A stretch of DNA of 64,000 nucleotides from positions 1 to 64,000 of the forward strand of contig NZ_JAINDZ010000023.1 in assembly GCF_019802345.1 (NCBI RefSeq), given 5' to 3'. The first letter of the stretch is position 1; every line of letters begins with the position of its first letter. The position numbers and the translations under genes were made by a program. The notes beneath the pieces were generated by a model. The model searched no databases. It saw nothing but the letters and a program-made list of their open reading frames with translations, and was not told the DNA's origin. The stretch is from Methylosinus sp. Sm6 (lineage in GTDB: Bacteria; Pseudomonadota; Alphaproteobacteria; Rhizobiales; Beijerinckiaceae). Positions 1 to 64,000 of this stretch are shown here, piece after piece.

Positions 1-205
1 CACGGCGTGGATGGCCGCGACAAGCGCGGCCATGACGCTGAAAACTCTCTGCTCGTTAACCCGAATTCGGAGCCCTGGCTCCGGAGGCCTCGCGATTGCG
101 GCTCCCGGCCTCGTCTGTTATCACAACGTGAACGAAGCGTTTCCGGGCCACGCGGCGAGATGCGCGCTTACGCCTTATTCCCTTTTCGACAGTCAGAGGC
201 GGTAG

Positions 206-1168
206 ATGGAAAGTCGCAGGATTTTGGTGACGGGCGGAGCGGGCTTCCTCGGATCCCATCTTTGCGAGCGTCTCCTCGACAGAGGGCACGAGGTGCTCTG
301 CGTCGATAATTTCTTCACCGGCCGACGCCGCAATATCGAGCGGCTGTTCGACGACCGCAAGTTCGAGCTGCTGCGGCACGACATCACGATTCCGCTCTTC
401 GTCGAGGTGGACGAGATCTATAATCTCGCCTGCCCGGCCTCGCCGATCCATTATCAGTTCGATCCCGTCCAGACGACGAAGACGAGCGTGATCGGCGCGA
501 TCAACATGCTCGGCCTCGCCAAGCGGCTGAAGGTGAAAGTCTTCCAGGCTTCCACCTCGGAAGTCTACGGCGACCCGACCGTGCATCCGCAGCCCGAATC
601 CTATTGGGGCCACGTCAATCCGCTGGGGCCGCGCGCCTGCTATGACGAGGGCAAGCGCTGCGCCGAGACCTTGTTCTTCGACTATCATCGCCAGCACCGC
701 CTCAAGATCAAAGTGGCGCGGATCTTCAACACCTATGGTCCGCGCATGCATCCGAAGGACGGACGCGTCGTCTCCAACTTCATCGTGCAGGCGCTGCAGA
801 ACCGGCCGATCACCATTTATGGCGAGGGTCAGCAGACGCGCTCCTTCTGCTATGTGGACGACCTCATCGGCGGCTTCATCGCGCTGATGGATGCGCCGGA
901 CACGGTCACCGGCCCGATCAACATCGGCAATCCGACCGAGTTCACCATCCGCCAGCTCGCCGAGACGGTGATCGATCTCACCGGCTCGCGCTCGCCGCTG
1001 GTGTTCGAGCCGCTGCCGGCCGACGACCCCAAGCAGCGGCGGCCGGACATCGGCAACGCCGAGCAGCTGCTCGGCTGGGCGCCGACCATCGCGCTGCGCG
1101 AGGGGCTCGTTCGCACCATCGCCTATTTCGACGAGCTGCTCCGCCAGCCCGACGCGCAGGAGCGCTGA
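206..1168 (+). CDS. uxs: UDP-glucuronate decarboxylase (UDP-xylose synthase), SDR family
   Basis: This 320-residue cytosolic enzyme should convert UDP-glucuronate to UDP-xylose, a precursor for capsule or LPS sugars. The N-terminus carries the Rossmann NAD-binding motif GGAGFLGSH at about residues 10-18. The family signature [12 protein letters not shown] follows near residue 73, and the catalytic pair is YDEGK (Tyr and Lys spaced by three) near residue 145. Length and the shortened N-terminus match bacterial soluble Uxs. The ATG is preceded by AGAGG six bases upstream. It converges with the next small gene, only four bases apart. A dTDP-glucose dehydratase is less likely because the NLACPASP motif is specific to Uxs-type enzymes. 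Confidence 0.93.
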
Positions 1169-1172
1169 ACGC

Positions 1173-1418
1173 TCATCCTCGCGCGAGAATCGCGGATTCC
1201 GTCACCACGCGCTCGACGCCGTCGCGCTCGCCGCGAATGCGGTATTGCAATCCCGCGCCGCCGTCGGGCAGCAAACGGAGAATTTCCGACGGCGCCTGCT
1301 CCGAAAGCACGCCGATCTTGCAGACCACATGGTCGCCGGCGGCGAACTTATGCGTCGACTGCCGCCGGTTGCGCGCACGGCTGCGTCGTTTGTCCTCGTC
1401 GAGGAGGGGGGTGGGCAT
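1173..1418 (-). CDS. Small conserved hypothetical protein (81 aa)
   Basis: The start is set by AAGGAG six bases upstream of the ATG; longer upstream reading would be low-complexity and lacks a ribosome site. The first 25 residues are Arg/Lys-rich and polar. The rest (HKFAAGDHVVCKIG near residue 21, then QYRIRGE near residue 57) looks like a small beta-barrel, SH3/KOW-like domain. Similar short proteins of unknown function occur in Rhizobiales, as I recall. It converges with the uxs gene. No function is assigned. Confidence 0.6.
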   Translation of the reverse strand: MPTPLLDEDKRRSRARNRRQSTHKFAAGDHVVCKIGVLSEQAPSEILRLLPDGGAGLQYRIRGERDGVERVVTESAILARG

Positions 1419-1671
1419 GGGAGGCTCCTTGGAGCGCGCGCCCGCCGCGCGGCGCCGGGGCGAACCTTCGGTCCGCAAGAGATATTTAGCGCGCGCCGCA
1501 TCGCCGGCGAGCATGATGCGTCGGTTTGCGATTTGATTGTCGACGAGCGTCGTTCTATCCTCCGCCCATGCCCGCAGCCGTCGCCTTCGCAAGACTGAAA
1601 CGGGTCACGGCCGCGACCCGTTGCCTGCCCTGAGGAGATCCTCGCGCCCTCGCCTCGGGCGGCCGAGCGCC

Positions 1672-3063
1672 ATGCCCCTGGACAGTTCCGCCGCACGGCG
1701 CCCCCGAGGCTTCGGAGCGGCGCTCGCCGGCCTCGGGCTCGTCTTCTGCGGAGCGCTGCTCGCCGCTCTCGTTCTGACGCCGATCGGCGCGCTCGCCATT
1801 GCCGCGGCGCGCGGATGGCGCGGCGGCGAGCTCGACGTCCTCTGGGCGGACCGCACGGCGATCGCCGCCGTCGCGATCTTCGCGGGAACCTATCTCGTCA
1901 TCGCGACCGGGGCGGCGCCCGGGCTGCGGCTCGATCGCGCCGGCGCCGCGCTGCTCGGCGCGAGCCTCATGGTGGGCGTCGGCGTGCTGCCGCTCGAGGA
2001 CGCCTATCGCGCCGTGGATTTCGACACGATCACGCTGCTGCTCGGCATGATGATCGTCGTCGCCAATCTGCGCCTGTCCGGCTTCTTCCGCCTCGCCGGC
2101 AATGTCGTCGTCTCGCGCGCGCGCCGCCCTCTGTCGCTGCTCGCCGCGATCGTCCTCATCTGCGGCGCCTTTTCGGCGTTTCTCGTCAATGACGCCATCT
2201 GCCTGGTGATGACGCCGCTCGTCCTCGATCTCGTCCGCCGGCTGAAGCGCGATCCGGTCCCCTATCTGCTCGCCATCCCGCTCGCCGCCAATATCGGCAG
2301 CGTCGCCACCATCACCGGCAATCCGCAGAACATGATCATCGGCGGACTGTCCCATATTCCCTATGGCGCCTTCGCCGCCGCGCTCTGGCCGGTCGCCGCC
2401 GCGGGGCTCGTCGCGACGATCGCGTGTCTCGCGGCGCTCTACCCGCGCGAATTTCTGACACGCGCGCCTTTGCCGCACATTCTGCCGGCGCCGGCGCGGG
2501 CGCGGCCATTGCTCGTCGCCAAATCTGTGATCGTCACCCTCGCGATGATGCTTCTGTTCTTCGCCGGCCAGCCTGTGGCCAAGGTCGCGATCGTCGGCGG
2601 CTCGCTGCTGCTGCTGACGCGCCATGTGAAGGCCGATAAAATCTATCGCGAGATCGACTGGCCGCTGCTGCTGATGTTCGTCGGGCTGTTCATCGTCGTG
2701 ACCGGACTCGAGCGGACCGTGCTCACGCCCGAGCGCGTCGCCGCCTTAGGACGGCTCCATCTCGATTCGAGCCCGATCCTCGCCGCCGTCGCCGCGGCGC
2801 TCTCCAATCTGGTCAGCAATGTGCCGGCGGTGCTGGTGCTCCAGCCTTTCGTCGCCGGCCTCGCCGATCCGCAGCGCGCCTGGCTCGTCGTCGCCATGGC
2901 CACGACGCTCGCCGGCAATTTCACTCTCGTCGGCTCCGTCGCCAATCTCATCGTCGTCGAGCGCGCGCGAGCCGCGGGCGTCGCCATCGGCTTTTGGGCC
3001 TATTTCCGGATCGGCGCGCCGCTCGCTGTGCTGACCATCGCCATCGGCGCGGCGCGCCTGTGA
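1672..3063 (+). CDS. SLC13/ArsB-NhaD-type ion transporter
   Basis: This inner-membrane protein of 463 residues has about a dozen hydrophobic helices and belongs to the ion-transporter superfamily (ArsB/NhaD/CitMHS/DASS). Family hallmarks are the paired re-entrant motifs: FLVNDAICLVMTPLV and TITGNPQNMIIGG in the first half, and SNLVSNVPAVLVL and TLVGSVANLIVVE in the second half, an internal duplication. The GNPQN and GSVAN motifs resemble those that bind carboxylates or anions. The substrate cannot be told from sequence. The ATG chosen starts just before the first helix; its ribosome site is weak, so an upstream start is possible. It is followed by the PRC-barrel gene. Confidence 0.82.
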   Translation: MPLDSSAARRPRGFGAALAGLGLVFCGALLAALVLTPIGALAIAAARGWRGGELDVLWADRTAIAAVAIFAGTYLVIATGAAPGLRLDRAGAALLGASLMVGVGVLPLEDAYRAVDFDTITLLLGMMIVVANLRLSGFFRLAGNVVVSRARRPLSLLAAIVLICGAFSAFLVNDAICLVMTPLVLDLVRRLKRDPVPYLLAIPLAANIGSVATITGNPQNMIIGGLSHIPYGAFAAALWPVAAAGLVATIACLAALYPREFLTRAPLPHILPAPARARPLLVAKSVIVTLAMMLLFFAGQPVAKVAIVGGSLLLLTRHVKADKIYREIDWPLLLMFVGLFIVVTGLERTVLTPERVAALGRLHLDSSPILAAVAAALSNLVSNVPAVLVLQPFVAGLADPQRAWLVVAMATTLAGNFTLVGSVANLIVVERARAAGVAIGFWAYFRIGAPLAVLTIAIGAARL

Positions 3064-3167
3064 CGAGCGCCGCGCAAAAACTGGCCCAAGTCTTCGATAC
3101 GGCGCAACTTTTCAAACGAGCAAAGCGTTTTTCGGCACAGGGAGGCGATGACGCGAAGGAGGTCGAC

Positions 3168-3536
3168 ATGGCGAGCGCAGATCGCAATCTCGGGCTGATA
3201 TCGAGCGAACATATCGTCGGCGCGACAGTCTATGACTCGCAGGGCAAGGAAATCGGCGAGATCGATCACTTGATGATCGATCCGGAAACCGGACGCGCGC
3301 GCTACGCCGTGGTGAACTTCTGCGGCTTCATGTGCCTGCGGCCGGGCCATCACGCCGTGCCGTGGAACGCGCTCTGCTACGACGAGGACAAGCGCCGCTA
3401 TACGAGCGACGTCACGGCCGAGCAGCTGGAGAAAGCGCCGGAGTTCGACGCGGACAGCTGGAAGGATCGTGAATGGGAGACCCGCATTCACGCGCATTAT
3501 GGCGCGTCGCCCTATTGGGAGACCGCGCAGCGGTGA
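3168..3536 (+). CDS. PRC-barrel domain protein
   Basis: This 122-residue soluble protein has a PRC-barrel fold at about residues 10-80: SSEHIVGATVYDSQGKEIGEI, split here as the start of the barrel, then DPETGRARYAVVNFCGF and HAVPWNAL. Such domains are found in photosynthetic reaction centre H subunits, RimM and many stress or regulatory proteins. The C-terminal part (DADSWKDREWETRIHAHYG) is typical of the free-standing alphaproteobacterial members. AAGGAGG lies five bases before the ATG and decides the start. The role is unknown; membrane-surface or RNA-related functions are possible. Confidence 0.8.
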   Translation: MASADRNLGLISSEHIVGATVYDSQGKEIGEIDHLMIDPETGRARYAVVNFCGFMCLRPGHHAVPWNALCYDEDKRRYTSDVTAEQLEKAPEFDADSWKDREWETRIHAHYGASPYWETAQR

Positions 3537-3561
3537 GGCCGGCTCGCGGCGCGGCGCGACT

Positions 3562-4161
3562 TTAGGGCGCTCTCGTCAAATGCCGCGCGATCAGGCTCGC
3601 GACGATGTCGGCATGGGTGATGGCGGCGTCATGGCCTGCGCCGGGGATGACGTGAAGGCGCGCATCGGGGAGCAGCGCGCGCAGCCGCTCGCCCACGGCC
3701 ACCGGGCTGATCGGATCGCGGTCGCCCCAGAGCAAGAGCGTCGGCGCGGCGATCGAAGGCAGGCGCGCGGAGAGGTCCTCGACCGGCTCGGCGATCCATT
3801 TCGCCGCGCGGGGGAAGGCGCGGAAATAATCTGCCCGCCAGTCGGCGCCGCCGAGATCGGCGACGGGCAGGCCGCCCGATGTGACGGTCAAGACGAGGCG
3901 CTCGACCTTTTCGGGAGCCGCCAGCGCCGCCGCGAGGGCGATGAACCCGCCCATCGATTGAGCGACGATGTCGACCGGCTCGCTCATGCGATCCAGCACC
4001 TTTGCAACGAGATCATCGAGGCCGGCCGCTCCGGCCTCGGGCGGCTCGTTTCCGAGCCCCGGCCAGGAAAAGAACTCGCCATTCGATTCGAGGCGATCGG
4101 CCACCGGCTTCCAGAATGAGGCGGCGCCGCCGGCGCCTGGGAGAAACAGCGTCTTTGCCAT
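3562..4161 (-). CDS. Alpha/beta-fold hydrolase
   Basis: This 199-residue cytosolic hydrolase has the triad in the expected order. The nucleophile Ser sits in AQSMGG (a variant of GxSxG with Ala at the first position), Asp in WGDRDPIS, and His in GAGHDAA near the C-terminus. The N-terminal LFLPGAGG forms the oxyanion-hole strand. The protein is short for the family, with a small lid. GGGAAG lies upstream of the ATG. The substrate is unknown; esterase, lactonase or a carboxylic-ester hydrolase are all possible. It is a single gene, convergent with the PRC-barrel gene and followed upstream by an intergenic repeat. Confidence 0.8.
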   Translation of the reverse strand: MAKTLFLPGAGGAASFWKPVADRLESNGEFFSWPGLGNEPPEAGAAGLDDLVAKVLDRMSEPVDIVAQSMGGFIALAAALAAPEKVERLVLTVTSGGLPVADLGGADWRADYFRAFPRAAKWIAEPVEDLSARLPSIAAPTLLLWGDRDPISPVAVGERLRALLPDARLHVIPGAGHDAAITHADIVASLIARHLTRAP

Positions 4162-4180
4162 GCATTCTTCCCAGTGACGA

Positions 4181-4226
4181 GGCGCTCGGGAGGGGTGCTC
4201 CCCGTTGCCGTGAAACCCCACCCCGG
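4181..4226. repeat. Intergenic repeat, family R2, copy 1
   Basis: This stretch reads GGCGCTCGGGAGGGG followed by a short palindromic GCTCCCCG and TTGCCGTGAAACCCCACCCC. It is nearly the same as the block downstream of rpsR (at 21.2 kb), with a few substitutions and a small gap. It lies between the hydrolase and the MBOAT gene. Confidence 0.7.
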
Positions 4227-4314
4227 ACCAGCCCTGCCTCGGGGCCGGCCACAAGTCGACGGTCGACGGGAGCCATGCTACCCAACGCCCATTCGTCCGC
4301 CGAGCCCTTTTCGA

Positions 4315-5811
4315 ATGCTCTTCACTTCGCCGGTTTTTCTATTCGGCTTTCTTCCGGTCGTTCTGTGCGGCTTCCTCCTGCTGCGGCGGGAGGCCGGCAA
4401 CGACGCCTGCGCGCTGTGGCTGACGGCCGCGTCCTTCGTCTTTTATGGCTGGTGGAGCCCGAGCTTTCTCCTCGTCCTCCTCGCCTCGACGACGATCAAT
4501 TTCGCGCTGGCGCGGAGCGTCGAGCGGGTGCGGGGACGCCTTCGCCGCGCCGTCTTCCTCGTCGGCCTCGCCGGCAATCTGGCCCTGCTCGGCTATTTCA
4601 AATATGCCGACTTCCTGATCTCCTCCGTCAATGACGTCGCCGGAACGCAATTCGCGCTCCTGCATATCGTCCTGCCGCTCGGCATCTCCTTCTTCACCTT
4701 TCAGAAGATCGCCTATCTCGCCGACATCTACGCCGGCAAGGCGGCCACGGGCCGCTTCGCGGATTTCGCGCTCTTCGTCTTCTTCTTCCCGCAGCTGATC
4801 GCCGGACCGATCGTGCATCACGCGGAGGTGATGCCGCAATTCTCGCGCTTCGCGCCGAGCCGGCGCGCGGCGAGCGAGGCGGCGAGCGCCGCGGAATGGG
4901 AGAGCCTCGCGATCGGGGCGGCGATGTTTCTGATCGGCCTGATCAAGAAAGTGGTCGTCGCCGACCAGCTCGCGCCCTACTCCTCGCCGGCGTTCGCCGC
5001 CGCCCACGACGGGCCGATCGGCTTCATCCTCGGATGGCAGGCGGCGCTCTGCTTTTCGGTGCAGCTCTATTTCGATTTTTCCGGCTACAGCGATATGGCG
5101 ATCGGCCTCGCGCGCCTGTTCGGACTGCGCCTGCCCGCCAATTTCGCCAGCCCTTACGCCGCCACCTCCATCGGCGAGTTCTGGCGGCGCTGGCACATGA
5201 CCTTGTCCCGCTTTCTGCGCGACTATGTCTATATTCCGCTCGGCGGCTCCCGCCAGGGCGCGGCGCGGCACAGCTTCAATCTCATGACGACCATGCTGCT
5301 CGGCGGATTGTGGCATGGAGCGGGCTATACTTTCATCCTCTGGGGCGGCCTGCACGGCGTCTATCTGCTGATCGCGCACGCCTGGACGAATTGGGGGCGT
5401 CTGCGCCTTCCGCCGGTGGCCGGCTGGCTGCTCACTCTGCTCGCCGTCGTCGTCGCCCTGGTCCCCTTTCGCGCCGCGAGCCTCGGCGAGGCCGCGAATA
5501 TTCTCGAAGGCATGACGGGCCTGAACGGCTTGCACGGCGCCGGCTCCGTCCTGGAGGCGGCCGGCCTGGAGGCGCCGGGAGCCCTCGCCGCCGCGGCGGC
5601 GCTGCTGCTCGCCTGCGCCGTTCTGCCGAACACGCAGCAGATCATGCGCCGCTACGAGCCGACGGTCGGCGCGGCGCCGGCCCCGATCTGGCGGCAGATC
5701 CCCATCGCCTTTTCCCCGTCCCTCGGCTGGGCCGCCTTTCTCGGGCTCGGCGCGGTCGCCGTGGAGCTCTTCTCGTGGCAGACGTCCGAATTTCTCTATT
5801 TCCAGTTTTGA
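4315..5811 (+). CDS. MBOAT family membrane-bound O-acyltransferase (AlgI-like)
   Basis: This 498-residue polytopic membrane protein belongs to the MBOAT family that moves acyl groups across the membrane for O-acetylation of exopolysaccharides. Hallmarks are RRWHMTLSRFLRDYVYIPLGG near residue 300 (read as RRWHMTLSRF plus RDYVYIPLGG) and GGLWHGAGYTFILWGGLHG near residue 335, whose His is the presumed catalytic residue. The ATG begins directly before the first hydrophobic helix; its ribosome site is weak. The next gene starts one base after its stop, and encodes a membrane-anchored SGNH-like partner, as in AlgI-AlgJ or DltB-DltD pairs. The polymer substrate is unknown. Confidence 0.9.
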   Translation: MLFTSPVFLFGFLPVVLCGFLLLRREAGNDACALWLTAASFVFYGWWSPSFLLVLLASTTINFALARSVERVRGRLRRAVFLVGLAGNLALLGYFKYADFLISSVNDVAGTQFALLHIVLPLGISFFTFQKIAYLADIYAGKAATGRFADFALFVFFFPQLIAGPIVHHAEVMPQFSRFAPSRRAASEAASAAEWESLAIGAAMFLIGLIKKVVVADQLAPYSSPAFAAAHDGPIGFILGWQAALCFSVQLYFDFSGYSDMAIGLARLFGLRLPANFASPYAATSIGEFWRRWHMTLSRFLRDYVYIPLGGSRQGAARHSFNLMTTMLLGGLWHGAGYTFILWGGLHGVYLLIAHAWTNWGRLRLPPVAGWLLTLLAVVVALVPFRAASLGEAANILEGMTGLNGLHGAGSVLEAAGLEAPGALAAAAALLLACAVLPNTQQIMRRYEPTVGAAPAPIWRQIPIAFSPSLGWAAFLGLGAVAVELFSWQTSEFLYFQF

Positions 5812-5812
5812 A

Positions 5813-7108
5813 ATGACAGCACTCGCTCATCATCGTCGAAGCGTCGCCGCTCCGGCCGCGACCGAGGCCGTCGCCATGCGCCGATGGCTCATCGCCACGA
5901 CCGCTTGCGGCCTCGGCTTTCTCGTCGCTCTGCTGGTCCTCGTGCTGGCGACCGATGTGTTCGCGCTGTTCGGCACGCGCCTCACCGCGATCCCGGTTCC
6001 GCAGAACCTGCGCCTGACGACGAGCGGCGATCGCGTGATCAAGGCGCTCGAGATCGCCGCGATCAAGCAGCCGCTCGACATTCTCTTCGTCGGCTCCTCG
6101 CGCGTCGCCTTCGGCTTCGATCCGGCGTCGGCAAGCCTCGCCGGATTGCGCGCCTACAACGCCGGCCTCAACGGCTCGCAATCGGACGAGGCCGCGCTCG
6201 TGCTCGGCTATGCGCTGGATCACGGGCCGTCCGTCGCGCGTATCGTCTGGAATGTCGATTTCGAGGAGTTCTTTCGCGAATCCGAAGGCGGCGGCGACTT
6301 CGCGCAATCGGGATTTTCCGGCGCGCGGCCGGCAGGCGCCTTCGTCCGCCATGCGCTGACCTATGAGGCGTTGCGCAAGTCGCTCGCGGCGATCTTCGGC
6401 GGACAGGCCTTCTACATCGATGTGAACGGCTTCTACCATTACGAGCGCCAGTCCCCCGGAACTCTCGACAATGGCCGCGACTCGGCCGCGCTTCCGACGC
6501 TGCGCGACTGGTTTCCGCGCTACATGTTCCAGCCCGAGGATCGTTTCGCGACCACAGGAGCGCAGCGCTTCGCGCGCATGGAAGCGGCGATCCGGCGGGC
6601 GCATGAGCGCGGCGTCGCGGTCGACGTCGTCCTCATGCCGACCCATGTCGCGCGGCGCGCGCTATTCGACCTCGCCGGCCTGCAGCCGCGTCTCGAACAA
6701 TGGAAGCGGCGTCTCGCCGAAATCATCGCCGCGGCGGGCGAAGGCGAAGGCGCGCCTGTGCGCGCCTTCGATTTCAGCGAGCTGGACGAGATCGCGCGCG
6801 CGGTCTTCGCGCCGGGCGGCCCGATGGCGCGCTCGCCTGTGTTTTTCGAGCTGCTGCATCCCAAGCCCGTCGTCGGCGACCGGATCATGCAGCGCCTGCT
6901 CGAGCGCTCTCCTGCACGTGCGGATTGGGACTTCGGCGCTCCGCTCACGACGACGACGCAGCCGCAGCGGCTCGCGGCGGATCGCGCGGCGCTGCGCCTT
7001 TGGGAGGCGGAAAACCCTTCGCTCATGCAGACGATCGCGGAGGTTCTGCGAGACGAGGATCGTCGCAGCCCGACGCCCGTCGCGAGCCTGCGCGCGGATG
7101 CGCCATAG
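5813..7108 (+). CDS. Membrane-anchored SGNH-like partner of the MBOAT acyltransferase
   Basis: This 431-residue protein has a short cytoplasmic N-terminus, one transmembrane helix at about residues 25-47 and a large periplasmic domain. The domain opens with ILFVGSSRVAFGFDP near residue 90, where the GSSR block resembles the SGNH nucleophile region (DltD, AlgJ). It ends with ELLHPKPVVGDRI near residue 345, which resembles the closing DxxH block, although a clean Asp-His pair is not evident. Immediate coupling to the MBOAT gene suggests it accepts the acyl group in the periplasm and passes it to a polysaccharide. The sequence is too divergent to name as AlgJ, AlgX or DltD. Confidence 0.72.
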   Translation: MTALAHHRRSVAAPAATEAVAMRRWLIATTACGLGFLVALLVLVLATDVFALFGTRLTAIPVPQNLRLTTSGDRVIKALEIAAIKQPLDILFVGSSRVAFGFDPASASLAGLRAYNAGLNGSQSDEAALVLGYALDHGPSVARIVWNVDFEEFFRESEGGGDFAQSGFSGARPAGAFVRHALTYEALRKSLAAIFGGQAFYIDVNGFYHYERQSPGTLDNGRDSAALPTLRDWFPRYMFQPEDRFATTGAQRFARMEAAIRRAHERGVAVDVVLMPTHVARRALFDLAGLQPRLEQWKRRLAEIIAAAGEGEGAPVRAFDFSELDEIARAVFAPGGPMARSPVFFELLHPKPVVGDRIMQRLLERSPARADWDFGAPLTTTTQPQRLAADRAALRLWEAENPSLMQTIAEVLRDEDRRSPTPVASLRADAP

Positions 7109-7127
7109 CGCGCGATCACGTTTTTTT

Positions 7128-7149
7128 AAGCGAACCTGAAGGCTCGCTT
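7128..7149. repeat. REP-like palindrome, family R1 (imperfect copy)
   Basis: AAGCGAACCTGAAGGCTCGC followed by TT is a hairpin of ten pairs with one mismatch and a GA loop. It matches the R1 core GCGAGCCTGAAGGCTCGC with one change. It lies between the ends of two convergent genes, right after a T-run, so it may also act as a terminator. Confidence 0.75.
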
Positions 7150-7152
7150 CCT

Positions 7153-8592
7153 CTAGATATGCAGCGCGCGGCCAAAAGCGTCGAGCGCGCTCTCGTGCAT
7201 GGTCTCCGACAAGGTCGGATGCGGGAAGATCGTCTCCATCAGCTCCGCCTCGGTCGTCTCGAGATTCATGGCGATCACGAAGCCCTGGATCAGCTCGGTG
7301 ACCTCCGCGCCGACGAGATGCGCGCCGAGCAGGCGCCCGCTCCTCGCGTCGAAGATCGTCTTGACGAGCCCCTCGGTCTCGCCCATCGCAATGGCCTTGC
7401 CATTGCCGAGATAGGGAAAGCGCCCGATCTTCGCTTCGTGTCCGGCCGCCTTCGCCGCCGCTTCGGTCAGGCCGACCGAAGCGATCTGCGGATGGCAATA
7501 GGTGCAGGCGGGAATGCGCGTCCGCTCGATCGGATGCGGCGACAGCCCGGCGATCGCCTCCACGCAGACGACGCCCTCATGCTCGGCCTTATGCGCCAGC
7601 ATGGGCGGGCCGGCGACGTCGCCGATGGCGTAGATCCCCTGCACATTGGTCCGCATCAGGCCGTCGACCTTCACGACGCCGCGCTCCAGCGCAACGCCGA
7701 GCGCCTCGAGCCCGAGGTTTTCGCTATTGGGAACGACGCCGACAGCGGAGATGACGCGCTCGGCCTCGATCCGACTCTCGCCCTTGCCGTCGGCGACGAT
7801 GGTCGCGACGACGCCCTCCCCCTGCTTCTCGAGCTTCGCCACTTTCGCGCTCGTCGCGATCGTCACGCCCTGCTTCTCGAAGGATTTGCGCGCGAAGGCG
7901 GCGATCTCCGCATCTTCCGCCGGCAGGATTTGCGGCAGCGCCTCGACGATCGTCACCTCGGCGCCGAAGGTGCGATAGAAGGAGGCGAATTCGACCCCGA
8001 TCGCGCCGGCGCCGACGACGAGCAGCGATTTCGGCAGAACCTGCGGCGCCAGCGCCTCGAAATAGGTCCAGATCAGCCGTCCGTCCGGCTCGAGGCCGGG
8101 CAGCACGCGCGGCCGCGCCCCCGTCGCAATGAGGATATGCCGGCCCCGATAAGTCCCTTCGCCGAGCGCGGCCTTGGGCTTTGCGAATTGCGCGCGGGCC
8201 CCGAAGGAGGGCGGCGCGGACACGCTGACTTCGCCGGCAGCGGCGAGGCGCGCCTCGCCCCAGATCACATCGACCTTGTTCTTGCGCATCAGAAAATCGA
8301 CGCCGGCGTTCAGCCGCGCGGCGACATCGCGCGAGCGCTTCACCAGCGCCTTCGGATCGTAGGAAATCTCGCCGGAAATGGTCAGGCCGAAGTCCTTCGC
8401 ATGCGTCGCATAACGATAAATATCGGCGGCGCGCAGCAGCGCCTTGGTCGGAATGCATCCCCAATTGAGGCAGACGCCGCCGAGATGCTCGCGCTCGACG
8501 ACCGCCGTCTTCAGCCCGAGCTGGGCGGCGCGAATGGCGGCGACATAGCCGCCGGGCCCGCCGCCGATGACGAGCACATCATAATCACCCAT
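7153..8592 (-). CDS. lpdA: Dihydrolipoyl dehydrogenase (E3)
   Basis: This 479-residue FAD enzyme reoxidises dihydrolipoamide in the 2-oxoacid dehydrogenase and glycine-cleavage complexes. The N-terminal FAD motif is VIGGGPGGYVAA; the redox-active disulfide is in GGVCLNWGCIPTK near residue 40; the NAD-binding motif VVGAGAIGVEFASF is near residue 185; the second FAD motif is YAIGDVAG. The C-terminal dimerisation domain ends with HPTLSE and the active-site His. GAGG lies six bases before the ATG; an upstream start would add 21 unconserved residues. No other 2-oxoacid dehydrogenase gene is next to it, so its partner complex is encoded elsewhere. Confidence 0.95.
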   Translation of the reverse strand: MGDYDVLVIGGGPGGYVAAIRAAQLGLKTAVVEREHLGGVCLNWGCIPTKALLRAADIYRYATHAKDFGLTISGEISYDPKALVKRSRDVAARLNAGVDFLMRKNKVDVIWGEARLAAAGEVSVSAPPSFGARAQFAKPKAALGEGTYRGRHILIATGARPRVLPGLEPDGRLIWTYFEALAPQVLPKSLLVVGAGAIGVEFASFYRTFGAEVTIVEALPQILPAEDAEIAAFARKSFEKQGVTIATSAKVAKLEKQGEGVVATIVADGKGESRIEAERVISAVGVVPNSENLGLEALGVALERGVVKVDGLMRTNVQGIYAIGDVAGPPMLAHKAEHEGVVCVEAIAGLSPHPIERTRIPACTYCHPQIASVGLTEAAAKAAGHEAKIGRFPYLGNGKAIAMGETEGLVKTIFDARSGRLLGAHLVGAEVTELIQGFVIAMNLETTEAELMETIFPHPTLSETMHESALDAFGRALHI

Positions 8593-8663
8593 GGCGAACC
8601 TCGAATCGAAAGCTGCGCAGCGCTTCAAATAGGACGCGCCGAGAAAAAATAGCACGAGGCGAG

Positions 8664-8691
8664 AAAAAACCCGCCGGGGCGCGGCGGGTTT
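8664..8691 (-). terminator. Rho-independent terminator after rplT
   Basis: Read on the minus strand, a nine-pair stem AACCCGCCG / CGGCGGGTT with a five-base loop is followed by six T residues. It sits about 30 bases past the rplT stop codon and should end the rpmI-rplT transcript. Confidence 0.88.
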
Positions 8692-8720
8692 CGAACTCTT
8701 TCGGGCGGAGCGTGAACGCC

Positions 8721-9086
8721 TCAGGCGCCCTGCGGCAGCGCCGATTTCGCCTTCTCGACCAGCGCCTTGAACGCCTCCGGCTGGCTGATGGCGAGCTCGG
8801 AGAGAACCTTGCGGTCGATGATGACGCCGGCCTTGGTCAGGCCGTCGATGAAGCGGCTGTAGGTGAGGCCGAACTCACGCACGGCGCCGTTGAGGCGCTG
8901 GATCCACAGGGCGCGGAACACGCGCTTCTTCGCCTTGCGGTCGCGCGTCGCATATTGCATCGAGCGGTCGACGGCCGCCTTGGCGGCGCGGATGGTGTTC
9001 TTGCGGCGGCCGTAGAAGCCTTTCGCGGCGTCGAGGGTCTTCTTGTGCTTGGCGTGGGACGTGACGCCGCGCTTGACGCGAGCCAT
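8721..9086 (-). CDS. rplT: 50S ribosomal protein L20
   Basis: This 121-residue basic protein binds 23S rRNA and is needed early in large-subunit assembly. The conserved N-terminal run [16 protein letters not shown], the central RDRKAKKR and LWIQRLN, and the C-terminal globular part with [11 protein letters not shown] are all present, and the length is standard. It follows rpmI by 43 bases, the usual order. infC, often upstream in other bacteria, is not here. In many bacteria L20 represses its own operon by binding the leader mRNA; no clear leader structure was identified here. Confidence 0.98.
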
Positions 9087-9129
9087 GGTGCGATCCTTTC
9101 AGAAACCTTGAGTGCGGGGCGTGAACGGT

Positions 9130-9330
9130 TCAGCCGTTCGGCAGGAAGTATTTCTTGACGTTGTCGCCATCCGTCTTGAACAGGACGGACGTCCCGCGCA
9201 GATTGCGGATCTGCTTGTTGGTTCGCTTGATCATACCGTGGCGCTTGCCCTTCTGCGCGTAGACCACCTTGCCTGTGCCGGTGATCTTGAAGCGCTTCTT
9301 GGCGCCGGACTTGGTCTTCAGCTTGGGCAT
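9130..9330 (-). CDS. rpmI: 50S ribosomal protein L35
   Basis: This 66-residue basic protein is at normal family length. [20 protein letters not shown] at the N-terminus and the Lys/Arg-rich middle are diagnostic. The start is fixed by GGAGAG shortly upstream and by the conserved MPKLKT; reading further upstream adds unconserved residues. It is the first gene of the rpmI-rplT pair. About 185 bases separate it from ilvH; I saw no infC and no obvious L20 operator in that gap. Confidence 0.97.
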
Positions 9331-9514
9331 TTTGCTCTCCTCGGGCGTTGCGCCCGGTTGTGTCGCGCCGAAGATCGGCGCCTGTTCCGCGCGAGCGAAA
9401 AGAACCGCCACGGCAGCCCATCACTGGCCGGGCGGTTCGGAAGCGGAGCTTATAAGGGGAAAGACGCGCGAAAAGCAAGCGGGGCGCTCCAGATCTCGTG
9501 ACCCGCGGGTCGCC

Positions 9515-10066
9515 TCAAATCGGCTCCGGCCCGCGCGAAATCGCCGCGACGCCGGTGCGCGAGACCTCGACGAGACCGATCGGGCGCATCAGGTCGACGA
9601 ATTCGTCGATCTTGTTCGGCTTGCCGGTCAGCTCGAAGATGAAGCTCTCGGCCGTCGCGTCGACGACGCGGGCGCGAAAAGCGTCGGCGATCTGCAAGGC
9701 GGCGGTGCGGTTCTCGCCCTTGCCGCGCACCTTGACCATGGCGAGCTCGCGCTCGAGCGAGCGGGCCGAGACGGTGAGATCTGTGACCGTGTGCACCGGC
9801 ACGAGGCGCTCGAGCTGGTGCTGGATCTGCTCGATCGTCTCCGGCGTGCCGGAGGTCACCACGGTGATGCGCGAGAGATGCTCGGCATGGGCGACCTCGG
9901 CGACCGTCAGGCTCTCGATATTATAGCCGCGCCCCGAGAACAGGCCGACGACGCGCGCCAGAACGCCCGGCTCATTGTCGACCAATACCGAGAGCGTATG
10001 CGTCTCGACATTGGACCGCGCCGACGGCGAGGAATAGGGCGAGGGAGGAGAGAGGGGAGCGTTCAT
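9515..10066 (-). CDS. ilvH: Acetolactate synthase small (regulatory) subunit
   Basis: This 183-residue regulatory subunit of acetohydroxyacid synthase supports activity and gives valine feedback inhibition. The ACT domain starts at residue 22 with HTLSVLVDNEPGVLARVVGLF and includes GRGYNIESLTVA, read here as two blocks. The second domain carries ELAMVKV and FELTGKPNKIDEF. A low-complexity Ser/Pro N-terminus of about 20 residues precedes it. It is downstream of ilvB on the same strand, with a 94-base gap filled by a heptamer inverted repeat. Joint control by the attenuator ahead of ilvB is likely. Confidence 0.96.
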   Translation of the reverse strand: MNAPLSPPSPYSSPSARSNVETHTLSVLVDNEPGVLARVVGLFSGRGYNIESLTVAEVAHAEHLSRITVVTSGTPETIEQIQHQLERLVPVHTVTDLTVSARSLERELAMVKVRGKGENRTAALQIADAFRARVVDATAESFIFELTGKPNKIDEFVDLMRPIGLVEVSRTGVAAISRGPEPI

Positions 10067-10080
10067 GGGTTTGCTTTCCA

Positions 10081-10156
10081 GCGAGTAGCGAATAGCGAAT
10101 AGCGAATAGTCGAAAGCGGAGCGGCTCTATTCGCTATTCGCTACTCGCTATTCGCT
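10081..10156. repeat. Tandem heptamer inverted repeat between ilvB and ilvH (family R5)
   Basis: The left arm is a run of 7-base units AGCGAAT or AGCGAGT (four in tandem); the right arm is the same unit in reverse complement (CTATTCG, CTACTCG). The arms are about 30 bases each, separated by 17 bases. Together they fill the gap inside the ilvB-ilvH operon and could form a long cruciform or RNA hairpin that tunes downstream ilvH expression. A second element of the same design but different unit lies after rlmB. Confidence 0.85.
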
Positions 10157-10160
10157 CGTC

Positions 10161-11933
10161 TCACACCAGCATCTTGCCCTTCTCGTCGATGATCGAGCCG
10201 AGCTCGAGCCCTGCGTCGTCGCCGAGATCGGCGAGCAGCATGTCGTTATGCGCCTTGCCCGACGGGATCATCGGGAAGCAATTCTCGTTTTTCTCGACGA
10301 GACAGTCGAAGATCACCGGCCCGTCGTAATCGATCATCTCTTGAATCGCGCGATCGAGATCGGCCGGATCGGAGCAGCGGATTCCCTTTCCGCCGAAGGC
10401 TTCGGCGAGCTTGACGAAATCGGGCAGCGCCTCCGAATAGGAGTGCGAGTAGCGCCCGCCGTGCAGCAGCTCCTGCCACTGGCGCACCATGCCCATATAT
10501 TCATTGTTGAGGATGAACGCCTTCACCGGCAGCCGATATTGGATCGCCGTCGACATCTCCTGAATATTCATCAGGATCGAGGCCTCGCCGGCGATGTCGA
10601 CGACCAGCGACTTCGGATGCGCGAGCTGCGCGCCGATCGCCGCCGGCAGGCCATAGCCCATGGTGCCGAGCCCGCCCGATGTCATCCAGCGATTGGGCTC
10701 GTCGAAGTGATAATGCTGCGCGGCCCACATCTGATGCTGGCCGACCTCGGTCGTGATGTAGGGATCGCGATCCTTGGTGAGCGCATAGAGCCGCTGCACC
10801 GCATATTGCGGCTTGATCACCTTGTCGGAGTTGCGGAAGGCGAGCGACTTGCGCTCGCGCCATTCGTCGACCTTCTTCCACCAGGCGTCGAGCGGCTGCT
10901 TCTCCGCATGCATCGCCTCCGCGCGCCAGACGCGCACGAGGCTCTCGAGCACATGGCCGCAATCGCCGACGATCGGCAGATCGATCTTCACATTCTTGTT
11001 GATCGAGGAGCGGTCGATGTCGATGTGGATCTTCTTCGAGCCGGGCGAGAAGGCGTCGAGCCGCCCGGTGATGCGATCGTCGAAGCGCGCGCCGACGGCG
11101 ATCATCAGATCGCAGTCGTGCATCGCGTTATTGGCCTCGAAAGTGCCATGCATGCCGAGCATGCCCAGCCAATTGGGGCCCGAGCCCGGATAGGCGCCGA
11201 GGCCCATCAGCGTCGAGGTGATCGGAAATCCGGTGAGCGAGACCAATTCGCGCAGCAGCGTCGAGGCCGCGGGCCCCGAATTGATGACGCCGCCGCCGGT
11301 GTAGAAGATCGGCCGCTTGGCGGCGGCCATCATCTTCACGGCGCGGCGAATGGCGTCGGCGTCGGGCTCGAGCTTGGGCTGATAGGTCTTGTGATGGACG
11401 TTGCGCGGTCCCGTATAGGTCCCGGTGGCGAACTGCACATCCTTCGGAATGTCGATGACCACGGGGCCAGGCCGTCCGCTCGAGGCGACATAGAACGCCT
11501 CGTGCAGCACCCGCGGCAGATCCTCCACATTCTTCACCAGATAATTATGCTTGGTGCAGTGGCGGGTGATGCCGACCGTGTCGCACTCCTGAAAAGCGTC
11601 GGAGCCGATGAGATGCGTCGGCACCTGGCCGGTGATGCAGACCAGCGGAATGGAATCCATCAGCGCGTCGGTGAGGCCGGTGATGGTGTTGGTGGCGCCG
11701 GGGCCCGAGGTGACGAGCAGCACGCCCACCTTGCCGGAGGAGCGGGCATAGCCCTCGGCGGCATGAGCCGCGCCCTGCTCGTGGCGCACGAGAATGTGCT
11801 GCACCTTGTCCTGATGGAAGAGCACGTCATAGATCGGAAGCACGGCGCCGCCGGGATAGCCGAAGATAATCTCGACGCCCTGATCCTTCAGGGCTTCGAC
11901 GATCATTTCCGCTCCGGTCATATGCTTGGCCAT
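10161..11933 (-). CDS. ilvB: Acetolactate synthase large (catalytic) subunit
   Basis: This 590-residue ThDP- and FAD-dependent enzyme makes acetolactate or acetohydroxybutyrate, the first shared step of branched-chain amino acid synthesis. Seen are the catalytic Glu region (LVRHEQGAAHAAEGYARS), the FAD domain, and the ThDP/Mg motif starting VVDIAGEASILMNIQE near residue 455, in which GEAS replaces the more usual GDGS or GDAS. MAKHMTGAEM is taken as the start because GGAG lies eight bases upstream; an extra 17 residues upstream are unconserved. An attenuator precedes the gene. Confidence 0.97.
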   Translation of the reverse strand: MAKHMTGAEMIVEALKDQGVEIIFGYPGGAVLPIYDVLFHQDKVQHILVRHEQGAAHAAEGYARSSGKVGVLLVTSGPGATNTITGLTDALMDSIPLVCITGQVPTHLIGSDAFQECDTVGITRHCTKHNYLVKNVEDLPRVLHEAFYVASSGRPGPVVIDIPKDVQFATGTYTGPRNVHHKTYQPKLEPDADAIRRAVKMMAAAKRPIFYTGGGVINSGPAASTLLRELVSLTGFPITSTLMGLGAYPGSGPNWLGMLGMHGTFEANNAMHDCDLMIAVGARFDDRITGRLDAFSPGSKKIHIDIDRSSINKNVKIDLPIVGDCGHVLESLVRVWRAEAMHAEKQPLDAWWKKVDEWRERKSLAFRNSDKVIKPQYAVQRLYALTKDRDPYITTEVGQHQMWAAQHYHFDEPNRWMTSGGLGTMGYGLPAAIGAQLAHPKSLVVDIAGEASILMNIQEMSTAIQYRLPVKAFILNNEYMGMVRQWQELLHGGRYSHSYSEALPDFVKLAEAFGGKGIRCSDPADLDRAIQEMIDYDGPVIFDCLVEKNENCFPMIPSGKAHNDMLLADLGDDAGLELGSIIDEKGKMLV

Positions 11934-11982
11934 GCTCGTTACTCCGATCGGCTCATCAAAGTCGCGCCGAGGCGCGGGCAAC

Positions 11983-12004
11983 AAAAAAGGCCCTCGAAGG
12001 GCCT
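11983..12004 (-). terminator. Attenuator terminator of the ilvBH leader
   Basis: On the minus strand the stem AGGCCCT-TCG-AGGGCCT is followed by a run of T. It lies 50 bases before the ilvB start and 30 bases after the leader-peptide stop, the classical place for an attenuator. A smaller hairpin, TCGGG-GCTGA-CCCGA, spans the leader stop codon and could be an alternative structure. GGGGCT in that region can also pair with the 5' arm of the terminator, giving an antiterminator. Confidence 0.88.
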
Positions 12005-12033
12005 CGGATAAGCGCCGGCGGCGGAAGCTCGGG

Positions 12034-12084
12034 TCAGCCCCGATCCGTCCCCAGCGCCCGTCTTACGAGAAGAATGCCGCCCAC
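12034..12084 (-). CDS. ilvBH leader peptide (16 aa)
   Basis: A GTG start with AAGGAG seven bases upstream opens a 16-codon frame: MGGILLVRRALGTDRG. It contains Ile-Leu-Leu-Val in a row plus another Leu, the amino acids made by this pathway. It sits between a good promoter and the attenuator terminator, ahead of ilvB. Ribosome stalling at the branched-chain codons would favour read-through into ilvB, as in known ilv leaders. The peptide itself is not expected to have another function. Confidence 0.85.
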   Translation of the reverse strand: MGGILLVRRALGTDRG

Positions 12085-12115
12085 GGCTCCGCTCCTTCGA
12101 GAAATGCAGGACGGA

Positions 12116-12144
12116 ATGTTAGGAGAGAAGCCGGAGCGGGTCAA
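12116..12144 (-). promoter_or_regulatory. Predicted sigma70-type promoter for the ilv leader
   Basis: On the minus strand TTGACC is followed after 17 bases by TAACAT. Transcription would start about 25 bases before the GTG of the leader peptide. Position and spacing fit; no experiment is implied. Confidence 0.65.
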
Positions 12145-12366
12145 GACGCTGTTCACAGACGCCGTTCCACAGGCGCACGCGCTGCGCTGGCGCCGGCTCG
12201 CCTCTCACGCCATCCTGCACGGGGAGGCATTTCAATGACCGATTTCATCGCGACAGCGGCAAGGGCCGCGCGCCCGCTCTTCCGGTGGCGGAAGCGCTCG
12301 AGGAAAAACCGTTCGAGACGCGCCGTCTCGCCCCACTTCTTCAGGAGGCGCCTTTCCGGGCATGAC

Positions 12367-12476
12367 CGCGCTGATCTTCACCTGCGCGCCGATCTTCAAC
12401 AGCTTCAGGCGGATCGTTCCGCGGGTCGCATTCTTCGCGCCGGAGAGACAAGGACGGCGCAACGCGGGAAAGCGCC
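12367..12476 (-). pseudogene. IS1380-family transposase remnant (C-terminal fragment)
   Basis: A short minus-strand frame holds HWRFPALRRPCLSGAKNAT and then RGTIRLKLLKIGAQVKIS. The latter resembles the C-terminal block of IS1380-type DDE transposases (RxTIRLKLLKIGA), recalled from memory. The usual downstream block is missing, and upstream the frame runs into the palindromic repeat element, so this is a decayed fragment. Apart from this and the ilv leader promoter, I see nothing in the 390-odd bases upstream of the palindromic element; a weak plus-strand frame with GGGGAGG before an ATG at 12237 has no recognisable product. Confidence 0.45.
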
Positions 12477-12607
12477 AGTGGTCTGCTTCATCGAATTTGA
12501 TGGGCTTCGAGAGCGAGCCTGAAAGCTCGCGGTCCAGGGGCCGCGCTTGGACCACGAGCCTTCAGGCTCGCCCTTTCACCCTGTCAAATCGACCGAATCA
12601 CGCCACT
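12477..12607. mobile_element. MITE-like palindromic element with R1 double hairpin
   Basis: The 131-bp element starts AGTGGTCTGCTTCATCGAA and ends, read inward from the other side, AGTGGCGTGATTCGGTCGA. The two ends agree at AGTGGNNTGNTTC, like imperfect terminal inverted repeats. Inside are two R1 hairpins (GCGAGCCTGAAAGCTCGC and ACGAGCCTTCAGGCTCGC) joined by a GGTCCAGG...CTTGGACC spacer. The same ends flank the element at 52.2 kb in opposite orientation. It abuts the stop codon of the TetR gene. Confidence 0.65.
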
Positions 12608-12610
12608 AGA

Positions 12611-13264
12611 CTAGGTCGTCGCCGCTTCGGCCACGCCATAGGCTTTGAAGAAGACGGCCAGGCCGGCCTCCATGACTCGCTCGGCCTCCTCCTGATCGCG
12701 CAGCTCGAGACCGAGCGCGACGCGGAACGGCATGTCGAGCAGCACCAGATTGATCAGCTGGTCGGCGGCGAGATCGGCGTCCTCGAAAGCGAGAAGCCCC
12801 TTGGCCTTGGCCTCCTCGAGATAAGCCGCGACGAAATCGACGACGAGTTGACGGCCGCTCCTGAAGTAGAGCTGGCAGAGATCGGGGAAGCGCCACCGCT
12901 CGCCCGATACGGTCTGAAAAAAGGCCGTCGACTCCTTGGTGAGGAAATGTCGAACGAAGTGGCTACAGAGCGCGTGCAGCGCCGGCCCGATGCCTTCGTC
13001 GAGATCGGGAGACGGCAGCGTCACGCATTTTTCCCGGCATTCCGCCTGGATCAGATGGCTGAACAGCGCCTCCTTGCTGGGAAAATAGGCGTAGAGCGTC
13101 GCCTTGGACACGCCCGCGCGGCGCGCAATGGCGTCCATGCTGGTGTCCGAAAATCCCTGCTCCAGGAATTGCGCGCGCGCAGCCGAAAGGATTTGGCATT
13201 CCTTGCGGCCAGGAACGTGCTCCTCCGCCGGCTCCGACGCTGGCGTTATTGCCTCTGATGTCAT
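12611..13264 (-). CDS. TetR/AcrR-family transcriptional regulator
   Basis: This 217-residue regulator has an N-terminal helix-turn-helix (ILSAARAQFLEQGFSDTSMD, then AIARRAGVSKATLYAYFPSK at about residues 45-64). A ligand-binding C-terminal domain of about 140 residues follows, typical of the AcrR-like subgroup with a TetR_C_7-type tail. It is divergent from the RND efflux operon. The intergenic region holds a perfect 8-1-8 palindrome at the predicted efflux start site, so it is very likely the local repressor. The inducer is unknown. Confidence 0.92.
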   Translation of the reverse strand: MTSEAITPASEPAEEHVPGRKECQILSAARAQFLEQGFSDTSMDAIARRAGVSKATLYAYFPSKEALFSHLIQAECREKCVTLPSPDLDEGIGPALHALCSHFVRHFLTKESTAFFQTVSGERWRFPDLCQLYFRSGRQLVVDFVAAYLEEAKAKGLLAFEDADLAADQLINLVLLDMPFRVALGLELRDQEEAERVMEAGLAVFFKAYGVAEAATT

Positions 13265-13417
13265 AGCGACTGATCCAATCTCCGCTGCATCACTCTAGGA
13301 CGTCTCTCCGCTTTTTCATAACCCTCGGGGCGGCCGATCGCCGCTCCGTCCCGCGCCGGGGGAGCCGCGCCGCTCGGAAAAAGCAGGGACTTCGCGCCCG
13401 GCGGCCCGGTTTCAGCA

Positions 13418-13446
13418 TTGACACACGAGCCGCAGGTTAACATAAT
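13418..13446 (+). promoter_or_regulatory. Predicted sigma70-type promoter of the RND efflux operon
   Basis: TTGACA and CATAAT are separated by exactly 17 bases, nearly a consensus promoter. The expected start site falls about seven bases further on, at the edge of the operator palindrome. Confidence 0.75.
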
Positions 13447-13455
13447 GGGCGACAG

Positions 13456-13472
13456 AACTGAACGGTTCAGTT
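13456..13472. promoter_or_regulatory. Probable TetR-family operator
   Basis: AACTGAACGGTTCAGTT is a perfect inverted repeat of 8+1+8 bases. It lies at +3 to +20 relative to the predicted start of the efflux operon and about 190 bases from the TetR start. Length and symmetry fit a TetR-dimer site. Confidence 0.75.
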
Positions 13473-13499
13473 TTATTTTGCGTCACGAGGCGACTCACC

Positions 13500-15140
13500 G
13501 TGCCCTGCAGCAAATTCGCCGGCCGTGCAATGATTGTTCCGACGCGCGCCGGCTCTTCCTCCCCCGATCGCAGGCTCCCGCAGGCGGTACGCGCGGGCGC
13601 CGTCGGCGCCCTGACGGCGGTGACGCTCACGGGCTGCGCGGTCGGACCCGATTTCGTCCCCCCGCCGGCTCCGGCGGCGGCCGGATATGGAGCGATCGCG
13701 TCCACGACCCAATCCGCCCCGACGGCCGGCGGAGCCTCGCAGAGGCTGGCCCACGGCCGCGACACGCCCGGCCAATGGTGGGCGCTGTTCCGTTCGCCGC
13801 GGCTCTCCGCTCTGGTCGAGGAAGCGGTCGCGAATCATCCGAACATCGCCGCGGCCGAAGCGGCTCTGCGGCAGGCGCGGGAAACCATCGAGGCGGATCG
13901 CGGATCGTTCTTTCCGAGCGCCGCCCTCGGCCACAGCTTCACCCGCAGCCAGACGTCGACGGCGCAATATGGCGGTCTCGGCGGCTCCTCCAGCTCTCTG
14001 CTGCTCTACTCGCTGCACAACTCCAATGTGTCGGTGTCCTTCACGCCGGACGTCTTCGGCAAGACGCAGCGCACGGTGGAGAGCGACGAGGCGGCGGCCG
14101 AATATCAGCGGTTCCAGCTCGAGGCGACCTATCTCGCGCTGACCGCCAATGTCGTGACGGCGGCGATCTCCGACGGGTCCTACGCCGCCCAGATCAAGGT
14201 CACGCGCGAATTGATCGCGGCCTATCGCGCGCAGCTGGGGCTGCTGGAGAAGCGATTCGAGCTCGGCGCGGTGAGCCAGGCGGACGTCCTGTCCGAGCGC
14301 ACGCTGCTGGCGCAGGCCGAGGCCACGCTGCCGCCGCTCGAGAAGGCGCGCGCGCAAAATCGCAATCTGCTGATGGCCTATCTCGGCCGCTTCCCCAACG
14401 GCGACAAAGGCGAGGCGGTCGACATCGCCAATCTGAAGCTTCCGCGCGAGCTGCCGGTCAGCCTTCCGGTCGCGCTGGTGCGCCAGCGCCCGGACGTGCT
14501 CGCAGCCGAGAGCCAGCTGCATCAGGCGAGCGCGCAGGTCGGCGTCGCCACGGCGAACATGCTGCCGCAATTCACGCTTTCGGCGTCGGGCGGAACCACG
14601 GGCGCTGATTTCGCGCAGCTGCTGACGCCGCAGACCATGGTCTACACGCTGGCGGCGCAAGCCTCGGCGCAAGTGTTCGACGCAGGGACGCTGTTCCACC
14701 AGCGCGAGGCCAAGGTCGCGGCGCTGGACCAATCGGCGGCGCAATATCGCGCCACCGTCATCTCCGCGGTGCAAAATGTCGCCGACGCGCTGCAGGCTGT
14801 CGCTCATGACGCCGCCACATTGCGCGCGCAAGTCGCGGCGGAAAAAACGGCGGCCAAGAGCCTCGAGATCGCGCGCATCCAATATTCCGTCGGCGCGACC
14901 AATTACTCGATCGTTCTCAACGCCGAGCAGACGCTGCTCAACGCGCGTCTCGCCCGCGTGCGGGCGCAGGCGGCGCGCTTCGCCGATACGGCGGCGCTGT
15001 TTCAGTCGCTCGGCGGCGGCTGGTGGAACCGCATCGACGAGACGCCCGCCTCGGCGCCCAAGCCCACCGATCCCATTGCCCTGTCCCCGATCGCCGCGGC
15101 GGTCCGGGCGGAAGCGGAGAAACATCGCAATGCTCGCTGA
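13500..15140 (+). CDS. RND efflux outer-membrane lipoprotein (OprM/NodT family)
   Basis: This TolC-like channel is the outer-membrane part of the tripartite pump. The start shown is a GTG with GAGG nine bases upstream; an ATG ten codons later is an alternative. A signal sequence ends in the lipobox LTGC (Cys 46 from the GTG), followed by AVGPDFVPPPAP, the signature of this family. Two repeated OEP domains with long helices follow (for example WWALFRSPRLSALVEEA and FELGAVSQADVLSERT). The gene overlaps the adaptor gene by 11 bases, so translation is probably coupled. Confidence 0.92.
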   Translation: MPCSKFAGRAMIVPTRAGSSSPDRRLPQAVRAGAVGALTAVTLTGCAVGPDFVPPPAPAAAGYGAIASTTQSAPTAGGASQRLAHGRDTPGQWWALFRSPRLSALVEEAVANHPNIAAAEAALRQARETIEADRGSFFPSAALGHSFTRSQTSTAQYGGLGGSSSSLLLYSLHNSNVSVSFTPDVFGKTQRTVESDEAAAEYQRFQLEATYLALTANVVTAAISDGSYAAQIKVTRELIAAYRAQLGLLEKRFELGAVSQADVLSERTLLAQAEATLPPLEKARAQNRNLLMAYLGRFPNGDKGEAVDIANLKLPRELPVSLPVALVRQRPDVLAAESQLHQASAQVGVATANMLPQFTLSASGGTTGADFAQLLTPQTMVYTLAAQASAQVFDAGTLFHQREAKVAALDQSAAQYRATVISAVQNVADALQAVAHDAATLRAQVAAEKTAAKSLEIARIQYSVGATNYSIVLNAEQTLLNARLARVRAQAARFADTAALFQSLGGGWWNRIDETPASAPKPTDPIALSPIAAAVRAEAEKHRNAR

Positions 15141-16317
15141 TTCGATTTCTTCTTCGCGTGATCGCCGCGGCTTCAGGGCGAAGCCGATGGCGATCATGCT
15201 GGCGATCGTCGCTGTCGTCTTCGGCCTTCTCTATGGCTTCGTCGCCTTTCGCTCGGCCATGATCAAGCAGTTCCTCGCCGGCATGGCCAATCCGCCGCAG
15301 ACCGTTTCAGTGACCACGGCCGCGTTTCAGGACTGGCGGCCGAAGCAGACCGCGGTCGGCACATTCCGCGCCGTCAACGGCGCCGATCTCTCGCTCGAGG
15401 TCGCGGGCATAGTGGAGAAGATCCATTTCCAATCGGGCGAGCAGGTCGCGGAAGGACAGCTGCTCCTCGAGCTGCGCAAGGACACGGATACGACGCGGCT
15501 CGCCTCGCTGCAGGCCTCGGCCGAGCTCGCCGGCATCACTCTGCGCCGCGATCAATCCCAGCTGAAGCTGCATGCGACGAGCCAGGCGACCGTCGACACC
15601 GACGTCGCCAACCTCAAGAGCGCCGAGGCGCAGGTCGCGCAGCAGGAGGCGGTCATCGCGCAGAAGACCTTGCGCGCGCCCTTCGCCGGCCGGCTCGGCA
15701 TTCGCGGCGTCGATCTCGGCCAATATATCGGCGCCGGCTCGGTCATCGTGACGCTGCAGGCGCTCGATCCGATCTTCCTCGATTTCACCTTGCCGCAGCA
15801 GGCGCTGAACGGCGTCGATGTCGGCCAGCCGATCGACGCCAATGTCGACGCTTTTCCGGGTAAGAAATTCACCGGCAAGATCATCGCGATCAACTCCAAG
15901 GTCGATCAGGCGAGCCGCAATGTGCAGGTGCGCGCGAGCCTCGCCAACGCCGATCATAAGCTCACGCCCGGAATGTTCGCCCAAATCGACATCGTGACCG
16001 GACAATCCGAGCGGCGGATCACTCTGCCGCAGACGGCGATCGTCTATGCGCCGTTCGGCAATTCGGTGTTTTTGGTGCAGAAGAGCGGCGCGGCGGACGA
16101 CAAGACGGCGCCGGCCGGCGCCGGCCTCACGGCGCAGCAGGCTTTCGTTCGTCTCGGCGCGACGCGCGGCGACGAGGTCGCCGTGCTGGAGGGGGTCCCA
16201 GAAGGCGCGACCGTCGTCGCCGCCGGACAGGTGAAGCTCAGAAACGGCTCGCCGCTGAAAATTTCCGACGCGCCGCAGCCGCCCGTCGACGCCGATCCCA
16301 AGCCCGTGGATCAGTGA
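15130..16317 (+). CDS. RND efflux periplasmic adaptor (membrane fusion protein)
   Basis: This 395-residue adaptor links the inner-membrane pump to the outer-membrane channel. One N-terminal membrane anchor lies at about residues 20-40. The lipoyl/barrel-sandwich halves are seen at GIVEKIHFQSGEQVAEGQLL and LRAPFAGRLGIRGVDLGQY, on either side of a short helical hairpin. The beta-barrel and membrane-proximal domains follow, up to VYAPFGNSVFLV and GLRNG-like KLRNGSPLKI. The start overlaps the end of the channel gene; GGAG lies upstream. It is the second gene of the operon. Confidence 0.93.
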   Translation: MLADSISSSRDRRGFRAKPMAIMLAIVAVVFGLLYGFVAFRSAMIKQFLAGMANPPQTVSVTTAAFQDWRPKQTAVGTFRAVNGADLSLEVAGIVEKIHFQSGEQVAEGQLLLELRKDTDTTRLASLQASAELAGITLRRDQSQLKLHATSQATVDTDVANLKSAEAQVAQQEAVIAQKTLRAPFAGRLGIRGVDLGQYIGAGSVIVTLQALDPIFLDFTLPQQALNGVDVGQPIDANVDAFPGKKFTGKIIAINSKVDQASRNVQVRASLANADHKLTPGMFAQIDIVTGQSERRITLPQTAIVYAPFGNSVFLVQKSGAADDKTAPAGAGLTAQQAFVRLGATRGDEVAVLEGVPEGATVVAAGQVKLRNGSPLKISDAPQPPVDADPKPVDQ

Positions 16318-16332
16318 ACGGAGACAGCGAAC

Positions 16333-19300
16333 ATGCGTTTCACCGACATTTTCGTGCGTCGCCCGGTGCTCGCCTCCGTGGTGAGCCTGCTGATCCTGGT
16401 GCTGGGCCTGCGCTCGCTCGTCACCTTGCCGACGCTGCAATATCCGCGCACGCAAAACGCCGTCGTCACCGTGACGACCTCCTATTTCGGCGCCGATCCC
16501 GCGACCGTCGCCGGCTTCGTCACCACGCCGCTCGAGAACGCCATCGCGCAGGCGAACGGCATCGACTATCTCACCTCCACGAGCCAGGTCGGCACGAGCA
16601 CCATCACCGCCAATCTGCGGCTCAACTATGATTCCGGCAAGGCTCTGACCGAGATCAGCACCAAGATCGATTCGGTGCTCAACCAGCTGCCCTCGGCCGT
16701 GCAACGGCCGGTCCTCACGGTGAAGATCGGACAGACGACCGACGCCATGTATATCGGCTTCGGCAGCGACATTCTGACGTCGAGCCAGGTGACCGATTAT
16801 CTGATCCGCGTCGTCCAGCCGCGCCTGCAATCCGTGCCGGGCGTGCAGACGGCGGAGCTCATCGGCGGCAAGACCTTCGCGCTGCGAGCATGGCTCGATC
16901 CGGTGAAGCTCGCCGCCTATGGCCTCACCGCGAGCGAGCTCGCCGCTTCGCTGCAAGGCAACGACTATATCGCCGGCCTCGGCTCGACCAAGGGCGAGAT
17001 GGTGCAGGTCACGCTCACCGCGGCGACCTCGCTGCACTCGCTCGAGGAGTTCCGCAATCTCGTCGTCAAGCAGGTGAACGGCGCCAATGTGAAGCTGCGC
17101 GACGTCGCCAATGTCACGCTCGGCTCGGAGGATTACGAGTCCTCGGTGGCGTTCAACGGCAAGAAGGCGGTCTATATCGGCATTCTCGTCGCGCCGAACG
17201 CCAATCTCCTCGACGTCGTCAAAGGCGTCAAGGACGTCTATCCGGACATTCGGAAAACGCTGCCGCAAGGGCTGAACAGCGAGATCGTCTATGACACGAC
17301 CGATTTCGTGAACAGCTCGATCGACGAGGTGATCCATACGCTGATCGAGGCCATACTCATCGTCACCGGCGTCGTGTTCATGTTCCTCGGCTCCTGGCGC
17401 TCGGTGGTGATTCCGATCGTGGCGATTCCGCTGTCGCTCGTCGGCACCTTCACCATTCTGCTGGCGCTCGGCTTCTCGATCAATCTGCTCACCCTGCTGG
17501 CGCTGGTCCTGGCGATCGGCCTCGTCGTCGACGACGCCATCATCGTCGTCGAAAACGTCAATCGCCATCTCGCCGACGGCATGAAGCCCTTCGACGCGGC
17601 CTTGCAGGCGGCGCGCGAGCTCGCCGGACCGATCATCGCCATGACCATCGTGCTGATCGCCGTCTATGTGCCGATCGGCTTCCAGGGCGGCCTCACCGGC
17701 GCGCTCTTCGTCGAATTCGCCTTCACTCTCGCCGGCTCGGTGACGGTTTCGGCGATCATCGCGCTCACCCTGTCGCCGGTCAGCTGCGCGCTGGTGTTGA
17801 AGGCGCCGCGACCGGGAGAAAAGACGCTGGAGACGAAGATCGTCGCCTTCATCGACGCCAAAATGGACGGGATCAAGGAGCGCTATCAGCGCCTGCTCGA
17901 GCGCTCCCTCCATTTCGTGCCGGTGACGCTCACCTTCGGCGGCCTCGTGCTCGCGAGCATCTTCTGGCTTTATTCGAATGCGATGAACGAGCTGGCGCCG
18001 AACGAGGACCAAGGCGTCGTCTTCGCGCAATCGACATCCGCGCCCAACGCCACGCTGCAACAAAAGCTCTTCTACGGCGATCAGGTCTACAAGACGTTCG
18101 CCAAGCATCCGGAGATGACGAGCTCCTTCCAGATCGTCACGCCCGGCCTCATCTTCGGAGGCATCGTCCTGACGCCGGCCGATCAGCGCAAGATCAGCGC
18201 CGAGCAGCTCCAGCAGACGCTGCAGCAGGAGTTCTCGGATGCAGTGCCGGGACAGCGTCTCGTCACCTTCCAGCCGCCGCCGTTGCCCGGCTCGAATGGT
18301 CTGCCGATTCAATTCGTGGTGCAGAGCACCGACACATTCGACAAGATGAACGACATCTCGCGCGAGTTCCTGTCCAAAGCGCTGGCGACCGGAAAATTCA
18401 TATTCCTCGACACGGATCTGAAGATCGATCAGCCGCAGATGTCGCTCGTCATCGACCGCGAGAAGACCGCGCAGCTGGGCCTCCGCATGGTCGACGTCGG
18501 CGGCGCGCTCACCACGGGCCTCAGCGGCGGCTACACGCAATATTTCGGGCTCGACGGACGCTCGTACAAGGTCATCCCGCAGATGGCGCAACAGTTCCGG
18601 CTCAATCCGGATCAGATCTTGAACTATTACATCAAGACTGCCGACGGCTCGTCGGTGCCCTTGTCGACGGTGGCGAGATTCCAGACGATGGTGGTTCCGG
18701 AGTCGCTCAACCACTTCCAGCAGATCAATTCCTTCACCATCTCCGGCGTCGCGGCGCCGGGCGTCATCACCGGCGAGGCGCTGGAGACGCTGAAGGAGGT
18801 CGCGACCCAGACGCTGCCGCCGGCCTACACGATCGACTACGCCGGCGCCTCGCGGCAATTCGTGCAGGAGTCGAGCGGCTTCGCGGCGACCTTCGGCTTC
18901 GCGCTGATCATCATCTTCCTGGCGCTCGCGGCGCAATTCGAGAGCTTCCGCGATCCGCTCATCATTCTCGTCTCCGTGCCCATGTCGATCGCCGGCGCGC
19001 TCGTCTTCATCATGCTCGGCTTCGGCGGGGCGAGCATCAACATCTACACGCAGGTCGGCCTGGTGACGCTGATGGGCCTCATCAGCAAGCACGGCATTCT
19101 CATCGTCGAATTCGCCAATGAGCGGCAGCACGGCGGCAAGACGAAATATGAGGCGATCATCGAGGCGACCTCGATCCGCCTGCGTCCCATCCTCATGACC
19201 ACGGCGGCGATGGTTCTGGGCGTGTTTCCGCTCATCATGGCGACCGGCGCCGGCGCCGCGTCGCGCTACAATATGGGCCTCGTCATCGCCTCGGGCCTGT

Positions 19301-19419
19301 CGATCGGCACGCTGTTCACCCTGTTCGTGCTGCCGGCGGTCTATCTCGTGCTCGCGGCCGATCATTCCAAGCATGCGGAGGTCGCACCCGAGGCCGAGCC
19401 GGAGGCGTCGGGCGCCTGA
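16333..19419 (+). CDS. RND multidrug efflux transporter, inner-membrane pump (HAE1 family)
   Basis: This 1028-residue proton-driven pump has the usual 12 transmembrane helices and two large periplasmic loops. Hallmarks are the N-terminal FTDIFVRRPVLASVVSLL, the helix-4 proton-relay aspartates in GLVVDDAIIVVENVNRH, and the conserved FVLPAVYLVLA near the end. HAE1-type length and motifs point to export of hydrophobic drugs, solvents or lipids rather than metals. It closes the three-gene operon controlled by the divergent TetR gene. The substrate is not predictable. Confidence 0.95.
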   Translation: MRFTDIFVRRPVLASVVSLLILVLGLRSLVTLPTLQYPRTQNAVVTVTTSYFGADPATVAGFVTTPLENAIAQANGIDYLTSTSQVGTSTITANLRLNYDSGKALTEISTKIDSVLNQLPSAVQRPVLTVKIGQTTDAMYIGFGSDILTSSQVTDYLIRVVQPRLQSVPGVQTAELIGGKTFALRAWLDPVKLAAYGLTASELAASLQGNDYIAGLGSTKGEMVQVTLTAATSLHSLEEFRNLVVKQVNGANVKLRDVANVTLGSEDYESSVAFNGKKAVYIGILVAPNANLLDVVKGVKDVYPDIRKTLPQGLNSEIVYDTTDFVNSSIDEVIHTLIEAILIVTGVVFMFLGSWRSVVIPIVAIPLSLVGTFTILLALGFSINLLTLLALVLAIGLVVDDAIIVVENVNRHLADGMKPFDAALQAARELAGPIIAMTIVLIAVYVPIGFQGGLTGALFVEFAFTLAGSVTVSAIIALTLSPVSCALVLKAPRPGEKTLETKIVAFIDAKMDGIKERYQRLLERSLHFVPVTLTFGGLVLASIFWLYSNAMNELAPNEDQGVVFAQSTSAPNATLQQKLFYGDQVYKTFAKHPEMTSSFQIVTPGLIFGGIVLTPADQRKISAEQLQQTLQQEFSDAVPGQRLVTFQPPPLPGSNGLPIQFVVQSTDTFDKMNDISREFLSKALATGKFIFLDTDLKIDQPQMSLVIDREKTAQLGLRMVDVGGALTTGLSGGYTQYFGLDGRSYKVIPQMAQQFRLNPDQILNYYIKTADGSSVPLSTVARFQTMVVPESLNHFQQINSFTISGVAAPGVITGEALETLKEVATQTLPPAYTIDYAGASRQFVQESSGFAATFGFALIIIFLALAAQFESFRDPLIILVSVPMSIAGALVFIMLGFGGASINIYTQVGLVTLMGLISKHGILIVEFANERQHGGKTKYEAIIEATSIRLRPILMTTAAMVLGVFPLIMATGAGAASRYNMGLVIASGLSIGTLFTLFVLPAVYLVLAADHSKHAEVAPEAEPEASGA

Positions 19420-19516
19420 CGGGGGGAGGGCGCGCATCGCGTTCAGCGCCCCGCGCCCTAGATGAGAAGGCGTCGCCGGGAGAGCCGGCGGCGAGCCTTT
19501 TCGCCGAGGCCTCGTC

Positions 19517-20242
19517 ATGCACGCGAGCCATTTGCATTATTTCCCGCTCCCGCCGATCGCCTATGCGATCTTTGTCGGCGCGCTGCTGGCCCTCTTCGTG
19601 CTCATCCAGCTGGGCCTGCTCCGCTACGCCTATCAGCGCATCGGGCTCGGTCCGGGCGGCGCCATGCTGGCGCTGATCGGCTCGCTCCTCGGCAGCTATG
19701 TGAACATTCCCGTGGCGCAGCTGCCGGAGGAGACCGTCCGCACGCGCGAGGTCATCGACTTCTTCGGAACGCGCTATGTACTCCCGGTCGAGCCCGACTG
19801 GCCGGGAACGATCATCGCCGTCAATGTCGGCGGCGCGATCATTCCCGCGGCGCTGTCGTTCTATCTGCTCTCGCGCAATCGAATGTGGGGCCTCGGCGTG
19901 CTGGCGACGGCGATCGTGGCCGCCGTCGTGCATTATTTGGCGCGCCCGGTCGAGGGCGTCGGCATTGTGGTGCCGATTTTCGCGCCGCCCCTCGTCGCCG
20001 CTCTCGTCGCCTTCCTGATGTCGCGCGAGCTCGCCCCCCCGCTCGCCTATGTGAGCGGCAGCCTCGGCACGCTGATCGGCGCCGATCTGCTCAATTTCGG
20101 CCAGCTCCAGGGCATCGGCGCGCCCGTGCTGTCCATCGGCGGAGCCGGCGTGTTCGACGGCATTTTTCTCGCCGGGATCATCGCGGTTCTTCTCTCCGCG
20201 CTCGGCGGGCGGGCAGGCGGCGCCGCTCCGGCCAGGGTCTGA
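19517..20242 (+). CDS. DUF1614-family integral membrane protein
   Basis: This 241-residue protein has about seven hydrophobic segments. The C-terminal half holds the family signature: GTLIGADLLNF, then APVLSIGGAGVFDGIFLAGI, split over residues 190-225. Near the middle, NVGGAIIPAALS is also typical. The family is found in archaea and bacteria with unknown function. The gene stands alone between the efflux operon and rpsF. The ATG begins about 15 residues before the first helix; no strong ribosome site is visible. Confidence 0.78.
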   Translation: MHASHLHYFPLPPIAYAIFVGALLALFVLIQLGLLRYAYQRIGLGPGGAMLALIGSLLGSYVNIPVAQLPEETVRTREVIDFFGTRYVLPVEPDWPGTIIAVNVGGAIIPAALSFYLLSRNRMWGLGVLATAIVAAVVHYLARPVEGVGIVVPIFAPPLVAALVAFLMSRELAPPLAYVSGSLGTLIGADLLNFGQLQGIGAPVLSIGGAGVFDGIFLAGIIAVLLSALGGRAGGAAPARV

Positions 20243-20386
20243 CGGCGCTTGCATCGCGCACGGGCGCCGCTATAAAGCAGCCTTCGCGACGCTTCCGGCC
20301 GGGGGCTGAACGGAAGGCTTCGGCATATGCCCGAGGCAGGGCCGGCAAAGCCCGTCTTCCCGTGTCTCCGCCTTCGAACTTCCCGC

Positions 20387-20409
20387 TCGAGCCTTTCCGC
20401 AAGGCTCGA
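20387..20409 (+). promoter_or_regulatory. Leader hairpin upstream of rpsF
   Basis: TCGAGCCTT-TCCGC-AAGGCTCGA forms a nine-pair stem with a five-base loop 47 bases before rpsF. No T-run follows, so it is not a terminator. In several bacteria the S6:S18 complex binds a leader hairpin with a CCG-containing loop or bulge; this one contains CCG in the loop. Assignment to that motif is only a suggestion. Confidence 0.35.
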
Positions 20410-20456
20410 AGGGCTCTGCGCCGGAGCGGCTCGCGAGCAACGGAAAGGCAAGACGA

Positions 20457-20891
20457 ATGGCTCTCTACGAGCACATCTATCTCGCCCGCCAGGATGTTTC
20501 GCCCCAGCAGGTGGAAGCTCTGACGGGTCAGTTCAAGACCATCATCGCCTCGCTCGGCGGCAAGGTGTCCAAGACCGAATATTGGGGCGTGAAGTCGCTC
20601 GCCTATCGGATCAAGAAGAACCGCAAGGCGCATTTCACTTTGCTCAACATCGACGCGCCGCCGGCCGCCTTGGCCGAGGTGGAGCGCCAGCAGGGCCTCA
20701 GCGAGGACGTGCTGCGCTTCCTCACCCTGCGCGTCGACGCGCTGGAGGAGGGCCCGTCGGCCCAGCTGCGCAAGCGCGACGACGATGATCGCGGCGAGCG
20801 CCGCGGCGGCCCGCGTCCCGACCGAGGCGGAGAGCGCGGAGAGCGCCGTCCCCGCCGTGACGAGCCGCGCGCCGAAGGGGAGAGCTTCTGA
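20457..20891 (+). CDS. rpsF: 30S ribosomal protein S6
   Basis: This 144-residue ribosomal protein binds S18 in the platform of the 30S subunit. The ferredoxin-like core is clear: [15 protein letters not shown], then [19 protein letters not shown] and [10 protein letters not shown]. The C-terminal 40 residues are a charged tail rich in Arg, Asp and Gly ([18 protein letters not shown]), common in alphaproteobacterial S6. GGAAAGGCAAGACG precedes the ATG. The stop overlaps the rpsR start by one base. Confidence 0.97.
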
Positions 20892-21127
20892 TGTCCACGC
20901 CCGCCCGTCGGCCTTTTTTCCGCCGCCGCAAGAGCTGCCCCTTCTCGGGCGCCAATGCGCCGAAGATCGACTATAAGGACACGCGCCTGCTATCGCGCTA
21001 CATTTCCGAGCGCGGCAAGATCGTGCCCTCGCGCATCACCGCCGTCTCCGCCAAGAAGCAGCGTGAGCTGGCCCAGGCCATCAAGCGCGCCCGCTTCCTC
21101 GGCCTGCTGCCTTATGTGATCCGCTGA
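20891..21127 (+). CDS. rpsR: 30S ribosomal protein S18
   Basis: This 78-residue protein carries the S18 signature [34 protein letters not shown] (split at about residue 30) and [20 protein letters not shown]. Translation is coupled to rpsF through the TGATG junction. rplI (L9), which usually follows rpsR, is absent here; instead a repeat and the convergent fmt gene follow. Confidence 0.98.
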
Positions 21128-21230
21128 CGCGCACGCCGGAGCCGAGCGCGGACGCTCGGCTCCGGCGCGTCGAGCTTCAATGAGACGCGCGTGCCCACCT
21201 CCCCCTAGAGGGGGGAGGCCCTGCGCCGAA

Positions 21231-21280
21231 GGCGCTCGGGAGGGGGGCTCCCCGAGTTTTTGCCGTGAAACCCCACCCCG
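21231..21280. repeat. Intergenic repeat, family R2, copy 2
   Basis: GGCGCTCGGGAGGGGGGCTC followed by CCCGAG and TTGCCGTGAAACCCCACCCC matches the copy at 4.2 kb. It lies in the 267-base gap between rpsR and the convergent fmt. That gap also holds palindromes TCCCCCTAGAGGGGGGA, GGGCGTTCTGAAAGAACGCCC and CCCTCCCCCTGAAGGGGAGG; no gene was seen there. Confidence 0.7.
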
Positions 21281-21394
21281 TCCGGCCATAGGGCGTTCTG
21301 AAAGAACGCCCGTCGCAAGCGCCGGGCTATGGCCGGCCGACCCTCCCCCTGAAGGGGAGGGTGATGCGCCCCCCATAGAATCTGAGAAGCCCCG

Positions 21395-22321
21395 CTATGT
21401 GAGCGCTTTGCCGCGCGGCAACGGGCGGCCGCGCAAAAATTCATCTATGGGCATAGGCGCCTTGCCGCCGCGCTGCAGCTCGATGAGCCGCAACGCGCCT
21501 TCGCCGCAGGCGACGAGGCCGCGATCGTCGAGCGCTTCGCCCGGCGCGCCTCTCCCCTCTTCCAGCTTCGTGCGCAACACCTTCACGCGCTCGACGCCAT
21601 GGCCGAGATCGCTCTCGAAGAACGCCCCCGGAAAGGGCGACAGCCCGCGCACGAGATCATGGATCGCGCGCGCCGGCCGGCGCCAGTCGATCCGCCCCTC
21701 GCCCTTGTCGATCTTCTGCGCATAAGTGACGCCCTGCTCCGGCTGCGGCGTGAAGACGAGCGCACCGCGCTCGAGGTCGCGCAACGCCTTCGGCATCTGC
21801 TCGGCGCCGGCTGCGGCGAGCGCGTCATGCAGCTCCCCGCAGGTGGTGTCCGGGCCGATCGGAACGCGCGCCGTCGCCGCGACGGGGCCGGTGTCGAGCC
21901 CGGCCTCCATCTTCATCACCATGACGCCGCTCTCGGCGTCGCCCGCCATCACCGCGCGCTGAATCGGCGCCGCGCCGCGCCAGCGCGGCAGCAGCGAGCC
22001 ATGGAGATTGAGGCAGCCGAAGCGCGGCGCGTCGAGCGCCGCCTGCGGCAGAATGAGCCCATAGGCCGCCACCACGGCGACATCGGCGCGATGCGAGGCG
22101 AAGACGCGCAGCGTCTCCTCGTTCTTGAAGCTGTTCGGCGTGAAGACGGGCAGCGACAGGCGCTCGGCGAGCCGATGAACCGGCGAAGGCTTCAGCGCCA
22201 TGCCGCGCCCGGCCGGCGCCGGCGCGCGCGTGTAGACGGCGACGACCTCATGCCCGTCGGCGACGATGTGCTCGAGCAGCGGCGCGGCGAAATCGGGCGT
22301 GCCCATGAAGACGACGCGCAT
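21395..22321 (-). CDS. fmt: Methionyl-tRNA formyltransferase
   Basis: This 308-residue enzyme formylates initiator Met-tRNA using 10-formyl-THF. [17 protein letters not shown] starts the Rossmann part; the catalytic block is [20 protein letters not shown] near residue 110, with Asn, His and the following Asp in LDTGP. The C-terminal OB-like domain is complete. It follows def by seven bases, the standard def-fmt pair. It converges with rpsR. The start is the conserved MRVVFMG. Confidence 0.97.
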
Positions 22322-22328
22322 GCGCGGG

Positions 22329-22871
22329 TTACGCCTCGACCTTGTCCGCGACCGGCTGCGCGCGCTCGCGCGAGGCGGCCTTGACGAATTTCTTGACCAC
22401 CCGCTCGCGCTTGAGGCGCGAGAGATGATCGATGAAGAGGCCGCCCTCGAGATGATCGATCTCATGCTGCAGCACGGTGGCGAGCAGCCCGTCGGCCTCG
22501 ACCTCGCAGCGTTCTCCCGCGCGGTCGAGGAAGCGCACCCGCACCCGCGCCGGCCGCTGGACATCCTCGAAATAATCGGGAACGGAGAGGCACCCCTCCT
22601 GATAGACGCTCAGCTCCTCCGACGCCCAGATGATTTCGGGATTGATGAAGACCATCGGGGTCTTCGGCTCGTCTCCGCGCGCGGGGTCGGCGACGACGAT
22701 GCGCTTGGCGACGGCGATCTGGATCGCCGCGAGGCCGACGCCGGGCGCGTCGTACATGGTCTCCAGCATGTCGTCGAGAAGCTGCTGCAGCTCCGCATCG
22801 ACGCTCGCCACCGGCTCGGAGACGAGCCGCAGGCGCGGATCGGGCAGTGTGATGATGGGACGGATGGCCAT
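22329..22871 (-). CDS. def: Peptide deformylase
   Basis: This 180-residue metalloprotease removes N-formyl groups from new proteins. All three motifs are present: GVGLAAIQI (motif 1), EGCLSVP (motif 2, metal-binding Cys) and QHEIDHLEG (motif 3, HExxH). The C-terminal helix and tail are longer than minimal and end in a charged segment. It is the first gene of def-fmt; the ATG is preceded by AGCAAA with a poor ribosome site. The upstream region is shared with divergent ispE. Confidence 0.97.
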
Positions 22872-23109
22872 TTGCTCGCCTGGTCGTTGCGGTCTCTTCC
22901 GCCGAGATAGGAGCGCGCCGACGCTTCGTCAAATGACCCGCGGCGCTCTCTTGCGAGCATATTCCCATTCCTTCGCCGATGGTAGCGATTGTCGCGCCTG
23001 CGCGAAGCGCCTAACATGGCGCGCGAGGGAGACGCTCGAGGATCTGATTGCCCAAGCAATAAAGGAGCGGGATCGCCCGCCCCGCCGAACAAGGATGGAC
23101 TGCCGCTCT

Positions 23110-23976
23110 ATGCTGGCGACGCGCGCCCCCGCAAAGATCAATCTCACGCTTCATATTCTCGGCCGCCGCGACGACGGCTATCATGAGCTCGAGAGCCTCG
23201 TCGCCTTCTCCGGCGGCGGCGACGCGCTGCGTCTCGCGCCGGGGCCGGAGCTGACGCTCATTGTCGACGGCCCGACCGCCGCCGCCGCCGGCGACGGCTC
23301 CGATAATCTGGTGCTGCGCGCCGCGCGCCGGCTCGCCGAGCGCGTCCCCGGCCTCACGCTCGGCGCCTTTCGCCTCACCAAATATCTGCCGGTCGCCGCG
23401 GGCGTCGGCGGCGGCTCGTCCGACGCCGCCGCGGCGCTGCGCCTCATCGCCGCCGCCAATGGCCTCGCCGACGACGATCCGCGCCTCATGGAGGCGGCGC
23501 GCGCGACGGGCTCCGACGTTCCGGTGTGCCTCGACCCGCGAGCGCGCTTCATGCGCGGCGCCGGGGAGGCGGTCGGCGAGACGCTGCGCCTGCCGCCGCT
23601 GCCGGCGGTTCTGCTCAATCCAGGCGCCCCGGTGGCGACGGCCTCGGTGTTTCAGCGGCTCGGCCTCGCGCCGGGCGAGCGCACCAGCGCCGGCGCCCAT
23701 CCGGCCATCGCGTCCGGCCTCGACGCCGAGGCGCTGCTCGCCGCCTTGCGCAGGGGCCGCAACGACATGGAGGACGCCGCCTGCCTCGAGGCGCCGGTGA
23801 TCGTCCATGCGCTCGCCGTGCTCTCGGCCGCACGCGGCTGCCGGCTCGCGCGCATGTCGGGCTCGGGCGCGACCTGCTTCGCCCTCTTCTCGACGCGCCA
23901 TGCGGCCGCCGCCGCCGCCGCCGCCATCGCCCGCCAGAACCCCGCCTGGTGGGTGAAGACGGCGGCGCTGCGATGA
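23110..23976 (+). CDS. ispE: 4-diphosphocytidyl-2-C-methyl-D-erythritol kinase
   Basis: This 288-residue GHMP kinase acts in the MEP isoprenoid pathway. It starts with the conserved [20 protein letters not shown]; the ATP-binding loop is [17 protein letters not shown] near residue 98; the C-terminal motif is [14 protein letters not shown]. Start choice is uncertain: an in-frame ATG five codons upstream has AAGG touching it, while this ATG has AAGGA 14 bases away and fits family N-termini. Its stop overlaps the rlmB start (ATGA), so the two are coupled. Confidence 0.94.
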
Positions 23977-24770
23977 CGCGCGCGCCGCGCAAGGGCGCGA
24001 GAACCGAGCGCCGCGCGCCGCCGCGCGAGGCGCCGGCGGAGCCGTTCCGCCGTCCCTCGCCCGATGTCGTCGTGCTCTTCGGCGCCCATGCCGTCCGCGA
24101 AGCCTTGCGCGCGCGCCGGCGCAAATTGCTGACGCTCTATGCGACGGCCGGCGCCGCCGAGCGCATCGCGCCGCTCGCCGCCGAGGCGGGCCTCACGCCG
24201 CAGATCGTCGAGCCGCGCGCCCTCGCGAGCCGGCTCGGCGACGAGAGCGTGCATCAAGGCCTGATGCTGGAGGCGCGCCCCCTGCCCGAGGCGGAAATCG
24301 CCGACATCGAATCGAACAGCGGCCTCGTCCTCGCCCTCGACCAGGTGACCGACCCGCACAATGTCGGCGCCATATTGCGCACCGCCGCCGCCTTCGCGGT
24401 CGACGCGCTGGTCGTGACGGAACGGCACAGCCCGGATTTGACCGGAGTGCTCGCCAAGGCCGCATCGGGCGCGCTCGAGCATGTGACGATCGTTTCCGTC
24501 GTCAATCTCGCACGCGCGCTGCAGCAGCTGTCGCAGAACGGCTATTTCGTCGTCGGCCTCGACAGCGACGCGCCGGCGCCGCTCGCTGACACAGCCCTGC
24601 CGCGGCCCCTCGCCCTCGTGCTCGGCGCGGAGGGCAAGGGCCTGCGCCGCCTGACGCGCGAGCGCTGCGACGCGCTGGCGCGGCTCGACATGCCGGGACC
24701 GATCAAGAGCCTCAACGTCTCCAACGCCTGCGCCGTCGCGCTCGCGACGCTGCGTGTGAAGGGGCAGTAG
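23973..24770 (+). CDS. rlmB: TrmH-family 23S rRNA (guanosine-2'-O)-methyltransferase
   Basis: This 265-residue SPOUT enzyme is predicted to methylate G2251 of 23S rRNA. A basic N-terminal tail is followed by the RNA-binding domain ([18 protein letters not shown]). The SPOUT motifs are [20 protein letters not shown] near residue 112, [13 protein letters not shown] near residue 212, and [14 protein letters not shown] at the C-terminus, which forms the knot. The gene overlaps ispE by four bases. Assignment to RlmB rather than another TrmH paralogue rests on overall architecture. Confidence 0.9.
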
Positions 24771-24774
24771 TGGT

Positions 24775-24846
24775 GGGGAGTAGGGAGTGGGCGGTAGGGA
24801 GCAGCTCACTCGATCTCCCCTACTGCCTACTGCCTACTCCCCACTG
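24775..24846. repeat. Tandem heptamer inverted repeat after rlmB (family R5)
   Basis: The left arm is built of 7-base units around GTAGGGA/GTGGGCG, and the right arm of TACTGCC/TACTCCC units, so the two arms are reverse complements apart from a few bases. They are separated by about 13 bases. It lies between the convergent ends of rlmB and the hydrogenase operon and may help terminate both. Confidence 0.8.
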
Positions 24847-24857
24847 CTCTGCCCGCC

Positions 24858-24965
24858 TCACATCAAGTTCATCTTGATGTAGCGCCACAGGTCCCTGAGA
24901 TTGATCGCGATCAGCAGCAGCACGAGGCCGAGGACGATCAGTCCGAAGATGCTCGCTCCGCTCAT
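24858..24965 (-). CDS. 35-residue single-span membrane protein ending the hydrogenase operon (DUF6893-like)
   Basis: A frame of 35 codons begins with an ATG that overlaps the stop of the protease gene as ATGA, the same coupling used by other pairs in this operon. The product is a single hydrophobic helix (FGLIVLGLVLLLIAI, residues 7-21) followed by a conserved-looking basic tail: NLRDLWRYIKMNLM. This matches my memory of a family of about 40-residue proteins (DUF6893) with a helix and a tail like LPDLxRYLxIRxM found near actinobacterial hydrogenase genes. It could anchor or recruit the soluble hydrogenase to the membrane. That role is inference. The length is below usual annotation cut-offs. 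Confidence 0.72.
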   Translation of the reverse strand: MSGASIFGLIVLGLVLLLIAINLRDLWRYIKMNLM

Positions 24966-25462
24966 TGGAAACTCCTTCGGTTGCTATCGGCCTCGCGCAG
25001 CGAGGCGACGAGACGTTCGACGAGCCGCGCCGCCGGCGCCACCGCCGCCGCGACCGGCGCGCTGAGCGCCATCGCGCCGTCATCTCCGCCGAGCGTCAGC
25101 GGCTCACAGGCGACGAGCAGCAGCCGCGGGCACGGGCCGCCCATTTGCGCGACGCTGCGCAGCACCGAGGCCGGATCGAGATCATGCGCCGAAACGATCG
25201 CCTCGTCCTCGTCATCGCCGATCTGCGGCTCGACCACGGACAAGGTTCCGGGCTCCTCGCCGCGCGGCGCCGCATCGACGAGAATCGCAATGTCGTAGCC
25301 ATCGGTCAGCGCGAAGGCGAGATCGACGCCGCGAATGCCGAAATCGACGACGTCCGCCTCGCGCGCCAGCACGCCGCCCGCCAGAGCGCGCGCGACCTCG
25401 ACGCCGAAAGCGTCGTCGCCGCGAAAGATGTTGCCGATGCCGGCGACGAGAATGCGTGTCAT
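24962..25462 (-). CDS. [NiFe]-hydrogenase maturation endopeptidase (M52, HyaD/HupD-like)
   Basis: This 166-residue cytosolic protease removes the C-terminal extension of the hydrogenase large subunit after nickel insertion. Its M52 motifs are GIGNIFRGDDAFG at residues 8-20, with Asp 16 or 17 as a nickel ligand, Asp 63 in LVDAAPRG, and His 93 in SAHDLDP. These correspond to Glu16, Asp62 and His93 of HybD as recalled. It sits in the same operon as its presumed substrate hhyL, whose last 24 residues would be removed. It overlaps neighbours on both sides by ATGA junctions. Confidence 0.92.
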   Translation of the reverse strand: MTRILVAGIGNIFRGDDAFGVEVARALAGGVLAREADVVDFGIRGVDLAFALTDGYDIAILVDAAPRGEEPGTLSVVEPQIGDDEDEAIVSAHDLDPASVLRSVAQMGGPCPRLLLVACEPLTLGGDDGAMALSAPVAAAVAPAARLVERLVASLREADSNRRSFQ

Positions 25463-26745
25463 CGCCCGCCTCCCTCGAGCGGCTCCAGCTCCTGCGGCGA
25501 GAAGAAGAAGCGATGGCCGGGAAAGCCCGCTGCGCCGAGATCGGCGCCGGGATCGTCGACGAGCGTCACCGCGACATGCGCGCGCCCCTCGAAATCGCGC
25601 TCGATCGCCTCGATCACCGCAATTCTGCCGCCGAGCGCCATGTCCATGATGTCGCCTCCCGCCTTCGGCGCGATGCGCATGCGAGCGCCGACTGCGAGGC
25701 GCGCGACATCGCCGTCCGGCTCGCGAAGCGGCCGAAAGGCGCCATGCAGCGCGTCGAGATCGTTCTGCGTCATGCTCTCGCAGCGCTGCAAGATGTCGCG
25801 CGCGCGCGGATCGGCGGCGGCCATCTCGCGCTTCTCTTCCTGCGAGAGCGTGCGCACGCGCAAGGTCAGCAATTCGTCGATCTCGGCGCTGTCGAAGAAG
25901 GCGTTGCGGCTTTCGGGCGCGACCTGCGGATAGTCATAGAGGATGATCGGCGAAGCGAGCATCATGTCGCGCGCGCCGGCGTCGCCGACCAGCGTCGGCC
26001 ATAATCCATCATTGGCGCAAGCGGTCGCCGCGGTGCGATGCCGTTCGGGCGGATCGAGCAGCGACACGAAGGCGCCGCCGCGCGCCCCGAGGATCAAATG
26101 CGCGGAGAGAAAGACGCGCGCCCGCGCCGCTTCGCGCTCCGGCGCGCTCGCGGGCGGCGACAGATTTTCGACGGCGACGCTCACGCGAATGAGATCGCCC
26201 TCCAGCTTCGTCGCCGACACGACCATCTCGCCCTCCACCGCCTCGCTGCTGCGCGCGATCACGGCGACGATCTCGCCGGCGCGCGAGCGGATGGGCTCGA
26301 GCTCGCGCCTCGCTGCGAAGGAGAAGCGCAGGCGTCGCGCCTCGCCGATGAGATCGGCGATCGCCGCCGCGTCGATATCGACGCGGCGCTCGATCGCTTC
26401 CTCGAAGGAGACGAATTGCGCGCCGTCGACGACGACCGAATCCGCCGCGCGATACTGCGCGATATCGTCGAGCTCGACGGCGGGGCCCGAGAGCTCGCCG
26501 ACCTCGCGCCTGCGGTTCTGCAGAAAGCGCAGCGCGAGATCGAGCTCCGCGCCGGCGCCTGCCTCGATCAGAATTTCCGCGCGCATCGACGCGGCCTCGC
26601 CGCCGTCGCGCCGCGCCTCTTTGGGATGAAGCTCGCCGAACATCCAGCGCCGGCGATTCTTCATCGCCGACGGGCGATAGGGATAGAGCATGTAGCCTTC
26701 ATAGAGAACGGCGTCGGCGATCGGCTTCACGCGGTCGATATTCAT
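25459..26745 (-). CDS. Conserved hydrogenase-operon protein of unknown function (428 aa)
   Basis: This soluble 428-residue protein has no Cys-rich motif and no signal peptide. The N-terminus holds a striking block, ADAVLYEGYMLYPYRPSA then KNRRRWMFGELHP, at residues 10-43, which I recall as conserved in proteins beside group 1h hydrogenases in Actinobacteria. The remainder is charged, with many Arg, Glu and Asp and predicted mixed alpha/beta structure. The C-terminal 80 residues (VGARMRIAPKAGGDIMDMAL and ending HRFFFSPQELEPLEGG) look like a small beta domain. The start is set by the ATGA overlap with the DUF6084-like gene; a longer frame upstream is just the neighbour read out of frame. A role in hydrogenase assembly is inferred only from context. 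Confidence 0.82.
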   Translation of the reverse strand: MNIDRVKPIADAVLYEGYMLYPYRPSAMKNRRRWMFGELHPKEARRDGGEAASMRAEILIEAGAGAELDLALRFLQNRRREVGELSGPAVELDDIAQYRAADSVVVDGAQFVSFEEAIERRVDIDAAAIADLIGEARRLRFSFAARRELEPIRSRAGEIVAVIARSSEAVEGEMVVSATKLEGDLIRVSVAVENLSPPASAPEREAARARVFLSAHLILGARGGAFVSLLDPPERHRTAATACANDGLWPTLVGDAGARDMMLASPIILYDYPQVAPESRNAFFDSAEIDELLTLRVRTLSQEEKREMAAADPRARDILQRCESMTQNDLDALHGAFRPLREPDGDVARLAVGARMRIAPKAGGDIMDMALGGRIAVIEAIERDFEGRAHVAVTLVDDPGADLGAAGFPGHRFFFSPQELEPLEGGGR

Positions 26746-27392
26746 GGCGCGGCCCCCGTCGTGACCTCGTCGAGGAGGCGCGCGACGGCGTCCTCCTCCC
26801 CGAGCAATCCCATGCGCCGCTGATAGCGACGCAGCCGCTCGAGCGTCGCCGCGCCGAGACGAATCCAATCGCCCTCTCCGTAATGTCTCGTCATCAGCCG
26901 CTCCAAGGTCGCGACCGGCAGACGGAACGGCGCTTCCTTCGACCAGGGTATCTGCTCGATCTGCAGCGCGCCGCCCTCCTCCGCATAGAAGACCGAGCCG
27001 CTGAACAGAAACGACAGCGGCGCCGCGCCCTCGACGAGCGCGTCGAAATATTTGGCGCTGGCTGCGGCGATGTCGCGCGTGCAGGCGACGGGCAGCCGCG
27101 CCACCGTCTCCTCGCCGAAGGCGGGAACGGCGACGCTCGCATGAGCGAAGACGAAGCTGCGCATCGATCGCGCCCAATGCTCCGGCGCGCCGAACAATTC
27201 GACGAGCCGCTCCTTCTCCGCCGCGCGATAGGCGCGGCGCGTCGGCTCGATGCGGATTTGACAGCTCAGCATCACATTGCGAATGCGCGCGCGCGGCGTC
27301 AGATTGGCGATGCGCAGACAGAAGACGAGCAAGGGCGAGACCGAGAACGGCTCCGCCTCGACGGCGCTCACCTCGAAGGAGAGATCAACCAT
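26742..27392 (-). CDS. DUF6084-like hydrogenase-associated protein
   Basis: This 216-residue soluble protein matches the DUF6084 pattern as I recall it: an N-terminal LSFEVSAVEAEPFSVSPLL, LSCQIRIEPTRRAY near residue 45, the W in GAPEHWARSMR, and LPVACTRDIAAASAKYFDAL near residue 105. Further blocks are PLSFLFSGSVFYAEEG and FRLPVATLERLM. The family is largely restricted to group 1h hydrogenase clusters, with unknown function; the beta-rich N-terminus suggests a scaffold. It overlaps DUF5947-like gene by eight bases and the 428-residue gene by four. Confidence 0.85.
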   Translation of the reverse strand: MVDLSFEVSAVEAEPFSVSPLLVFCLRIANLTPRARIRNVMLSCQIRIEPTRRAYRAAEKERLVELFGAPEHWARSMRSFVFAHASVAVPAFGEETVARLPVACTRDIAAASAKYFDALVEGAAPLSFLFSGSVFYAEEGGALQIEQIPWSKEAPFRLPVATLERLMTRHYGEGDWIRLGAATLERLRRYQRRMGLLGEEDAVARLLDEVTTGAAP

Positions 27393-27993
27393 GGACGAAT
27401 AGTCCTTGCTCCGGCGCTTCGCTCAGCGAAGCGAAAAAGCGCTCGACCTCGTCCCATAGACGGGCGCCGCCCGAGAGTCCCTCCCAGCGTGCGCGCACGA
27501 GGCCGATGAGCGCATAGCAGCGATCGATCGACACGCGAAAATACCGCCCGGCGCCGCGACGATCGACGAGCAGCGCTTCGACGTCGGGAGTCATGTCGAA
27601 CAGAATCGGATTTGCGGCGGCGAGCGCGGACCAGGCGTCCTCGCTCAGCACGGATTCGATCCCGCCCGCGGGGCTCGGATAGATGGCGAGCGGACGACGC
27701 TCCTCACCGCTCTCCAGCAGAAAGGCGAGATCGATCGGAATCTGCAGACTGTCCCAGAGATCGTCCGGCAATGTGAAGTCCGCGAGCGCCAGGGTCGCCG
27801 GAACGATGACGCGCAGCGGGCCGCCGGCCGATGCGCGAATGCAGGCCTCGCAGGCGCAGAGGATGCGACGGCTGTGCGGCTCCATCACATGCCGATGGGC
27901 GGCGTCGAGCGCAGCTCCGCAGAGCTCGCAGCGTTCCGCACGGCCGTCGTCCGCGACGAAGCGACGGATTCTGGACACCCAGCCGATGGTCAT
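27385..27993 (-). CDS. DUF5947-like Cys-rich hydrogenase-associated protein
   Basis: This 202-residue protein carries a probable metal site near the N-terminus: CELC (Cys 22, 25), His 33, 35 and 40, then CACEAC (Cys 46, 48, 51). The spacing suits a zinc ribbon or rubredoxin-like site. The remainder has VPATLALADFTLPDDLWDSL and IAFLLES-like IDLAFLLESGE near residue 85, and a typical YPSPAGGIES block. I recall this as DUF5947, a family tied to group 1h hydrogenase operons. It could be an electron carrier or assembly factor; which metal it binds is not known. It starts three bases after the stop of the NifU-like gene. Confidence 0.82.
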   Translation of the reverse strand: MTIGWVSRIRRFVADDGRAERCELCGAALDAAHRHVMEPHSRRILCACEACIRASAGGPLRVIVPATLALADFTLPDDLWDSLQIPIDLAFLLESGEERRPLAIYPSPAGGIESVLSEDAWSALAAANPILFDMTPDVEALLVDRRGAGRYFRVSIDRCYALIGLVRARWEGLSGGARLWDEVERFFASLSEAPEQGLFVHG

Positions 27994-27996
27994 GGC

Positions 27997-28488
27997 TCAC
28001 TCCGCGAGGCTCGGCGCAGCCGGGGCGCGATCCTCGATGATGATGCTGTCGAGATCGGGGGCGGCCTCGGTGAGCGTCCGCTCGATCTCGCGACGCGCCG
28101 TCGCGCGGTCCGCTCCCTCGTCGGGCAGGCGCAAAGACACGCGAGCGACGGCGTGAGACACGTCCAGAAGATCGATCGACGCGCCCCATGTCTCGCGCAA
28201 GCCGGCGATAGCGCGCCGCAAGCGCGCCTCGGGCTCCTCGGGATGCAGCCCGTGCAGCAGAAGCGCCGCCGACACATAATCATCGGCCGCGAAGGCGGCG
28301 AGCAGACGCCCGCCCTCGGCTCCGCTGGAGGCGATGGTCAGCACGCGCGCGAGCGCGAGCCCATGCAGATCGAGGCAGGAGTCGAGCAGCGTGCGCGCCA
28401 GCGTGCGGGCGGGCGTGTCGCGCGTCTCTTCCAGCGCCTCGATCAGCCGCTCCATCCGGCTCAGACATTCGGCGAGCGCGTCGCTCAT
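27997..28488 (-). CDS. NifU-like C-terminal domain protein lacking its CxxC
   Basis: This 163-residue protein has an N-terminal helical part (RMERLIEALEETRDTPARTL), a LLLHGLHPEEPEARLRRAI linker near residue 77, and a C-terminal NifU-like fold (ASIDLLDVSHAVARVSLRLP then IERTLTEAAPDLDSIIIED). Family members beside other group 1h hydrogenases normally carry a CxxC after the LRL strand, as I recall. Here that position reads LPDEGADRATARRE and the only cysteines are residues 8 and 38. It therefore should not bind a NifU-type Fe-S cluster. The ATG overlaps the hhyL stop, with GGAGGG just upstream. Confidence 0.75.
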   Translation of the reverse strand: MSDALAECLSRMERLIEALEETRDTPARTLARTLLDSCLDLHGLALARVLTIASSGAEGGRLLAAFAADDYVSAALLLHGLHPEEPEARLRRAIAGLRETWGASIDLLDVSHAVARVSLRLPDEGADRATARREIERTLTEAAPDLDSIIIEDRAPAAPSLAE

Positions 28489-30290
28489 GATCCCTCCCGC
28501 GGCGCGCCGAACATCGGCGAATGAACGCGCTCGAGCGTGCGGCCGGCGCCGAGATACATATGCACGCCGCAAGGCAGGCAGGGATCGAAGCTGCGCACCG
28601 TGCGCATGATGTCGATGCCCTTGAACTTGTCGCGGCCGTTCTCCTCGAACAAAGGCGTGTTCTGCACGGCGTCCTCATAGGGACCCGGCGTGCCGAAGTC
28701 GTCGCGCGGCGTCGCGTTCCAGGGCGTCGGCGGATAGGGATGATAATTGGCGATCCTGCCGTCGCGGATGACGAGATGATGCGAGAGCACGCCGCGCACC
28801 GCCTCGTGGAAGCCGCAGCCGATGGCTTCGTCCGGCACGGTGAAATCCGTCCAGGTGCGCGTGCGCCCCGCCTGCACCTCGGCGAACGCCTTGTCGATGA
28901 AATGATAGGCGAGCGCCGCGCAATAGGCCTGAAAGTAAGTGCGCGCCCGGTTGCGCTCGATGGCGTTGCTCCATTTCGGAATTTTCCACTCGAACTCGCG
29001 CTCGGGCCGCAGCGCGGTCTTGGGCAGATAAATCTTCACGCTTTCGCCCGTCGATTTGACATAGCCGACGTCGACGAGCCCGGCGAGCGCGGTGGACCAT
29101 AGCCGCGCCAGCGCGCCGCCGCCGGTGTCGAGCGCGAGATGGTCGCCCGTGCGCTTGTCGTACCAGCGCGGGCACATCACCCAGGAGTAATTGCCGTCGA
29201 AGTCGCGTTTCTGCGGCCGCGGGATCGTCGTCTGATTCCAAGGATGGCGCTGGTCCACCGGATTGCCGAGCGGGTCGGCGGCGACGAAGATCTCGCGGCT
29301 CTGCCAATCATCGTAGAAGCTCGCGCCGAGCAGGATGCGGATATTGAGATTGATGTCGACGAGATCGGTCGTCACCAGCTTGCCGTCGACGATGACGCCG
29401 GGCGTGACGAACATAGCGCGGCCCCAATCGGTCATCGTCTCGTAGCGATAGTCGCATTTGTCCGGATCCTGAAAGGCGCCCCAGCAGCCGAGCAGGATGC
29501 GGCGCTGTCCCACGGCTTCGTAGCCGGGCAGAGCCTCGTAGAAGAAATCGAACAGATCATCGTGCAGCGGCACGCATTTCTTCATGAACTCGGCATATTT
29601 GACGAGGCGAACCAGATATTCGGTGAAGAGCTGCACCGAGGGCGTCGTGCCGACGCCGCCCGCATAGAGCGTCGACGGATGCACATGGCGCCCTTCCATC
29701 AGGCTGAACATTTCGCGCGTGTAGCGCGAGACATATAACGTCTCGCGATAGAACTCGCCGGTGAAGGGATTGAGCGCCGTCATGATGTCGGCGATAGTGC
29801 GATAGCCGTGCTCGGCGGCATGCGGCGCCGGCGTCGATTGCGCCTTGGCCCAAACGCTCGGATTGGTCTCCTTGACCATCTGCTCGCAGAAGTCGACGCC
29901 GACGAGATTGTCCTGAAATATGTTGTGATCGAACATATATTCGGCCGCCTCGCCGAGATTGATGATCCAATCCGCGAGCGGCGGCGGCTTGATCCCATAG
30001 GCCATGTTCTGCGCGTAGACGGAGCAGGTCGCGTGATTGTCGCCGCAGATGCCGCAGATGCGGCTGGTGATGAAATGCGCGTCGCGCGGATCCTTGCCCT
30101 TCAGGAACACGCTGTAGCCGCGAAAAATCGACGAGGTGCTGTGGCATTCGGCGACGCTGCGGTTGTCGAAATCGATCTTGGTGAATATGCCGAGGCTGCC
30201 GACGATGCGGGTGATCGGATCCCAATTCATCTCGACGAGATTGGGAGAGGACTTTCGCTCATCGTGGATGCGGCGCGCTTTCTCGTCCAT
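28485..30290 (-). CDS. hhyL: Group 1h [NiFe]-hydrogenase large subunit
   Basis: This 601-residue catalytic subunit oxidises H2 at a NiFe(CN)2CO centre. Nickel ligands are seen in RICGICGDNHATC (Cys 79, 82) and DPCLPCGVH (Cys 571, 574). The L1 form CGDNHATCS and the sequences FDFFYEALPGYEAVGQRR and YSWVMCPRWYDKRTGDH are typical of actinobacterial-type group 1h/group 5 enzymes. A 24-residue tail after His 577 would be cut off by the M52 protease of the same operon. Family members oxidise H2 at atmospheric or trace levels with O2 tolerance (known for Streptomyces, mycobacteria and Ralstonia). It follows hhyS by nine bases. Confidence 0.96.
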   Translation of the reverse strand: MDEKARRIHDERKSSPNLVEMNWDPITRIVGSLGIFTKIDFDNRSVAECHSTSSIFRGYSVFLKGKDPRDAHFITSRICGICGDNHATCSVYAQNMAYGIKPPPLADWIINLGEAAEYMFDHNIFQDNLVGVDFCEQMVKETNPSVWAKAQSTPAPHAAEHGYRTIADIMTALNPFTGEFYRETLYVSRYTREMFSLMEGRHVHPSTLYAGGVGTTPSVQLFTEYLVRLVKYAEFMKKCVPLHDDLFDFFYEALPGYEAVGQRRILLGCWGAFQDPDKCDYRYETMTDWGRAMFVTPGVIVDGKLVTTDLVDINLNIRILLGASFYDDWQSREIFVAADPLGNPVDQRHPWNQTTIPRPQKRDFDGNYSWVMCPRWYDKRTGDHLALDTGGGALARLWSTALAGLVDVGYVKSTGESVKIYLPKTALRPEREFEWKIPKWSNAIERNRARTYFQAYCAALAYHFIDKAFAEVQAGRTRTWTDFTVPDEAIGCGFHEAVRGVLSHHLVIRDGRIANYHPYPPTPWNATPRDDFGTPGPYEDAVQNTPLFEENGRDKFKGIDIMRTVRSFDPCLPCGVHMYLGAGRTLERVHSPMFGAPREGS

Positions 30291-30299
30291 CTCGTTCTC

Positions 30300-31391
30300 C
30301 TAGAGCGGGTAGACTTCCTCGGGCTTGTCGGGATGATAGCCGGTGGTGCGCTCGGCCTCGTTGTGCCGCCATTTCGGCTCTCTGCTCAGCGTCGAATTGG
30401 TGAGGCGGCGCAGATTGCGGATGAGGAATCCATAAGGCGTGACCAGCGTGGAGGAGATGCGCGCGCCGGGCGGCTCGTCCATGAACGGCATGAGCTTGTC
30501 GGGAAAGCCCGGCATGGTGCAGCCGATGCAGATTCCGCCGACGTTCGGGCAGCCGCCTATGCCGGAGATCCAGCCGCGCTTTGGCACATTGCATTGGACG
30601 ACCGGTCCCCAGCAGCCGATCTTCACCAGGCATTTGCGCGAGCCATATTCATGCGCGAAATCCGCCTGCTCGTAATAAGCGGCGCGATCGCAGCCCTGAT
30701 GCACCGTCATGCCGAACAGCCATTTCGGCCGCAGCTCCTCGTCCAGCGGAATCATCGGCGCGAGGCCGGCGAGCTGACGCAGCACATAGAGCAGCGTCTC
30801 CATGAAATTGTCCGGCTGCACCGGACAGCCGGGGACATTCACGATCGGCAATCCCGCTTTCGACTGCCACTGCCAGCCGAGATAATCGGCGAGGCCCATG
30901 CAGCCGGTCGGATTGCCTTTCATCGCGTGCACGCCGCCATAGGTCGCGCAGGTCCCCGCCGCGATCACGCCCAGCGCCTTGGGCGCGAGGCGATCGATCC
31001 ATTCGGTGGTCCTGATCGGCTGCCCGGTCTCCGCATCCGTGCCCACGGCCGCCCAATAGCCGTCGCCGCTCAGATGCTCATTGGGGATCGAGCCTTCGAC
31101 GACCAGCAGGAAATTGTCCAGCTCGCCGCGCGCGGCCTGATGAAAGAAGCTCATAAAATCATCGCCGACCTCATAGGCGAGAACGGCGTTGTGCAAATGG
31201 ACCTTCGGCAGGCCGGGAACGGCGCCGAGCAGAACATCCTCTATGCTGGGCTCGCTCGCAGCCGTGATCGAGACCGTGTCGCCGTCGCAGGAGAGGCCGG
31301 CGGTGATCCAGAGGATATGCACCTCTTCGATGTTCGGAACATGCTGGGTAGAGCGTCCATAAGGGACAGTGTCCCGAGCCGCCTCGACCAT
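30300..31391 (-). CDS. hhyS: Group 1h [NiFe]-hydrogenase small subunit
   Basis: This 363-residue electron-transfer subunit carries three Fe-S clusters. The proximal-cluster region is WITAGLSCDGDTVS, in which Asp 38 sits where other families have Cys; a 3Cys-1Asp proximal cluster is known from the Ralstonia group 1h enzyme. The other proximal ligands are Cys 148 (GTCATYGG) and Cys 189 (GCPVQP). Medial and distal ligands lie in HQGCDR, RKCLVKIGC, CNVPKRG and GGICIGCTMPGFPD. No twin-arginine signal is present, so the enzyme should be cytoplasmic. GGAGG sits five bases before the ATG. It is the first gene of an eight-gene operon. Confidence 0.96.
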   Translation of the reverse strand: MVEAARDTVPYGRSTQHVPNIEEVHILWITAGLSCDGDTVSITAASEPSIEDVLLGAVPGLPKVHLHNAVLAYEVGDDFMSFFHQAARGELDNFLLVVEGSIPNEHLSGDGYWAAVGTDAETGQPIRTTEWIDRLAPKALGVIAAGTCATYGGVHAMKGNPTGCMGLADYLGWQWQSKAGLPIVNVPGCPVQPDNFMETLLYVLRQLAGLAPMIPLDEELRPKWLFGMTVHQGCDRAAYYEQADFAHEYGSRKCLVKIGCWGPVVQCNVPKRGWISGIGGCPNVGGICIGCTMPGFPDKLMPFMDEPPGARISSTLVTPYGFLIRNLRRLTNSTLSREPKWRHNEAERTTGYHPDKPEEVYPL

Positions 31392-31408
31392 GCTCGCCTC
31401 CGCTCTTC

Positions 31409-31448
31409 ACCTCTAGGACTCAAACGCGGACCTGAGGAACCAAACGCG
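31409..31448. promoter_or_regulatory. Two adjacent 20-bp direct repeats upstream of hhyS
   Basis: Two abutting 20-base units end in the same sequence AGGANNCAAACGCG (plus strand), with 12 of 14 positions identical and a 20-base period (two helix turns). They lie 18-57 bases before the hhyS start. This is a reasonable site for a dimeric or tandem-binding regulator of hydrogenase expression. No clear -35/-10 pair was recognised next to it. Confidence 0.5.
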
Positions 31449-31624
31449 GCGTTGTGGTTTTAGTTCCTGATCCGACCGCGGCGGGCGAGCGGCGCGGCGG
31501 CGCTCTCGGCCGGCCGTCGCTCGCATAAGTGGAATTGCGAAATTTGCGGGCGCCGCGCCCTCGACTAGGCTCGATTTCGCCATCATTCACATGCGCGGTC
31601 GACGACTCGAAGGATGTGAGCGAA

Positions 31625-31930
31625 ATGATCGACCTCGGCGACAGGCTGGCGAGGCTCCTGTTCGAAACATTCGGCTCCGCGGCGCGCCCCTGGGACGAGC
31701 TGCCGCCAGCGGAGCGGGATCGCTATTTCCGCACGGCGCAGGATGTGTTGCGGGAGGTCGCGGCGAGCGCGCCCTTCGACGCGGAGACGCTCGTCGAGAG
31801 AGTGCGGGAGACGCGACCGACGCGGCTCGGCTTCCTCTACATGACCTATGCGCTCAATCGAACGGAAGCGGCCGCTCTGCTCGCCGCGCGCGCCGGTCTG
31901 CCGCGCCGCCAGAGAAAGCCGGCGGCATGA
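31625..31930 (+). CDS. Small conserved hypothetical protein (101 aa)
   Basis: This soluble, mostly helical protein has no Cys and no signal peptide. Recognisable stretches are RLARLLFETFGSAARPWDEL and TRPTRLGFLYMTYALNRTEA. AAGGA lies ten bases before the ATG; a GTG three codons earlier is an alternative. It is divergent from hhyS, with a 233-base shared upstream region, and convergent with the secreted protein gene. I do not recognise the family. Confidence 0.55.
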   Translation: MIDLGDRLARLLFETFGSAARPWDELPPAERDRYFRTAQDVLREVAASAPFDAETLVERVRETRPTRLGFLYMTYALNRTEAAALLAARAGLPRRQRKPAA

Positions 31931-31983
31931 GCCCGCAGAGCCCCGCCGCGACGGGCGGGGCTCGCTTCCGGCGGACGCAGCGA

Positions 31984-32388
31984 TTACTTGACCGCGTAGA
32001 AGCCGTATTCGCCGATATTCCCGGCGGGGTTCTGGGTGAAGGTTCCGCCGATCAGAAGACGCGCCCCGGGATCGGACAGATTGCCGGTCCACGTCTGGTA
32101 GGTGTCATTGGTCGCCGTCGTGATGCGCTGGAAGCTGATGCGGCCGCTGCCCGGGCAATAGAAGCCCTGGATCTTGTCGATCGGCGGGACGCCGATATTC
32201 TGAATGACGCCGGTAATGGCTTTGCACACGCCGGCCGCCGCCTGCGTGCGGATCGTGAGCGTCAGATGACTCTGATTGGCATGCACGTCCCAGACGCCGA
32301 CGACCGACGCCGGCCAGGGCTGTGCAAACGCGGAACCGGCTCCGAGAAGACCAGCGGCGAACGATATGGCGAGGATAGTCTTTTTCAT
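31984..32388 (-). CDS. Secreted hypothetical protein (134 aa)
   Basis: A clear signal peptide, MKKTILAISFAAGLLGAG ending SAFA-Q, leads into a 111-residue beta-rich mature protein. WPASVVGVWDVHANQSHLTL near residue 25 and WTGNLSDPGARLLIGGTF near residue 100 resemble small lipocalin-like or barrel proteins that start with a GxWdv strand. Two cysteines (VCKAI and FYCPG) could form a disulfide. AAGGAG six bases before the ATG sets the start. Periplasmic; function unknown. Confidence 0.72.
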   Translation of the reverse strand: MKKTILAISFAAGLLGAGSAFAQPWPASVVGVWDVHANQSHLTLTIRTQAAAGVCKAITGVIQNIGVPPIDKIQGFYCPGSGRISFQRITTATNDTYQTWTGNLSDPGARLLIGGTFTQNPAGNIGEYGFYAVK

Positions 32389-32528
32389 GGAATGCTCCTT
32401 TTGCAACACAGAACGGGCTCCGAGCACATGCGCTCGTTCCCCTCTACGATCGCGAATATGAGCCTTGCGCCGGCGCTCGTTTGTGCTGTGGCGCATAGAG
32501 CGAGCATGAGCGAAGAAGATCTGCGAGA

Positions 32529-32546
32529 GCGAGCCTGAAGGCTCGC
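32529..32546. repeat. REP-like palindrome, family R1 (perfect core)
   Basis: This is an exact copy of GCGAGCCTGAAGGCTCGC, a stem of eight with a GA loop. It lies just downstream of the ybdD stop codon, between it and the secreted-protein gene, where it may also stabilise mRNA ends. Confidence 0.9.
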
Positions 32547-32567
32547 TACGAACAGCGGAATAGTCTG

Positions 32568-32795
32568 CTAGCAGCAGCGAAAGGCCCGCCGGCCTCCCTC
32601 GCCGAATCGACTCGCCTGCCGCTCACGAAAATAATCGTCGCGCGTCATCACCGGCTCGTCCGGATGATTGGCGCGCCGATGCGCCGCATAGGCCTCGTAA
32701 TCGCCCTGGCCGATCATCAGCTCCGCGCCACGGCGCAGCTTTTTCGCCAGCGCGGCGAGATCAAGCGCGGACGGCGCGCAGATGCGGCAGCTCAT
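32568..32795 (-). CDS. ybdD: YbdD/YjiX-family protein (CstA partner)
   Basis: This 75-residue protein shows the family pattern MIGQGDYEAYAAHRRANHPD, then MTRDDYFRERQASRFG and a Cys-rich end RRAFRCC. YbdD accompanies CstA and is needed for pyruvate uptake by the related BtsT/CstA carriers in enterics. It overlaps the 3' end of cstA by 35 bases, and GGAG lies seven bases before its ATG. Because cstA is frameshifted here, its role may be lost or the break may be an assembly error. Confidence 0.9.
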   Translation of the reverse strand: MSCRICAPSALDLAALAKKLRRGAELMIGQGDYEAYAAHRRANHPDEPVMTRDDYFRERQASRFGEGGRRAFRCC

Positions 32796-34853
32796 CGGTC
32801 GTCTCCCTGGTGCTGATGCTCTTCGCGCGCAAGGCGTCGCGTATCGCGACGAGGCCGAAGCCGAGCATCGACAGCACGAGCGCGATGAAGATGGCGCAGA
32901 CCGTGATGTTCACATAATCATTGAACATGATGCGGCTCATCTCCGCAGCGGTCTTGGCCGGCGCGAGCAATCTGCCCTCGGCGGCGGCCGCGGAAAAGCG
33001 CGCCGCATGGGCGAGGAAGCCGATTTTCGCGTCGGGATGGAAAATCTTTTCCAATCCCGCGGTCAGCGTGCAGATGTAGAGCCAGCTCGCCGGCGCCGCG
33101 ACGACGATGGCGTAGCGTTGCCGTTTCATGCGGAACAGCACCACCGTGCAGAGCGTCAGCGCGATCGCCGCCAGCATCTGATTGGCGATGCCGAACAACG
33201 GCCACAGCGTGTTGATGCCGCCGAGGGGATCGGCGACGCCGGCATAGAGAAACCAGCCCCAGCCGCCGACGGCGAGCGCGGTGGAGGCGAGATTGGGGAT
33301 CAAGGCGCGCGTGTGCCGGAAGCGCGGCGCGAAGGTTCCGACGAGATCCTGAATCATGAAGCGCGCGACGCGCGTGCCGGCGTCGACGGTGGTGAGGATG
33401 AACAGCGCCTCGAACAGAATGGCGAAATGATACCAGAAGGCCATCATCCCTTGCCCGCCGATGGCGCTCGACAGGATCTTCGCCATGCCGACGGCGAGCG
33501 TCGGCGCGCCGCCGGTGCGCGAGAGCACGCTCTTCTCGCCGACATCGGACGCCGCCTGCGTCAGCGCCTCGGGCGTGATCGCAAAGCCCCAGGAGGAGAT
33601 GGCCTGTGCGGCCGTATCGGCGGTCGAGCCGATACGGCCGGCGCGCTGTTGAGCGCGAAATAGACGCCGGGATCGAGCACGCTGGCCGAAACCAGCGCCA
33701 TGACGGCGACGAAGGACTCCATCAACATCGCGCCATAGCCGATGAAGCGAATCTGCGTCTCGTCGCCGATCATCTTCGGCGTCGTGCCGGAGGAGACGAG
33801 CGCATGGAAGCCGGAGACGGCGCCGCAGGCGATGGTGATGAACAGGAACGGAAACACGCTGCCCGCGAACACCGGCCCCGTGCCGTCGATGAAGCGGCTG
33901 ACCGCCGGCATCTTCAGCTCCGGCATGACGACGAAAATGCCGATAGCGAGCGAGGCGATGGTGCCGATCTTCAGAAATGTGGAGAGATAATCGCGCGGCG
34001 CCAGCAGCAGCCACACCGGCAGCACCGAAGCGACGAAGCCATAGGCGATCAGCATGAAGGCGAGCGCCTCGCCCTTGAACGAGAACAGCGAAGCGAGCGC
34101 CGGCGTCTCGGCGACGGTGCGGCCATAGGCGATGCCGGCGATGAGCAGCACGAAGCCGATCGCCGACATTTCAAAAACGCGCCCCGGGCGGATATAGCGG
34201 CCGTAAAGTCCCATCAGCACGGCCGTGGGCAGAGTGGCGAAGACCGTGAAGGTTCCCCAAGGGCTGTCGGCGAGCGCCTTGACCACGATGAGCGCCAGCA
34301 CGGCGAGCAGGATCACCATGATGGCAAGAATGCCGACCATGGCGACGAGGCCCGGCAGCGGGCCCATCTCGGTCTTGATGAGATCGCCGAGCGAGCGGCC
34401 GTCGCGGCGCGTCGAGATGAACAGCACGACGAAATCCTGCACCGCGCCGGCGAAGACGACGCCGGTGAGCAGCCACAAAGTGCCGGGCAGATAGCCCATT
34501 TGCGCCGCTAGCACCGGCCCGATCAGCGGCCCCGCGCCGGCGATGGCTGCGAAATGATGGCCGAACAGGATGTACTTGTCGGTCGGCACATAATCGAGCC
34601 CGTCATTGCGCCGATGCGCCGGCGTCGGGCGATCGGGATCGAGGCCGAGCACGCGATTGGCGATGAACAGGGAATAGAAGCGAAAGGCGATGAGATAGAC
34701 GCAGATCGCCGCGGTGACCAGCCACATGGCGTTCACCGCTTCGCCGCGTGATGTCGCCAGAGTGAACATGGCGAAGACGCCGATGAGCGTGACGGCGCTC
34801 CACAGCGCGATCGAGAGCGGATTGCGGATCGGCGCGGCAAGTGATTCGGACAT
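32761..34853 (-). pseudogene. cstA: Carbon starvation protein CstA, frameshifted
   Basis: CstA is a large inner-membrane carrier for pyruvate or peptides. The first half (about 400 residues from MSESLAAPIRNPLS) is intact up to VLDPGVYFALNSAPA. The rest resumes in another frame at AGRIGSTADTAAQAISSWGF and runs intact to the end, including GGAPTLAVGMAKIL and PLFGIANQMLAAIAL. The break falls around 33637-33650 and equals a loss of one (or four) bases in a GCGCGCCGGCC run. A perfect 13-pair hairpin lies beside it. No other damage was seen, so this is either a very recent mutation or a sequencing/assembly error. Confidence 0.85.
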
Positions 34854-34927
34854 GGGATCGCCTCGGTCGCGATGAGTTCAACGGCGACAACAAGCCGCCT
34901 TTCCGTGAAAATGCAAGAAGGGCGCGT

Positions 34928-35082
34928 CCTTCTCCCACTCGTGGGAGAAGGTGGCCTCGCCAAGCGAGGTCGGATGAGGGTGCCGCCGCGTCGGCGTCTC
35001 TGTAAAATCGGCCGTGCCTTCATCCGACCCGGCTGCGCCGGGCCACCTTGTAACTTGCTTCTCCCGCCCTGCGGGAGAAGGG
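34928..35082. repeat. Composite intergenic repeat, family R3
   Basis: The block opens with the hairpin CCTTCTCCCAC-TC-GTGGGAGAAGG and ends with a similar one (CTTCTCCCGC...GCGGGAGAAG). Between them are inverted copies of CATCCGACC/GGTCGGATG and of GGTGGCC/GGCCACC. This layout is typical of repeats common in Hyphomicrobiales genomes. It lies between divergent cstA and sahR. A single hairpin of the same type follows the TPR gene. Confidence 0.75.
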
Positions 35083-35115
35083 AGCGCCCTCTCTTGATTC
35101 CCCGAGCAGCGACGC

Positions 35116-35135
35116 ATATAGATATCTTTATATCT
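35116..35135. promoter_or_regulatory. Probable SahR operator
   Basis: ATATAGATATCTTTATATCT is an AT-rich near-palindrome (GATAT-CTTT-ATATC) in otherwise GC-rich DNA. As I recall, SahR sites have the form ATATNNNGATATCNNNATAT-like. It ends only 14 bases before the sahR ATG, so the mRNA leader must be very short or the site overlaps the start of transcription. Confidence 0.65.
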
Positions 35136-35149
35136 GCTTCGGACCCACC

Positions 35150-36163
35150 ATGACCCATTCGCCTCGCCTCCTCCCTCTGGAGCCCGCCCTCGCCGCGCTG
35201 AATGCGGCGGGCGAGGAGACGCGGCTGCGGCTGCTCGGCCTCCTCGCCGAGACCGAGCTCACGGTCAGCGAGGCCGTCGCCATTCTCGGCCAGTCGCAGC
35301 CGCGCGTCTCGCGCCATTTGAAGCTGCTCGTCGAGGCTGGGCTCGTCGAGCGCCGCCGCGAGGGCGCCTGGGCGTTCTTCCGTCTGGCCTGCGCCGATGT
35401 GCAGGGCGAGATCGCCCGCAGCGTCGTCTCCTGGCTCGACCCGCTCGATCCGCGCCTTGCCGGCGACCGCGCCCGCCTCGCCGAGGTGCGGCAGGCCCGA
35501 GCCGAGGCCGCCGCCCGCTATTTCGCCGAGCACGCGCGGGAATGGGACGCCATCCGCTCGCTGCATGTGCCCGAAGCGCAGGTCGAGGCCGCCATGCGCG
35601 AGGCGGTGGGCGAGACGCCGCTGCGCCGCCTGCTCGATCTCGGCGCCGGCGCCGGCCGCATGCTGGAGCTGTTCGCGCCGCAAGCGGAACAGGCCATCGG
35701 CGTCGATCTCTCCTCCGCCATGCTCGCCGTCGCCCGCGGCCGGCTCGAGAAGGCCGGCGCGCGCAATGTGCAGCTGCGCCAGGGCGACATGTATGCGCTC
35801 CCCGTCGAGCGCAACAGTTGCGATCTCGTGATCGTGCATCAGGTGCTGCATTATCTCGACGATCCCGGCCGCGCGCTGCGCGAGGCCGCGCGCGCGCTCG
35901 CGCCGGGCGGACGCCTGCTGGTCGTCGATTTCGCGCCACATCAGGAGGAAACGCTGCGCGACGCGCACGCCCATCGCCGTCTCGGCTTTTCCGCGCCGGA
36001 GATCAGCGCGCTGCTGGAGCAGGCGGGACTCGATGTCGTCGCGCAGAAGGACCTCGCCCCCCGCGCCGAGGACGGCGGCAAGCTCACCGTCTCGCTGTGG
36101 CTGGCGCGCGATCCGCGCGTCATCGCCGACCCCATTCCCCATGCGAGCTATGAGACCGCCTGA
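35150..36163 (+). CDS. sahR: ArsR-family regulator fused to a SAM-methyltransferase-like domain (SahR)
   Basis: This 337-residue regulator has an N-terminal ArsR winged helix (TRLRLLGLLAETELTVSEAV, then LGQSQPRVSRHLKLLVEAG at residues 47-65). A class I methyltransferase-like domain follows, with LLDLGAGAGRMLELF near residue 162. In alphaproteobacteria such fusions sense S-adenosylhomocysteine and repress methionine-cycle genes. Its location in front of metF and metH, and the palindrome upstream, support that. Whether the C-terminal domain keeps any catalytic activity is unknown. The stop overlaps the metF start by one base. Confidence 0.87.
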   Translation: MTHSPRLLPLEPALAALNAAGEETRLRLLGLLAETELTVSEAVAILGQSQPRVSRHLKLLVEAGLVERRREGAWAFFRLACADVQGEIARSVVSWLDPLDPRLAGDRARLAEVRQARAEAAARYFAEHAREWDAIRSLHVPEAQVEAAMREAVGETPLRRLLDLGAGAGRMLELFAPQAEQAIGVDLSSAMLAVARGRLEKAGARNVQLRQGDMYALPVERNSCDLVIVHQVLHYLDDPGRALREAARALAPGGRLLVVDFAPHQEETLRDAHAHRRLGFSAPEISALLEQAGLDVVAQKDLAPRAEDGGKLTVSLWLARDPRVIADPIPHASYETA

Positions 36164-37055
36164 TGCCCGATGCGCGCACCTGCTGGCCCCCGGGTCATTT
36201 CGACATCTCCTATGAGTTCTTCCCGCCGAAGACTCCGGAGATGGAGATTCAATTGTGGGACTCGATCGCGCGGCTCGCGCCCTTGAAGCCCAAATTCGTG
36301 TCGGTCACTTACGGCGCCGGCGGCTCCACGCGCGAGCGCACCCACAACATCGTCGCGCGCCTCGCCGCCGAGACGGATATTCTGCCTGCCGCGCATCTGA
36401 CCTGCGTCTCCGCCTCGCGCGCCGAGATCGACGAGATCGTGCGCGGCTATTGGAACGCCGGCGTTCGCCACATCGTGGCGCTGCGCGGCGATCCGCCGAC
36501 CGGCGTCGGCACGGCGTTCCAGCCGCATGCGGACGGCTATCGCAGCTCCACCGAGCTCGTGCACGGCATTCGCGCCATCGGCGATTTCGAGATTTCGGTC
36601 TCGACCTATCCGGAAGGCCATCCCGAGAGCCGCAGCATCGACGACGATCTCGACGCGCTGCAATCGAAGATCGACGCCGGCGCCACGCGCGCCATCACGC
36701 AATTCTTCTTCGAGAACGACGTCTATTTCCGCTTTCTCGACAAGGCGCGCGCGCGGGGCGTCACGATTCCGATCGTGCCGGGCATCATGCCTGTGCAGAA
36801 TTTCCGGCAGACCGCCAATTTCGCGCGCAAGGCCGGGGCGAGCGTGCCGGGCTGGCTCGCCGATCGCTTCGAGGGACTCGACGACGATCCCGTCACACGC
36901 CGGCTCATCGCCGCCGCGGTCGCGGCCGAGCAGGTGCTCGGCCTCGCCGAGAGCGGCGTGCGCGAGTTCCATTTCTACACCAATAATCGCGCCGACCTCG
37001 TCTTCGCGATCTGTCATCTTCTGGGCGTGCGTCCCGTCACCGAGAAGGCCGCAGC

Positions 37056-37059
<4 letters not shown>
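36163..37059 (+). CDS. metF: 5,10-methylenetetrahydrofolate reductase
   Basis: This 298-residue FAD enzyme makes 5-methyl-THF, the methyl donor for MetH. Motifs are [17 protein letters not shown] near residue 16 with the catalytic Glu, [16 protein letters not shown] near residue 45, VALRGDPP near residue 106, and [14 protein letters not shown] near residue 183. Length is normal for the bacterial MetF family. It is translationally coupled to sahR before it (TGATG) and to metH after it (ATGA). Confidence 0.96.
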
Positions 37060-40787
<3,728 letters not shown>

Positions 40788-40850
40788 TCGGCGGCTCGCA
40801 GATTTCGATTTGCGCTGCCTCATCCTGCTAGTCGACGGAAGCTGGGACCC

Positions 40851-40933
40851 CGTCATTGCGAGCGAAGCCAAGCAATCTAGAGCCGTGGGGCGGCCCCTGG
40901 ATTGCTTCGTCGCTTCGCTCCTCGCAACGACGG
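40851..40933. repeat. Intergenic inverted repeat, family R6
   Basis: The arms read CGTCATTGCGAGCGAAGC and, in reverse complement, CGTTGCGAGGAGCGAAGCGA; both continue into AGCAATC, then a GC-rich centre. Together they form a long imperfect hairpin of about 83 bases. This type is very common in alphaproteobacterial intergenic regions. It lies between convergent metH and the last TonB-C-like gene; nothing else is seen in that 183-base gap. Confidence 0.75.
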
Positions 40934-40970
40934 CGCCCTGATCGTTTGCCGCTTCAGTTGACTGGGAGCA

Positions 40971-41828
40971 CTAATTCGCGGCCGGCTTGAACGCGTGACA
41001 AAAGCCTCGTGGTGAGCGCCCGCGCTTTGCTTCGTCGAGTTCGCTGCCGAAGCAAATCTTTATTGTGGTCGCGCCGCCCGGCGGCGGCGGCGCCTGCAGA
41101 CCGTAGAGCAGCTTATGGGCGATTTGCGCCTGCTCTGGGTCGCTCGCACGCGCAGTCTTCACCCGGTCGACTCGGCCGGATTTATCGACGTGGAAAATTG
41201 CAAGCACGCCACGCGGGGTAAGGGCCTTTGTCCTGCGCTTCTCTACAGCGCTTCGCATCACACGGAGATAGATCATCCGCTCGCCGCTCCGGCTTTCGCC
41301 TTTGAACCGGAGTTCCCCCCACATATCGCGGGCAGACCCGAACGACGGCGGCGTAGGGAGATAATCGGTCGGCAAGCGACCGCGCGTCATGCCGCCGAAG
41401 CGGAACTCCTGCCGCGCCTCGAAGGAGCCTCCGGGCGGCGGCGGCGTTCGGATGGCGGCCATGATGTTTCGTACGACCGGCTCGACCTGTTGGCGATCGG
41501 TCGCCGACTCCAGCCTGTAATCGGTCACGCGCCCCGAGGCGCCGACCGTGAAGACCACGACCACGGAATCAGCGAACACAGTGATTTGTAGACGCGCCTG
41601 ACGATAGACTTCGGCAGTGAGCAGCCGAACATATTCGCGCTGGGCCGCATCCGCGTTTTGGTCGCTCGTCCTCGGCGCGGTTGCAACAGCGCCATCGCTT
41701 TTAGCGACAGTAGGATCAGCGGGCTCTGTCGCGACCGGCGATCCGCTGGCGGGAAGGCGGTCTTCTTCGGCCGAGGCGAGTGCGCCGATCGAAATGGCCG
41801 TCATTGTCGCGAATAGAAGCCGTCTCAA
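40971..41828 (-). CDS. Secreted protein with two TonB-C-terminal-like domains
   Basis: This 285-residue protein starts with a TTG that has GGAG six bases upstream, followed by a signal peptide (RRLLFATMTAISIGALASA). The mature protein has two copies of a TonB-C-like domain. The first ends in AIRTPPPPGGSFEARQEFRF near residue 150, the second in LQAPPPPGGATTIKICFGSE near residue 260. Each has the pattern VFTVGASGRVTDYRLESAT or IFHVDKSGRVDRVKTARAS. There is no membrane anchor, so it cannot draw on ExbB-ExbD directly. It is the last of four related genes on this strand, after an R1 double palindrome. Confidence 0.75.
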   Translation of the reverse strand: MRRLLFATMTAISIGALASAEEDRLPASGSPVATEPADPTVAKSDGAVATAPRTSDQNADAAQREYVRLLTAEVYRQARLQITVFADSVVVVFTVGASGRVTDYRLESATDRQQVEPVVRNIMAAIRTPPPPGGSFEARQEFRFGGMTRGRLPTDYLPTPPSFGSARDMWGELRFKGESRSGERMIYLRVMRSAVEKRRTKALTPRGVLAIFHVDKSGRVDRVKTARASDPEQAQIAHKLLYGLQAPPPPGGATTIKICFGSELDEAKRGRSPRGFCHAFKPAAN

Positions 41829-41877
41829 CCGGGTCTCCAGGAAATGCGCTCACCGAGAAATGCAACTCGTATAAATG

Positions 41878-41941
41878 AGAGCGAGCCTGAAGGCTCGCGG
41901 TCCAGGGCCGCGCTTGGACCGCGAGCCTTCAGGCTCGCTCT
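41878..41941. repeat. Double REP palindrome, family R1 (64 bp, BIME-like)
   Basis: Two exact R1 cores in opposite orientation (GCGAGCCTGAAGGCTCGC and GCGAGCCTTCAGGCTCGC) flank GGTCCA...TGGACC. The whole 64-bp block is a near-perfect palindrome except at the centre. It lies between two TonB-C-like genes of the same strand. Confidence 0.93.
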
Positions 41942-41971
41942 TGTGCCCCCTTCGATCCGGACGACGCTCGT

Positions 41972-42352
41972 TCAATGAAAATTGAACGTCTGCGAGCCTT
42001 CGAACGACCCCGCCGGCGGCGGCGGGGCTTGCAGTCCGGTGAGGATCTTGCGCACCAGCTCCGCATGCTTGGCGCTGCTGGAGCGCGCGATCGTCACCTT
42101 GTCGACGCGGCCGGCGGCGTCGATGTGGAAATTGGCCGTCGCCGAGCCCGGGCCCGACGTATTGTTCATCGGCGTGCGCTTGGCGATCTCGCTGTAGAGC
42201 AGGCCGAGAAACTTGCTCTGCGACAGGCCGGAGAACGCCGCGGGCGGCGCAGCCGCCGGCTTCGTCTCACCGGCCTTGCCTTCCACCGCGGCCGCAGCGC
42301 CGCACAGAAACGGGAGCCCGCACAAAAGGGCGAGAGTGATGCGCTTCATCAT
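41972..42352 (-). CDS. Secreted TonB-C-terminal-like protein (126 aa)
   Basis: A signal peptide (MMKRITLALLCGLPFLCGAA, cleavage near AAA-V) is followed by a short Ala/Pro linker and one TonB-C-like domain: KFLGLLYSEIAKRTPMNN near residue 47, ANFHIDAAGRVDKVTIARSS near residue 73, and LQAPPPPAGSFEGSQTFNFH at the end. No membrane helix other than the signal is present. Two ATG codons in tandem make the exact start uncertain by one residue. It lies 55 bases after the previous paralogue, in the same direction as exbB-exbD-tonB. Confidence 0.75.
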   Translation of the reverse strand: MMKRITLALLCGLPFLCGAAAAVEGKAGETKPAAAPPAAFSGLSQSKFLGLLYSEIAKRTPMNNTSGPGSATANFHIDAAGRVDKVTIARSSSAKHAELVRKILTGLQAPPPPAGSFEGSQTFNFH

Positions 42353-42407
42353 CGGTCCGTAGGGTTGGCGCGGTCCCGACGCTCGCCGAAGGCCGTGCCG
42401 CTTGCCG

Positions 42408-42902
42408 TCAATGGAAGTTGAATTCCTGCACTGCGGAGAAGGAGCCGCCGGGCGGCGGCGGCGTGCGCACCGAGGCGAGAATATGCCCGACCACCGGCTC
42501 CAGCGCCGGATTGGACGCCGACTGCACCTTGTGCGAGACGATGCGGCCCGAGGAGCCGACCGTGAAGGCTACATGGATCGAGCCGGTCTGCGCATCGGAG
42601 CTCGGGGGCGTGTGCCGCTTGATCTCGGCGGCGAGCAGCTTGGCATAGGCCGTCTTGGACAGAGCGGGCTTCTGCTCGCTCGTCTTCTTCTCGGTCTTGG
42701 CCTCGGTTCCTTTGGCCTTGTCCTTGCCCTTCTCCTCGCCCATGGCGGCGTGGCTCTTCGGCTTCTTTTGGGCGGGCTTCTCCATAGCGCCATGGTCGGC
42801 CATGGCCGGGGCTGCGTCAGCCGGCGGCGCCGGCGCATCGCCCTCGGCCGCGATAGCGGGGCCGCCGATCACGAGGGCGGCAATCATAAAGAGCTGTTTC
42901 AT
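42408..42902 (-). CDS. Secreted TonB-C-terminal-like protein with Lys-rich linker (164 aa)
   Basis: The signal peptide is MKQLFMIAALVIGGPAIAA-E. A linker of about 55 residues is rich in Ala, Pro, Lys and Glu with scattered Met and His (AMADHGAMEKPAQKKPKSH). The TonB-C-like domain begins at TAYAKLLAAEIKRHTPP near residue 85, has VAFTVGSSGRIVSHKVQSAS, and ends in VRTPPPPGGSFSAVQEFNFH. It lies 20 bases after tonB and is probably in the same transcript. Confidence 0.77.
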   Translation of the reverse strand: MKQLFMIAALVIGGPAIAAEGDAPAPPADAAPAMADHGAMEKPAQKKPKSHAAMGEEKGKDKAKGTEAKTEKKTSEQKPALSKTAYAKLLAAEIKRHTPPSSDAQTGSIHVAFTVGSSGRIVSHKVQSASNPALEPVVGHILASVRTPPPPGGSFSAVQEFNFH

Positions 42903-42922
42903 TTAGGCGTTTCTCCGCATCT

Positions 42923-43642
42923 TTAGTTTCCGTGAAAATGGAAGTGCTGACTGGCGTCGAAACCGCCGCCAGGCGGCGGGGGCGCATGCACGGAGGCGAG
43001 GGCACGCCGCACCAACGCGACCTGGGCGGGAGACGTCCCCGACACCGACACTCCTGTGATAGTGCCGCCGGCAGTCACGTGGAACGAACAATCGACCGTG
43101 CCTTCCCCGAGCGCGGACACGTCGGGCGCGTGGCGGCGGATCGCGGCCGCCAGCAGCGCCTTATAGGCTGCCGTCGACATTCCACTCGATCCCGACTGCC
43201 CTTCCGGCGCGCCCATGCGCCGCGCCGCCTGGGCCTCGCGCTTCTTGTCGCGTTCGGCCTCGCGCTTGCGCTCGACCGCTTTCTTCTTCTGCTCGACCAC
43301 TTCCTTCTGCTGCGGCAGCGCCGGCGCGTCGGGGGCCATCACCTGCGGCGGCGGGATGGCGAGATCGGGCTGCTCGATCTCCTCGGGCGGCGGCGGCTCT
43401 TCCTCCGCCGCCGCCAGCTCCTGTTGCTCGAAGTAATCGCCTTGCGGAATGAGCTCCATGCTGATCGAGTCGAGCGTCGAGATCGCCGGCACGGCCAGCT
43501 TCAGCAGCAAATAGGCTATTCCCGCATGCGCCGCGACGACTCCGGCGAAGCTCGCCGCGCGCAGCCATGGCGGCTTCACCGGCGGCGGCGCGTGGTCGCC
43601 GCCCATCCCGCTCTCGAAGGAGGAAAAGGTCAGGTCGGTCAT
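42923..43642 (-). CDS. tonB: Energy transducer TonB
   Basis: This 239-residue protein spans the inner membrane once (about residues 29-50), has a Pro-rich stretch (EEEPPPPEEIEQPDLAIPPP), a Lys/Arg/Glu helix (QKKKAVERKREAERDKK), and a C-terminal TonB domain with YKALLAAAIRRHAPDVSAL and VHAPPPPGGGFDASQHFHFH. The start is set by the ATGA overlap with exbD. It should transmit proton-motive force from ExbB-ExbD to outer-membrane receptors, most likely the divergent one. The C-terminal motif is shared with the three secreted neighbours. Confidence 0.9.
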   Translation of the reverse strand: MTDLTFSSFESGMGGDHAPPPVKPPWLRAASFAGVVAAHAGIAYLLLKLAVPAISTLDSISMELIPQGDYFEQQELAAAEEEPPPPEEIEQPDLAIPPPQVMAPDAPALPQQKEVVEQKKKAVERKREAERDKKREAQAARRMGAPEGQSGSSGMSTAAYKALLAAAIRRHAPDVSALGEGTVDCSFHVTAGGTITGVSVSGTSPAQVALVRRALASVHAPPPPGGGFDASQHFHFHGN

Positions 43643-44154
43643 TTCGCCGCACCTCCCGCCGCCGCCGGAGCCCCGCTCGCGGCCGGAGCCGCAGCGGAGG
43701 CGGGCGCGGCGATCGCCGCCGCGGGGACCTTGCTGCGCGAGTCGGTCAGAATCGCGAGATGCGTGATGCCATTCATCGCCAGCCTGTCCATCACCGCGAT
43801 CACCTCGCCGTAATTGGCCTCCTTGTCGCCGCGCAGATGCACGACGCGGCTCAAGTCGTCGCCCATCGCCGCGCGCACCAGCGCGACGAGCTGGTCCGGC
43901 GCGACCTCGTCCGAGCCGAGCGCCACCTTGCCGTCCTTGGAGACGATCACGACAATCGGCTCCTTGGGATTGAGCGGCTGCGCGGCCTTGGACTGCGGCA
44001 GGTTGACCTTCATGCCCTTGGCGAGCAGCGGCGCGGTCACCATGAAAATGATGAGCAGCACCAGCATGACGTCGACGAGCGGCGTCACATTGATCTCGGA
44101 GAGCGGCTGATAGAGGCTGTCGCCGTTCTTGAAGCGCGTCGGCATGCCGGCCAT
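43639..44154 (-). CDS. exbD: Biopolymer transport protein ExbD
   Basis: This 171-residue protein has one N-terminal transmembrane helix after the conserved PLSEINVTPLVDVMLVLLII, whose Asp in the helix is the proton-sensitive residue. A periplasmic domain follows (VVIVSKDGKVALGSDEV), then an unusual Ala/Pro-rich tail of about 30 residues. It begins by a TGATG overlap with exbB; a GTG one codon upstream is an alternative. It works with ExbB and TonB. Confidence 0.93.
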   Translation of the reverse strand: MAGMPTRFKNGDSLYQPLSEINVTPLVDVMLVLLIIFMVTAPLLAKGMKVNLPQSKAAQPLNPKEPIVVIVSKDGKVALGSDEVAPDQLVALVRAAMGDDLSRVVHLRGDKEANYGEVIAVMDRLAMNGITHLAILTDSRSKVPAAAIAAPASAAAPAASGAPAAAGGAAK

Positions 44155-44795
44155 CACGCGGCCTCCCGCTGACGCGCCGGAACCGCGTGCTCGCTGGTGA
44201 TGGCGAGCGCCTTGTCCTCGACGTAATGCGCCACCTGCTGGCCGGCGCGGGCGAAGGCCGCGCCGATCCGGTTATAGCCGACCGAGGCCGGAATGGCGGC
44301 GGCGAGTCCATAGGCGGTGGCGGCGAGCGCCTCGGCGATGCCGGGCGCGACCACCGCGAGGCTCGTGTCCTGCGACTGGGCGATGCCGGCGAAGCTCGTC
44401 ATGATGCCCCACACCGTGCCGAACAGGCCGACGAAGGGCGCGACCGACGAGATCACCGCGAGATTGGGCAGGCCGCCTTCCGCATGGGTCAGCAATTCGC
44501 GACCCACGCGGCTCATGATCTCGGCGACGCGCTCGCGCTTCTCGCCGATCGATTCGCCGGGAAGGTCGAACGATCCGGCGTGCTCGCCGGCCGCCTCGAT
44601 CGGCGCCAGCAGTCCGGCCGGCCCGCCCGCGCGGACGGAGCGCGCCGCTCTGGAGATGCGCAGAACGGCGACGATCCCCTCCACGATGAGGACCCATGTC
44701 CATACCGAGGCGAGAATGAGCATCGCCATGACCGCCTTGCCGACAGGCCCGGCGTTCATGAACATCGTTACCGGTGAAATCGAAGAATATTCCAT
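44154..44795 (-). CDS. exbB: Biopolymer transport protein ExbB (MotA/TolQ family)
   Basis: This 213-residue protein has three transmembrane helices. The first is near residue 22 (AVMAMLILASVWTWVLIVEG); the conserved pair is LAVISSVAPFVGLFGTVWGI and GIAEALAATAYGLAAAIPAS. MEYSSISPVTMFMNAGPVG is the usual ExbB start; a longer upstream frame adds basic unconserved residues. It is the proton channel of the TonB complex. Name ExbB rather than TolQ rests on linkage to tonB. Confidence 0.93.
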   Translation of the reverse strand: MEYSSISPVTMFMNAGPVGKAVMAMLILASVWTWVLIVEGIVAVLRISRAARSVRAGGPAGLLAPIEAAGEHAGSFDLPGESIGEKRERVAEIMSRVGRELLTHAEGGLPNLAVISSVAPFVGLFGTVWGIMTSFAGIAQSQDTSLAVVAPGIAEALAATAYGLAAAIPASVGYNRIGAAFARAGQQVAHYVEDKALAITSEHAVPARQREAA

Positions 44796-44958
44796 GAGAC
44801 GCACTCGTGCTCGGGGTTCCCCGATCGCGCGGCGAAGCCGGCGATCTGCATTGATTTTCTTGATTGTCGTCTTGCCGTTCGATCGCCGGCGCGCTCCGAC
44901 GCGGAGCAGCGCGCGATCCGAATTCGTCATCGCCACCGCGCTGCGCGCGAAGCGTCCG

Positions 44959-45381
44959 TCAGGCGAGCTGCGAGACAGCCGGCGGCGCTCGCGCGCAATT
45001 GACGGTCTGGCGCAGCGCGAAGCGCGGCAGCGATTTCGGGAAAGAGCAATAAACGGCGGGACTAGCCTTCGGCTCGAGCCGCATCAGCAGGGCGAAACGC
45101 TCCGGCAGCACGGCGGAGCCCGCATGCGCGGCGAGACAGCAAGGGCAGGAAATCGGCTTCCTGGAGCCGCTCTTGTCCGGCGCGCCGGCGTCGTCCGCGG
45201 AGGCGAGCGGCGCGCCGCTCTCGTGACACAGGACGGCGATGCTCTGCGCGGCCCCGCGAACGCCCGTGCGAGCCGACGCATGCGGCGCAACGGCGGCGCA
45301 AAGGCTCAAAACGAGCGCGCAAGCGGCGACGATCGCGAAGATCGCGCGCACTGCTGCTCTGTGGCCTCCGCCCTGTGACAT
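44959..45381 (-). CDS. DUF2946-like secreted Cys-rich protein
   Basis: This 140-residue protein has a signal or anchor helix (VRAIFAIVAACALVLSLCAA) and then a block ISCPCCLAAHAGSAVLPE near residue 78 with a CxCC motif plus His, typical of DUF2946 proteins as I recall. Other cysteines are in VLCHESG, VYCSFP and NCARAPP. The family often sits beside TonB-dependent copper receptors and may bind metal in the periplasm. It lies upstream of exbB on the same strand, with a 163-base gap, and is divergent from the second DUF2946-like gene. Confidence 0.65.
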   Translation of the reverse strand: MSQGGGHRAAVRAIFAIVAACALVLSLCAAVAPHASARTGVRGAAQSIAVLCHESGAPLASADDAGAPDKSGSRKPISCPCCLAAHAGSAVLPERFALLMRLEPKASPAVYCSFPKSLPRFALRQTVNCARAPPAVSQLA

Positions 45382-45499
45382 AAATGTCTCTTAACGGATT
45401 TTTTAACTTCTGACAATCTGCAAGGTCTTGGATTTGCCTGCCGCTGCGCTCAAATGAGCGCCGCTCGTCTCGTCACGGTTAACGGCGTATTCACCCGCA

Positions 45500-45874
45500 A
45501 TGGCGCTCGCTTTTCTCGCTCGTCTCCTGTTCGGCCTCGCCCTGCTGGCGCAGCTCGCAGCGAGCGCGTCCGCGCCTGCGGCGAGCGGCGGCGCCAGGCT
45601 GTGCGTCCTCTCCCATGGCGAGGCGCGCTCTCAAACCTACGCCGGCAACGCCTCCGAGCAGGCGCCGCAGCACGAGACGGGCCATCGACACGGACACTGC
45701 TCCTTCTGCGTGTTCGGCTCGGGCGATCCTCCGCTCGCCACGACGCTTCTGTCGCTCGAGAGGCTCCCGGTCGCCGCCGGCGCTCGGCTGTCATTCGACT
45801 ATTCGAAAGGACTGGTGTTCGCCCACGTCGACCGCAACGCGTCGGCCCGCGCCCCGCCCTCCGCCTTCTCCTGA
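45500..45874 (+). CDS. DUF2946-like secreted His/Cys-rich protein
   Basis: This 124-residue protein begins with a signal peptide (FLARLLFGLALLAQLAASASA). The mature part carries HETGHRHGHCSFCVFGSGDPP near residue 58, split as HETGHRHGH and CSFC, a likely metal site. It ends in SARAPPSAFS; an RAPP end is typical of DUF2946 proteins as I recall. It is 84 bases before the TonB-dependent receptor, on the same strand, so the two are likely co-transcribed. Copper is the likely ligand by family context, but this is not proven. Confidence 0.72.
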   Translation: MALAFLARLLFGLALLAQLAASASAPAASGGARLCVLSHGEARSQTYAGNASEQAPQHETGHRHGHCSFCVFGSGDPPLATTLLSLERLPVAAGARLSFDYSKGLVFAHVDRNASARAPPSAFS

Positions 45875-45958
45875 TCCGACGAAAGTCTCATGTCGCGGCG
45901 CCGCCGGCGCCTGCTTTCGGCACGCGTCCCGCGCGGGCGCCAGAGAAGGACCTGTTCA

Positions 45959-48367
45959 ATGCACCGTCATCATCTGCTGCGCGGCGTTTCCGCCGGCGCG
46001 CTCCTCATCGTCTGCGCGTGTTCCGTCGCGCCGGCTTTCGCGCAGGAATCGCTGCCGACCATCGACGTCGGCGCCGCGCCGTCGGACAGCGGGCGCGCCG
46101 CGACCTGGTCGCCGACGCGCGCCGACGGCACGCCGGCCTTCGTCGAGAAATTCAAGCTTCCCAATACGGTGGCGAGCGTCACGCGCAAGGACATCGAGGA
46201 CAAGATCAACGTCATCGACACCGAGGACGTGGTCAAATATCTGCCGAGCCTGTTCGTGCGCAAGCGCAACAACGGCGACACGCAGGCGGTGCTGCAGACG
46301 CGCACCTGGGGCGTCGGCTCCAGCGCGCGCAGCCTCGTCTATGCCGACGATCTTCTGCTCACCGCGCTCATCGGCAATGACAATACCATCGGCGCCCCGC
46401 GCTGGGGCCTCGTCGCGCCGGAGGAGATCGAGCGCGTCGACATGCTCTACGGCCCGTTCGCGGCGCAATATCCGGGCAATTCGCTCGGCGGCGTGCTGCA
46501 GATCACGACGCGCATGCCCGACAAGCTCGAAGTGACCGCCAAGCAGACCGTCTCTCTGCAGGATTACTCTCTCTACGGAACGAGCAGACTGTTGCACACC
46601 GAGGTGACGAGCGCCTCGGTCGGCGACAAGGTCGGCGATTTCTCCTGGTTCGTCTCCGCAAATTACGCCCATGGAACGACGCAGCCGCTCAGCTTCGCGA
46701 CCACCGGCGCCGGAACCATGTATCCCGGCGCCTATTGGGCGACGAACAAATTCGGCTCGCCCAATGTGGTGGTCGGCAGCACCGGCAATCTGGAGAACGA
46801 CCAGATCAACGCCAAATTGAAGCTCGCCTATGATTTCTCGCCGACCATCCGCGCGACCTATACGCTCGGCTTCTGGTCGAATGACGGGACCTCGGTCCCG
46901 GAAAATTATCTCGCGCCGGGGACGGAAAGCTTCTCCGTCGCCTCGTCCAGGTCCAGCTTCGGCTCGGGATACTACCGCATCCAGGAGAAGATGCTGACCA
47001 ATGCGCTGGCGGTGAAGTCCAACACCCGCGGCCTGTTCGACTTCGAGGTCTCGGCCGCGCATTTCACCTATCTGCAATCGGACCAGCGCCAGCCCACGAC
47101 CGCGCTCGCCAACGGCTATTCGCAGGCCGGCCGGAACACGCGCTATGACGGCACCTATTGGAGCTTGCTCGACCTCAAGGGGATCGTCAGGCCGGAAGGC
47201 GTTCTCGCAGGGCACGATATCAGCTTCGGCCTGCACGGCGATCACTTCCATCTGAACAATCCGGTCTGGAACACCGACAGCTGGACGAGCGGCATGGCGT
47301 CGGCGACCAGCATTCAGACCTTCGGCGCCGGCACGACGCGCACCCAGGCGCTGTGGGCGCAGGATTCCTGGAAATTCCATCCGGACTTCAAATTCACCGT
47401 CGGCGGACGCTGGGAGCACTGGCAGGCGTCGGACGGCGTCAACCAGTCGGGCGCGAGCGTCGTCTATCAGCCCAATCTCTACCACACGCGCTTCTCGCCC
47501 AAGGGGTCGCTGCAATGGACTCCGGACAATGATTGGACGATCACCGGATCGATCGGCCTCGCCAATCGCTTCCCCACGGTGAAGGAGCTCTACAATCTGT
47601 CCACCGTGAACAATCAGGTCGTGAATCCCAATCCCAATCTGCGTCCCGAGGTCGCGCTCTCCAGCGAGCTCGCCATCGAACGCAAGATCGGCGACGACGG
47701 CAATGTGCGCGTCTCCTTCTTCAACGAGGAGGTGCGCGACGCGATCATCTCGCAGAGCAGCTATATCTCCGGGACCAACGTCCTCTCCACGGTGACCAGC
47801 AATGTCGACAAGATCCGCAACCGCGGCGTCGAGCTGGCCTTCCGCAAGGACAATGTGCTGCTGAAGGGATTGGAGTTCTCGGGCAGCATGACCTATCTCG
47901 ATGCGCGCGTCCTGGCCGACAGCAGCTGGGTCGCGTCCTCGGCCTATCCCTGGAACACGTCGGTCGTCGGCAAGAATGTCCCGAACGTGCCGGACTGGCG
48001 CTGGACGCTCGCCGCCACCTATCGGCCGGACGAGCATTGGGCGCTCACCGCGGCGGCCCGCTTCCAGGGCCGCATGTGGACGACGTTGGACAATAATGAC
48101 GTCGCCCATGGCGTCTATCAGAGCTTCGACCGCTTCTTCGTCGTCGACACCAAGATCTCATACAAGTGGAACAAGCACCTGTCCTTCGCCTTCGGCATAG
48201 ACAACCTCAACAACTACAAATATTTCCTGTTCCATCCCTTCCCGCAGCGGACGTTCGTGTTCTCGGGCAAATATGAGTTCGGACGCGCGCGCGGCGAGCG
48301 CGGCATCTTCTTCGAAGGAGACGAGCCGGGCCTGTTCGACGCCTTCCGCACCGCCTTCGCGCGCTGA
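45959..48367 (+). CDS. TonB-dependent outer-membrane receptor
   Basis: This 802-residue protein has a signal peptide (LLRGVSAGALLIVCACSVAPAFA-Q). The plug domain (NTVASVTRKDIEDKINVIDT, then EERVDMLYGPFAAQYPGNSL near residue 160) is followed by a 22-strand-type barrel of about 600 residues. ATG is preceded by AAGGA. The usual final aromatic strand seems to be RTFVFSGKYEF, after which an extra tail of about 28 residues follows, an unusual end. Divergent exbB-exbD-tonB and the DUF2946-like gene suggest metal or metallophore uptake. The substrate is not known; no close match to vitamin B12 or siderophore receptors could be asserted. Confidence 0.9.
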   Translation: MHRHHLLRGVSAGALLIVCACSVAPAFAQESLPTIDVGAAPSDSGRAATWSPTRADGTPAFVEKFKLPNTVASVTRKDIEDKINVIDTEDVVKYLPSLFVRKRNNGDTQAVLQTRTWGVGSSARSLVYADDLLLTALIGNDNTIGAPRWGLVAPEEIERVDMLYGPFAAQYPGNSLGGVLQITTRMPDKLEVTAKQTVSLQDYSLYGTSRLLHTEVTSASVGDKVGDFSWFVSANYAHGTTQPLSFATTGAGTMYPGAYWATNKFGSPNVVVGSTGNLENDQINAKLKLAYDFSPTIRATYTLGFWSNDGTSVPENYLAPGTESFSVASSRSSFGSGYYRIQEKMLTNALAVKSNTRGLFDFEVSAAHFTYLQSDQRQPTTALANGYSQAGRNTRYDGTYWSLLDLKGIVRPEGVLAGHDISFGLHGDHFHLNNPVWNTDSWTSGMASATSIQTFGAGTTRTQALWAQDSWKFHPDFKFTVGGRWEHWQASDGVNQSGASVVYQPNLYHTRFSPKGSLQWTPDNDWTITGSIGLANRFPTVKELYNLSTVNNQVVNPNPNLRPEVALSSELAIERKIGDDGNVRVSFFNEEVRDAIISQSSYISGTNVLSTVTSNVDKIRNRGVELAFRKDNVLLKGLEFSGSMTYLDARVLADSSWVASSAYPWNTSVVGKNVPNVPDWRWTLAATYRPDEHWALTAAARFQGRMWTTLDNNDVAHGVYQSFDRFFVVDTKISYKWNKHLSFAFGIDNLNNYKYFLFHPFPQRTFVFSGKYEFGRARGERGIFFEGDEPGLFDAFRTAFAR

Positions 48368-48378
48368 GCGCGAAGCTC

Positions 48379-48408
48379 GCAGCCCGGAGCCGACGCGCTC
48401 CGGGCTGC
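48379..48408 (+). terminator. Hairpin terminator-like element after the TonB receptor
   Basis: A 12-pair perfect stem, GCAGCCCGGAGC / GCTCCGGGCTGC, with a six-base loop begins 12 bases past the receptor stop. It is followed by a pyrimidine-rich TCTGCTTCTCT instead of a clean T-run. Confidence 0.65.
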
Positions 48409-48565
48409 TCTGCTTCTCTGCGGTTGGGGCGTCCGCGAGAGAAGACGGCGGGGCGCGCCGGCCGCTTTCGAGCGCGGGCGAGGGAAGAGAGGCCCTCTCG
48501 CTCGCGGCTCAAGGGCCGGTTTCGCGCAACACAGTCTTTGCCGCTGTGCCCATGCGCACATCGCG

Positions 48566-48593
48566 AAAAAAAAGCCCCGGATCGCTCCGGGGC
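48566..48593 (-). terminator. Rho-independent terminator after groEL
   Basis: On the minus strand the stem GCCCCGGA / TCCGGGGC with a four-base loop is followed by eight T residues. It lies 27 bases past the groEL stop codon. No gene is seen in the rest of the 252-base gap to the receptor gene. Confidence 0.9.
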
Positions 48594-48619
48594 CTTCGTT
48601 TTCTCTCGGGGAAGCGAGA

Positions 48620-50263
<1,644 letters not shown>

Positions 50264-50304
50264 TCAGCTCCGTGGGAGAGAATAGAGTGCGAGGTGTCGG
50301 CGAC

Positions 50305-50592
50305 TTAGGCGATGACGCCCAGAATGTCGCTTTCCTTCATGATGAGGAGATCTTCCCCGTCGATCTTCACTTCCGTGCCGGACCATTTGCCGAACAGCAC
50401 GCGATCGCCTTCCTTCACATCGAGGGCGACGAGCTTGCCGCTCTCGTCGCGCGAGCCCGGGCCGACCGCGATCACCTTGCCCTCGGCGGGCTTCTCCTTC
50501 GCGGTGTCGGGAATGATGATGCCGCCTTTGGTCTTGTCCTCGCCCTCGAGGCGCTTGACCACGACCCGGTCGTGGAGGGGACGGAACGCCAT
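50305..50592 (-). CDS. groS: 10 kDa co-chaperonin GroES
   Basis: This 95-residue protein caps the GroEL ring. [20 protein letters not shown] starts the protein, [20 protein letters not shown] forms the mobile loop region, and [19 protein letters not shown] gives the roof and body. It ends in [26 protein letters not shown] precedes the ATG. First gene of groESL. Confidence 0.98.
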
Positions 50593-50659
50593 GTGGTCTT
50601 CCTTTATCTCGAGCCGACGCGTCGCGACGCGCGGGCGATAGGATTACGTAAAAAGCCGA

Positions 50660-50686
50660 TTGGCACTCGCCTGAGGCGAGTGCCAA
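50660..50686. promoter_or_regulatory. CIRCE element (HrcA operator) of groESL
   Basis: TTGGCACTC-N9-GAGTGCCAA is the CIRCE consensus with a paired T-to-G/A-to-C change in each arm, and even the spacer (GCCTGAGGC) is palindromic. It lies 68 bases before groES and downstream of the predicted promoter. HrcA is expected to repress here. Confidence 0.93.
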
Positions 50687-50699
50687 CAAGCAGGAAGTG

Positions 50700-50729
50700 A
50701 CATAGGAACGCGCCCCCCGCCTTGTCAAG
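50700..50729 (-). promoter_or_regulatory. Predicted RpoH (sigma32)-type promoter of groESL
   Basis: On the minus strand CTTGACA and CCTATGT are spaced as in alphaproteobacterial heat-shock promoters (CTTG-N17/18-CYTATNT, here one base longer). TTGACA also fits a housekeeping -35, so dual use is possible. It sits just upstream of the CIRCE. Confidence 0.6.
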
Positions 50730-50867
50730 GCGAGGAGCGCGAACTTCGTCGCGGCGAAGAACAAGGTTCTGATATGAAGAGGAAATAAATGCCTCGCGGA
50801 CGCGGCGCGTCGCTGTGGGAGCGCGCGCGTTCGGCCGGGCGATGCTCCGGCCGTCGGCCGTAGCGCG

Positions 50868-51362
50868 TCAGCGGCTCGCCTGCGCCCCGCCGCCGCTCTT
50901 GGGAATGCGCAGCACCTGGCCGGGATAGATCTTGTCCGGATCGGAGAGCAACGGCTTGTTGGCGGCGAAGATCTCCTCATATTTCCCGCCCTTGCCGGCG
51001 CCATATTGCGACTCGGCGATCTTCCACAAGGTATCCCCCTTCCGGACCTTGTAGAATAGCGACTCGGTCTCCGTCTTGCCGACCAAGATATTGCTCTCGA
51101 CCTGCGAGACGCCCTTGGTGTTGCCGACCGCGAGCACGATCTTCTCGGCGTCGCTGGTCGATGGCGCCTGCCCTCCGAGCTTGACCTTGTCGCCCTCGAC
51201 CTTGATGTCGATCTTGGAGGCGTCGAGCCCCTGCTTCTCGATCTCCTTCCTCAGCTCCTCGGGCGGCGCCGCGGCGTTGTCGGACGCGCCCTTGGGCGAG
51301 GGCGCGTCCTTGGCGATCGGCTCGCCGCTCTTGGCGTGATTCCAAAAATTGAAGAGCCCCAT
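50868..51362 (-). CDS. BON-LysM domain protein (YgaU/Kbp-like)
   Basis: This 164-residue soluble protein has a BON domain at about residues 35-95 (KIDIKVEGDKVKLGGQAPST, VLAVGNTKGVSQVESNI) and a LysM domain at about residues 100-155 (FYKVRKGDTLWKIAESQYG, IYPGQVLRIP). In E. coli the homologue Kbp binds potassium; LysM would suggest peptidoglycan contact but no signal peptide is present. The start (MGLFNFWNHAKSGEP) matches the family. AAGGAGAAGCG precedes the ATG. Confidence 0.9.
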   Translation of the reverse strand: MGLFNFWNHAKSGEPIAKDAPSPKGASDNAAAPPEELRKEIEKQGLDASKIDIKVEGDKVKLGGQAPSTSDAEKIVLAVGNTKGVSQVESNILVGKTETESLFYKVRKGDTLWKIAESQYGAGKGGKYEEIFAANKPLLSDPDKIYPGQVLRIPKSGGGAQASR

Positions 51363-51461
51363 CTCGCTTCTCCTTTCGCAGCATGGACGCGAGCGCCGTG
51401 CGCCGGCGCCGGCGTGCGGCTTAGATAGGGCGGAGACGGAAAAGTGAACGCGCCCTGGACC

Positions 51462-51479
51462 GCGAGCCTTCAGGCTCGC
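51462..51479. repeat. REP-like palindrome, family R1 (half of a double element)
   Basis: GCGAGCCTTCAGGCTCGC is an exact R1 core in reverse orientation. CGCCCTGGACC before it matches the middle of the double palindrome at 41.9 kb, so this looks like a truncated double copy. Confidence 0.88.
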
Positions 51480-51542
51480 CTCGCAAGGCGTCGAGCTGGA
51501 TGAGGCGGCCGTGACGACCGAACGAGCCGGAGCGCTCGCGGA

Positions 51543-52058
51543 TCACGCCGCGGCGCCGCAGCACTTCTTGTATTTCTTCCCCGATCCGCAGGAACAAGGA
51601 TCATTGCGGCCCGGCCGCGCTTCCCGGACGACCGGCGCGCTCTTGATGGCCTCGCCTTCGACGAAATACCAGCGCTGATCGGCCTCGTCGAAACGGAACA
51701 GCGCCCTCTCCCGATGCGTTTGACGCAGCCCATCTGCGGTATAATGAGCGGAGAATTCGACGTAGCCGTCTCGATCGCCGGGCCGGCCGGCCTTCGTCGC
51801 CTCGATGTCGAGGCCGAGCCATTGCGATTTTTTCGACCAGTCGGTCGCCGCCTTGCGATGGAAGCCGGCGCGGCGCTCGGGCGCGAGCGTGTCCTGAAGA
51901 TAGTCGATCTCGCCGAGCGCATAGGCCGTGTAGCGCGAACGCATCAGCGCCTCCGCGGTCGGCGCGGGCCTCGACCCGTCGACATGGGGGCCGCAGCAGG
52001 CGGAGAGAGGCGCCGGCTCGGCGTCTTTGGCGCGGCAGGGACAAGGCTGTTCGGTCAT
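51543..52058 (-). CDS. YchJ-like protein with SEC-C motif
   Basis: This 171-residue protein has two zinc-binding clusters: [20 protein letters not shown] near the N-terminus and the SEC-C motif [20 protein letters not shown] at the C-terminus. Between them is an NTF2-like YchJ domain ([20 protein letters not shown]). Function is unknown; zinc binding and contact with the translation or secretion apparatus are suggested for SEC-C proteins. ATG chosen begins just before the Cys cluster; an in-frame ATG 13 codons upstream is possible. Confidence 0.88.
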
Positions 52059-52154
52059 GCAGGATGTGGCTCGTTTTGGAGAAGCGAAACTCCCCACTCC
52101 CGCGCAGCGGGTGGCGAGGACCGGGCTCCTTGCGATTTCGTCGACACGGACGCC

Positions 52155-52248
52155 TACTGGCGTGATTCAGTCGATCTGACGGGTCTGAAAGAGCGAGCCT
52201 GAAGGCTCGCTCTTTCAGACCCGTCAGTTTCGATGAAGCAGACCACTA
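52155..52248. mobile_element. MITE-like element centred on a 52-bp perfect palindrome
   Basis: The centre (52176-52227) is a perfect 25+2+25 palindrome that contains the R1 core with arms extended by AGAG and then CTGACGGGTCTGAA on the left, mirrored on the right. The flanks, TGGCGTGATTCAGTCGA on the left and TTCGATGAAGCAGACCACT on the right, match the two ends of the element at 12.5 kb in opposite orientation. TA dinucleotides bound both ends, which would fit an IS630/mariner-like target. The 361 bases between the SEC-C gene and the peroxidase gene hold only this and one degenerate R1 copy. Confidence 0.72.
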
Positions 52249-52370
52249 CACCAGTTTTCGATCGGACCGAAATAGGCCGCGCGTCGACGACGCGAAGGGC
52301 GCAAGCCGCCGCTGTTTCGGCAACGCCCGACCAATGGCTCGCATCAGTCGAATTGAAGGATTTCGCAATA

Positions 52371-52388
52371 GCGAGCCTGAAGGCTCGC
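52371..52388. repeat. REP-like palindrome, family R1 (with degenerate flank)
   Basis: An exact R1 core, with an upstream flank (CATCAGTCGAATTGAAGG) that resembles a decayed version of the flank of the neighbouring element. It ends 32 bases past the peroxidase stop codon. Confidence 0.85.
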
Positions 52389-52419
52389 ACGCGCAAGGCT
52401 TCGAATTCGACGGCGCGCC

Positions 52420-53715
52420 CTACCGGCGCGCCGCGCCCGGCGGCCGATCGGTCAGCGTCAGCAGAAAGGCGACGATGGAGTCGATCTCCTTGTCGTCGAG
52501 CCGCGGCTTCTGCCCGGGCCTGCGATCATAGGGGACCTCCTTCACATTCACATTCTCATGGTGCGGCGGCGCGAGATCATCGAATTTCGCCGTCTTGCCG
52601 CCGACCTTCGGAAACCAGCGCTCGGGATTGGTGTCGCGCGTCGCATAGAAGGCGACGACGTCGCGCAGGCTGCTGAAGACGCCATTGTGCAGATAGGGCC
52701 CGGTGATCGCGACATTGCGCAGGGTCGGCGTCTTGAACTGGCCGCAGAGCCCCTCGACATAGCTCGGAGGCGCGAGCGGGAAGTCCTTGCGAACGCACAG
52801 GCCCGGATCGAACCAGGCCGGGTCCTTATTGTCGGGAACGGCGGGATTGCGCGGCGCGCCGAGCCCGTCATAGGTGAAATCGGTGAACAGCCAGTCCTGC
52901 GGATTGCGCGAGCCCTTCTTGCCCGCATGGCAGGCGAGGCAATTGCCCTTCTTCTTGTCCATGAACAAAGCGAAGCCGCGCGCCTCCTCCTTGCTCAGCT
53001 TCTCCTTGCCGCGCAGAAAGTCGTCGAATTTCGACGCGAAGGGGTGAAAGCGCGGCGTGCTCTCGAAAGCGGCCACCGCGCGCGCGAGCTTCACGAAGAC
53101 GTCCGGGTCGGAAAACAGGGACTCGCCATAGACCTGCTTGGCGAGCCCGGCGTAATCGCCCGCTTTGATCTTCTCGACGACCGCCGCCTTGGACGGATTG
53201 TTCATCTCGCGCGGCTCGAGCAGCGGGCCCTCGACCTGCGCCACGAGATCATCGGCGCGCCCGTCCCAGAACATGCCGCCGGCCGGAACCAGCGCACCCT
53301 CCGTCGCCTCCTCCTCCTGCTCCTCGACCAGGCCGAAGCGCGGCGCATAAGAGATATAGGAGAGCGTCGGCGTGTTGCGCTTGCCGAGGACGCCGGCGCG
53401 GCTTCCCTGCGCCAGAGCAGCGACGGGCGAGCCGTTATTGCCTTGAAAGGCCTTGCTCGCCTCATGGCAGGACGCGCAGGAGACGCCCGGCGGCTCCGAG
53501 AGCCGCGTGTCCTCGAAGATCTTCTTGCCGAGGAGCTCGAGCGGCGAGAGGCCGGCCTCGTCCGCGGCGGGCGCAGCGCCGGCCGCCATTCTTGTCCCGC
53601 CCTCTGCGGCGCCCGTCTCGGCCGCGGCGGAAGTCGCCCATGCCGCGACGAGCAAGGAGAGGACCGCCCCGGACGCGAGCGTCGCGAGTCGGAGCGGTCG
53701 ATACGCGGGCGCCAT
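52420..53715 (-). CDS. Diheme cytochrome c peroxidase (CcpA/MauG superfamily)
   Basis: This 431-residue periplasmic enzyme has a signal peptide (ATLASGAVLSLLVAAWATSA) and two haem c motifs: CASCH at residues 80-84 and CLACH at 259-263. The order and 179-residue spacing fit the diheme peroxidase family that reduces H2O2, or MauG-like proteins that modify partners. Conserved blocks are MFWDGRADDLVAQVEGPL near residue 148 and FKTPTLRNVAITGPYLHNG near residue 335. It is somewhat longer than classical CcpA because of an acidic loop (EEQEEEATEG). Located alone; the electron donor is unknown. Confidence 0.92.
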   Translation of the reverse strand: MAPAYRPLRLATLASGAVLSLLVAAWATSAAAETGAAEGGTRMAAGAAPAADEAGLSPLELLGKKIFEDTRLSEPPGVSCASCHEASKAFQGNNGSPVAALAQGSRAGVLGKRNTPTLSYISYAPRFGLVEEQEEEATEGALVPAGGMFWDGRADDLVAQVEGPLLEPREMNNPSKAAVVEKIKAGDYAGLAKQVYGESLFSDPDVFVKLARAVAAFESTPRFHPFASKFDDFLRGKEKLSKEEARGFALFMDKKKGNCLACHAGKKGSRNPQDWLFTDFTYDGLGAPRNPAVPDNKDPAWFDPGLCVRKDFPLAPPSYVEGLCGQFKTPTLRNVAITGPYLHNGVFSSLRDVVAFYATRDTNPERWFPKVGGKTAKFDDLAPPHHENVNVKEVPYDRRPGQKPRLDDKEIDSIVAFLLTLTDRPPGAARR

Positions 53716-53830
53716 GAGAAACTCCGAATTGCGAGAGATGCGCGAAAGGCTTTATCGCGGCGACAAATGTAGAAAATGAGAAATGGGCGCGTCAAACGAG
53801 ATAGATTGGACGCTTTCCAAACAAACCGGC

Positions 53831-54331
53831 TCAGGCAGGCTCGTCGCGCGGCTCCGGCGTCGCCAGCAAGACCAGCACGAAACCGAGAGACAGAAGGAAA
53901 CGAAAGGCGGGCTGCTGAAAGTTCCAATCGGCCGAGCGCCACATCTGCAGCCATTCCCCGCCGACGATCATGAAGCCGAAAAAATAGAGGAGGACGCCGA
54001 GCGTGAGGCCCGCGGCGGCCGGGCCCTTGGCGCCCTCGAAGGCCGCGGCGCTCCCCCCGCGCGCGACGAAAAGCCGCTGCGCGCCGAACAGGCAGAGGGC
54101 GCCATAGGCAAGCTCGACGGCGATGATCGCGGCGTAGAGCAATCGGCGGAGCGTGTCGGAGACGATCGCGCGCGCCATCATCGATTCGCCGGCGCCGGTC
54201 GTGTCCATCGACGCGACATGTCGCACAACCTCGAAATTCGTCGCATAATCGAGAATATTGTCGACGCCGGTGAGAAGGCCGAGCAGGCCCGCGCAGGCGA
54301 CGAGGAGTATTTTCGACAGGCGCAGCGTCAT
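53831..54331 (-). CDS. DUF2165-family small membrane protein
   Basis: This 166-residue protein has four hydrophobic helices and matches the DUF2165 pattern: N-terminal helix LLGLLTGVDNILDYATNFEV, then VRHVASMDTT near residue 36, WLQMWRSADWNFQQPAFRFL near residue 125 (read as WLQMWRS and W-NFQQPAF). The ATG at the first Met before LRLSKILL is chosen; a frame 16 codons longer exists. Function unknown. Divergent from the YciI-like gene. Confidence 0.82.
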   Translation of the reverse strand: MTLRLSKILLVACAGLLGLLTGVDNILDYATNFEVVRHVASMDTTGAGESMMARAIVSDTLRRLLYAAIIAVELAYGALCLFGAQRLFVARGGSAAAFEGAKGPAAAGLTLGVLLYFFGFMIVGGEWLQMWRSADWNFQQPAFRFLLSLGFVLVLLATPEPRDEPA

Positions 54332-54453
54332 AGCCGCCAGTCTATGCGGCTCGTCGGCCGGAAGGAAGCGCGGGTGCAAGGAAGCGCGGGTTGACCGCGC
54401 CGGCGCCGTCTGAAACAGTGCCGGCGTCTCCCCGCATTTTCCGAGGTTCCCCG

Positions 54454-54741
54454 TTGCTGTTCGTCGCCCTCTGCCAGGACAAGCCCGATCATGTCGCCCT
54501 GCGGCTCGCCACGCGCGAGGCGCATCTCGCCTTTCTGGCCGAACATGCGACGCAGGTAAAGCTCGGCGGCGCCTTTCTCGACGCCGCCGGCGAGAAGCCG
54601 CTCGGCTCGATGCTGATCGTCGAGGCGCGGGACGCGGCGGCGGCGCGGGCGCTGCTCGCGCGCGATCCTTACGCCCTCGCCGGCCTGTTCGTCAGCGTCG
54701 AGGTCAAGCCCTGGCGCCGCGCCGTGGGAGCCGAGCTCTGA
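54454..54741 (+). CDS. YciI-like protein
   Basis: This 95-residue protein has a ferredoxin-like fold typical of YciI: an N-terminal LLFVALCQDKPDHVALRLAT strand with the Asp-His pair, HLAFLAEHATQVKLGGAFLD, and LARDPYALAGLFVSVEVKPW at the end. The start is a TTG with GAGG seven bases upstream; a longer frame from a TTG 21 codons earlier adds non-family residues. The stop overlaps the next ATG by one base (TGATGG), so it forms a pair with the EVE gene, a common arrangement. Confidence 0.85.
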   Translation: MLFVALCQDKPDHVALRLATREAHLAFLAEHATQVKLGGAFLDAAGEKPLGSMLIVEARDAAAARALLARDPYALAGLFVSVEVKPWRRAVGAEL

Positions 54742-55151
54742 TGGCGCATTGGCTGTTCAAGAGCGAGCCCTCGACCTGGTCCTGGGACCAGATGGTCGCG
54801 GCGGGCGCGGAAGGCACCTTCTGGAACGGGGTGCGCAACCATCTCGCCAAGCAGCAGCTGATGGCGATGAAGCTCGGCGAGCGCGGATTCTTCTATCATT
54901 CCAACGCCGACAAGGCGATCGTCGGAATCGTCGAGGTGATCCGGACCTATTATCCCGACCACACGGATCAAACCGGCAAATTCGGCATGGTCGATGTGAA
55001 GGCCGCGGAGCCGCTGAAGACGCCGGTCACGCTGGCGCAAATCAAAGCCGAGCCGCGGCTCTCCGCCATGGTGCTGGTCAATAACTCCCGCCTCTCGGTG
55101 CAGCCGGTGACCGAAGCGGAATGGGAGCTGATCCTGTCGATGGCGGGGTGA
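54741..55151 (+). CDS. EVE (PUA-like) domain protein
   Basis: This 136-residue protein is a complete EVE domain: AHWLFKSEPSTWSWDQMVAA at the N-terminus, WNGVRNHLAKQQLMAMKLGE near residue 27, and FYHSNADKAIVGIVEVIRTY near residue 50. EVE domains bind modified nucleic-acid bases. In alphaproteobacteria a housekeeping copy is often beside YciI, as here. No restriction or defence genes are next to it, so it is likely not a defence component. Confidence 0.92.
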   Translation: MAHWLFKSEPSTWSWDQMVAAGAEGTFWNGVRNHLAKQQLMAMKLGERGFFYHSNADKAIVGIVEVIRTYYPDHTDQTGKFGMVDVKAAEPLKTPVTLAQIKAEPRLSAMVLVNNSRLSVQPVTEAEWELILSMAG

Positions 55152-55350
55152 CGCGCGCCCGCGCGGAGATTTCTCACCGCGCCATTCACCGCGGTATTTC
55201 TCGACTTGTTTGTTCGGCGGTCACGCGCAGCGCGGCGGAGAGTCGAGCAGCCGCGCTGCCGGCGCGGCGCCTCTGCGCCCTGCTCAATTTTCGTGCGAAA
55301 GCCAGTCCAGGGCGAGTCCCCGTCTTTTCAGACGTGGAAAAGCGCGCTAG

Positions 55351-56349
<999 letters not shown>

Positions 56350-56419
56350 GACCCGCGCGCGCCCGCGCGGAGGTTCGACGCATATCGCGACCAATATCGC
56401 ATTCAGGATCGAGCAAGAG

Positions 56420-57619
<1,200 letters not shown>

Positions 57620-57654
57620 CAGCCGCTCCCGGCGCGCCGGGACCACGGCCTCTA

Positions 57655-57702
57655 GAGCGCTTTCCGATCGAACGGAATCGTTCGATCGATCAGAATTCGC
57701 TC
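57655..57702. repeat. Intergenic repeat, family R4, copy 1
   Basis: GAGCGCTTTCCGATCGAAC is followed by a variable hexamer and GTTCGATCGATCAGAATTCG plus CTC, 48 bases in all. It matches the copy before leuB at 45 of 48 positions. GATCGAAC/GTTCGATC form an internal palindrome. Confidence 0.85.
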
Positions 57703-57718
57703 AAAAAGAAAGAACCCT

Positions 57719-57755
57719 AGAGCCTTATCCGTCCAATTGGATCGGATAAGGCTCT
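57719..57755. repeat. Intergenic palindrome after sucC, family R7
   Basis: A 13-pair stem, AGAGCCTTATCCG / CGGATAAGGCTCT, encloses the palindrome TCCAATTGGA. It lies 99 bases past the sucC stop, directly after R4 copy 1. In other Hyphomicrobiales the same sequence type is a common dispersed repeat, as I recall. Confidence 0.8.
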
Positions 57756-57889
57756 CGGCTCCGGCGGCGGGAATATTCGCACTTGCGAGGATGGCCCAAA
57801 ACGGCCATCTTCCCTCACGATGGTGACGCTGCGGGGCGCAGTGTGAGGCGAATCGGCGCCGCTCCGGCCGCTTGCGGGAAACACAGCAC

Positions 57890-59695
57890 GTGAAAAAATC
57901 CTTTTCGCTTCAGGCGCCCGCGCGGCGTGGCGCCCGCGGCTTCTCGACCCGCGCGGCGGCCGTCGCGGCTTTTTGCATCTTGTCTTTCGGCGACCCCGGC
58001 TTCGTCGGCAAGGGCTTCGCCCATGCGCGCGAAAGCCTCCTCTCGATCGCGACGCCCTTCGAGGTCGGCGCGAGCGCGTCCGGCAATTATCTCGCCGCCA
58101 TCGTCGCCGGCGCCGAGCGCGACACACACGCCGCCTCCACCTTCTTCCGCGAGGCGCTCCGCGACGATCCGCGCAATCGCGAGCTGACCGAGCGCGCCTT
58201 TGTCGCCGCGCTCGCCAATGGCAATATGGCCGAGGCCTTCGACCTCGCCGCGCGCGTCGCCTCCTACGACAAGAAGAACGGGCTCGCCAATCTCGCGCTC
58301 GGCGTCGAGGGCATCAAGACCAGGAAATATGCGAAAGCGAGGGCGGCGCTGGCCAAGGGCGGGCTCGATCGCAAGCATGACGTGACCTCCACCCTGCTGA
58401 CCGCCTGGGCCTATGCCGGCGCCGGCGACACCCGGCAGGCTCTGCAGACCGCCGATAAGCTCAAGGAAGACCCCTTCTCGGTCTTCCGCGACTATCACGC
58501 TGCGCTCATCGCCGACCTCGCGCCGAACGCCAGGGCCGAGGCGGAGAAGCGCTTCAAATCCGCCTATGGCTCCGAGCGCAATACGTTGCGGCTCGTCGAC
58601 GCCTATGGGCGCTTTCTCGCTCGGCGCGGCAGCCGCGAGGAAGCGCGCCGCGTCTATCGCGCTTTCGACGATCTCTCCCCGCGCCACCCGATCGTGACCG
58701 CGGCGATCGCCGATATAGACGCCGGCAAGCCCTTCTCCCCGCTCGTCCGCACTGCGGAGGAAGGCGCCGCCGAGGTGCTCTACGGCCTCGGCGCGATCGG
58801 CGGCCGCCAGGGCGACGAGCTCGCGTCGCTGGTCTATTTGCGCCTCTCGCTGTTCCTCGCGCCCGACAATTCGCTGGCGACGATCACGCTCGCCGACATT
58901 TACGAGCGGATGAAGCAGGAGGCGATCGCCATCGACCTCTACGACAGCGTGCCGAAAGCCGATCCGCTGCGCATCAACGCCGACGTGCAGGCGGCGCTGC
59001 TGCTGGAGACGCTCGGCCGCACCAAGGACGCGACCGACCATCTGCAATCGGTCATCGCCCAGCATCCCAAGGATCAGGAGGCGCTGACGGCGCTCGGCAA
59101 CATCCAGCGCTCGCGCAAGCTGTTTGCGGAGGCTGCGGACACTTACGCCAAAGTCCTCGCGCTGCAGCCGCAGCAGGACCGCAGCCAATGGCTGATCTAC
59201 TACTACCGCGGCATCGCCAATGAGCGGCGCAAGAACTGGAGCCAGGCCGAGGGAGACCTCAAAAAGGCGCTGGAACTCTTCCCCGACCAGCCGCTGGTGC
59301 TGAACTACCTCGGCTATTCCTGGGTCGATCAGGGCCTCAATCTGGACGAGGCCTTCCGCATGCTGCGCCGCGCCGTCGATCTGCGCGCCCGCGACGGCTA
59401 TATCGTCGACAGCCTGGGCTGGGCCTATTACCGACTCGGCCATTATGAGGACGCGGTCCGCGAGCTCGAGAAGGCTGTCGATCTGAAGCCCTCCGATCCG
59501 GTGATCAACGATCACCTCGGCGACGCCTATTGGCGGGTCGATCGCAAGCTCGAGGCGCGCTTCCAGTGGAATCACGCGCGCGACATGAATCCGGACCCCG
59601 ACGATCTGCCCAAGATTCTCGAGAAGATCGACAAGGGCCTCAGCGACGCCTCCCATCCCGTCGCCAGCGACCAGACCAAGAAGAACGGCGGCTGA
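57890..59695 (+). CDS. Secreted tetratricopeptide-repeat protein
   Basis: This 601-residue protein begins at a GTG (KKSFSLQAPARRGARG); a TTG six codons earlier is an alternative. A signal helix (TRAAAVAAFCILSFG, cleavage near FAHA) is followed by about a dozen TPR-like helical pairs. Clear ones are DEAFRMLRRAVDLRARDGYI and HYEDAVRELEKAVDLKPSDP near residues 490-530. FPDQPLVLNYLGYSWVDQG is diagnostic of the alphaproteobacterial TPR family often found near ispE; here ispE is 35 kb away. It likely works as a periplasmic scaffold. Confidence 0.88.
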   Translation: MKKSFSLQAPARRGARGFSTRAAAVAAFCILSFGDPGFVGKGFAHARESLLSIATPFEVGASASGNYLAAIVAGAERDTHAASTFFREALRDDPRNRELTERAFVAALANGNMAEAFDLAARVASYDKKNGLANLALGVEGIKTRKYAKARAALAKGGLDRKHDVTSTLLTAWAYAGAGDTRQALQTADKLKEDPFSVFRDYHAALIADLAPNARAEAEKRFKSAYGSERNTLRLVDAYGRFLARRGSREEARRVYRAFDDLSPRHPIVTAAIADIDAGKPFSPLVRTAEEGAAEVLYGLGAIGGRQGDELASLVYLRLSLFLAPDNSLATITLADIYERMKQEAIAIDLYDSVPKADPLRINADVQAALLLETLGRTKDATDHLQSVIAQHPKDQEALTALGNIQRSRKLFAEAADTYAKVLALQPQQDRSQWLIYYYRGIANERRKNWSQAEGDLKKALELFPDQPLVLNYLGYSWVDQGLNLDEAFRMLRRAVDLRARDGYIVDSLGWAYYRLGHYEDAVRELEKAVDLKPSDPVINDHLGDAYWRVDRKLEARFQWNHARDMNPDPDDLPKILEKIDKGLSDASHPVASDQTKKNGG

Positions 59696-59707
59696 CGAGG
59701 AGTTCTT

Positions 59708-59731
59708 CCTTCTCCCGCAAGCGGGAGAAGG
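59708..59731. repeat. R3-type hairpin after the TPR gene
   Basis: CCTTCTCCCGC-AA-GCGGGAGAAGG is a perfect 11-pair stem with a two-base loop, 12 bases past the TPR stop. It matches the hairpins of the R3 element at 35 kb. It may terminate the convergent TPR and pyrG transcripts, though no T-run follows. Confidence 0.75.
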
Positions 59732-59762
59732 GCGCGCGGCGAGATTTCTGCTTAAAAATTCC

Positions 59763-61397
<1,635 letters not shown>

Positions 61398-61442
61398 CTA
61401 CGCTTAGCGCCTTCCCGACCGATTCGGAAAAGGTTTTTTTTC

Positions 61443-61468
61443 GTGAGTCGGGCTTTTCCCCGGCTCAC
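61443..61468. other. Hairpin between secG and pyrG
   Basis: GTGAGTCGGG and CCCGGCTCAC form a ten-pair stem (one G-T wobble on the RNA) around a CTTTTC loop. On the minus strand it is followed by a run of A, not T, so it is not a standard terminator of secG. It could be a leader structure for pyrG. Confidence 0.5.
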
Positions 61469-61505
61469 GTTCGCATTTTCGTCGCCGCCGCCCGGCAGGA
61501 TCGCC

Positions 61506-62027
61506 TTACTTCGGCTCGGTCGCGGGCGCCTTGTCGGCGCCGCCCTCGGAGGATTTGGCCTCGGGCGCCTTCGCCTCCGGCTCCTTGGCGGGCTCGTCGG
61601 CCGGACGCAGGGCCGGCGGCTCGGCGGCGGACGGCGCGCTCTGCTGCTGCGCGCGCTGCAGCTGCTCGAAGATGCTCTCTTTCTTCTCGCCCGGCGCGGC
61701 GGCTCCCGGCGCCGGCGGCTTCTGCGCGTCGGGCGTCGCCGGCGCATTCCCCGCGGGGACTTCCTTCAGCTCGATGATCTTGCCGGCGTCGAAGCCCTCG
61801 CCGCCACGCTCCCAGGCGGGCAGCACGGTCAGAATAATGCTGGTCAAGAAGAAGATCGCGCCGAGAATGCCGGTCGCGCGCGTCAACGCATTGGCTTGGC
61901 CGCGGCCGGTGAACAGGCCGCCGCCGCCGCCGATGCCGAGCGCTCCGCCTTCCGACTTCTGGTAGAGGATCAGCACGACGAGAGCCACCACCACCATGAG
62001 GTGGATCACGATGACGACCTGTTGCAT
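61506..62027 (-). CDS. secG: Preprotein translocase subunit SecG
   Basis: This 173-residue SecYEG component has two transmembrane helices (VVIVIHLMVVVALVVLILYQ near residue 3 and ATGILGAIFFLTSIILTVLP near residue 50) with GGGGGLFTGRGQANALTR between them, the family signature. A long Ala/Pro/Glu/Lys-rich cytosolic tail of about 90 residues follows, common in alphaproteobacteria. It is upstream of pyrG; tpiA, often the next gene before secG, is not here. Confidence 0.95.
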   Translation of the reverse strand: MQQVVIVIHLMVVVALVVLILYQKSEGGALGIGGGGGLFTGRGQANALTRATGILGAIFFLTSIILTVLPAWERGGEGFDAGKIIELKEVPAGNAPATPDAQKPPAPGAAAPGEKKESIFEQLQRAQQQSAPSAAEPPALRPADEPAKEPEAKAPEAKSSEGGADKAPATEPK

Positions 62028-62125
62028 GAACGGCTTTCTCCCGGCGCTCGGCTCCGCCCGCCCCGCGGCACGCGCATAGTCTCGACGCCGCGCCTTCTAC
62101 ACCATTTGCGCGGGCTGTGGGAAGG

Positions 62126-62142
62126 GGCGGGCGAAGCCCGCC
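62126..62142 (-). terminator. Hairpin after the hypothetical secreted gene
   Basis: A seven-pair stem GGCGGGC-TTC-GCCCGCC (minus strand) starts one base past the stop codon of the gene at 62.1-62.6 kb. It is followed by CCCTTCCC rather than a T-run, so termination is only possible. Confidence 0.4.
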
Positions 62143-62143
62143 A

Positions 62144-62611
62144 TCAGTAGAAATTTCCGTCCTGGCCTTTCCAGCCCTTGGACGATTCGTCGAAGCGGGT
62201 CTCGTCCTTGAACTCGATCTTCGCGCCCGGCTCGATGTATTGCTTGTCCTTGACCTCCTGGTTGGAGACCGTCGTCGAAAAAAACGTGCTCGTGGCGCAG
62301 CCGGGCTTCACGGCTCCGGTCTCGTCCGGCCTGCATTCGAGATGCGCGCCCTTGGGGAAGGAGACGGTCGCGTCGAAATAGTACTCCACTCCCGCATGTC
62401 CGGCGCCTTCCACGTCGAGCCGCCAGAAGCGGGAGACCTCGAACTTTTCGACCACCGCATCGGGGTCGAACTTCTGCTTCACGCGATTCTCGAACACTTT
62501 GCGCGCGTTCTCGGCGGTCGGCTCGCAGGAGAACAGACAGAAGGCCTCGGCGCGGCTCCCCGCGAGCGAGGCCGCCAACAGCGCGGCCGCGAGAACATGG
62601 AATTTCGACAT
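62144..62611 (-). CDS. Secreted hypothetical protein (155 aa)
   Basis: A signal peptide (MSKFHVLAAALLAASLAG, cleavage near AEA-F) is followed by CLFSCEPTAENARKVFENRV near residue 25. The middle and C-terminal parts are beta-rich (FWRLDVEGAGHAGVEYYFDA) and contain two more cysteines (ECRPDE, GCATST), so two disulfides are possible. No family is recognised. AGGAGACGCAC precedes the ATG. Upstream of secG on the same strand. Confidence 0.68.
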   Translation of the reverse strand: MSKFHVLAAALLAASLAGSRAEAFCLFSCEPTAENARKVFENRVKQKFDPDAVVEKFEVSRFWRLDVEGAGHAGVEYYFDATVSFPKGAHLECRPDETGAVKPGCATSTFFSTTVSNQEVKDKQYIEPGAKIEFKDETRFDESSKGWKGQDGNFY

Positions 62612-62831
62612 GTGCGTCTCCTCTTATTTTCTTGAATTATTCGCCACCCGAAAGGGTCTCCGCCTCGCCCGCCGGCCCGCGATGCGTCGTTCCCCGATCC
62701 ATCGCAGGCTGCACGGTCGCCCCGCGAGCGGCAAGGGCCGCGGAAGCGGACAGATTGTCGCATGAGACGGCGGCCCGGGACCAGTGTTGCGTCGGCGCCG
62801 CGAGCGCCGTATTGACGGCCCGACCCCTTAA

Positions 62832-62879
62832 GAGCGCTTTCCGATCGAACAGATCCGTTCGATCGATCAGAATTCGCTC
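62832..62879. repeat. Intergenic repeat, family R4, copy 2
   Basis: This is the same 48-base block as after sucC, with three changes in the central hexamer. It lies 27 bases before leuB. The rest of the 295-base gap between the hypothetical gene and leuB holds no gene that I can support. Confidence 0.85.
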
Positions 62880-62906
62880 CAAACCAAAAAAGCTGGAGAG
62901 GATTTC

Positions 62907-64000
62907 ATGGCCGCCTACAAGCTCCTTCTTCTTCCCGGCGACGGCATCGGCCCGGAGATCATGGCCGAGGCCGAAAAGCTCGTCGCTTTTCTGAGCGCGG
63001 CCGGCGTCGCCTCTTTCGAGACGGAGAAGGGTCTCGTCGGCGGCGCCGCCTATGACGCCCACGGCCAGGCGATCAGCGAGAGCGACATGGCCCTCGCGCA
63101 GAGCGCCGACGCCGTGCTGCTCGCCGCCGTCGGCGGACCGAAATGGGACGGCGTGCCTTATGACGTTCGCCCGGAGGCGGGCCTCTTGCGCCTGCGCAAG
63201 GATCTCGGCCTCTTCGCCAATCTGCGCCCGGCCATCTGCTATCCGGCTCTCGTCGACGCCTCCTCGCTGAAGCCCGATCTCGTCGACGGCCTCGACATCA
63301 TGATCGTGCGCGAATTGACCGGCGGCGTCTATTTCGGCGAGCCCAAGGAGATCACCGATCTCGGCAACGGCCAGAAGCGCGGCGTCGACACGCAGGTCTA
63401 CGAGACCTATGAGATCGAGCGAATCGCCCGCGTCGCCTTCGAGCTCGCGCGCACGCGCTCCAACAAGGTGACCTCCTCCGAAAAGGCCAATGTGATGAAG
63501 TCCGGCCTGCTGTGGCGCGAGGTGGTGACCGCTCTGCATGCGCGCGACTATTCCGATGTGAAGCTCGAGCATATGCTCGCCGACGCGCTCGGCATGCAGC
63601 TCGTGCGCCGGCCCAAGCAGTTCGACGTGATCGTCACCGACAATCTGTTCGGCGACCTCTTGTCGGATGTCGCCTCCATGCTGACCGGCTCGCTCGGCAT
63701 GCTGCCCTCGGCCTCGCTCGGCGGAGCGGACGCGACGGGTCGGCGCAAGGCGCTCTATGAGCCGTGCCACGGCTCGGCTCCGGATATCGCCGGCAAGAGC
63801 CTCGCCAATCCGATCGCCATGATCGGCTCCGTCGTGATGGCGCTGCGCTATTCCTTCGGCCTCGGCGCGGCCGCCGACGCGGTGGACAAGGCGATCGCCG
63901 ACGTCCTCGCCGCCGGCCTGCGCACCGCCGACATCGCCGGGCCGAACGACACGCCCGTGTCCACCAGCCAGATGGGCGACGCGATTGTGGCGGAGCTGAA
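62907..64000 (+). CDS. leuB: 3-isopropylmalate dehydrogenase (3' end cut by window)
   Basis: This enzyme catalyses the third step of leucine synthesis. At least 364 codons are visible and the frame is still open, so only a few residues are missing compared with the usual 365-375. Motifs: [20 protein letters not shown] at the N-terminus, [20 protein letters not shown] near residue 92, [14 protein letters not shown] near residue 132, and the Mg/NAD block [20 protein letters not shown] near residue 242, then [22 protein letters not shown] lies shortly upstream of the ATG. No leu leader peptide was recognised; R4 sits upstream. Confidence 0.96.

Follow-up and report, generated by a model that had tools for sequence, protein, structure and literature searches.

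A conserved transmembrane microprotein linked to group 1h [NiFe]-hydrogenase loci, a candidate membrane tether of the enzyme

Group 1h [NiFe]-hydrogenases (Hyd-1h) are already on record from several methanotrophs of the Alphaproteobacteria, where they have also been studied (PMC12319191). The enzyme of Methylacidiphilum fumariolicum SolV contains no transmembrane helix or signal, yet is membrane-associated, perhaps via an unknown partner; membrane association is reported to accompany high affinity, and that source describes as unknown the route by which such signal-less, helix-less enzymes arrive at the membrane and gain access to the quinone pool (PMC7174314). The same account describes the group 1h enzyme of Ralstonia eutropha as cytoplasmic and of low affinity. 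Mycobacterium smegmatis depends on HhyE to oxidize H2, PHG067 has been proposed as an acceptor, and the Hhy operon of M. smegmatis reportedly yielded no cytochrome b (PMC6883350).

Here, we report the analysis of a Hyd-1h locus of Methylosinus sp. Sm6, located within a 64,000-nucleotide stretch of contig NZ_JAINDZ010000023.1 that we refer to, in its entirety, as the window. As the initial annotation had claimed, eight ORFs form a complete one-strand operon (24858-31391, minus strand; Table 1) with mostly ATGA or short-overlap junctions: five of the seven overlap, four by 4 nt and one by 8 nt. The order hhyS-hhyL-163 aa-DUF5947-DUF6084-428 aa-M52 recurs, with rearrangements, among the best 80 relatives, and the arrangement is therefore not due to chance; homologues of DUF5947, DUF6084, p428 and M52 were detected in 72, 71, 70 and 68 of the best 80 loci, respectively, short contigs included. 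These first seven genes are a known set, conserved across phyla, and make up an ordinary Hyd-1h operon. This operon type being known, the new part is the eighth gene, which had been counted as an accessory gene but the product of which, a widely conserved transmembrane microprotein, had not been recognized as such. NCBIfam provides no name for four of the accessory proteins or for the 35-aa ORF.

Table 1. Features of the Hyd-1h operon in the window
Feature	Position	Strand	Remarks
hhyS, [NiFe]-hydrogenase small subunit, group 1h	30300-31391	-	363 aa; C35-x-x-D38; without Tat motif; conserved C-terminal extension
hhyL, [NiFe]-hydrogenase large subunit, group 1h	28485-30290	-	601 aa
HhyE/NifU-like homologue, 163 aa	27997-28488	-	assigned by position and similarity; without CxxC
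DUF5947 protein	27385-27993	-	C..C...C.C..C site; probably PHG067 counterpart (from gene order)
DUF6084 protein	26742-27392	-	predicted beta sandwich and helices
conserved accessory protein, 428 aa (p428)	25459-26745	-	no Pfam match
M52 hydrogenase maturation protease, HycI/HupD-type	24962-25462	-	
microprotein, 35 aa, single-transmembrane, DUF6893-like	24858-24965	-	C-terminal tail DLWRYIKMNLM; proposed Hyd-1h membrane tether
AAGGAG, Shine-Dalgarno-like, 5' of microprotein start codon	24972-24977	-	

Both hydrogenase subunits align over nearly their full length with R. eutropha H16 HofKG (PDB 5aa5), by far their nearest PDB relatives: HhyL scored 1171.6 bits with HofG (next sequence, 155.3 bits) and HhyS 664.4 bits with HofK (next, 151.7 bits), which supports the annotated assignment of HhySL to group 1h. 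Likewise borne out were the replacement of one proximal-cluster Cys of HhyS by Asp38 and the lack of a Tat signal, no twin-arginine motif being found on reading the HhyS N-terminus. The host, which the annotation had only conditionally taken to be a methylotroph, is supported as a methanotroph by one pmoA/AMO match in its genome and by the location of the nearest HhyL relative in a Methylocystaceae MAG; a 16S search of the genome gave no hit, and its placement thus relies on pmoA and protein relatives. The accompanying remark that the use of trace H2 would be notable in such a host is outdated, given the published alphaproteobacterial cases (PMC12319191), and the presence of Hyd-1h here is hence not new; group 1h membership suggests that the window enzyme may scavenge trace H2. 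The hyp genes were said to be unlinked, and the sole hypD match in the genome (162 contigs) indeed lies elsewhere, on contig C70, with further hydrogenases as neighbours. Regarding the remaining accessory proteins, the p428 model is of moderate quality (pLDDT 76.8), with weak fold matches to DrmA and nitrile hydratase beta/PetP-like proteins and no relative among PDB sequences, and the DUF6084 model (pLDDT 88.5) matches generic beta sandwiches, with query TM-scores below 0.4 among the 50 matches listed.

The microprotein is the only one of the eight operon proteins with a transmembrane-like hydrophobic segment (19-residue hydropathy maximum 2.82, compared with 1.18 to 1.57 for the others). It consists of one such helix followed, at the extreme C-terminus (RYIKMNLM), by the pattern R-Y-x(4-6)-M, and a C-terminal tail is common to its relatives, in most of them D-[IL]-x-R-Y-[LI]-[KR]-I-[RS]-x-M-stop; Y and M are the only invariant profile positions, with R nearly so. 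When ORFs were picked without the motif, at most 700 nt after M52, 59 of the 65 qualifying loci, those in which the sequence extends far enough beyond the protease, had a short hydrophobic ORF there and 6 had none; the tail was present in 59/59 of these ORFs and in 5/536 ORFs elsewhere, 3 of which are displaced copies. The ratio pN/pS in the true frame was 0.45, 0.27 and 0.24 in three clades, versus at least 1.10 in shifted frames, and the ORF is thus under purifying selection as a protein. We rejected a chance frame on the strength of this in-frame constraint and the tail counts. The flank on the C-terminal side is more positive than that on the N-terminal side in 60 of 69 microprotein ORFs.

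A tblastn search with the window microprotein alone recovered relatives in 3/80 loci, and the ORF is missing from the gene tables of the four plasmid records checked, including, for R. eutropha pHG1, the PLSDB table, which is incomplete by design. The closest Pfam family is DUF6893 (PF21833), to which Pfam assigns no function. It is matched at E<=0.01 by 44 of the 54 microprotein profile members (by E-value), whereas the window's own peptide scores 15.3 bits, below the family cut-off of 24.6, a shortfall that counts against the role proposed below. Searches of open-licence PMC papers yielded no prior recognition of the microprotein and no mention of the name DUF6893.

Linkage of the microprotein to Hyd-1h loci extends over six phyla named in the records, namely, Pseudomonadota, Acidobacteriota, Actinomycetota, Chloroflexota, Verrucomicrobiota and Planctomycetota. 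All 51 of the Hyd-1h genomes or records searched match the microprotein profile at E<=0.05 (35 had supplied profile rows, 16 had not). Among Actinobacteria, a match at E<=1e-4 was present in 16/27 genomes with DUF6084, one of the 16 having contributed a profile row, versus 1/269 without (Fisher, 1.9e-18). The host is the only match among 249 genomes of its order, the other 248 containing neither the microprotein nor DUF6084. Position within the locus varies: in L126 and L127 the copy is missing after M52 and lies instead after hypB (by eye) within the same supercluster, and in L023, L068 and L080 the copy lies elsewhere in the locus rather than after M52.

Several loci depart from this pattern. 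No copy was found in the fetched stretches of three of the 27 actinobacterial DUF6084 genomes (G395, G419, G477), of Streptantibioticus cattleyicolor (L095; one of five plasmid records) or of G644 (L161), in which hhySL likewise went undetected; two further loci of the 27 are cut by contig ends. G490 and G564 match the microprotein without DUF6084, beside maturation genes (by eye), in the orders M52-micro-hypF-hypC and micro-hypA. The sole match in the L062 genome and an additional, weak copy in that of L049 are on different contigs, among unrelated genes (L125 and L122, respectively). The loci without a copy, the two matches without DUF6084 and the copies among unrelated genes all count against a tether.

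The SolV and Kam1 loci are informative with respect to position, their tail-bearing ORF immediately preceding hhyS, whereas the opposite strand carries M52, the p428 homologue and DUF6084. These ORFs score 13.8 and 10.3 bits, respectively, against the profile, below the search threshold, and lack D/E at -11; they were recognized by tail and position, and their weak scores are a point against a tether. We rejected the notion that SolV and Kam1 lack the microprotein, since the ORF is there, though weakly scoring, and also the notion that the microprotein simply accompanies M52, the copy adjoining hhyS instead. SolV thus resembles the window in combining hhySL with a microprotein bearing the same kind of tail, and differs in the divergence and 5' placement of that microprotein, in the reversed M52, p428 and DUF6084 genes and in HhyE and DUF5947 not being found nearby (tblastn with the window proteins). 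R. eutropha pHG1 shares the gene order of the window and has a microprotein ORF after the protease; it differs in having hypF-hypC downstream and an enzyme reported to be cytoplasmic and of low affinity (PMC7174314); the presence of the ORF alongside a cytoplasmic enzyme is at odds with a tether.

On balance, we lean toward the microprotein being a membrane tether of Hyd-1h. This reading is suggested by the membrane association of SolV Hyd-1h, which has no known anchor, together with the microprotein beside hhyS; by the tail in 59/59 ORFs, the in-frame selection, the co-occurrence in genomes and the unique transmembrane-like character within the operon; and by the more positive C-terminal flank and the retention of displaced copies in Hyd-1h loci. 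The operon would give rise to HhySL, an uptake hydrogenase of group 1h located in the cytoplasm, along with its protease and accessory proteins. Under the positive-inside rule, the N-terminus of the single-pass microprotein would face outward and its basic C-terminal tail inward; the tail, conserved to the terminal Met, would dock on the hydrogenase, possibly at the C-terminal extension that is conserved in HhyS, and keep on the membrane an enzyme that would otherwise be soluble. There, electrons could pass to quinone directly or via DUF5947 or HhyE. TorE/NapE are comparable small membrane proteins by which a respiratory partner is anchored more firmly (PMC6134056), although those partners are c-type cytochromes and the likeness is one of anatomy and reported role alone. 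HucM of the group 2a hydrogenase Huc is likewise a non-catalytic partner that joins a hydrogenase to the membrane and quinone (PMC10017518), but, as a 188 aa scaffold with a C-terminal part forming a coiled-coil tube, it is unrelated in size and anatomy.

Adjacency to M52, seen in most loci, speaks against a tether in that it would also fit a membrane-located maturation factor that acts with M52 or Hyp proteins and does not belong to the mature enzyme. We consider this unlikely: the gene lies close 3' of M52 in 59/65 loci and after hypB in others, and the arrangements in G490 and G564 point the same way, but the SolV/Kam1 copy precedes hhyS with M52 on the other strand, and the host is alone in its order in matching, though other M52/Hyp-dependent hydrogenases are expected there. 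It is quite unlikely that the locus is an ordinary Hyd-1h operon with nothing new, in which HhyE or DUF5947 makes the membrane contact. The requirement for HhyE in M. smegmatis and the proposal of PHG067 as acceptor (PMC6883350) favor such contact, as does the DUF5947 cysteine site, present in 77/77 homologues; the window DUF5947 is probably the PHG067 counterpart, judging from gene order. However, CxxC occurs in 30/80 HhyE homologue ORFs (crude ORF calls) and is absent from the window's, whose homologues are annotated 'NifU family'; neither window protein has a transmembrane-like segment by hydropathy, and tblastn with the two of them found neither in the SolV/Kam1 stretches. HhyE as a universal acceptor was rejected on the CxxC count. 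The annotated lack of an obvious electron acceptor gene accordingly holds for the CxxC-less HhyE homologue and fails insofar as HhyE and PHG067 are published candidates.

Very unlikely, in our estimation, is that the microprotein, beyond tethering, contributes to a quinone site or channel next to the HhyS distal cluster and thereby replaces cytochrome b or HucM in minimal form. Cytochrome b is absent among the window's eight genes, as it went undetected in the Hhy operon of M. smegmatis (PMC6883350), and Huc brings menaquinone to HucS via HucM (PMC10017518), but the profile, with its few invariant residues, contains no conserved redox ligand. Small hydrophobic peptides of such length are frequent among toxins. 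A reading of the gene as a type I toxin-like peptide, a leader peptide or a chance ORF unrelated to the hydrogenase would match the shortness, the hydrophobicity and the absence from plasmid gene tables, and is nevertheless scarcely credible given the cross-phylum tail, the purifying selection and the Hyd-1h linkage even in rearranged clusters.

Returning to the tether, a broader proposal, which we advance tentatively and rate at somewhat under an even chance, is that the DUF6893-type microprotein is a widespread, unrecognized group 1h subunit, the Met-ended C-terminal peptide of which would recruit the soluble enzyme to the membrane, such that this capture would confer the high affinity that Hyd-1h apparently has for H2 at atmospheric levels. 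Only some 100 bases long and easily overlooked by gene callers, the microprotein gene accompanies Hyd-1h across six phyla, and its product is a concrete candidate, testable by deletion, for the missing membrane link of these hydrogenases.

The eight-gene operon described in the initial annotation is confirmed and belongs to a known type, with all eight ORFs present on the minus strand of the window in the order hhyS, hhyL, p163 (HhyE/NifU-like), DUF5947, DUF6084, p428, M52 protease and TM35, a 35-amino acid single-transmembrane microprotein. Its assignment to group 1h [NiFe]-hydrogenases (Hyd-1h) is borne out by HhyL and HhyS, whose best solved match is the R. eutropha enzyme of this group (PDB 5aa5), with 1171.6 and 664.4 bits, far above the next solved hydrogenases (155.3 and 151.7 bits, respectively); likewise, Asp 38 indeed replaces Cys, in C35-x-x-D38 instead of the usual Cys pair. 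The seven-gene order from S to M52 recurs among 80 relatives (the best 80 of 588 confirmed, and hence biased to close ones), with homologues of S, L, p163, DUF5947, DUF6084, p428 and M52 in 78, 80, 75, 72, 71, 70 and 68 of the 80 loci, short contigs included; in several Verrucomicrobiota among them, the accessory genes sit before S. Hyd-1h has already been published for alphaproteobacterial methanotrophs, including M. bryophila H2s and M. aurea KYG (PMC12319191), and the nearest HhyL among named genomes belongs to a Methylocystaceae MAG (89% identity). Given the recurrent order and the published methanotroph enzymes, the hydrogenase and the seven-gene core are ordinary.

The host genome (5.13 Mb in 162 contigs, with the window on contig C78) contains one pmoA/AMO match and one hypD match, the latter on contig C70, close to other [NiFe] hydrogenases, so that the hyp genes are unlinked to the operon, as originally noted. 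A further large subunit on contig C22 has M. smegmatis Huc as its best solved-structure match (7uus, 336 bits); judging by this similarity, the host may possess a hydrogenase of group 2 type, for uptake or sensing. Within the operon, p428 matches no Pfam family and lacks sequence relatives in PDB; it is strongly conserved, with 48 invariant columns in 19 sequences, and its predicted fold weakly matches nitrile hydratase beta/PetP and DrmA.

Coordinates of the features in the window, the host genome and a plasmid
Feature	Sequence	Position	Strand	Remarks
TM35	window	24858-24965	-	4-nt overlap with protease gene; AAGGAG upstream of ATG
p428	window	25459-26745	-	
HhyE/NifU-like	window	27997-28488	-	no CxxC
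Further [NiFe] large subunit	host contig C22, 47.7-49.2 kb	L090:11689-13218	-	
Group 3b-like large subunit	host contig C22, 88.0-89.3 kb	L091:12014-13339	-	closest solved structure: cytosolic hydrogenase/sulfhydrogenase alpha subunit, 228.7 bits
Hydrogenase cluster (L089)	host contig C70	38.7-53.5 kb		483-aa and 620-aa large subunits, 349-aa large-subunit-like ORF; includes the only hypD match
Second microprotein-like ORF	M. intracellulare plasmid	L128:7323-7523		between phosphoribulokinase and HAD hydrolase; ~25 further residues beyond tail

What is new here is the eighth gene, which encodes a conserved microprotein with a transmembrane segment. Because TM35 is short, tblastn with this query alone found relatives in only 3 of the 80 loci; a scan for short hydrophobic ORFs identified a similar one after the protease in most of them. 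In a controlled scan, such ORFs were chosen without a motif within 700 nt after M52 in the 65 loci having M52 and at least 300 nt beyond. They were present in 59 loci, all of which have one ending [RKT][YL]-x(4-6)-M, versus 5 of 536 short hydrophobic ORFs elsewhere in the same loci; three of these five (L023, L068 and L080) are displaced microproteins, and the remaining two look like chance. A six-frame motif search across 1,171,393 bases returned 65 matches, 62 on the same strand and at most 800 nt after M52. Three loci (L038, L047 and L082) carry two microprotein ORFs in tandem behind the protease gene.

The six eligible loci without a short hydrophobic ORF in that interval were L042, L050 and L062 along with the three displaced cases. 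For L042 and L050, the genome does carry a microprotein gene, placed behind hypB (read by eye) within the same hydrogenase supercluster, and L055 and L057 each possess two copies, one behind M52 and one behind hypB. An extra copy lies ~3 kb from a possible hypE in the L054 genome; the sole match of the 54-row microprotein profile (A1) in the L062 genome and a weak extra match in that of L049 are on other contigs, among unrelated genes.

In an alignment of the C-terminal 33 residues of 69 motif hits, the hydrophobic stretch spans approximately positions -30 to -15. The search motif selected for R, Y and M in the tail, which is why their near-invariance there carries no independent weight; outside the motif, D or E occupies position -11 in 66 of the 69 hits, and P, K or R position -12 in 65. 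With start codons picked by rule and weakly hydrophobic ORFs left out, 60 of 69 ORFs have a more positive flank behind the helix than ahead of it, 4 show no difference and 5 the reverse (means +2.8 behind vs +0.6 ahead), which suggests an N-out, C-in topology. Several Acidobacteriota combine the same tail with a different N-terminal half, pointing to the tail as the putative functional end. Uncorrected in-frame pN/pS was 0.45 in Methylocystaceae (9 sequences), 0.27 in Burkholderiales (12) and 0.24 in Acidobacteria (4 of 8 intended), versus 1.10 to 3.03 in shifted frames of these clades.

The Pfam family DUF6893 matches 44 of the 54 A1 members at E<=0.01; TM35 itself falls below its cut-off (15.3 vs 24.6 bits). 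Among five plasmid records with Hyd-1h, the ORF occupies the gap behind the protease gene in R. eutropha pHG1 and the Methylocystis parvus and Kitasatospora plasmids, and lies between p428 and M52 in that of Mycobacterium intracellulare; no copy was found in 17.8 kb of the S. cattleyicolor plasmid, which has no gene table. The PLSDB gene table, incomplete by design, omits the ORF in all four plasmids having it, and in the first three the locus tags beside it continue in steps of five.

With DUF6084 as the operon proxy, A1 matched one of 249 genomes of the host order, by construction since this is the host, itself a profile row; DUF6084 occurs in the same single genome, and the information lies in the 248 genomes that have neither. 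Among 296 actinobacterial genomes, DUF6084 was found in 27, A1 (E<=0.01) in 22 and both in 18. At E<=1e-4, A1 was detected in 16 of 27 genomes with DUF6084 (one of the 16 a profile row) vs 1 of 269 without (Fisher 1.9e-18). Of nine DUF6084-only genomes, four (G303, G333, G391 and G559) have an ORF visible on reading, two (G337 and G398) have the locus cut by a contig end, and three (G395, G419 and G477) show no microprotein ORF in ~15.5 kb. The G395 and G419 loci (L141 and L143) belong to a more distant Hyd-1h clade, with HhyL ~66% identical to that of the window and M52 present. Of the four A1-only genomes, G490 has its match adjoining M52, hypF and hypC, and G564 has it ahead of hypA at a contig edge, these hyp genes being read by eye; in G317 and G446 the match is weak and stops short of the profile end. 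Among 268 Verrucomicrobiota, DUF6084 was found in four and A1 in five, both only in G281, a profile row; the remaining four genomes with A1 match it weakly (no better than 6e-4). Across Hyd-1h loci, A1 matched (E<=0.05) all 51 source genomes or records; 35 of these had contributed rows to the profile, the other 16 none.

Methylacidiphilum fumariolicum SolV and M. kamchatkense Kam1 are two of the verrucomicrobial genomes with DUF6084 and show 3 and 4 AMO matches (3 and 4 pmoA in the PMC6688271 table). Directly upstream of hhyS, both have an ORF that encodes a hydrophobic helix and ends in RYLRIRQM; it is recognized by tail and place, lacks D/E at -11 and scores 13.8 and 10.3 bits, respectively, against A1. 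M52, the p428 homologue and DUF6084 lie on the opposite strand. HhyE and DUF5947 were not found in the fetched stretches by tblastn with the window proteins; PMC6688271 also reports hhyE missing near hhySL. The fetched stretch of G644, the third such verrucomicrobial DUF6084 genome, contained neither hhySL nor the microprotein ORF. Schmitz et al. mention two hypothetical membrane proteins, MfumV2_0985-6; since the hydrophobic ORFs further downstream in the SolV stretch lack the tail, the microprotein is probably distinct from these.

TM35 is the only one of the eight window proteins with a TM-like segment, and the simplest reading is that the microprotein would tether Hyd-1h, with the helix in the membrane and the tail on the cytoplasmic hydrogenase. 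The C-terminal extension of HhyS, conserved in 81 sequences, is a candidate receiver of the tail. Alternatively, the microprotein might act in maturation, which its adjacency to M52 in most loci would fit, or help form a quinone site. Some actinobacterial loci without a copy count against the tether, as does R. eutropha, which has the ORF even though its enzyme is described as cytoplasmic; overproduction without matching microprotein is our guess at an explanation of the latter. All 77 DUF5947 homologues share the cysteine site of this protein. Among the 80 ORFs homologous to HhyE (with crude boundaries, one cut to 6 aa), CxxC occurs in only 30, and the proposed electron-carrier role of HhyE thus cannot be general. 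The microprotein provides a direct test of how Hyd-1h associates with the membrane.
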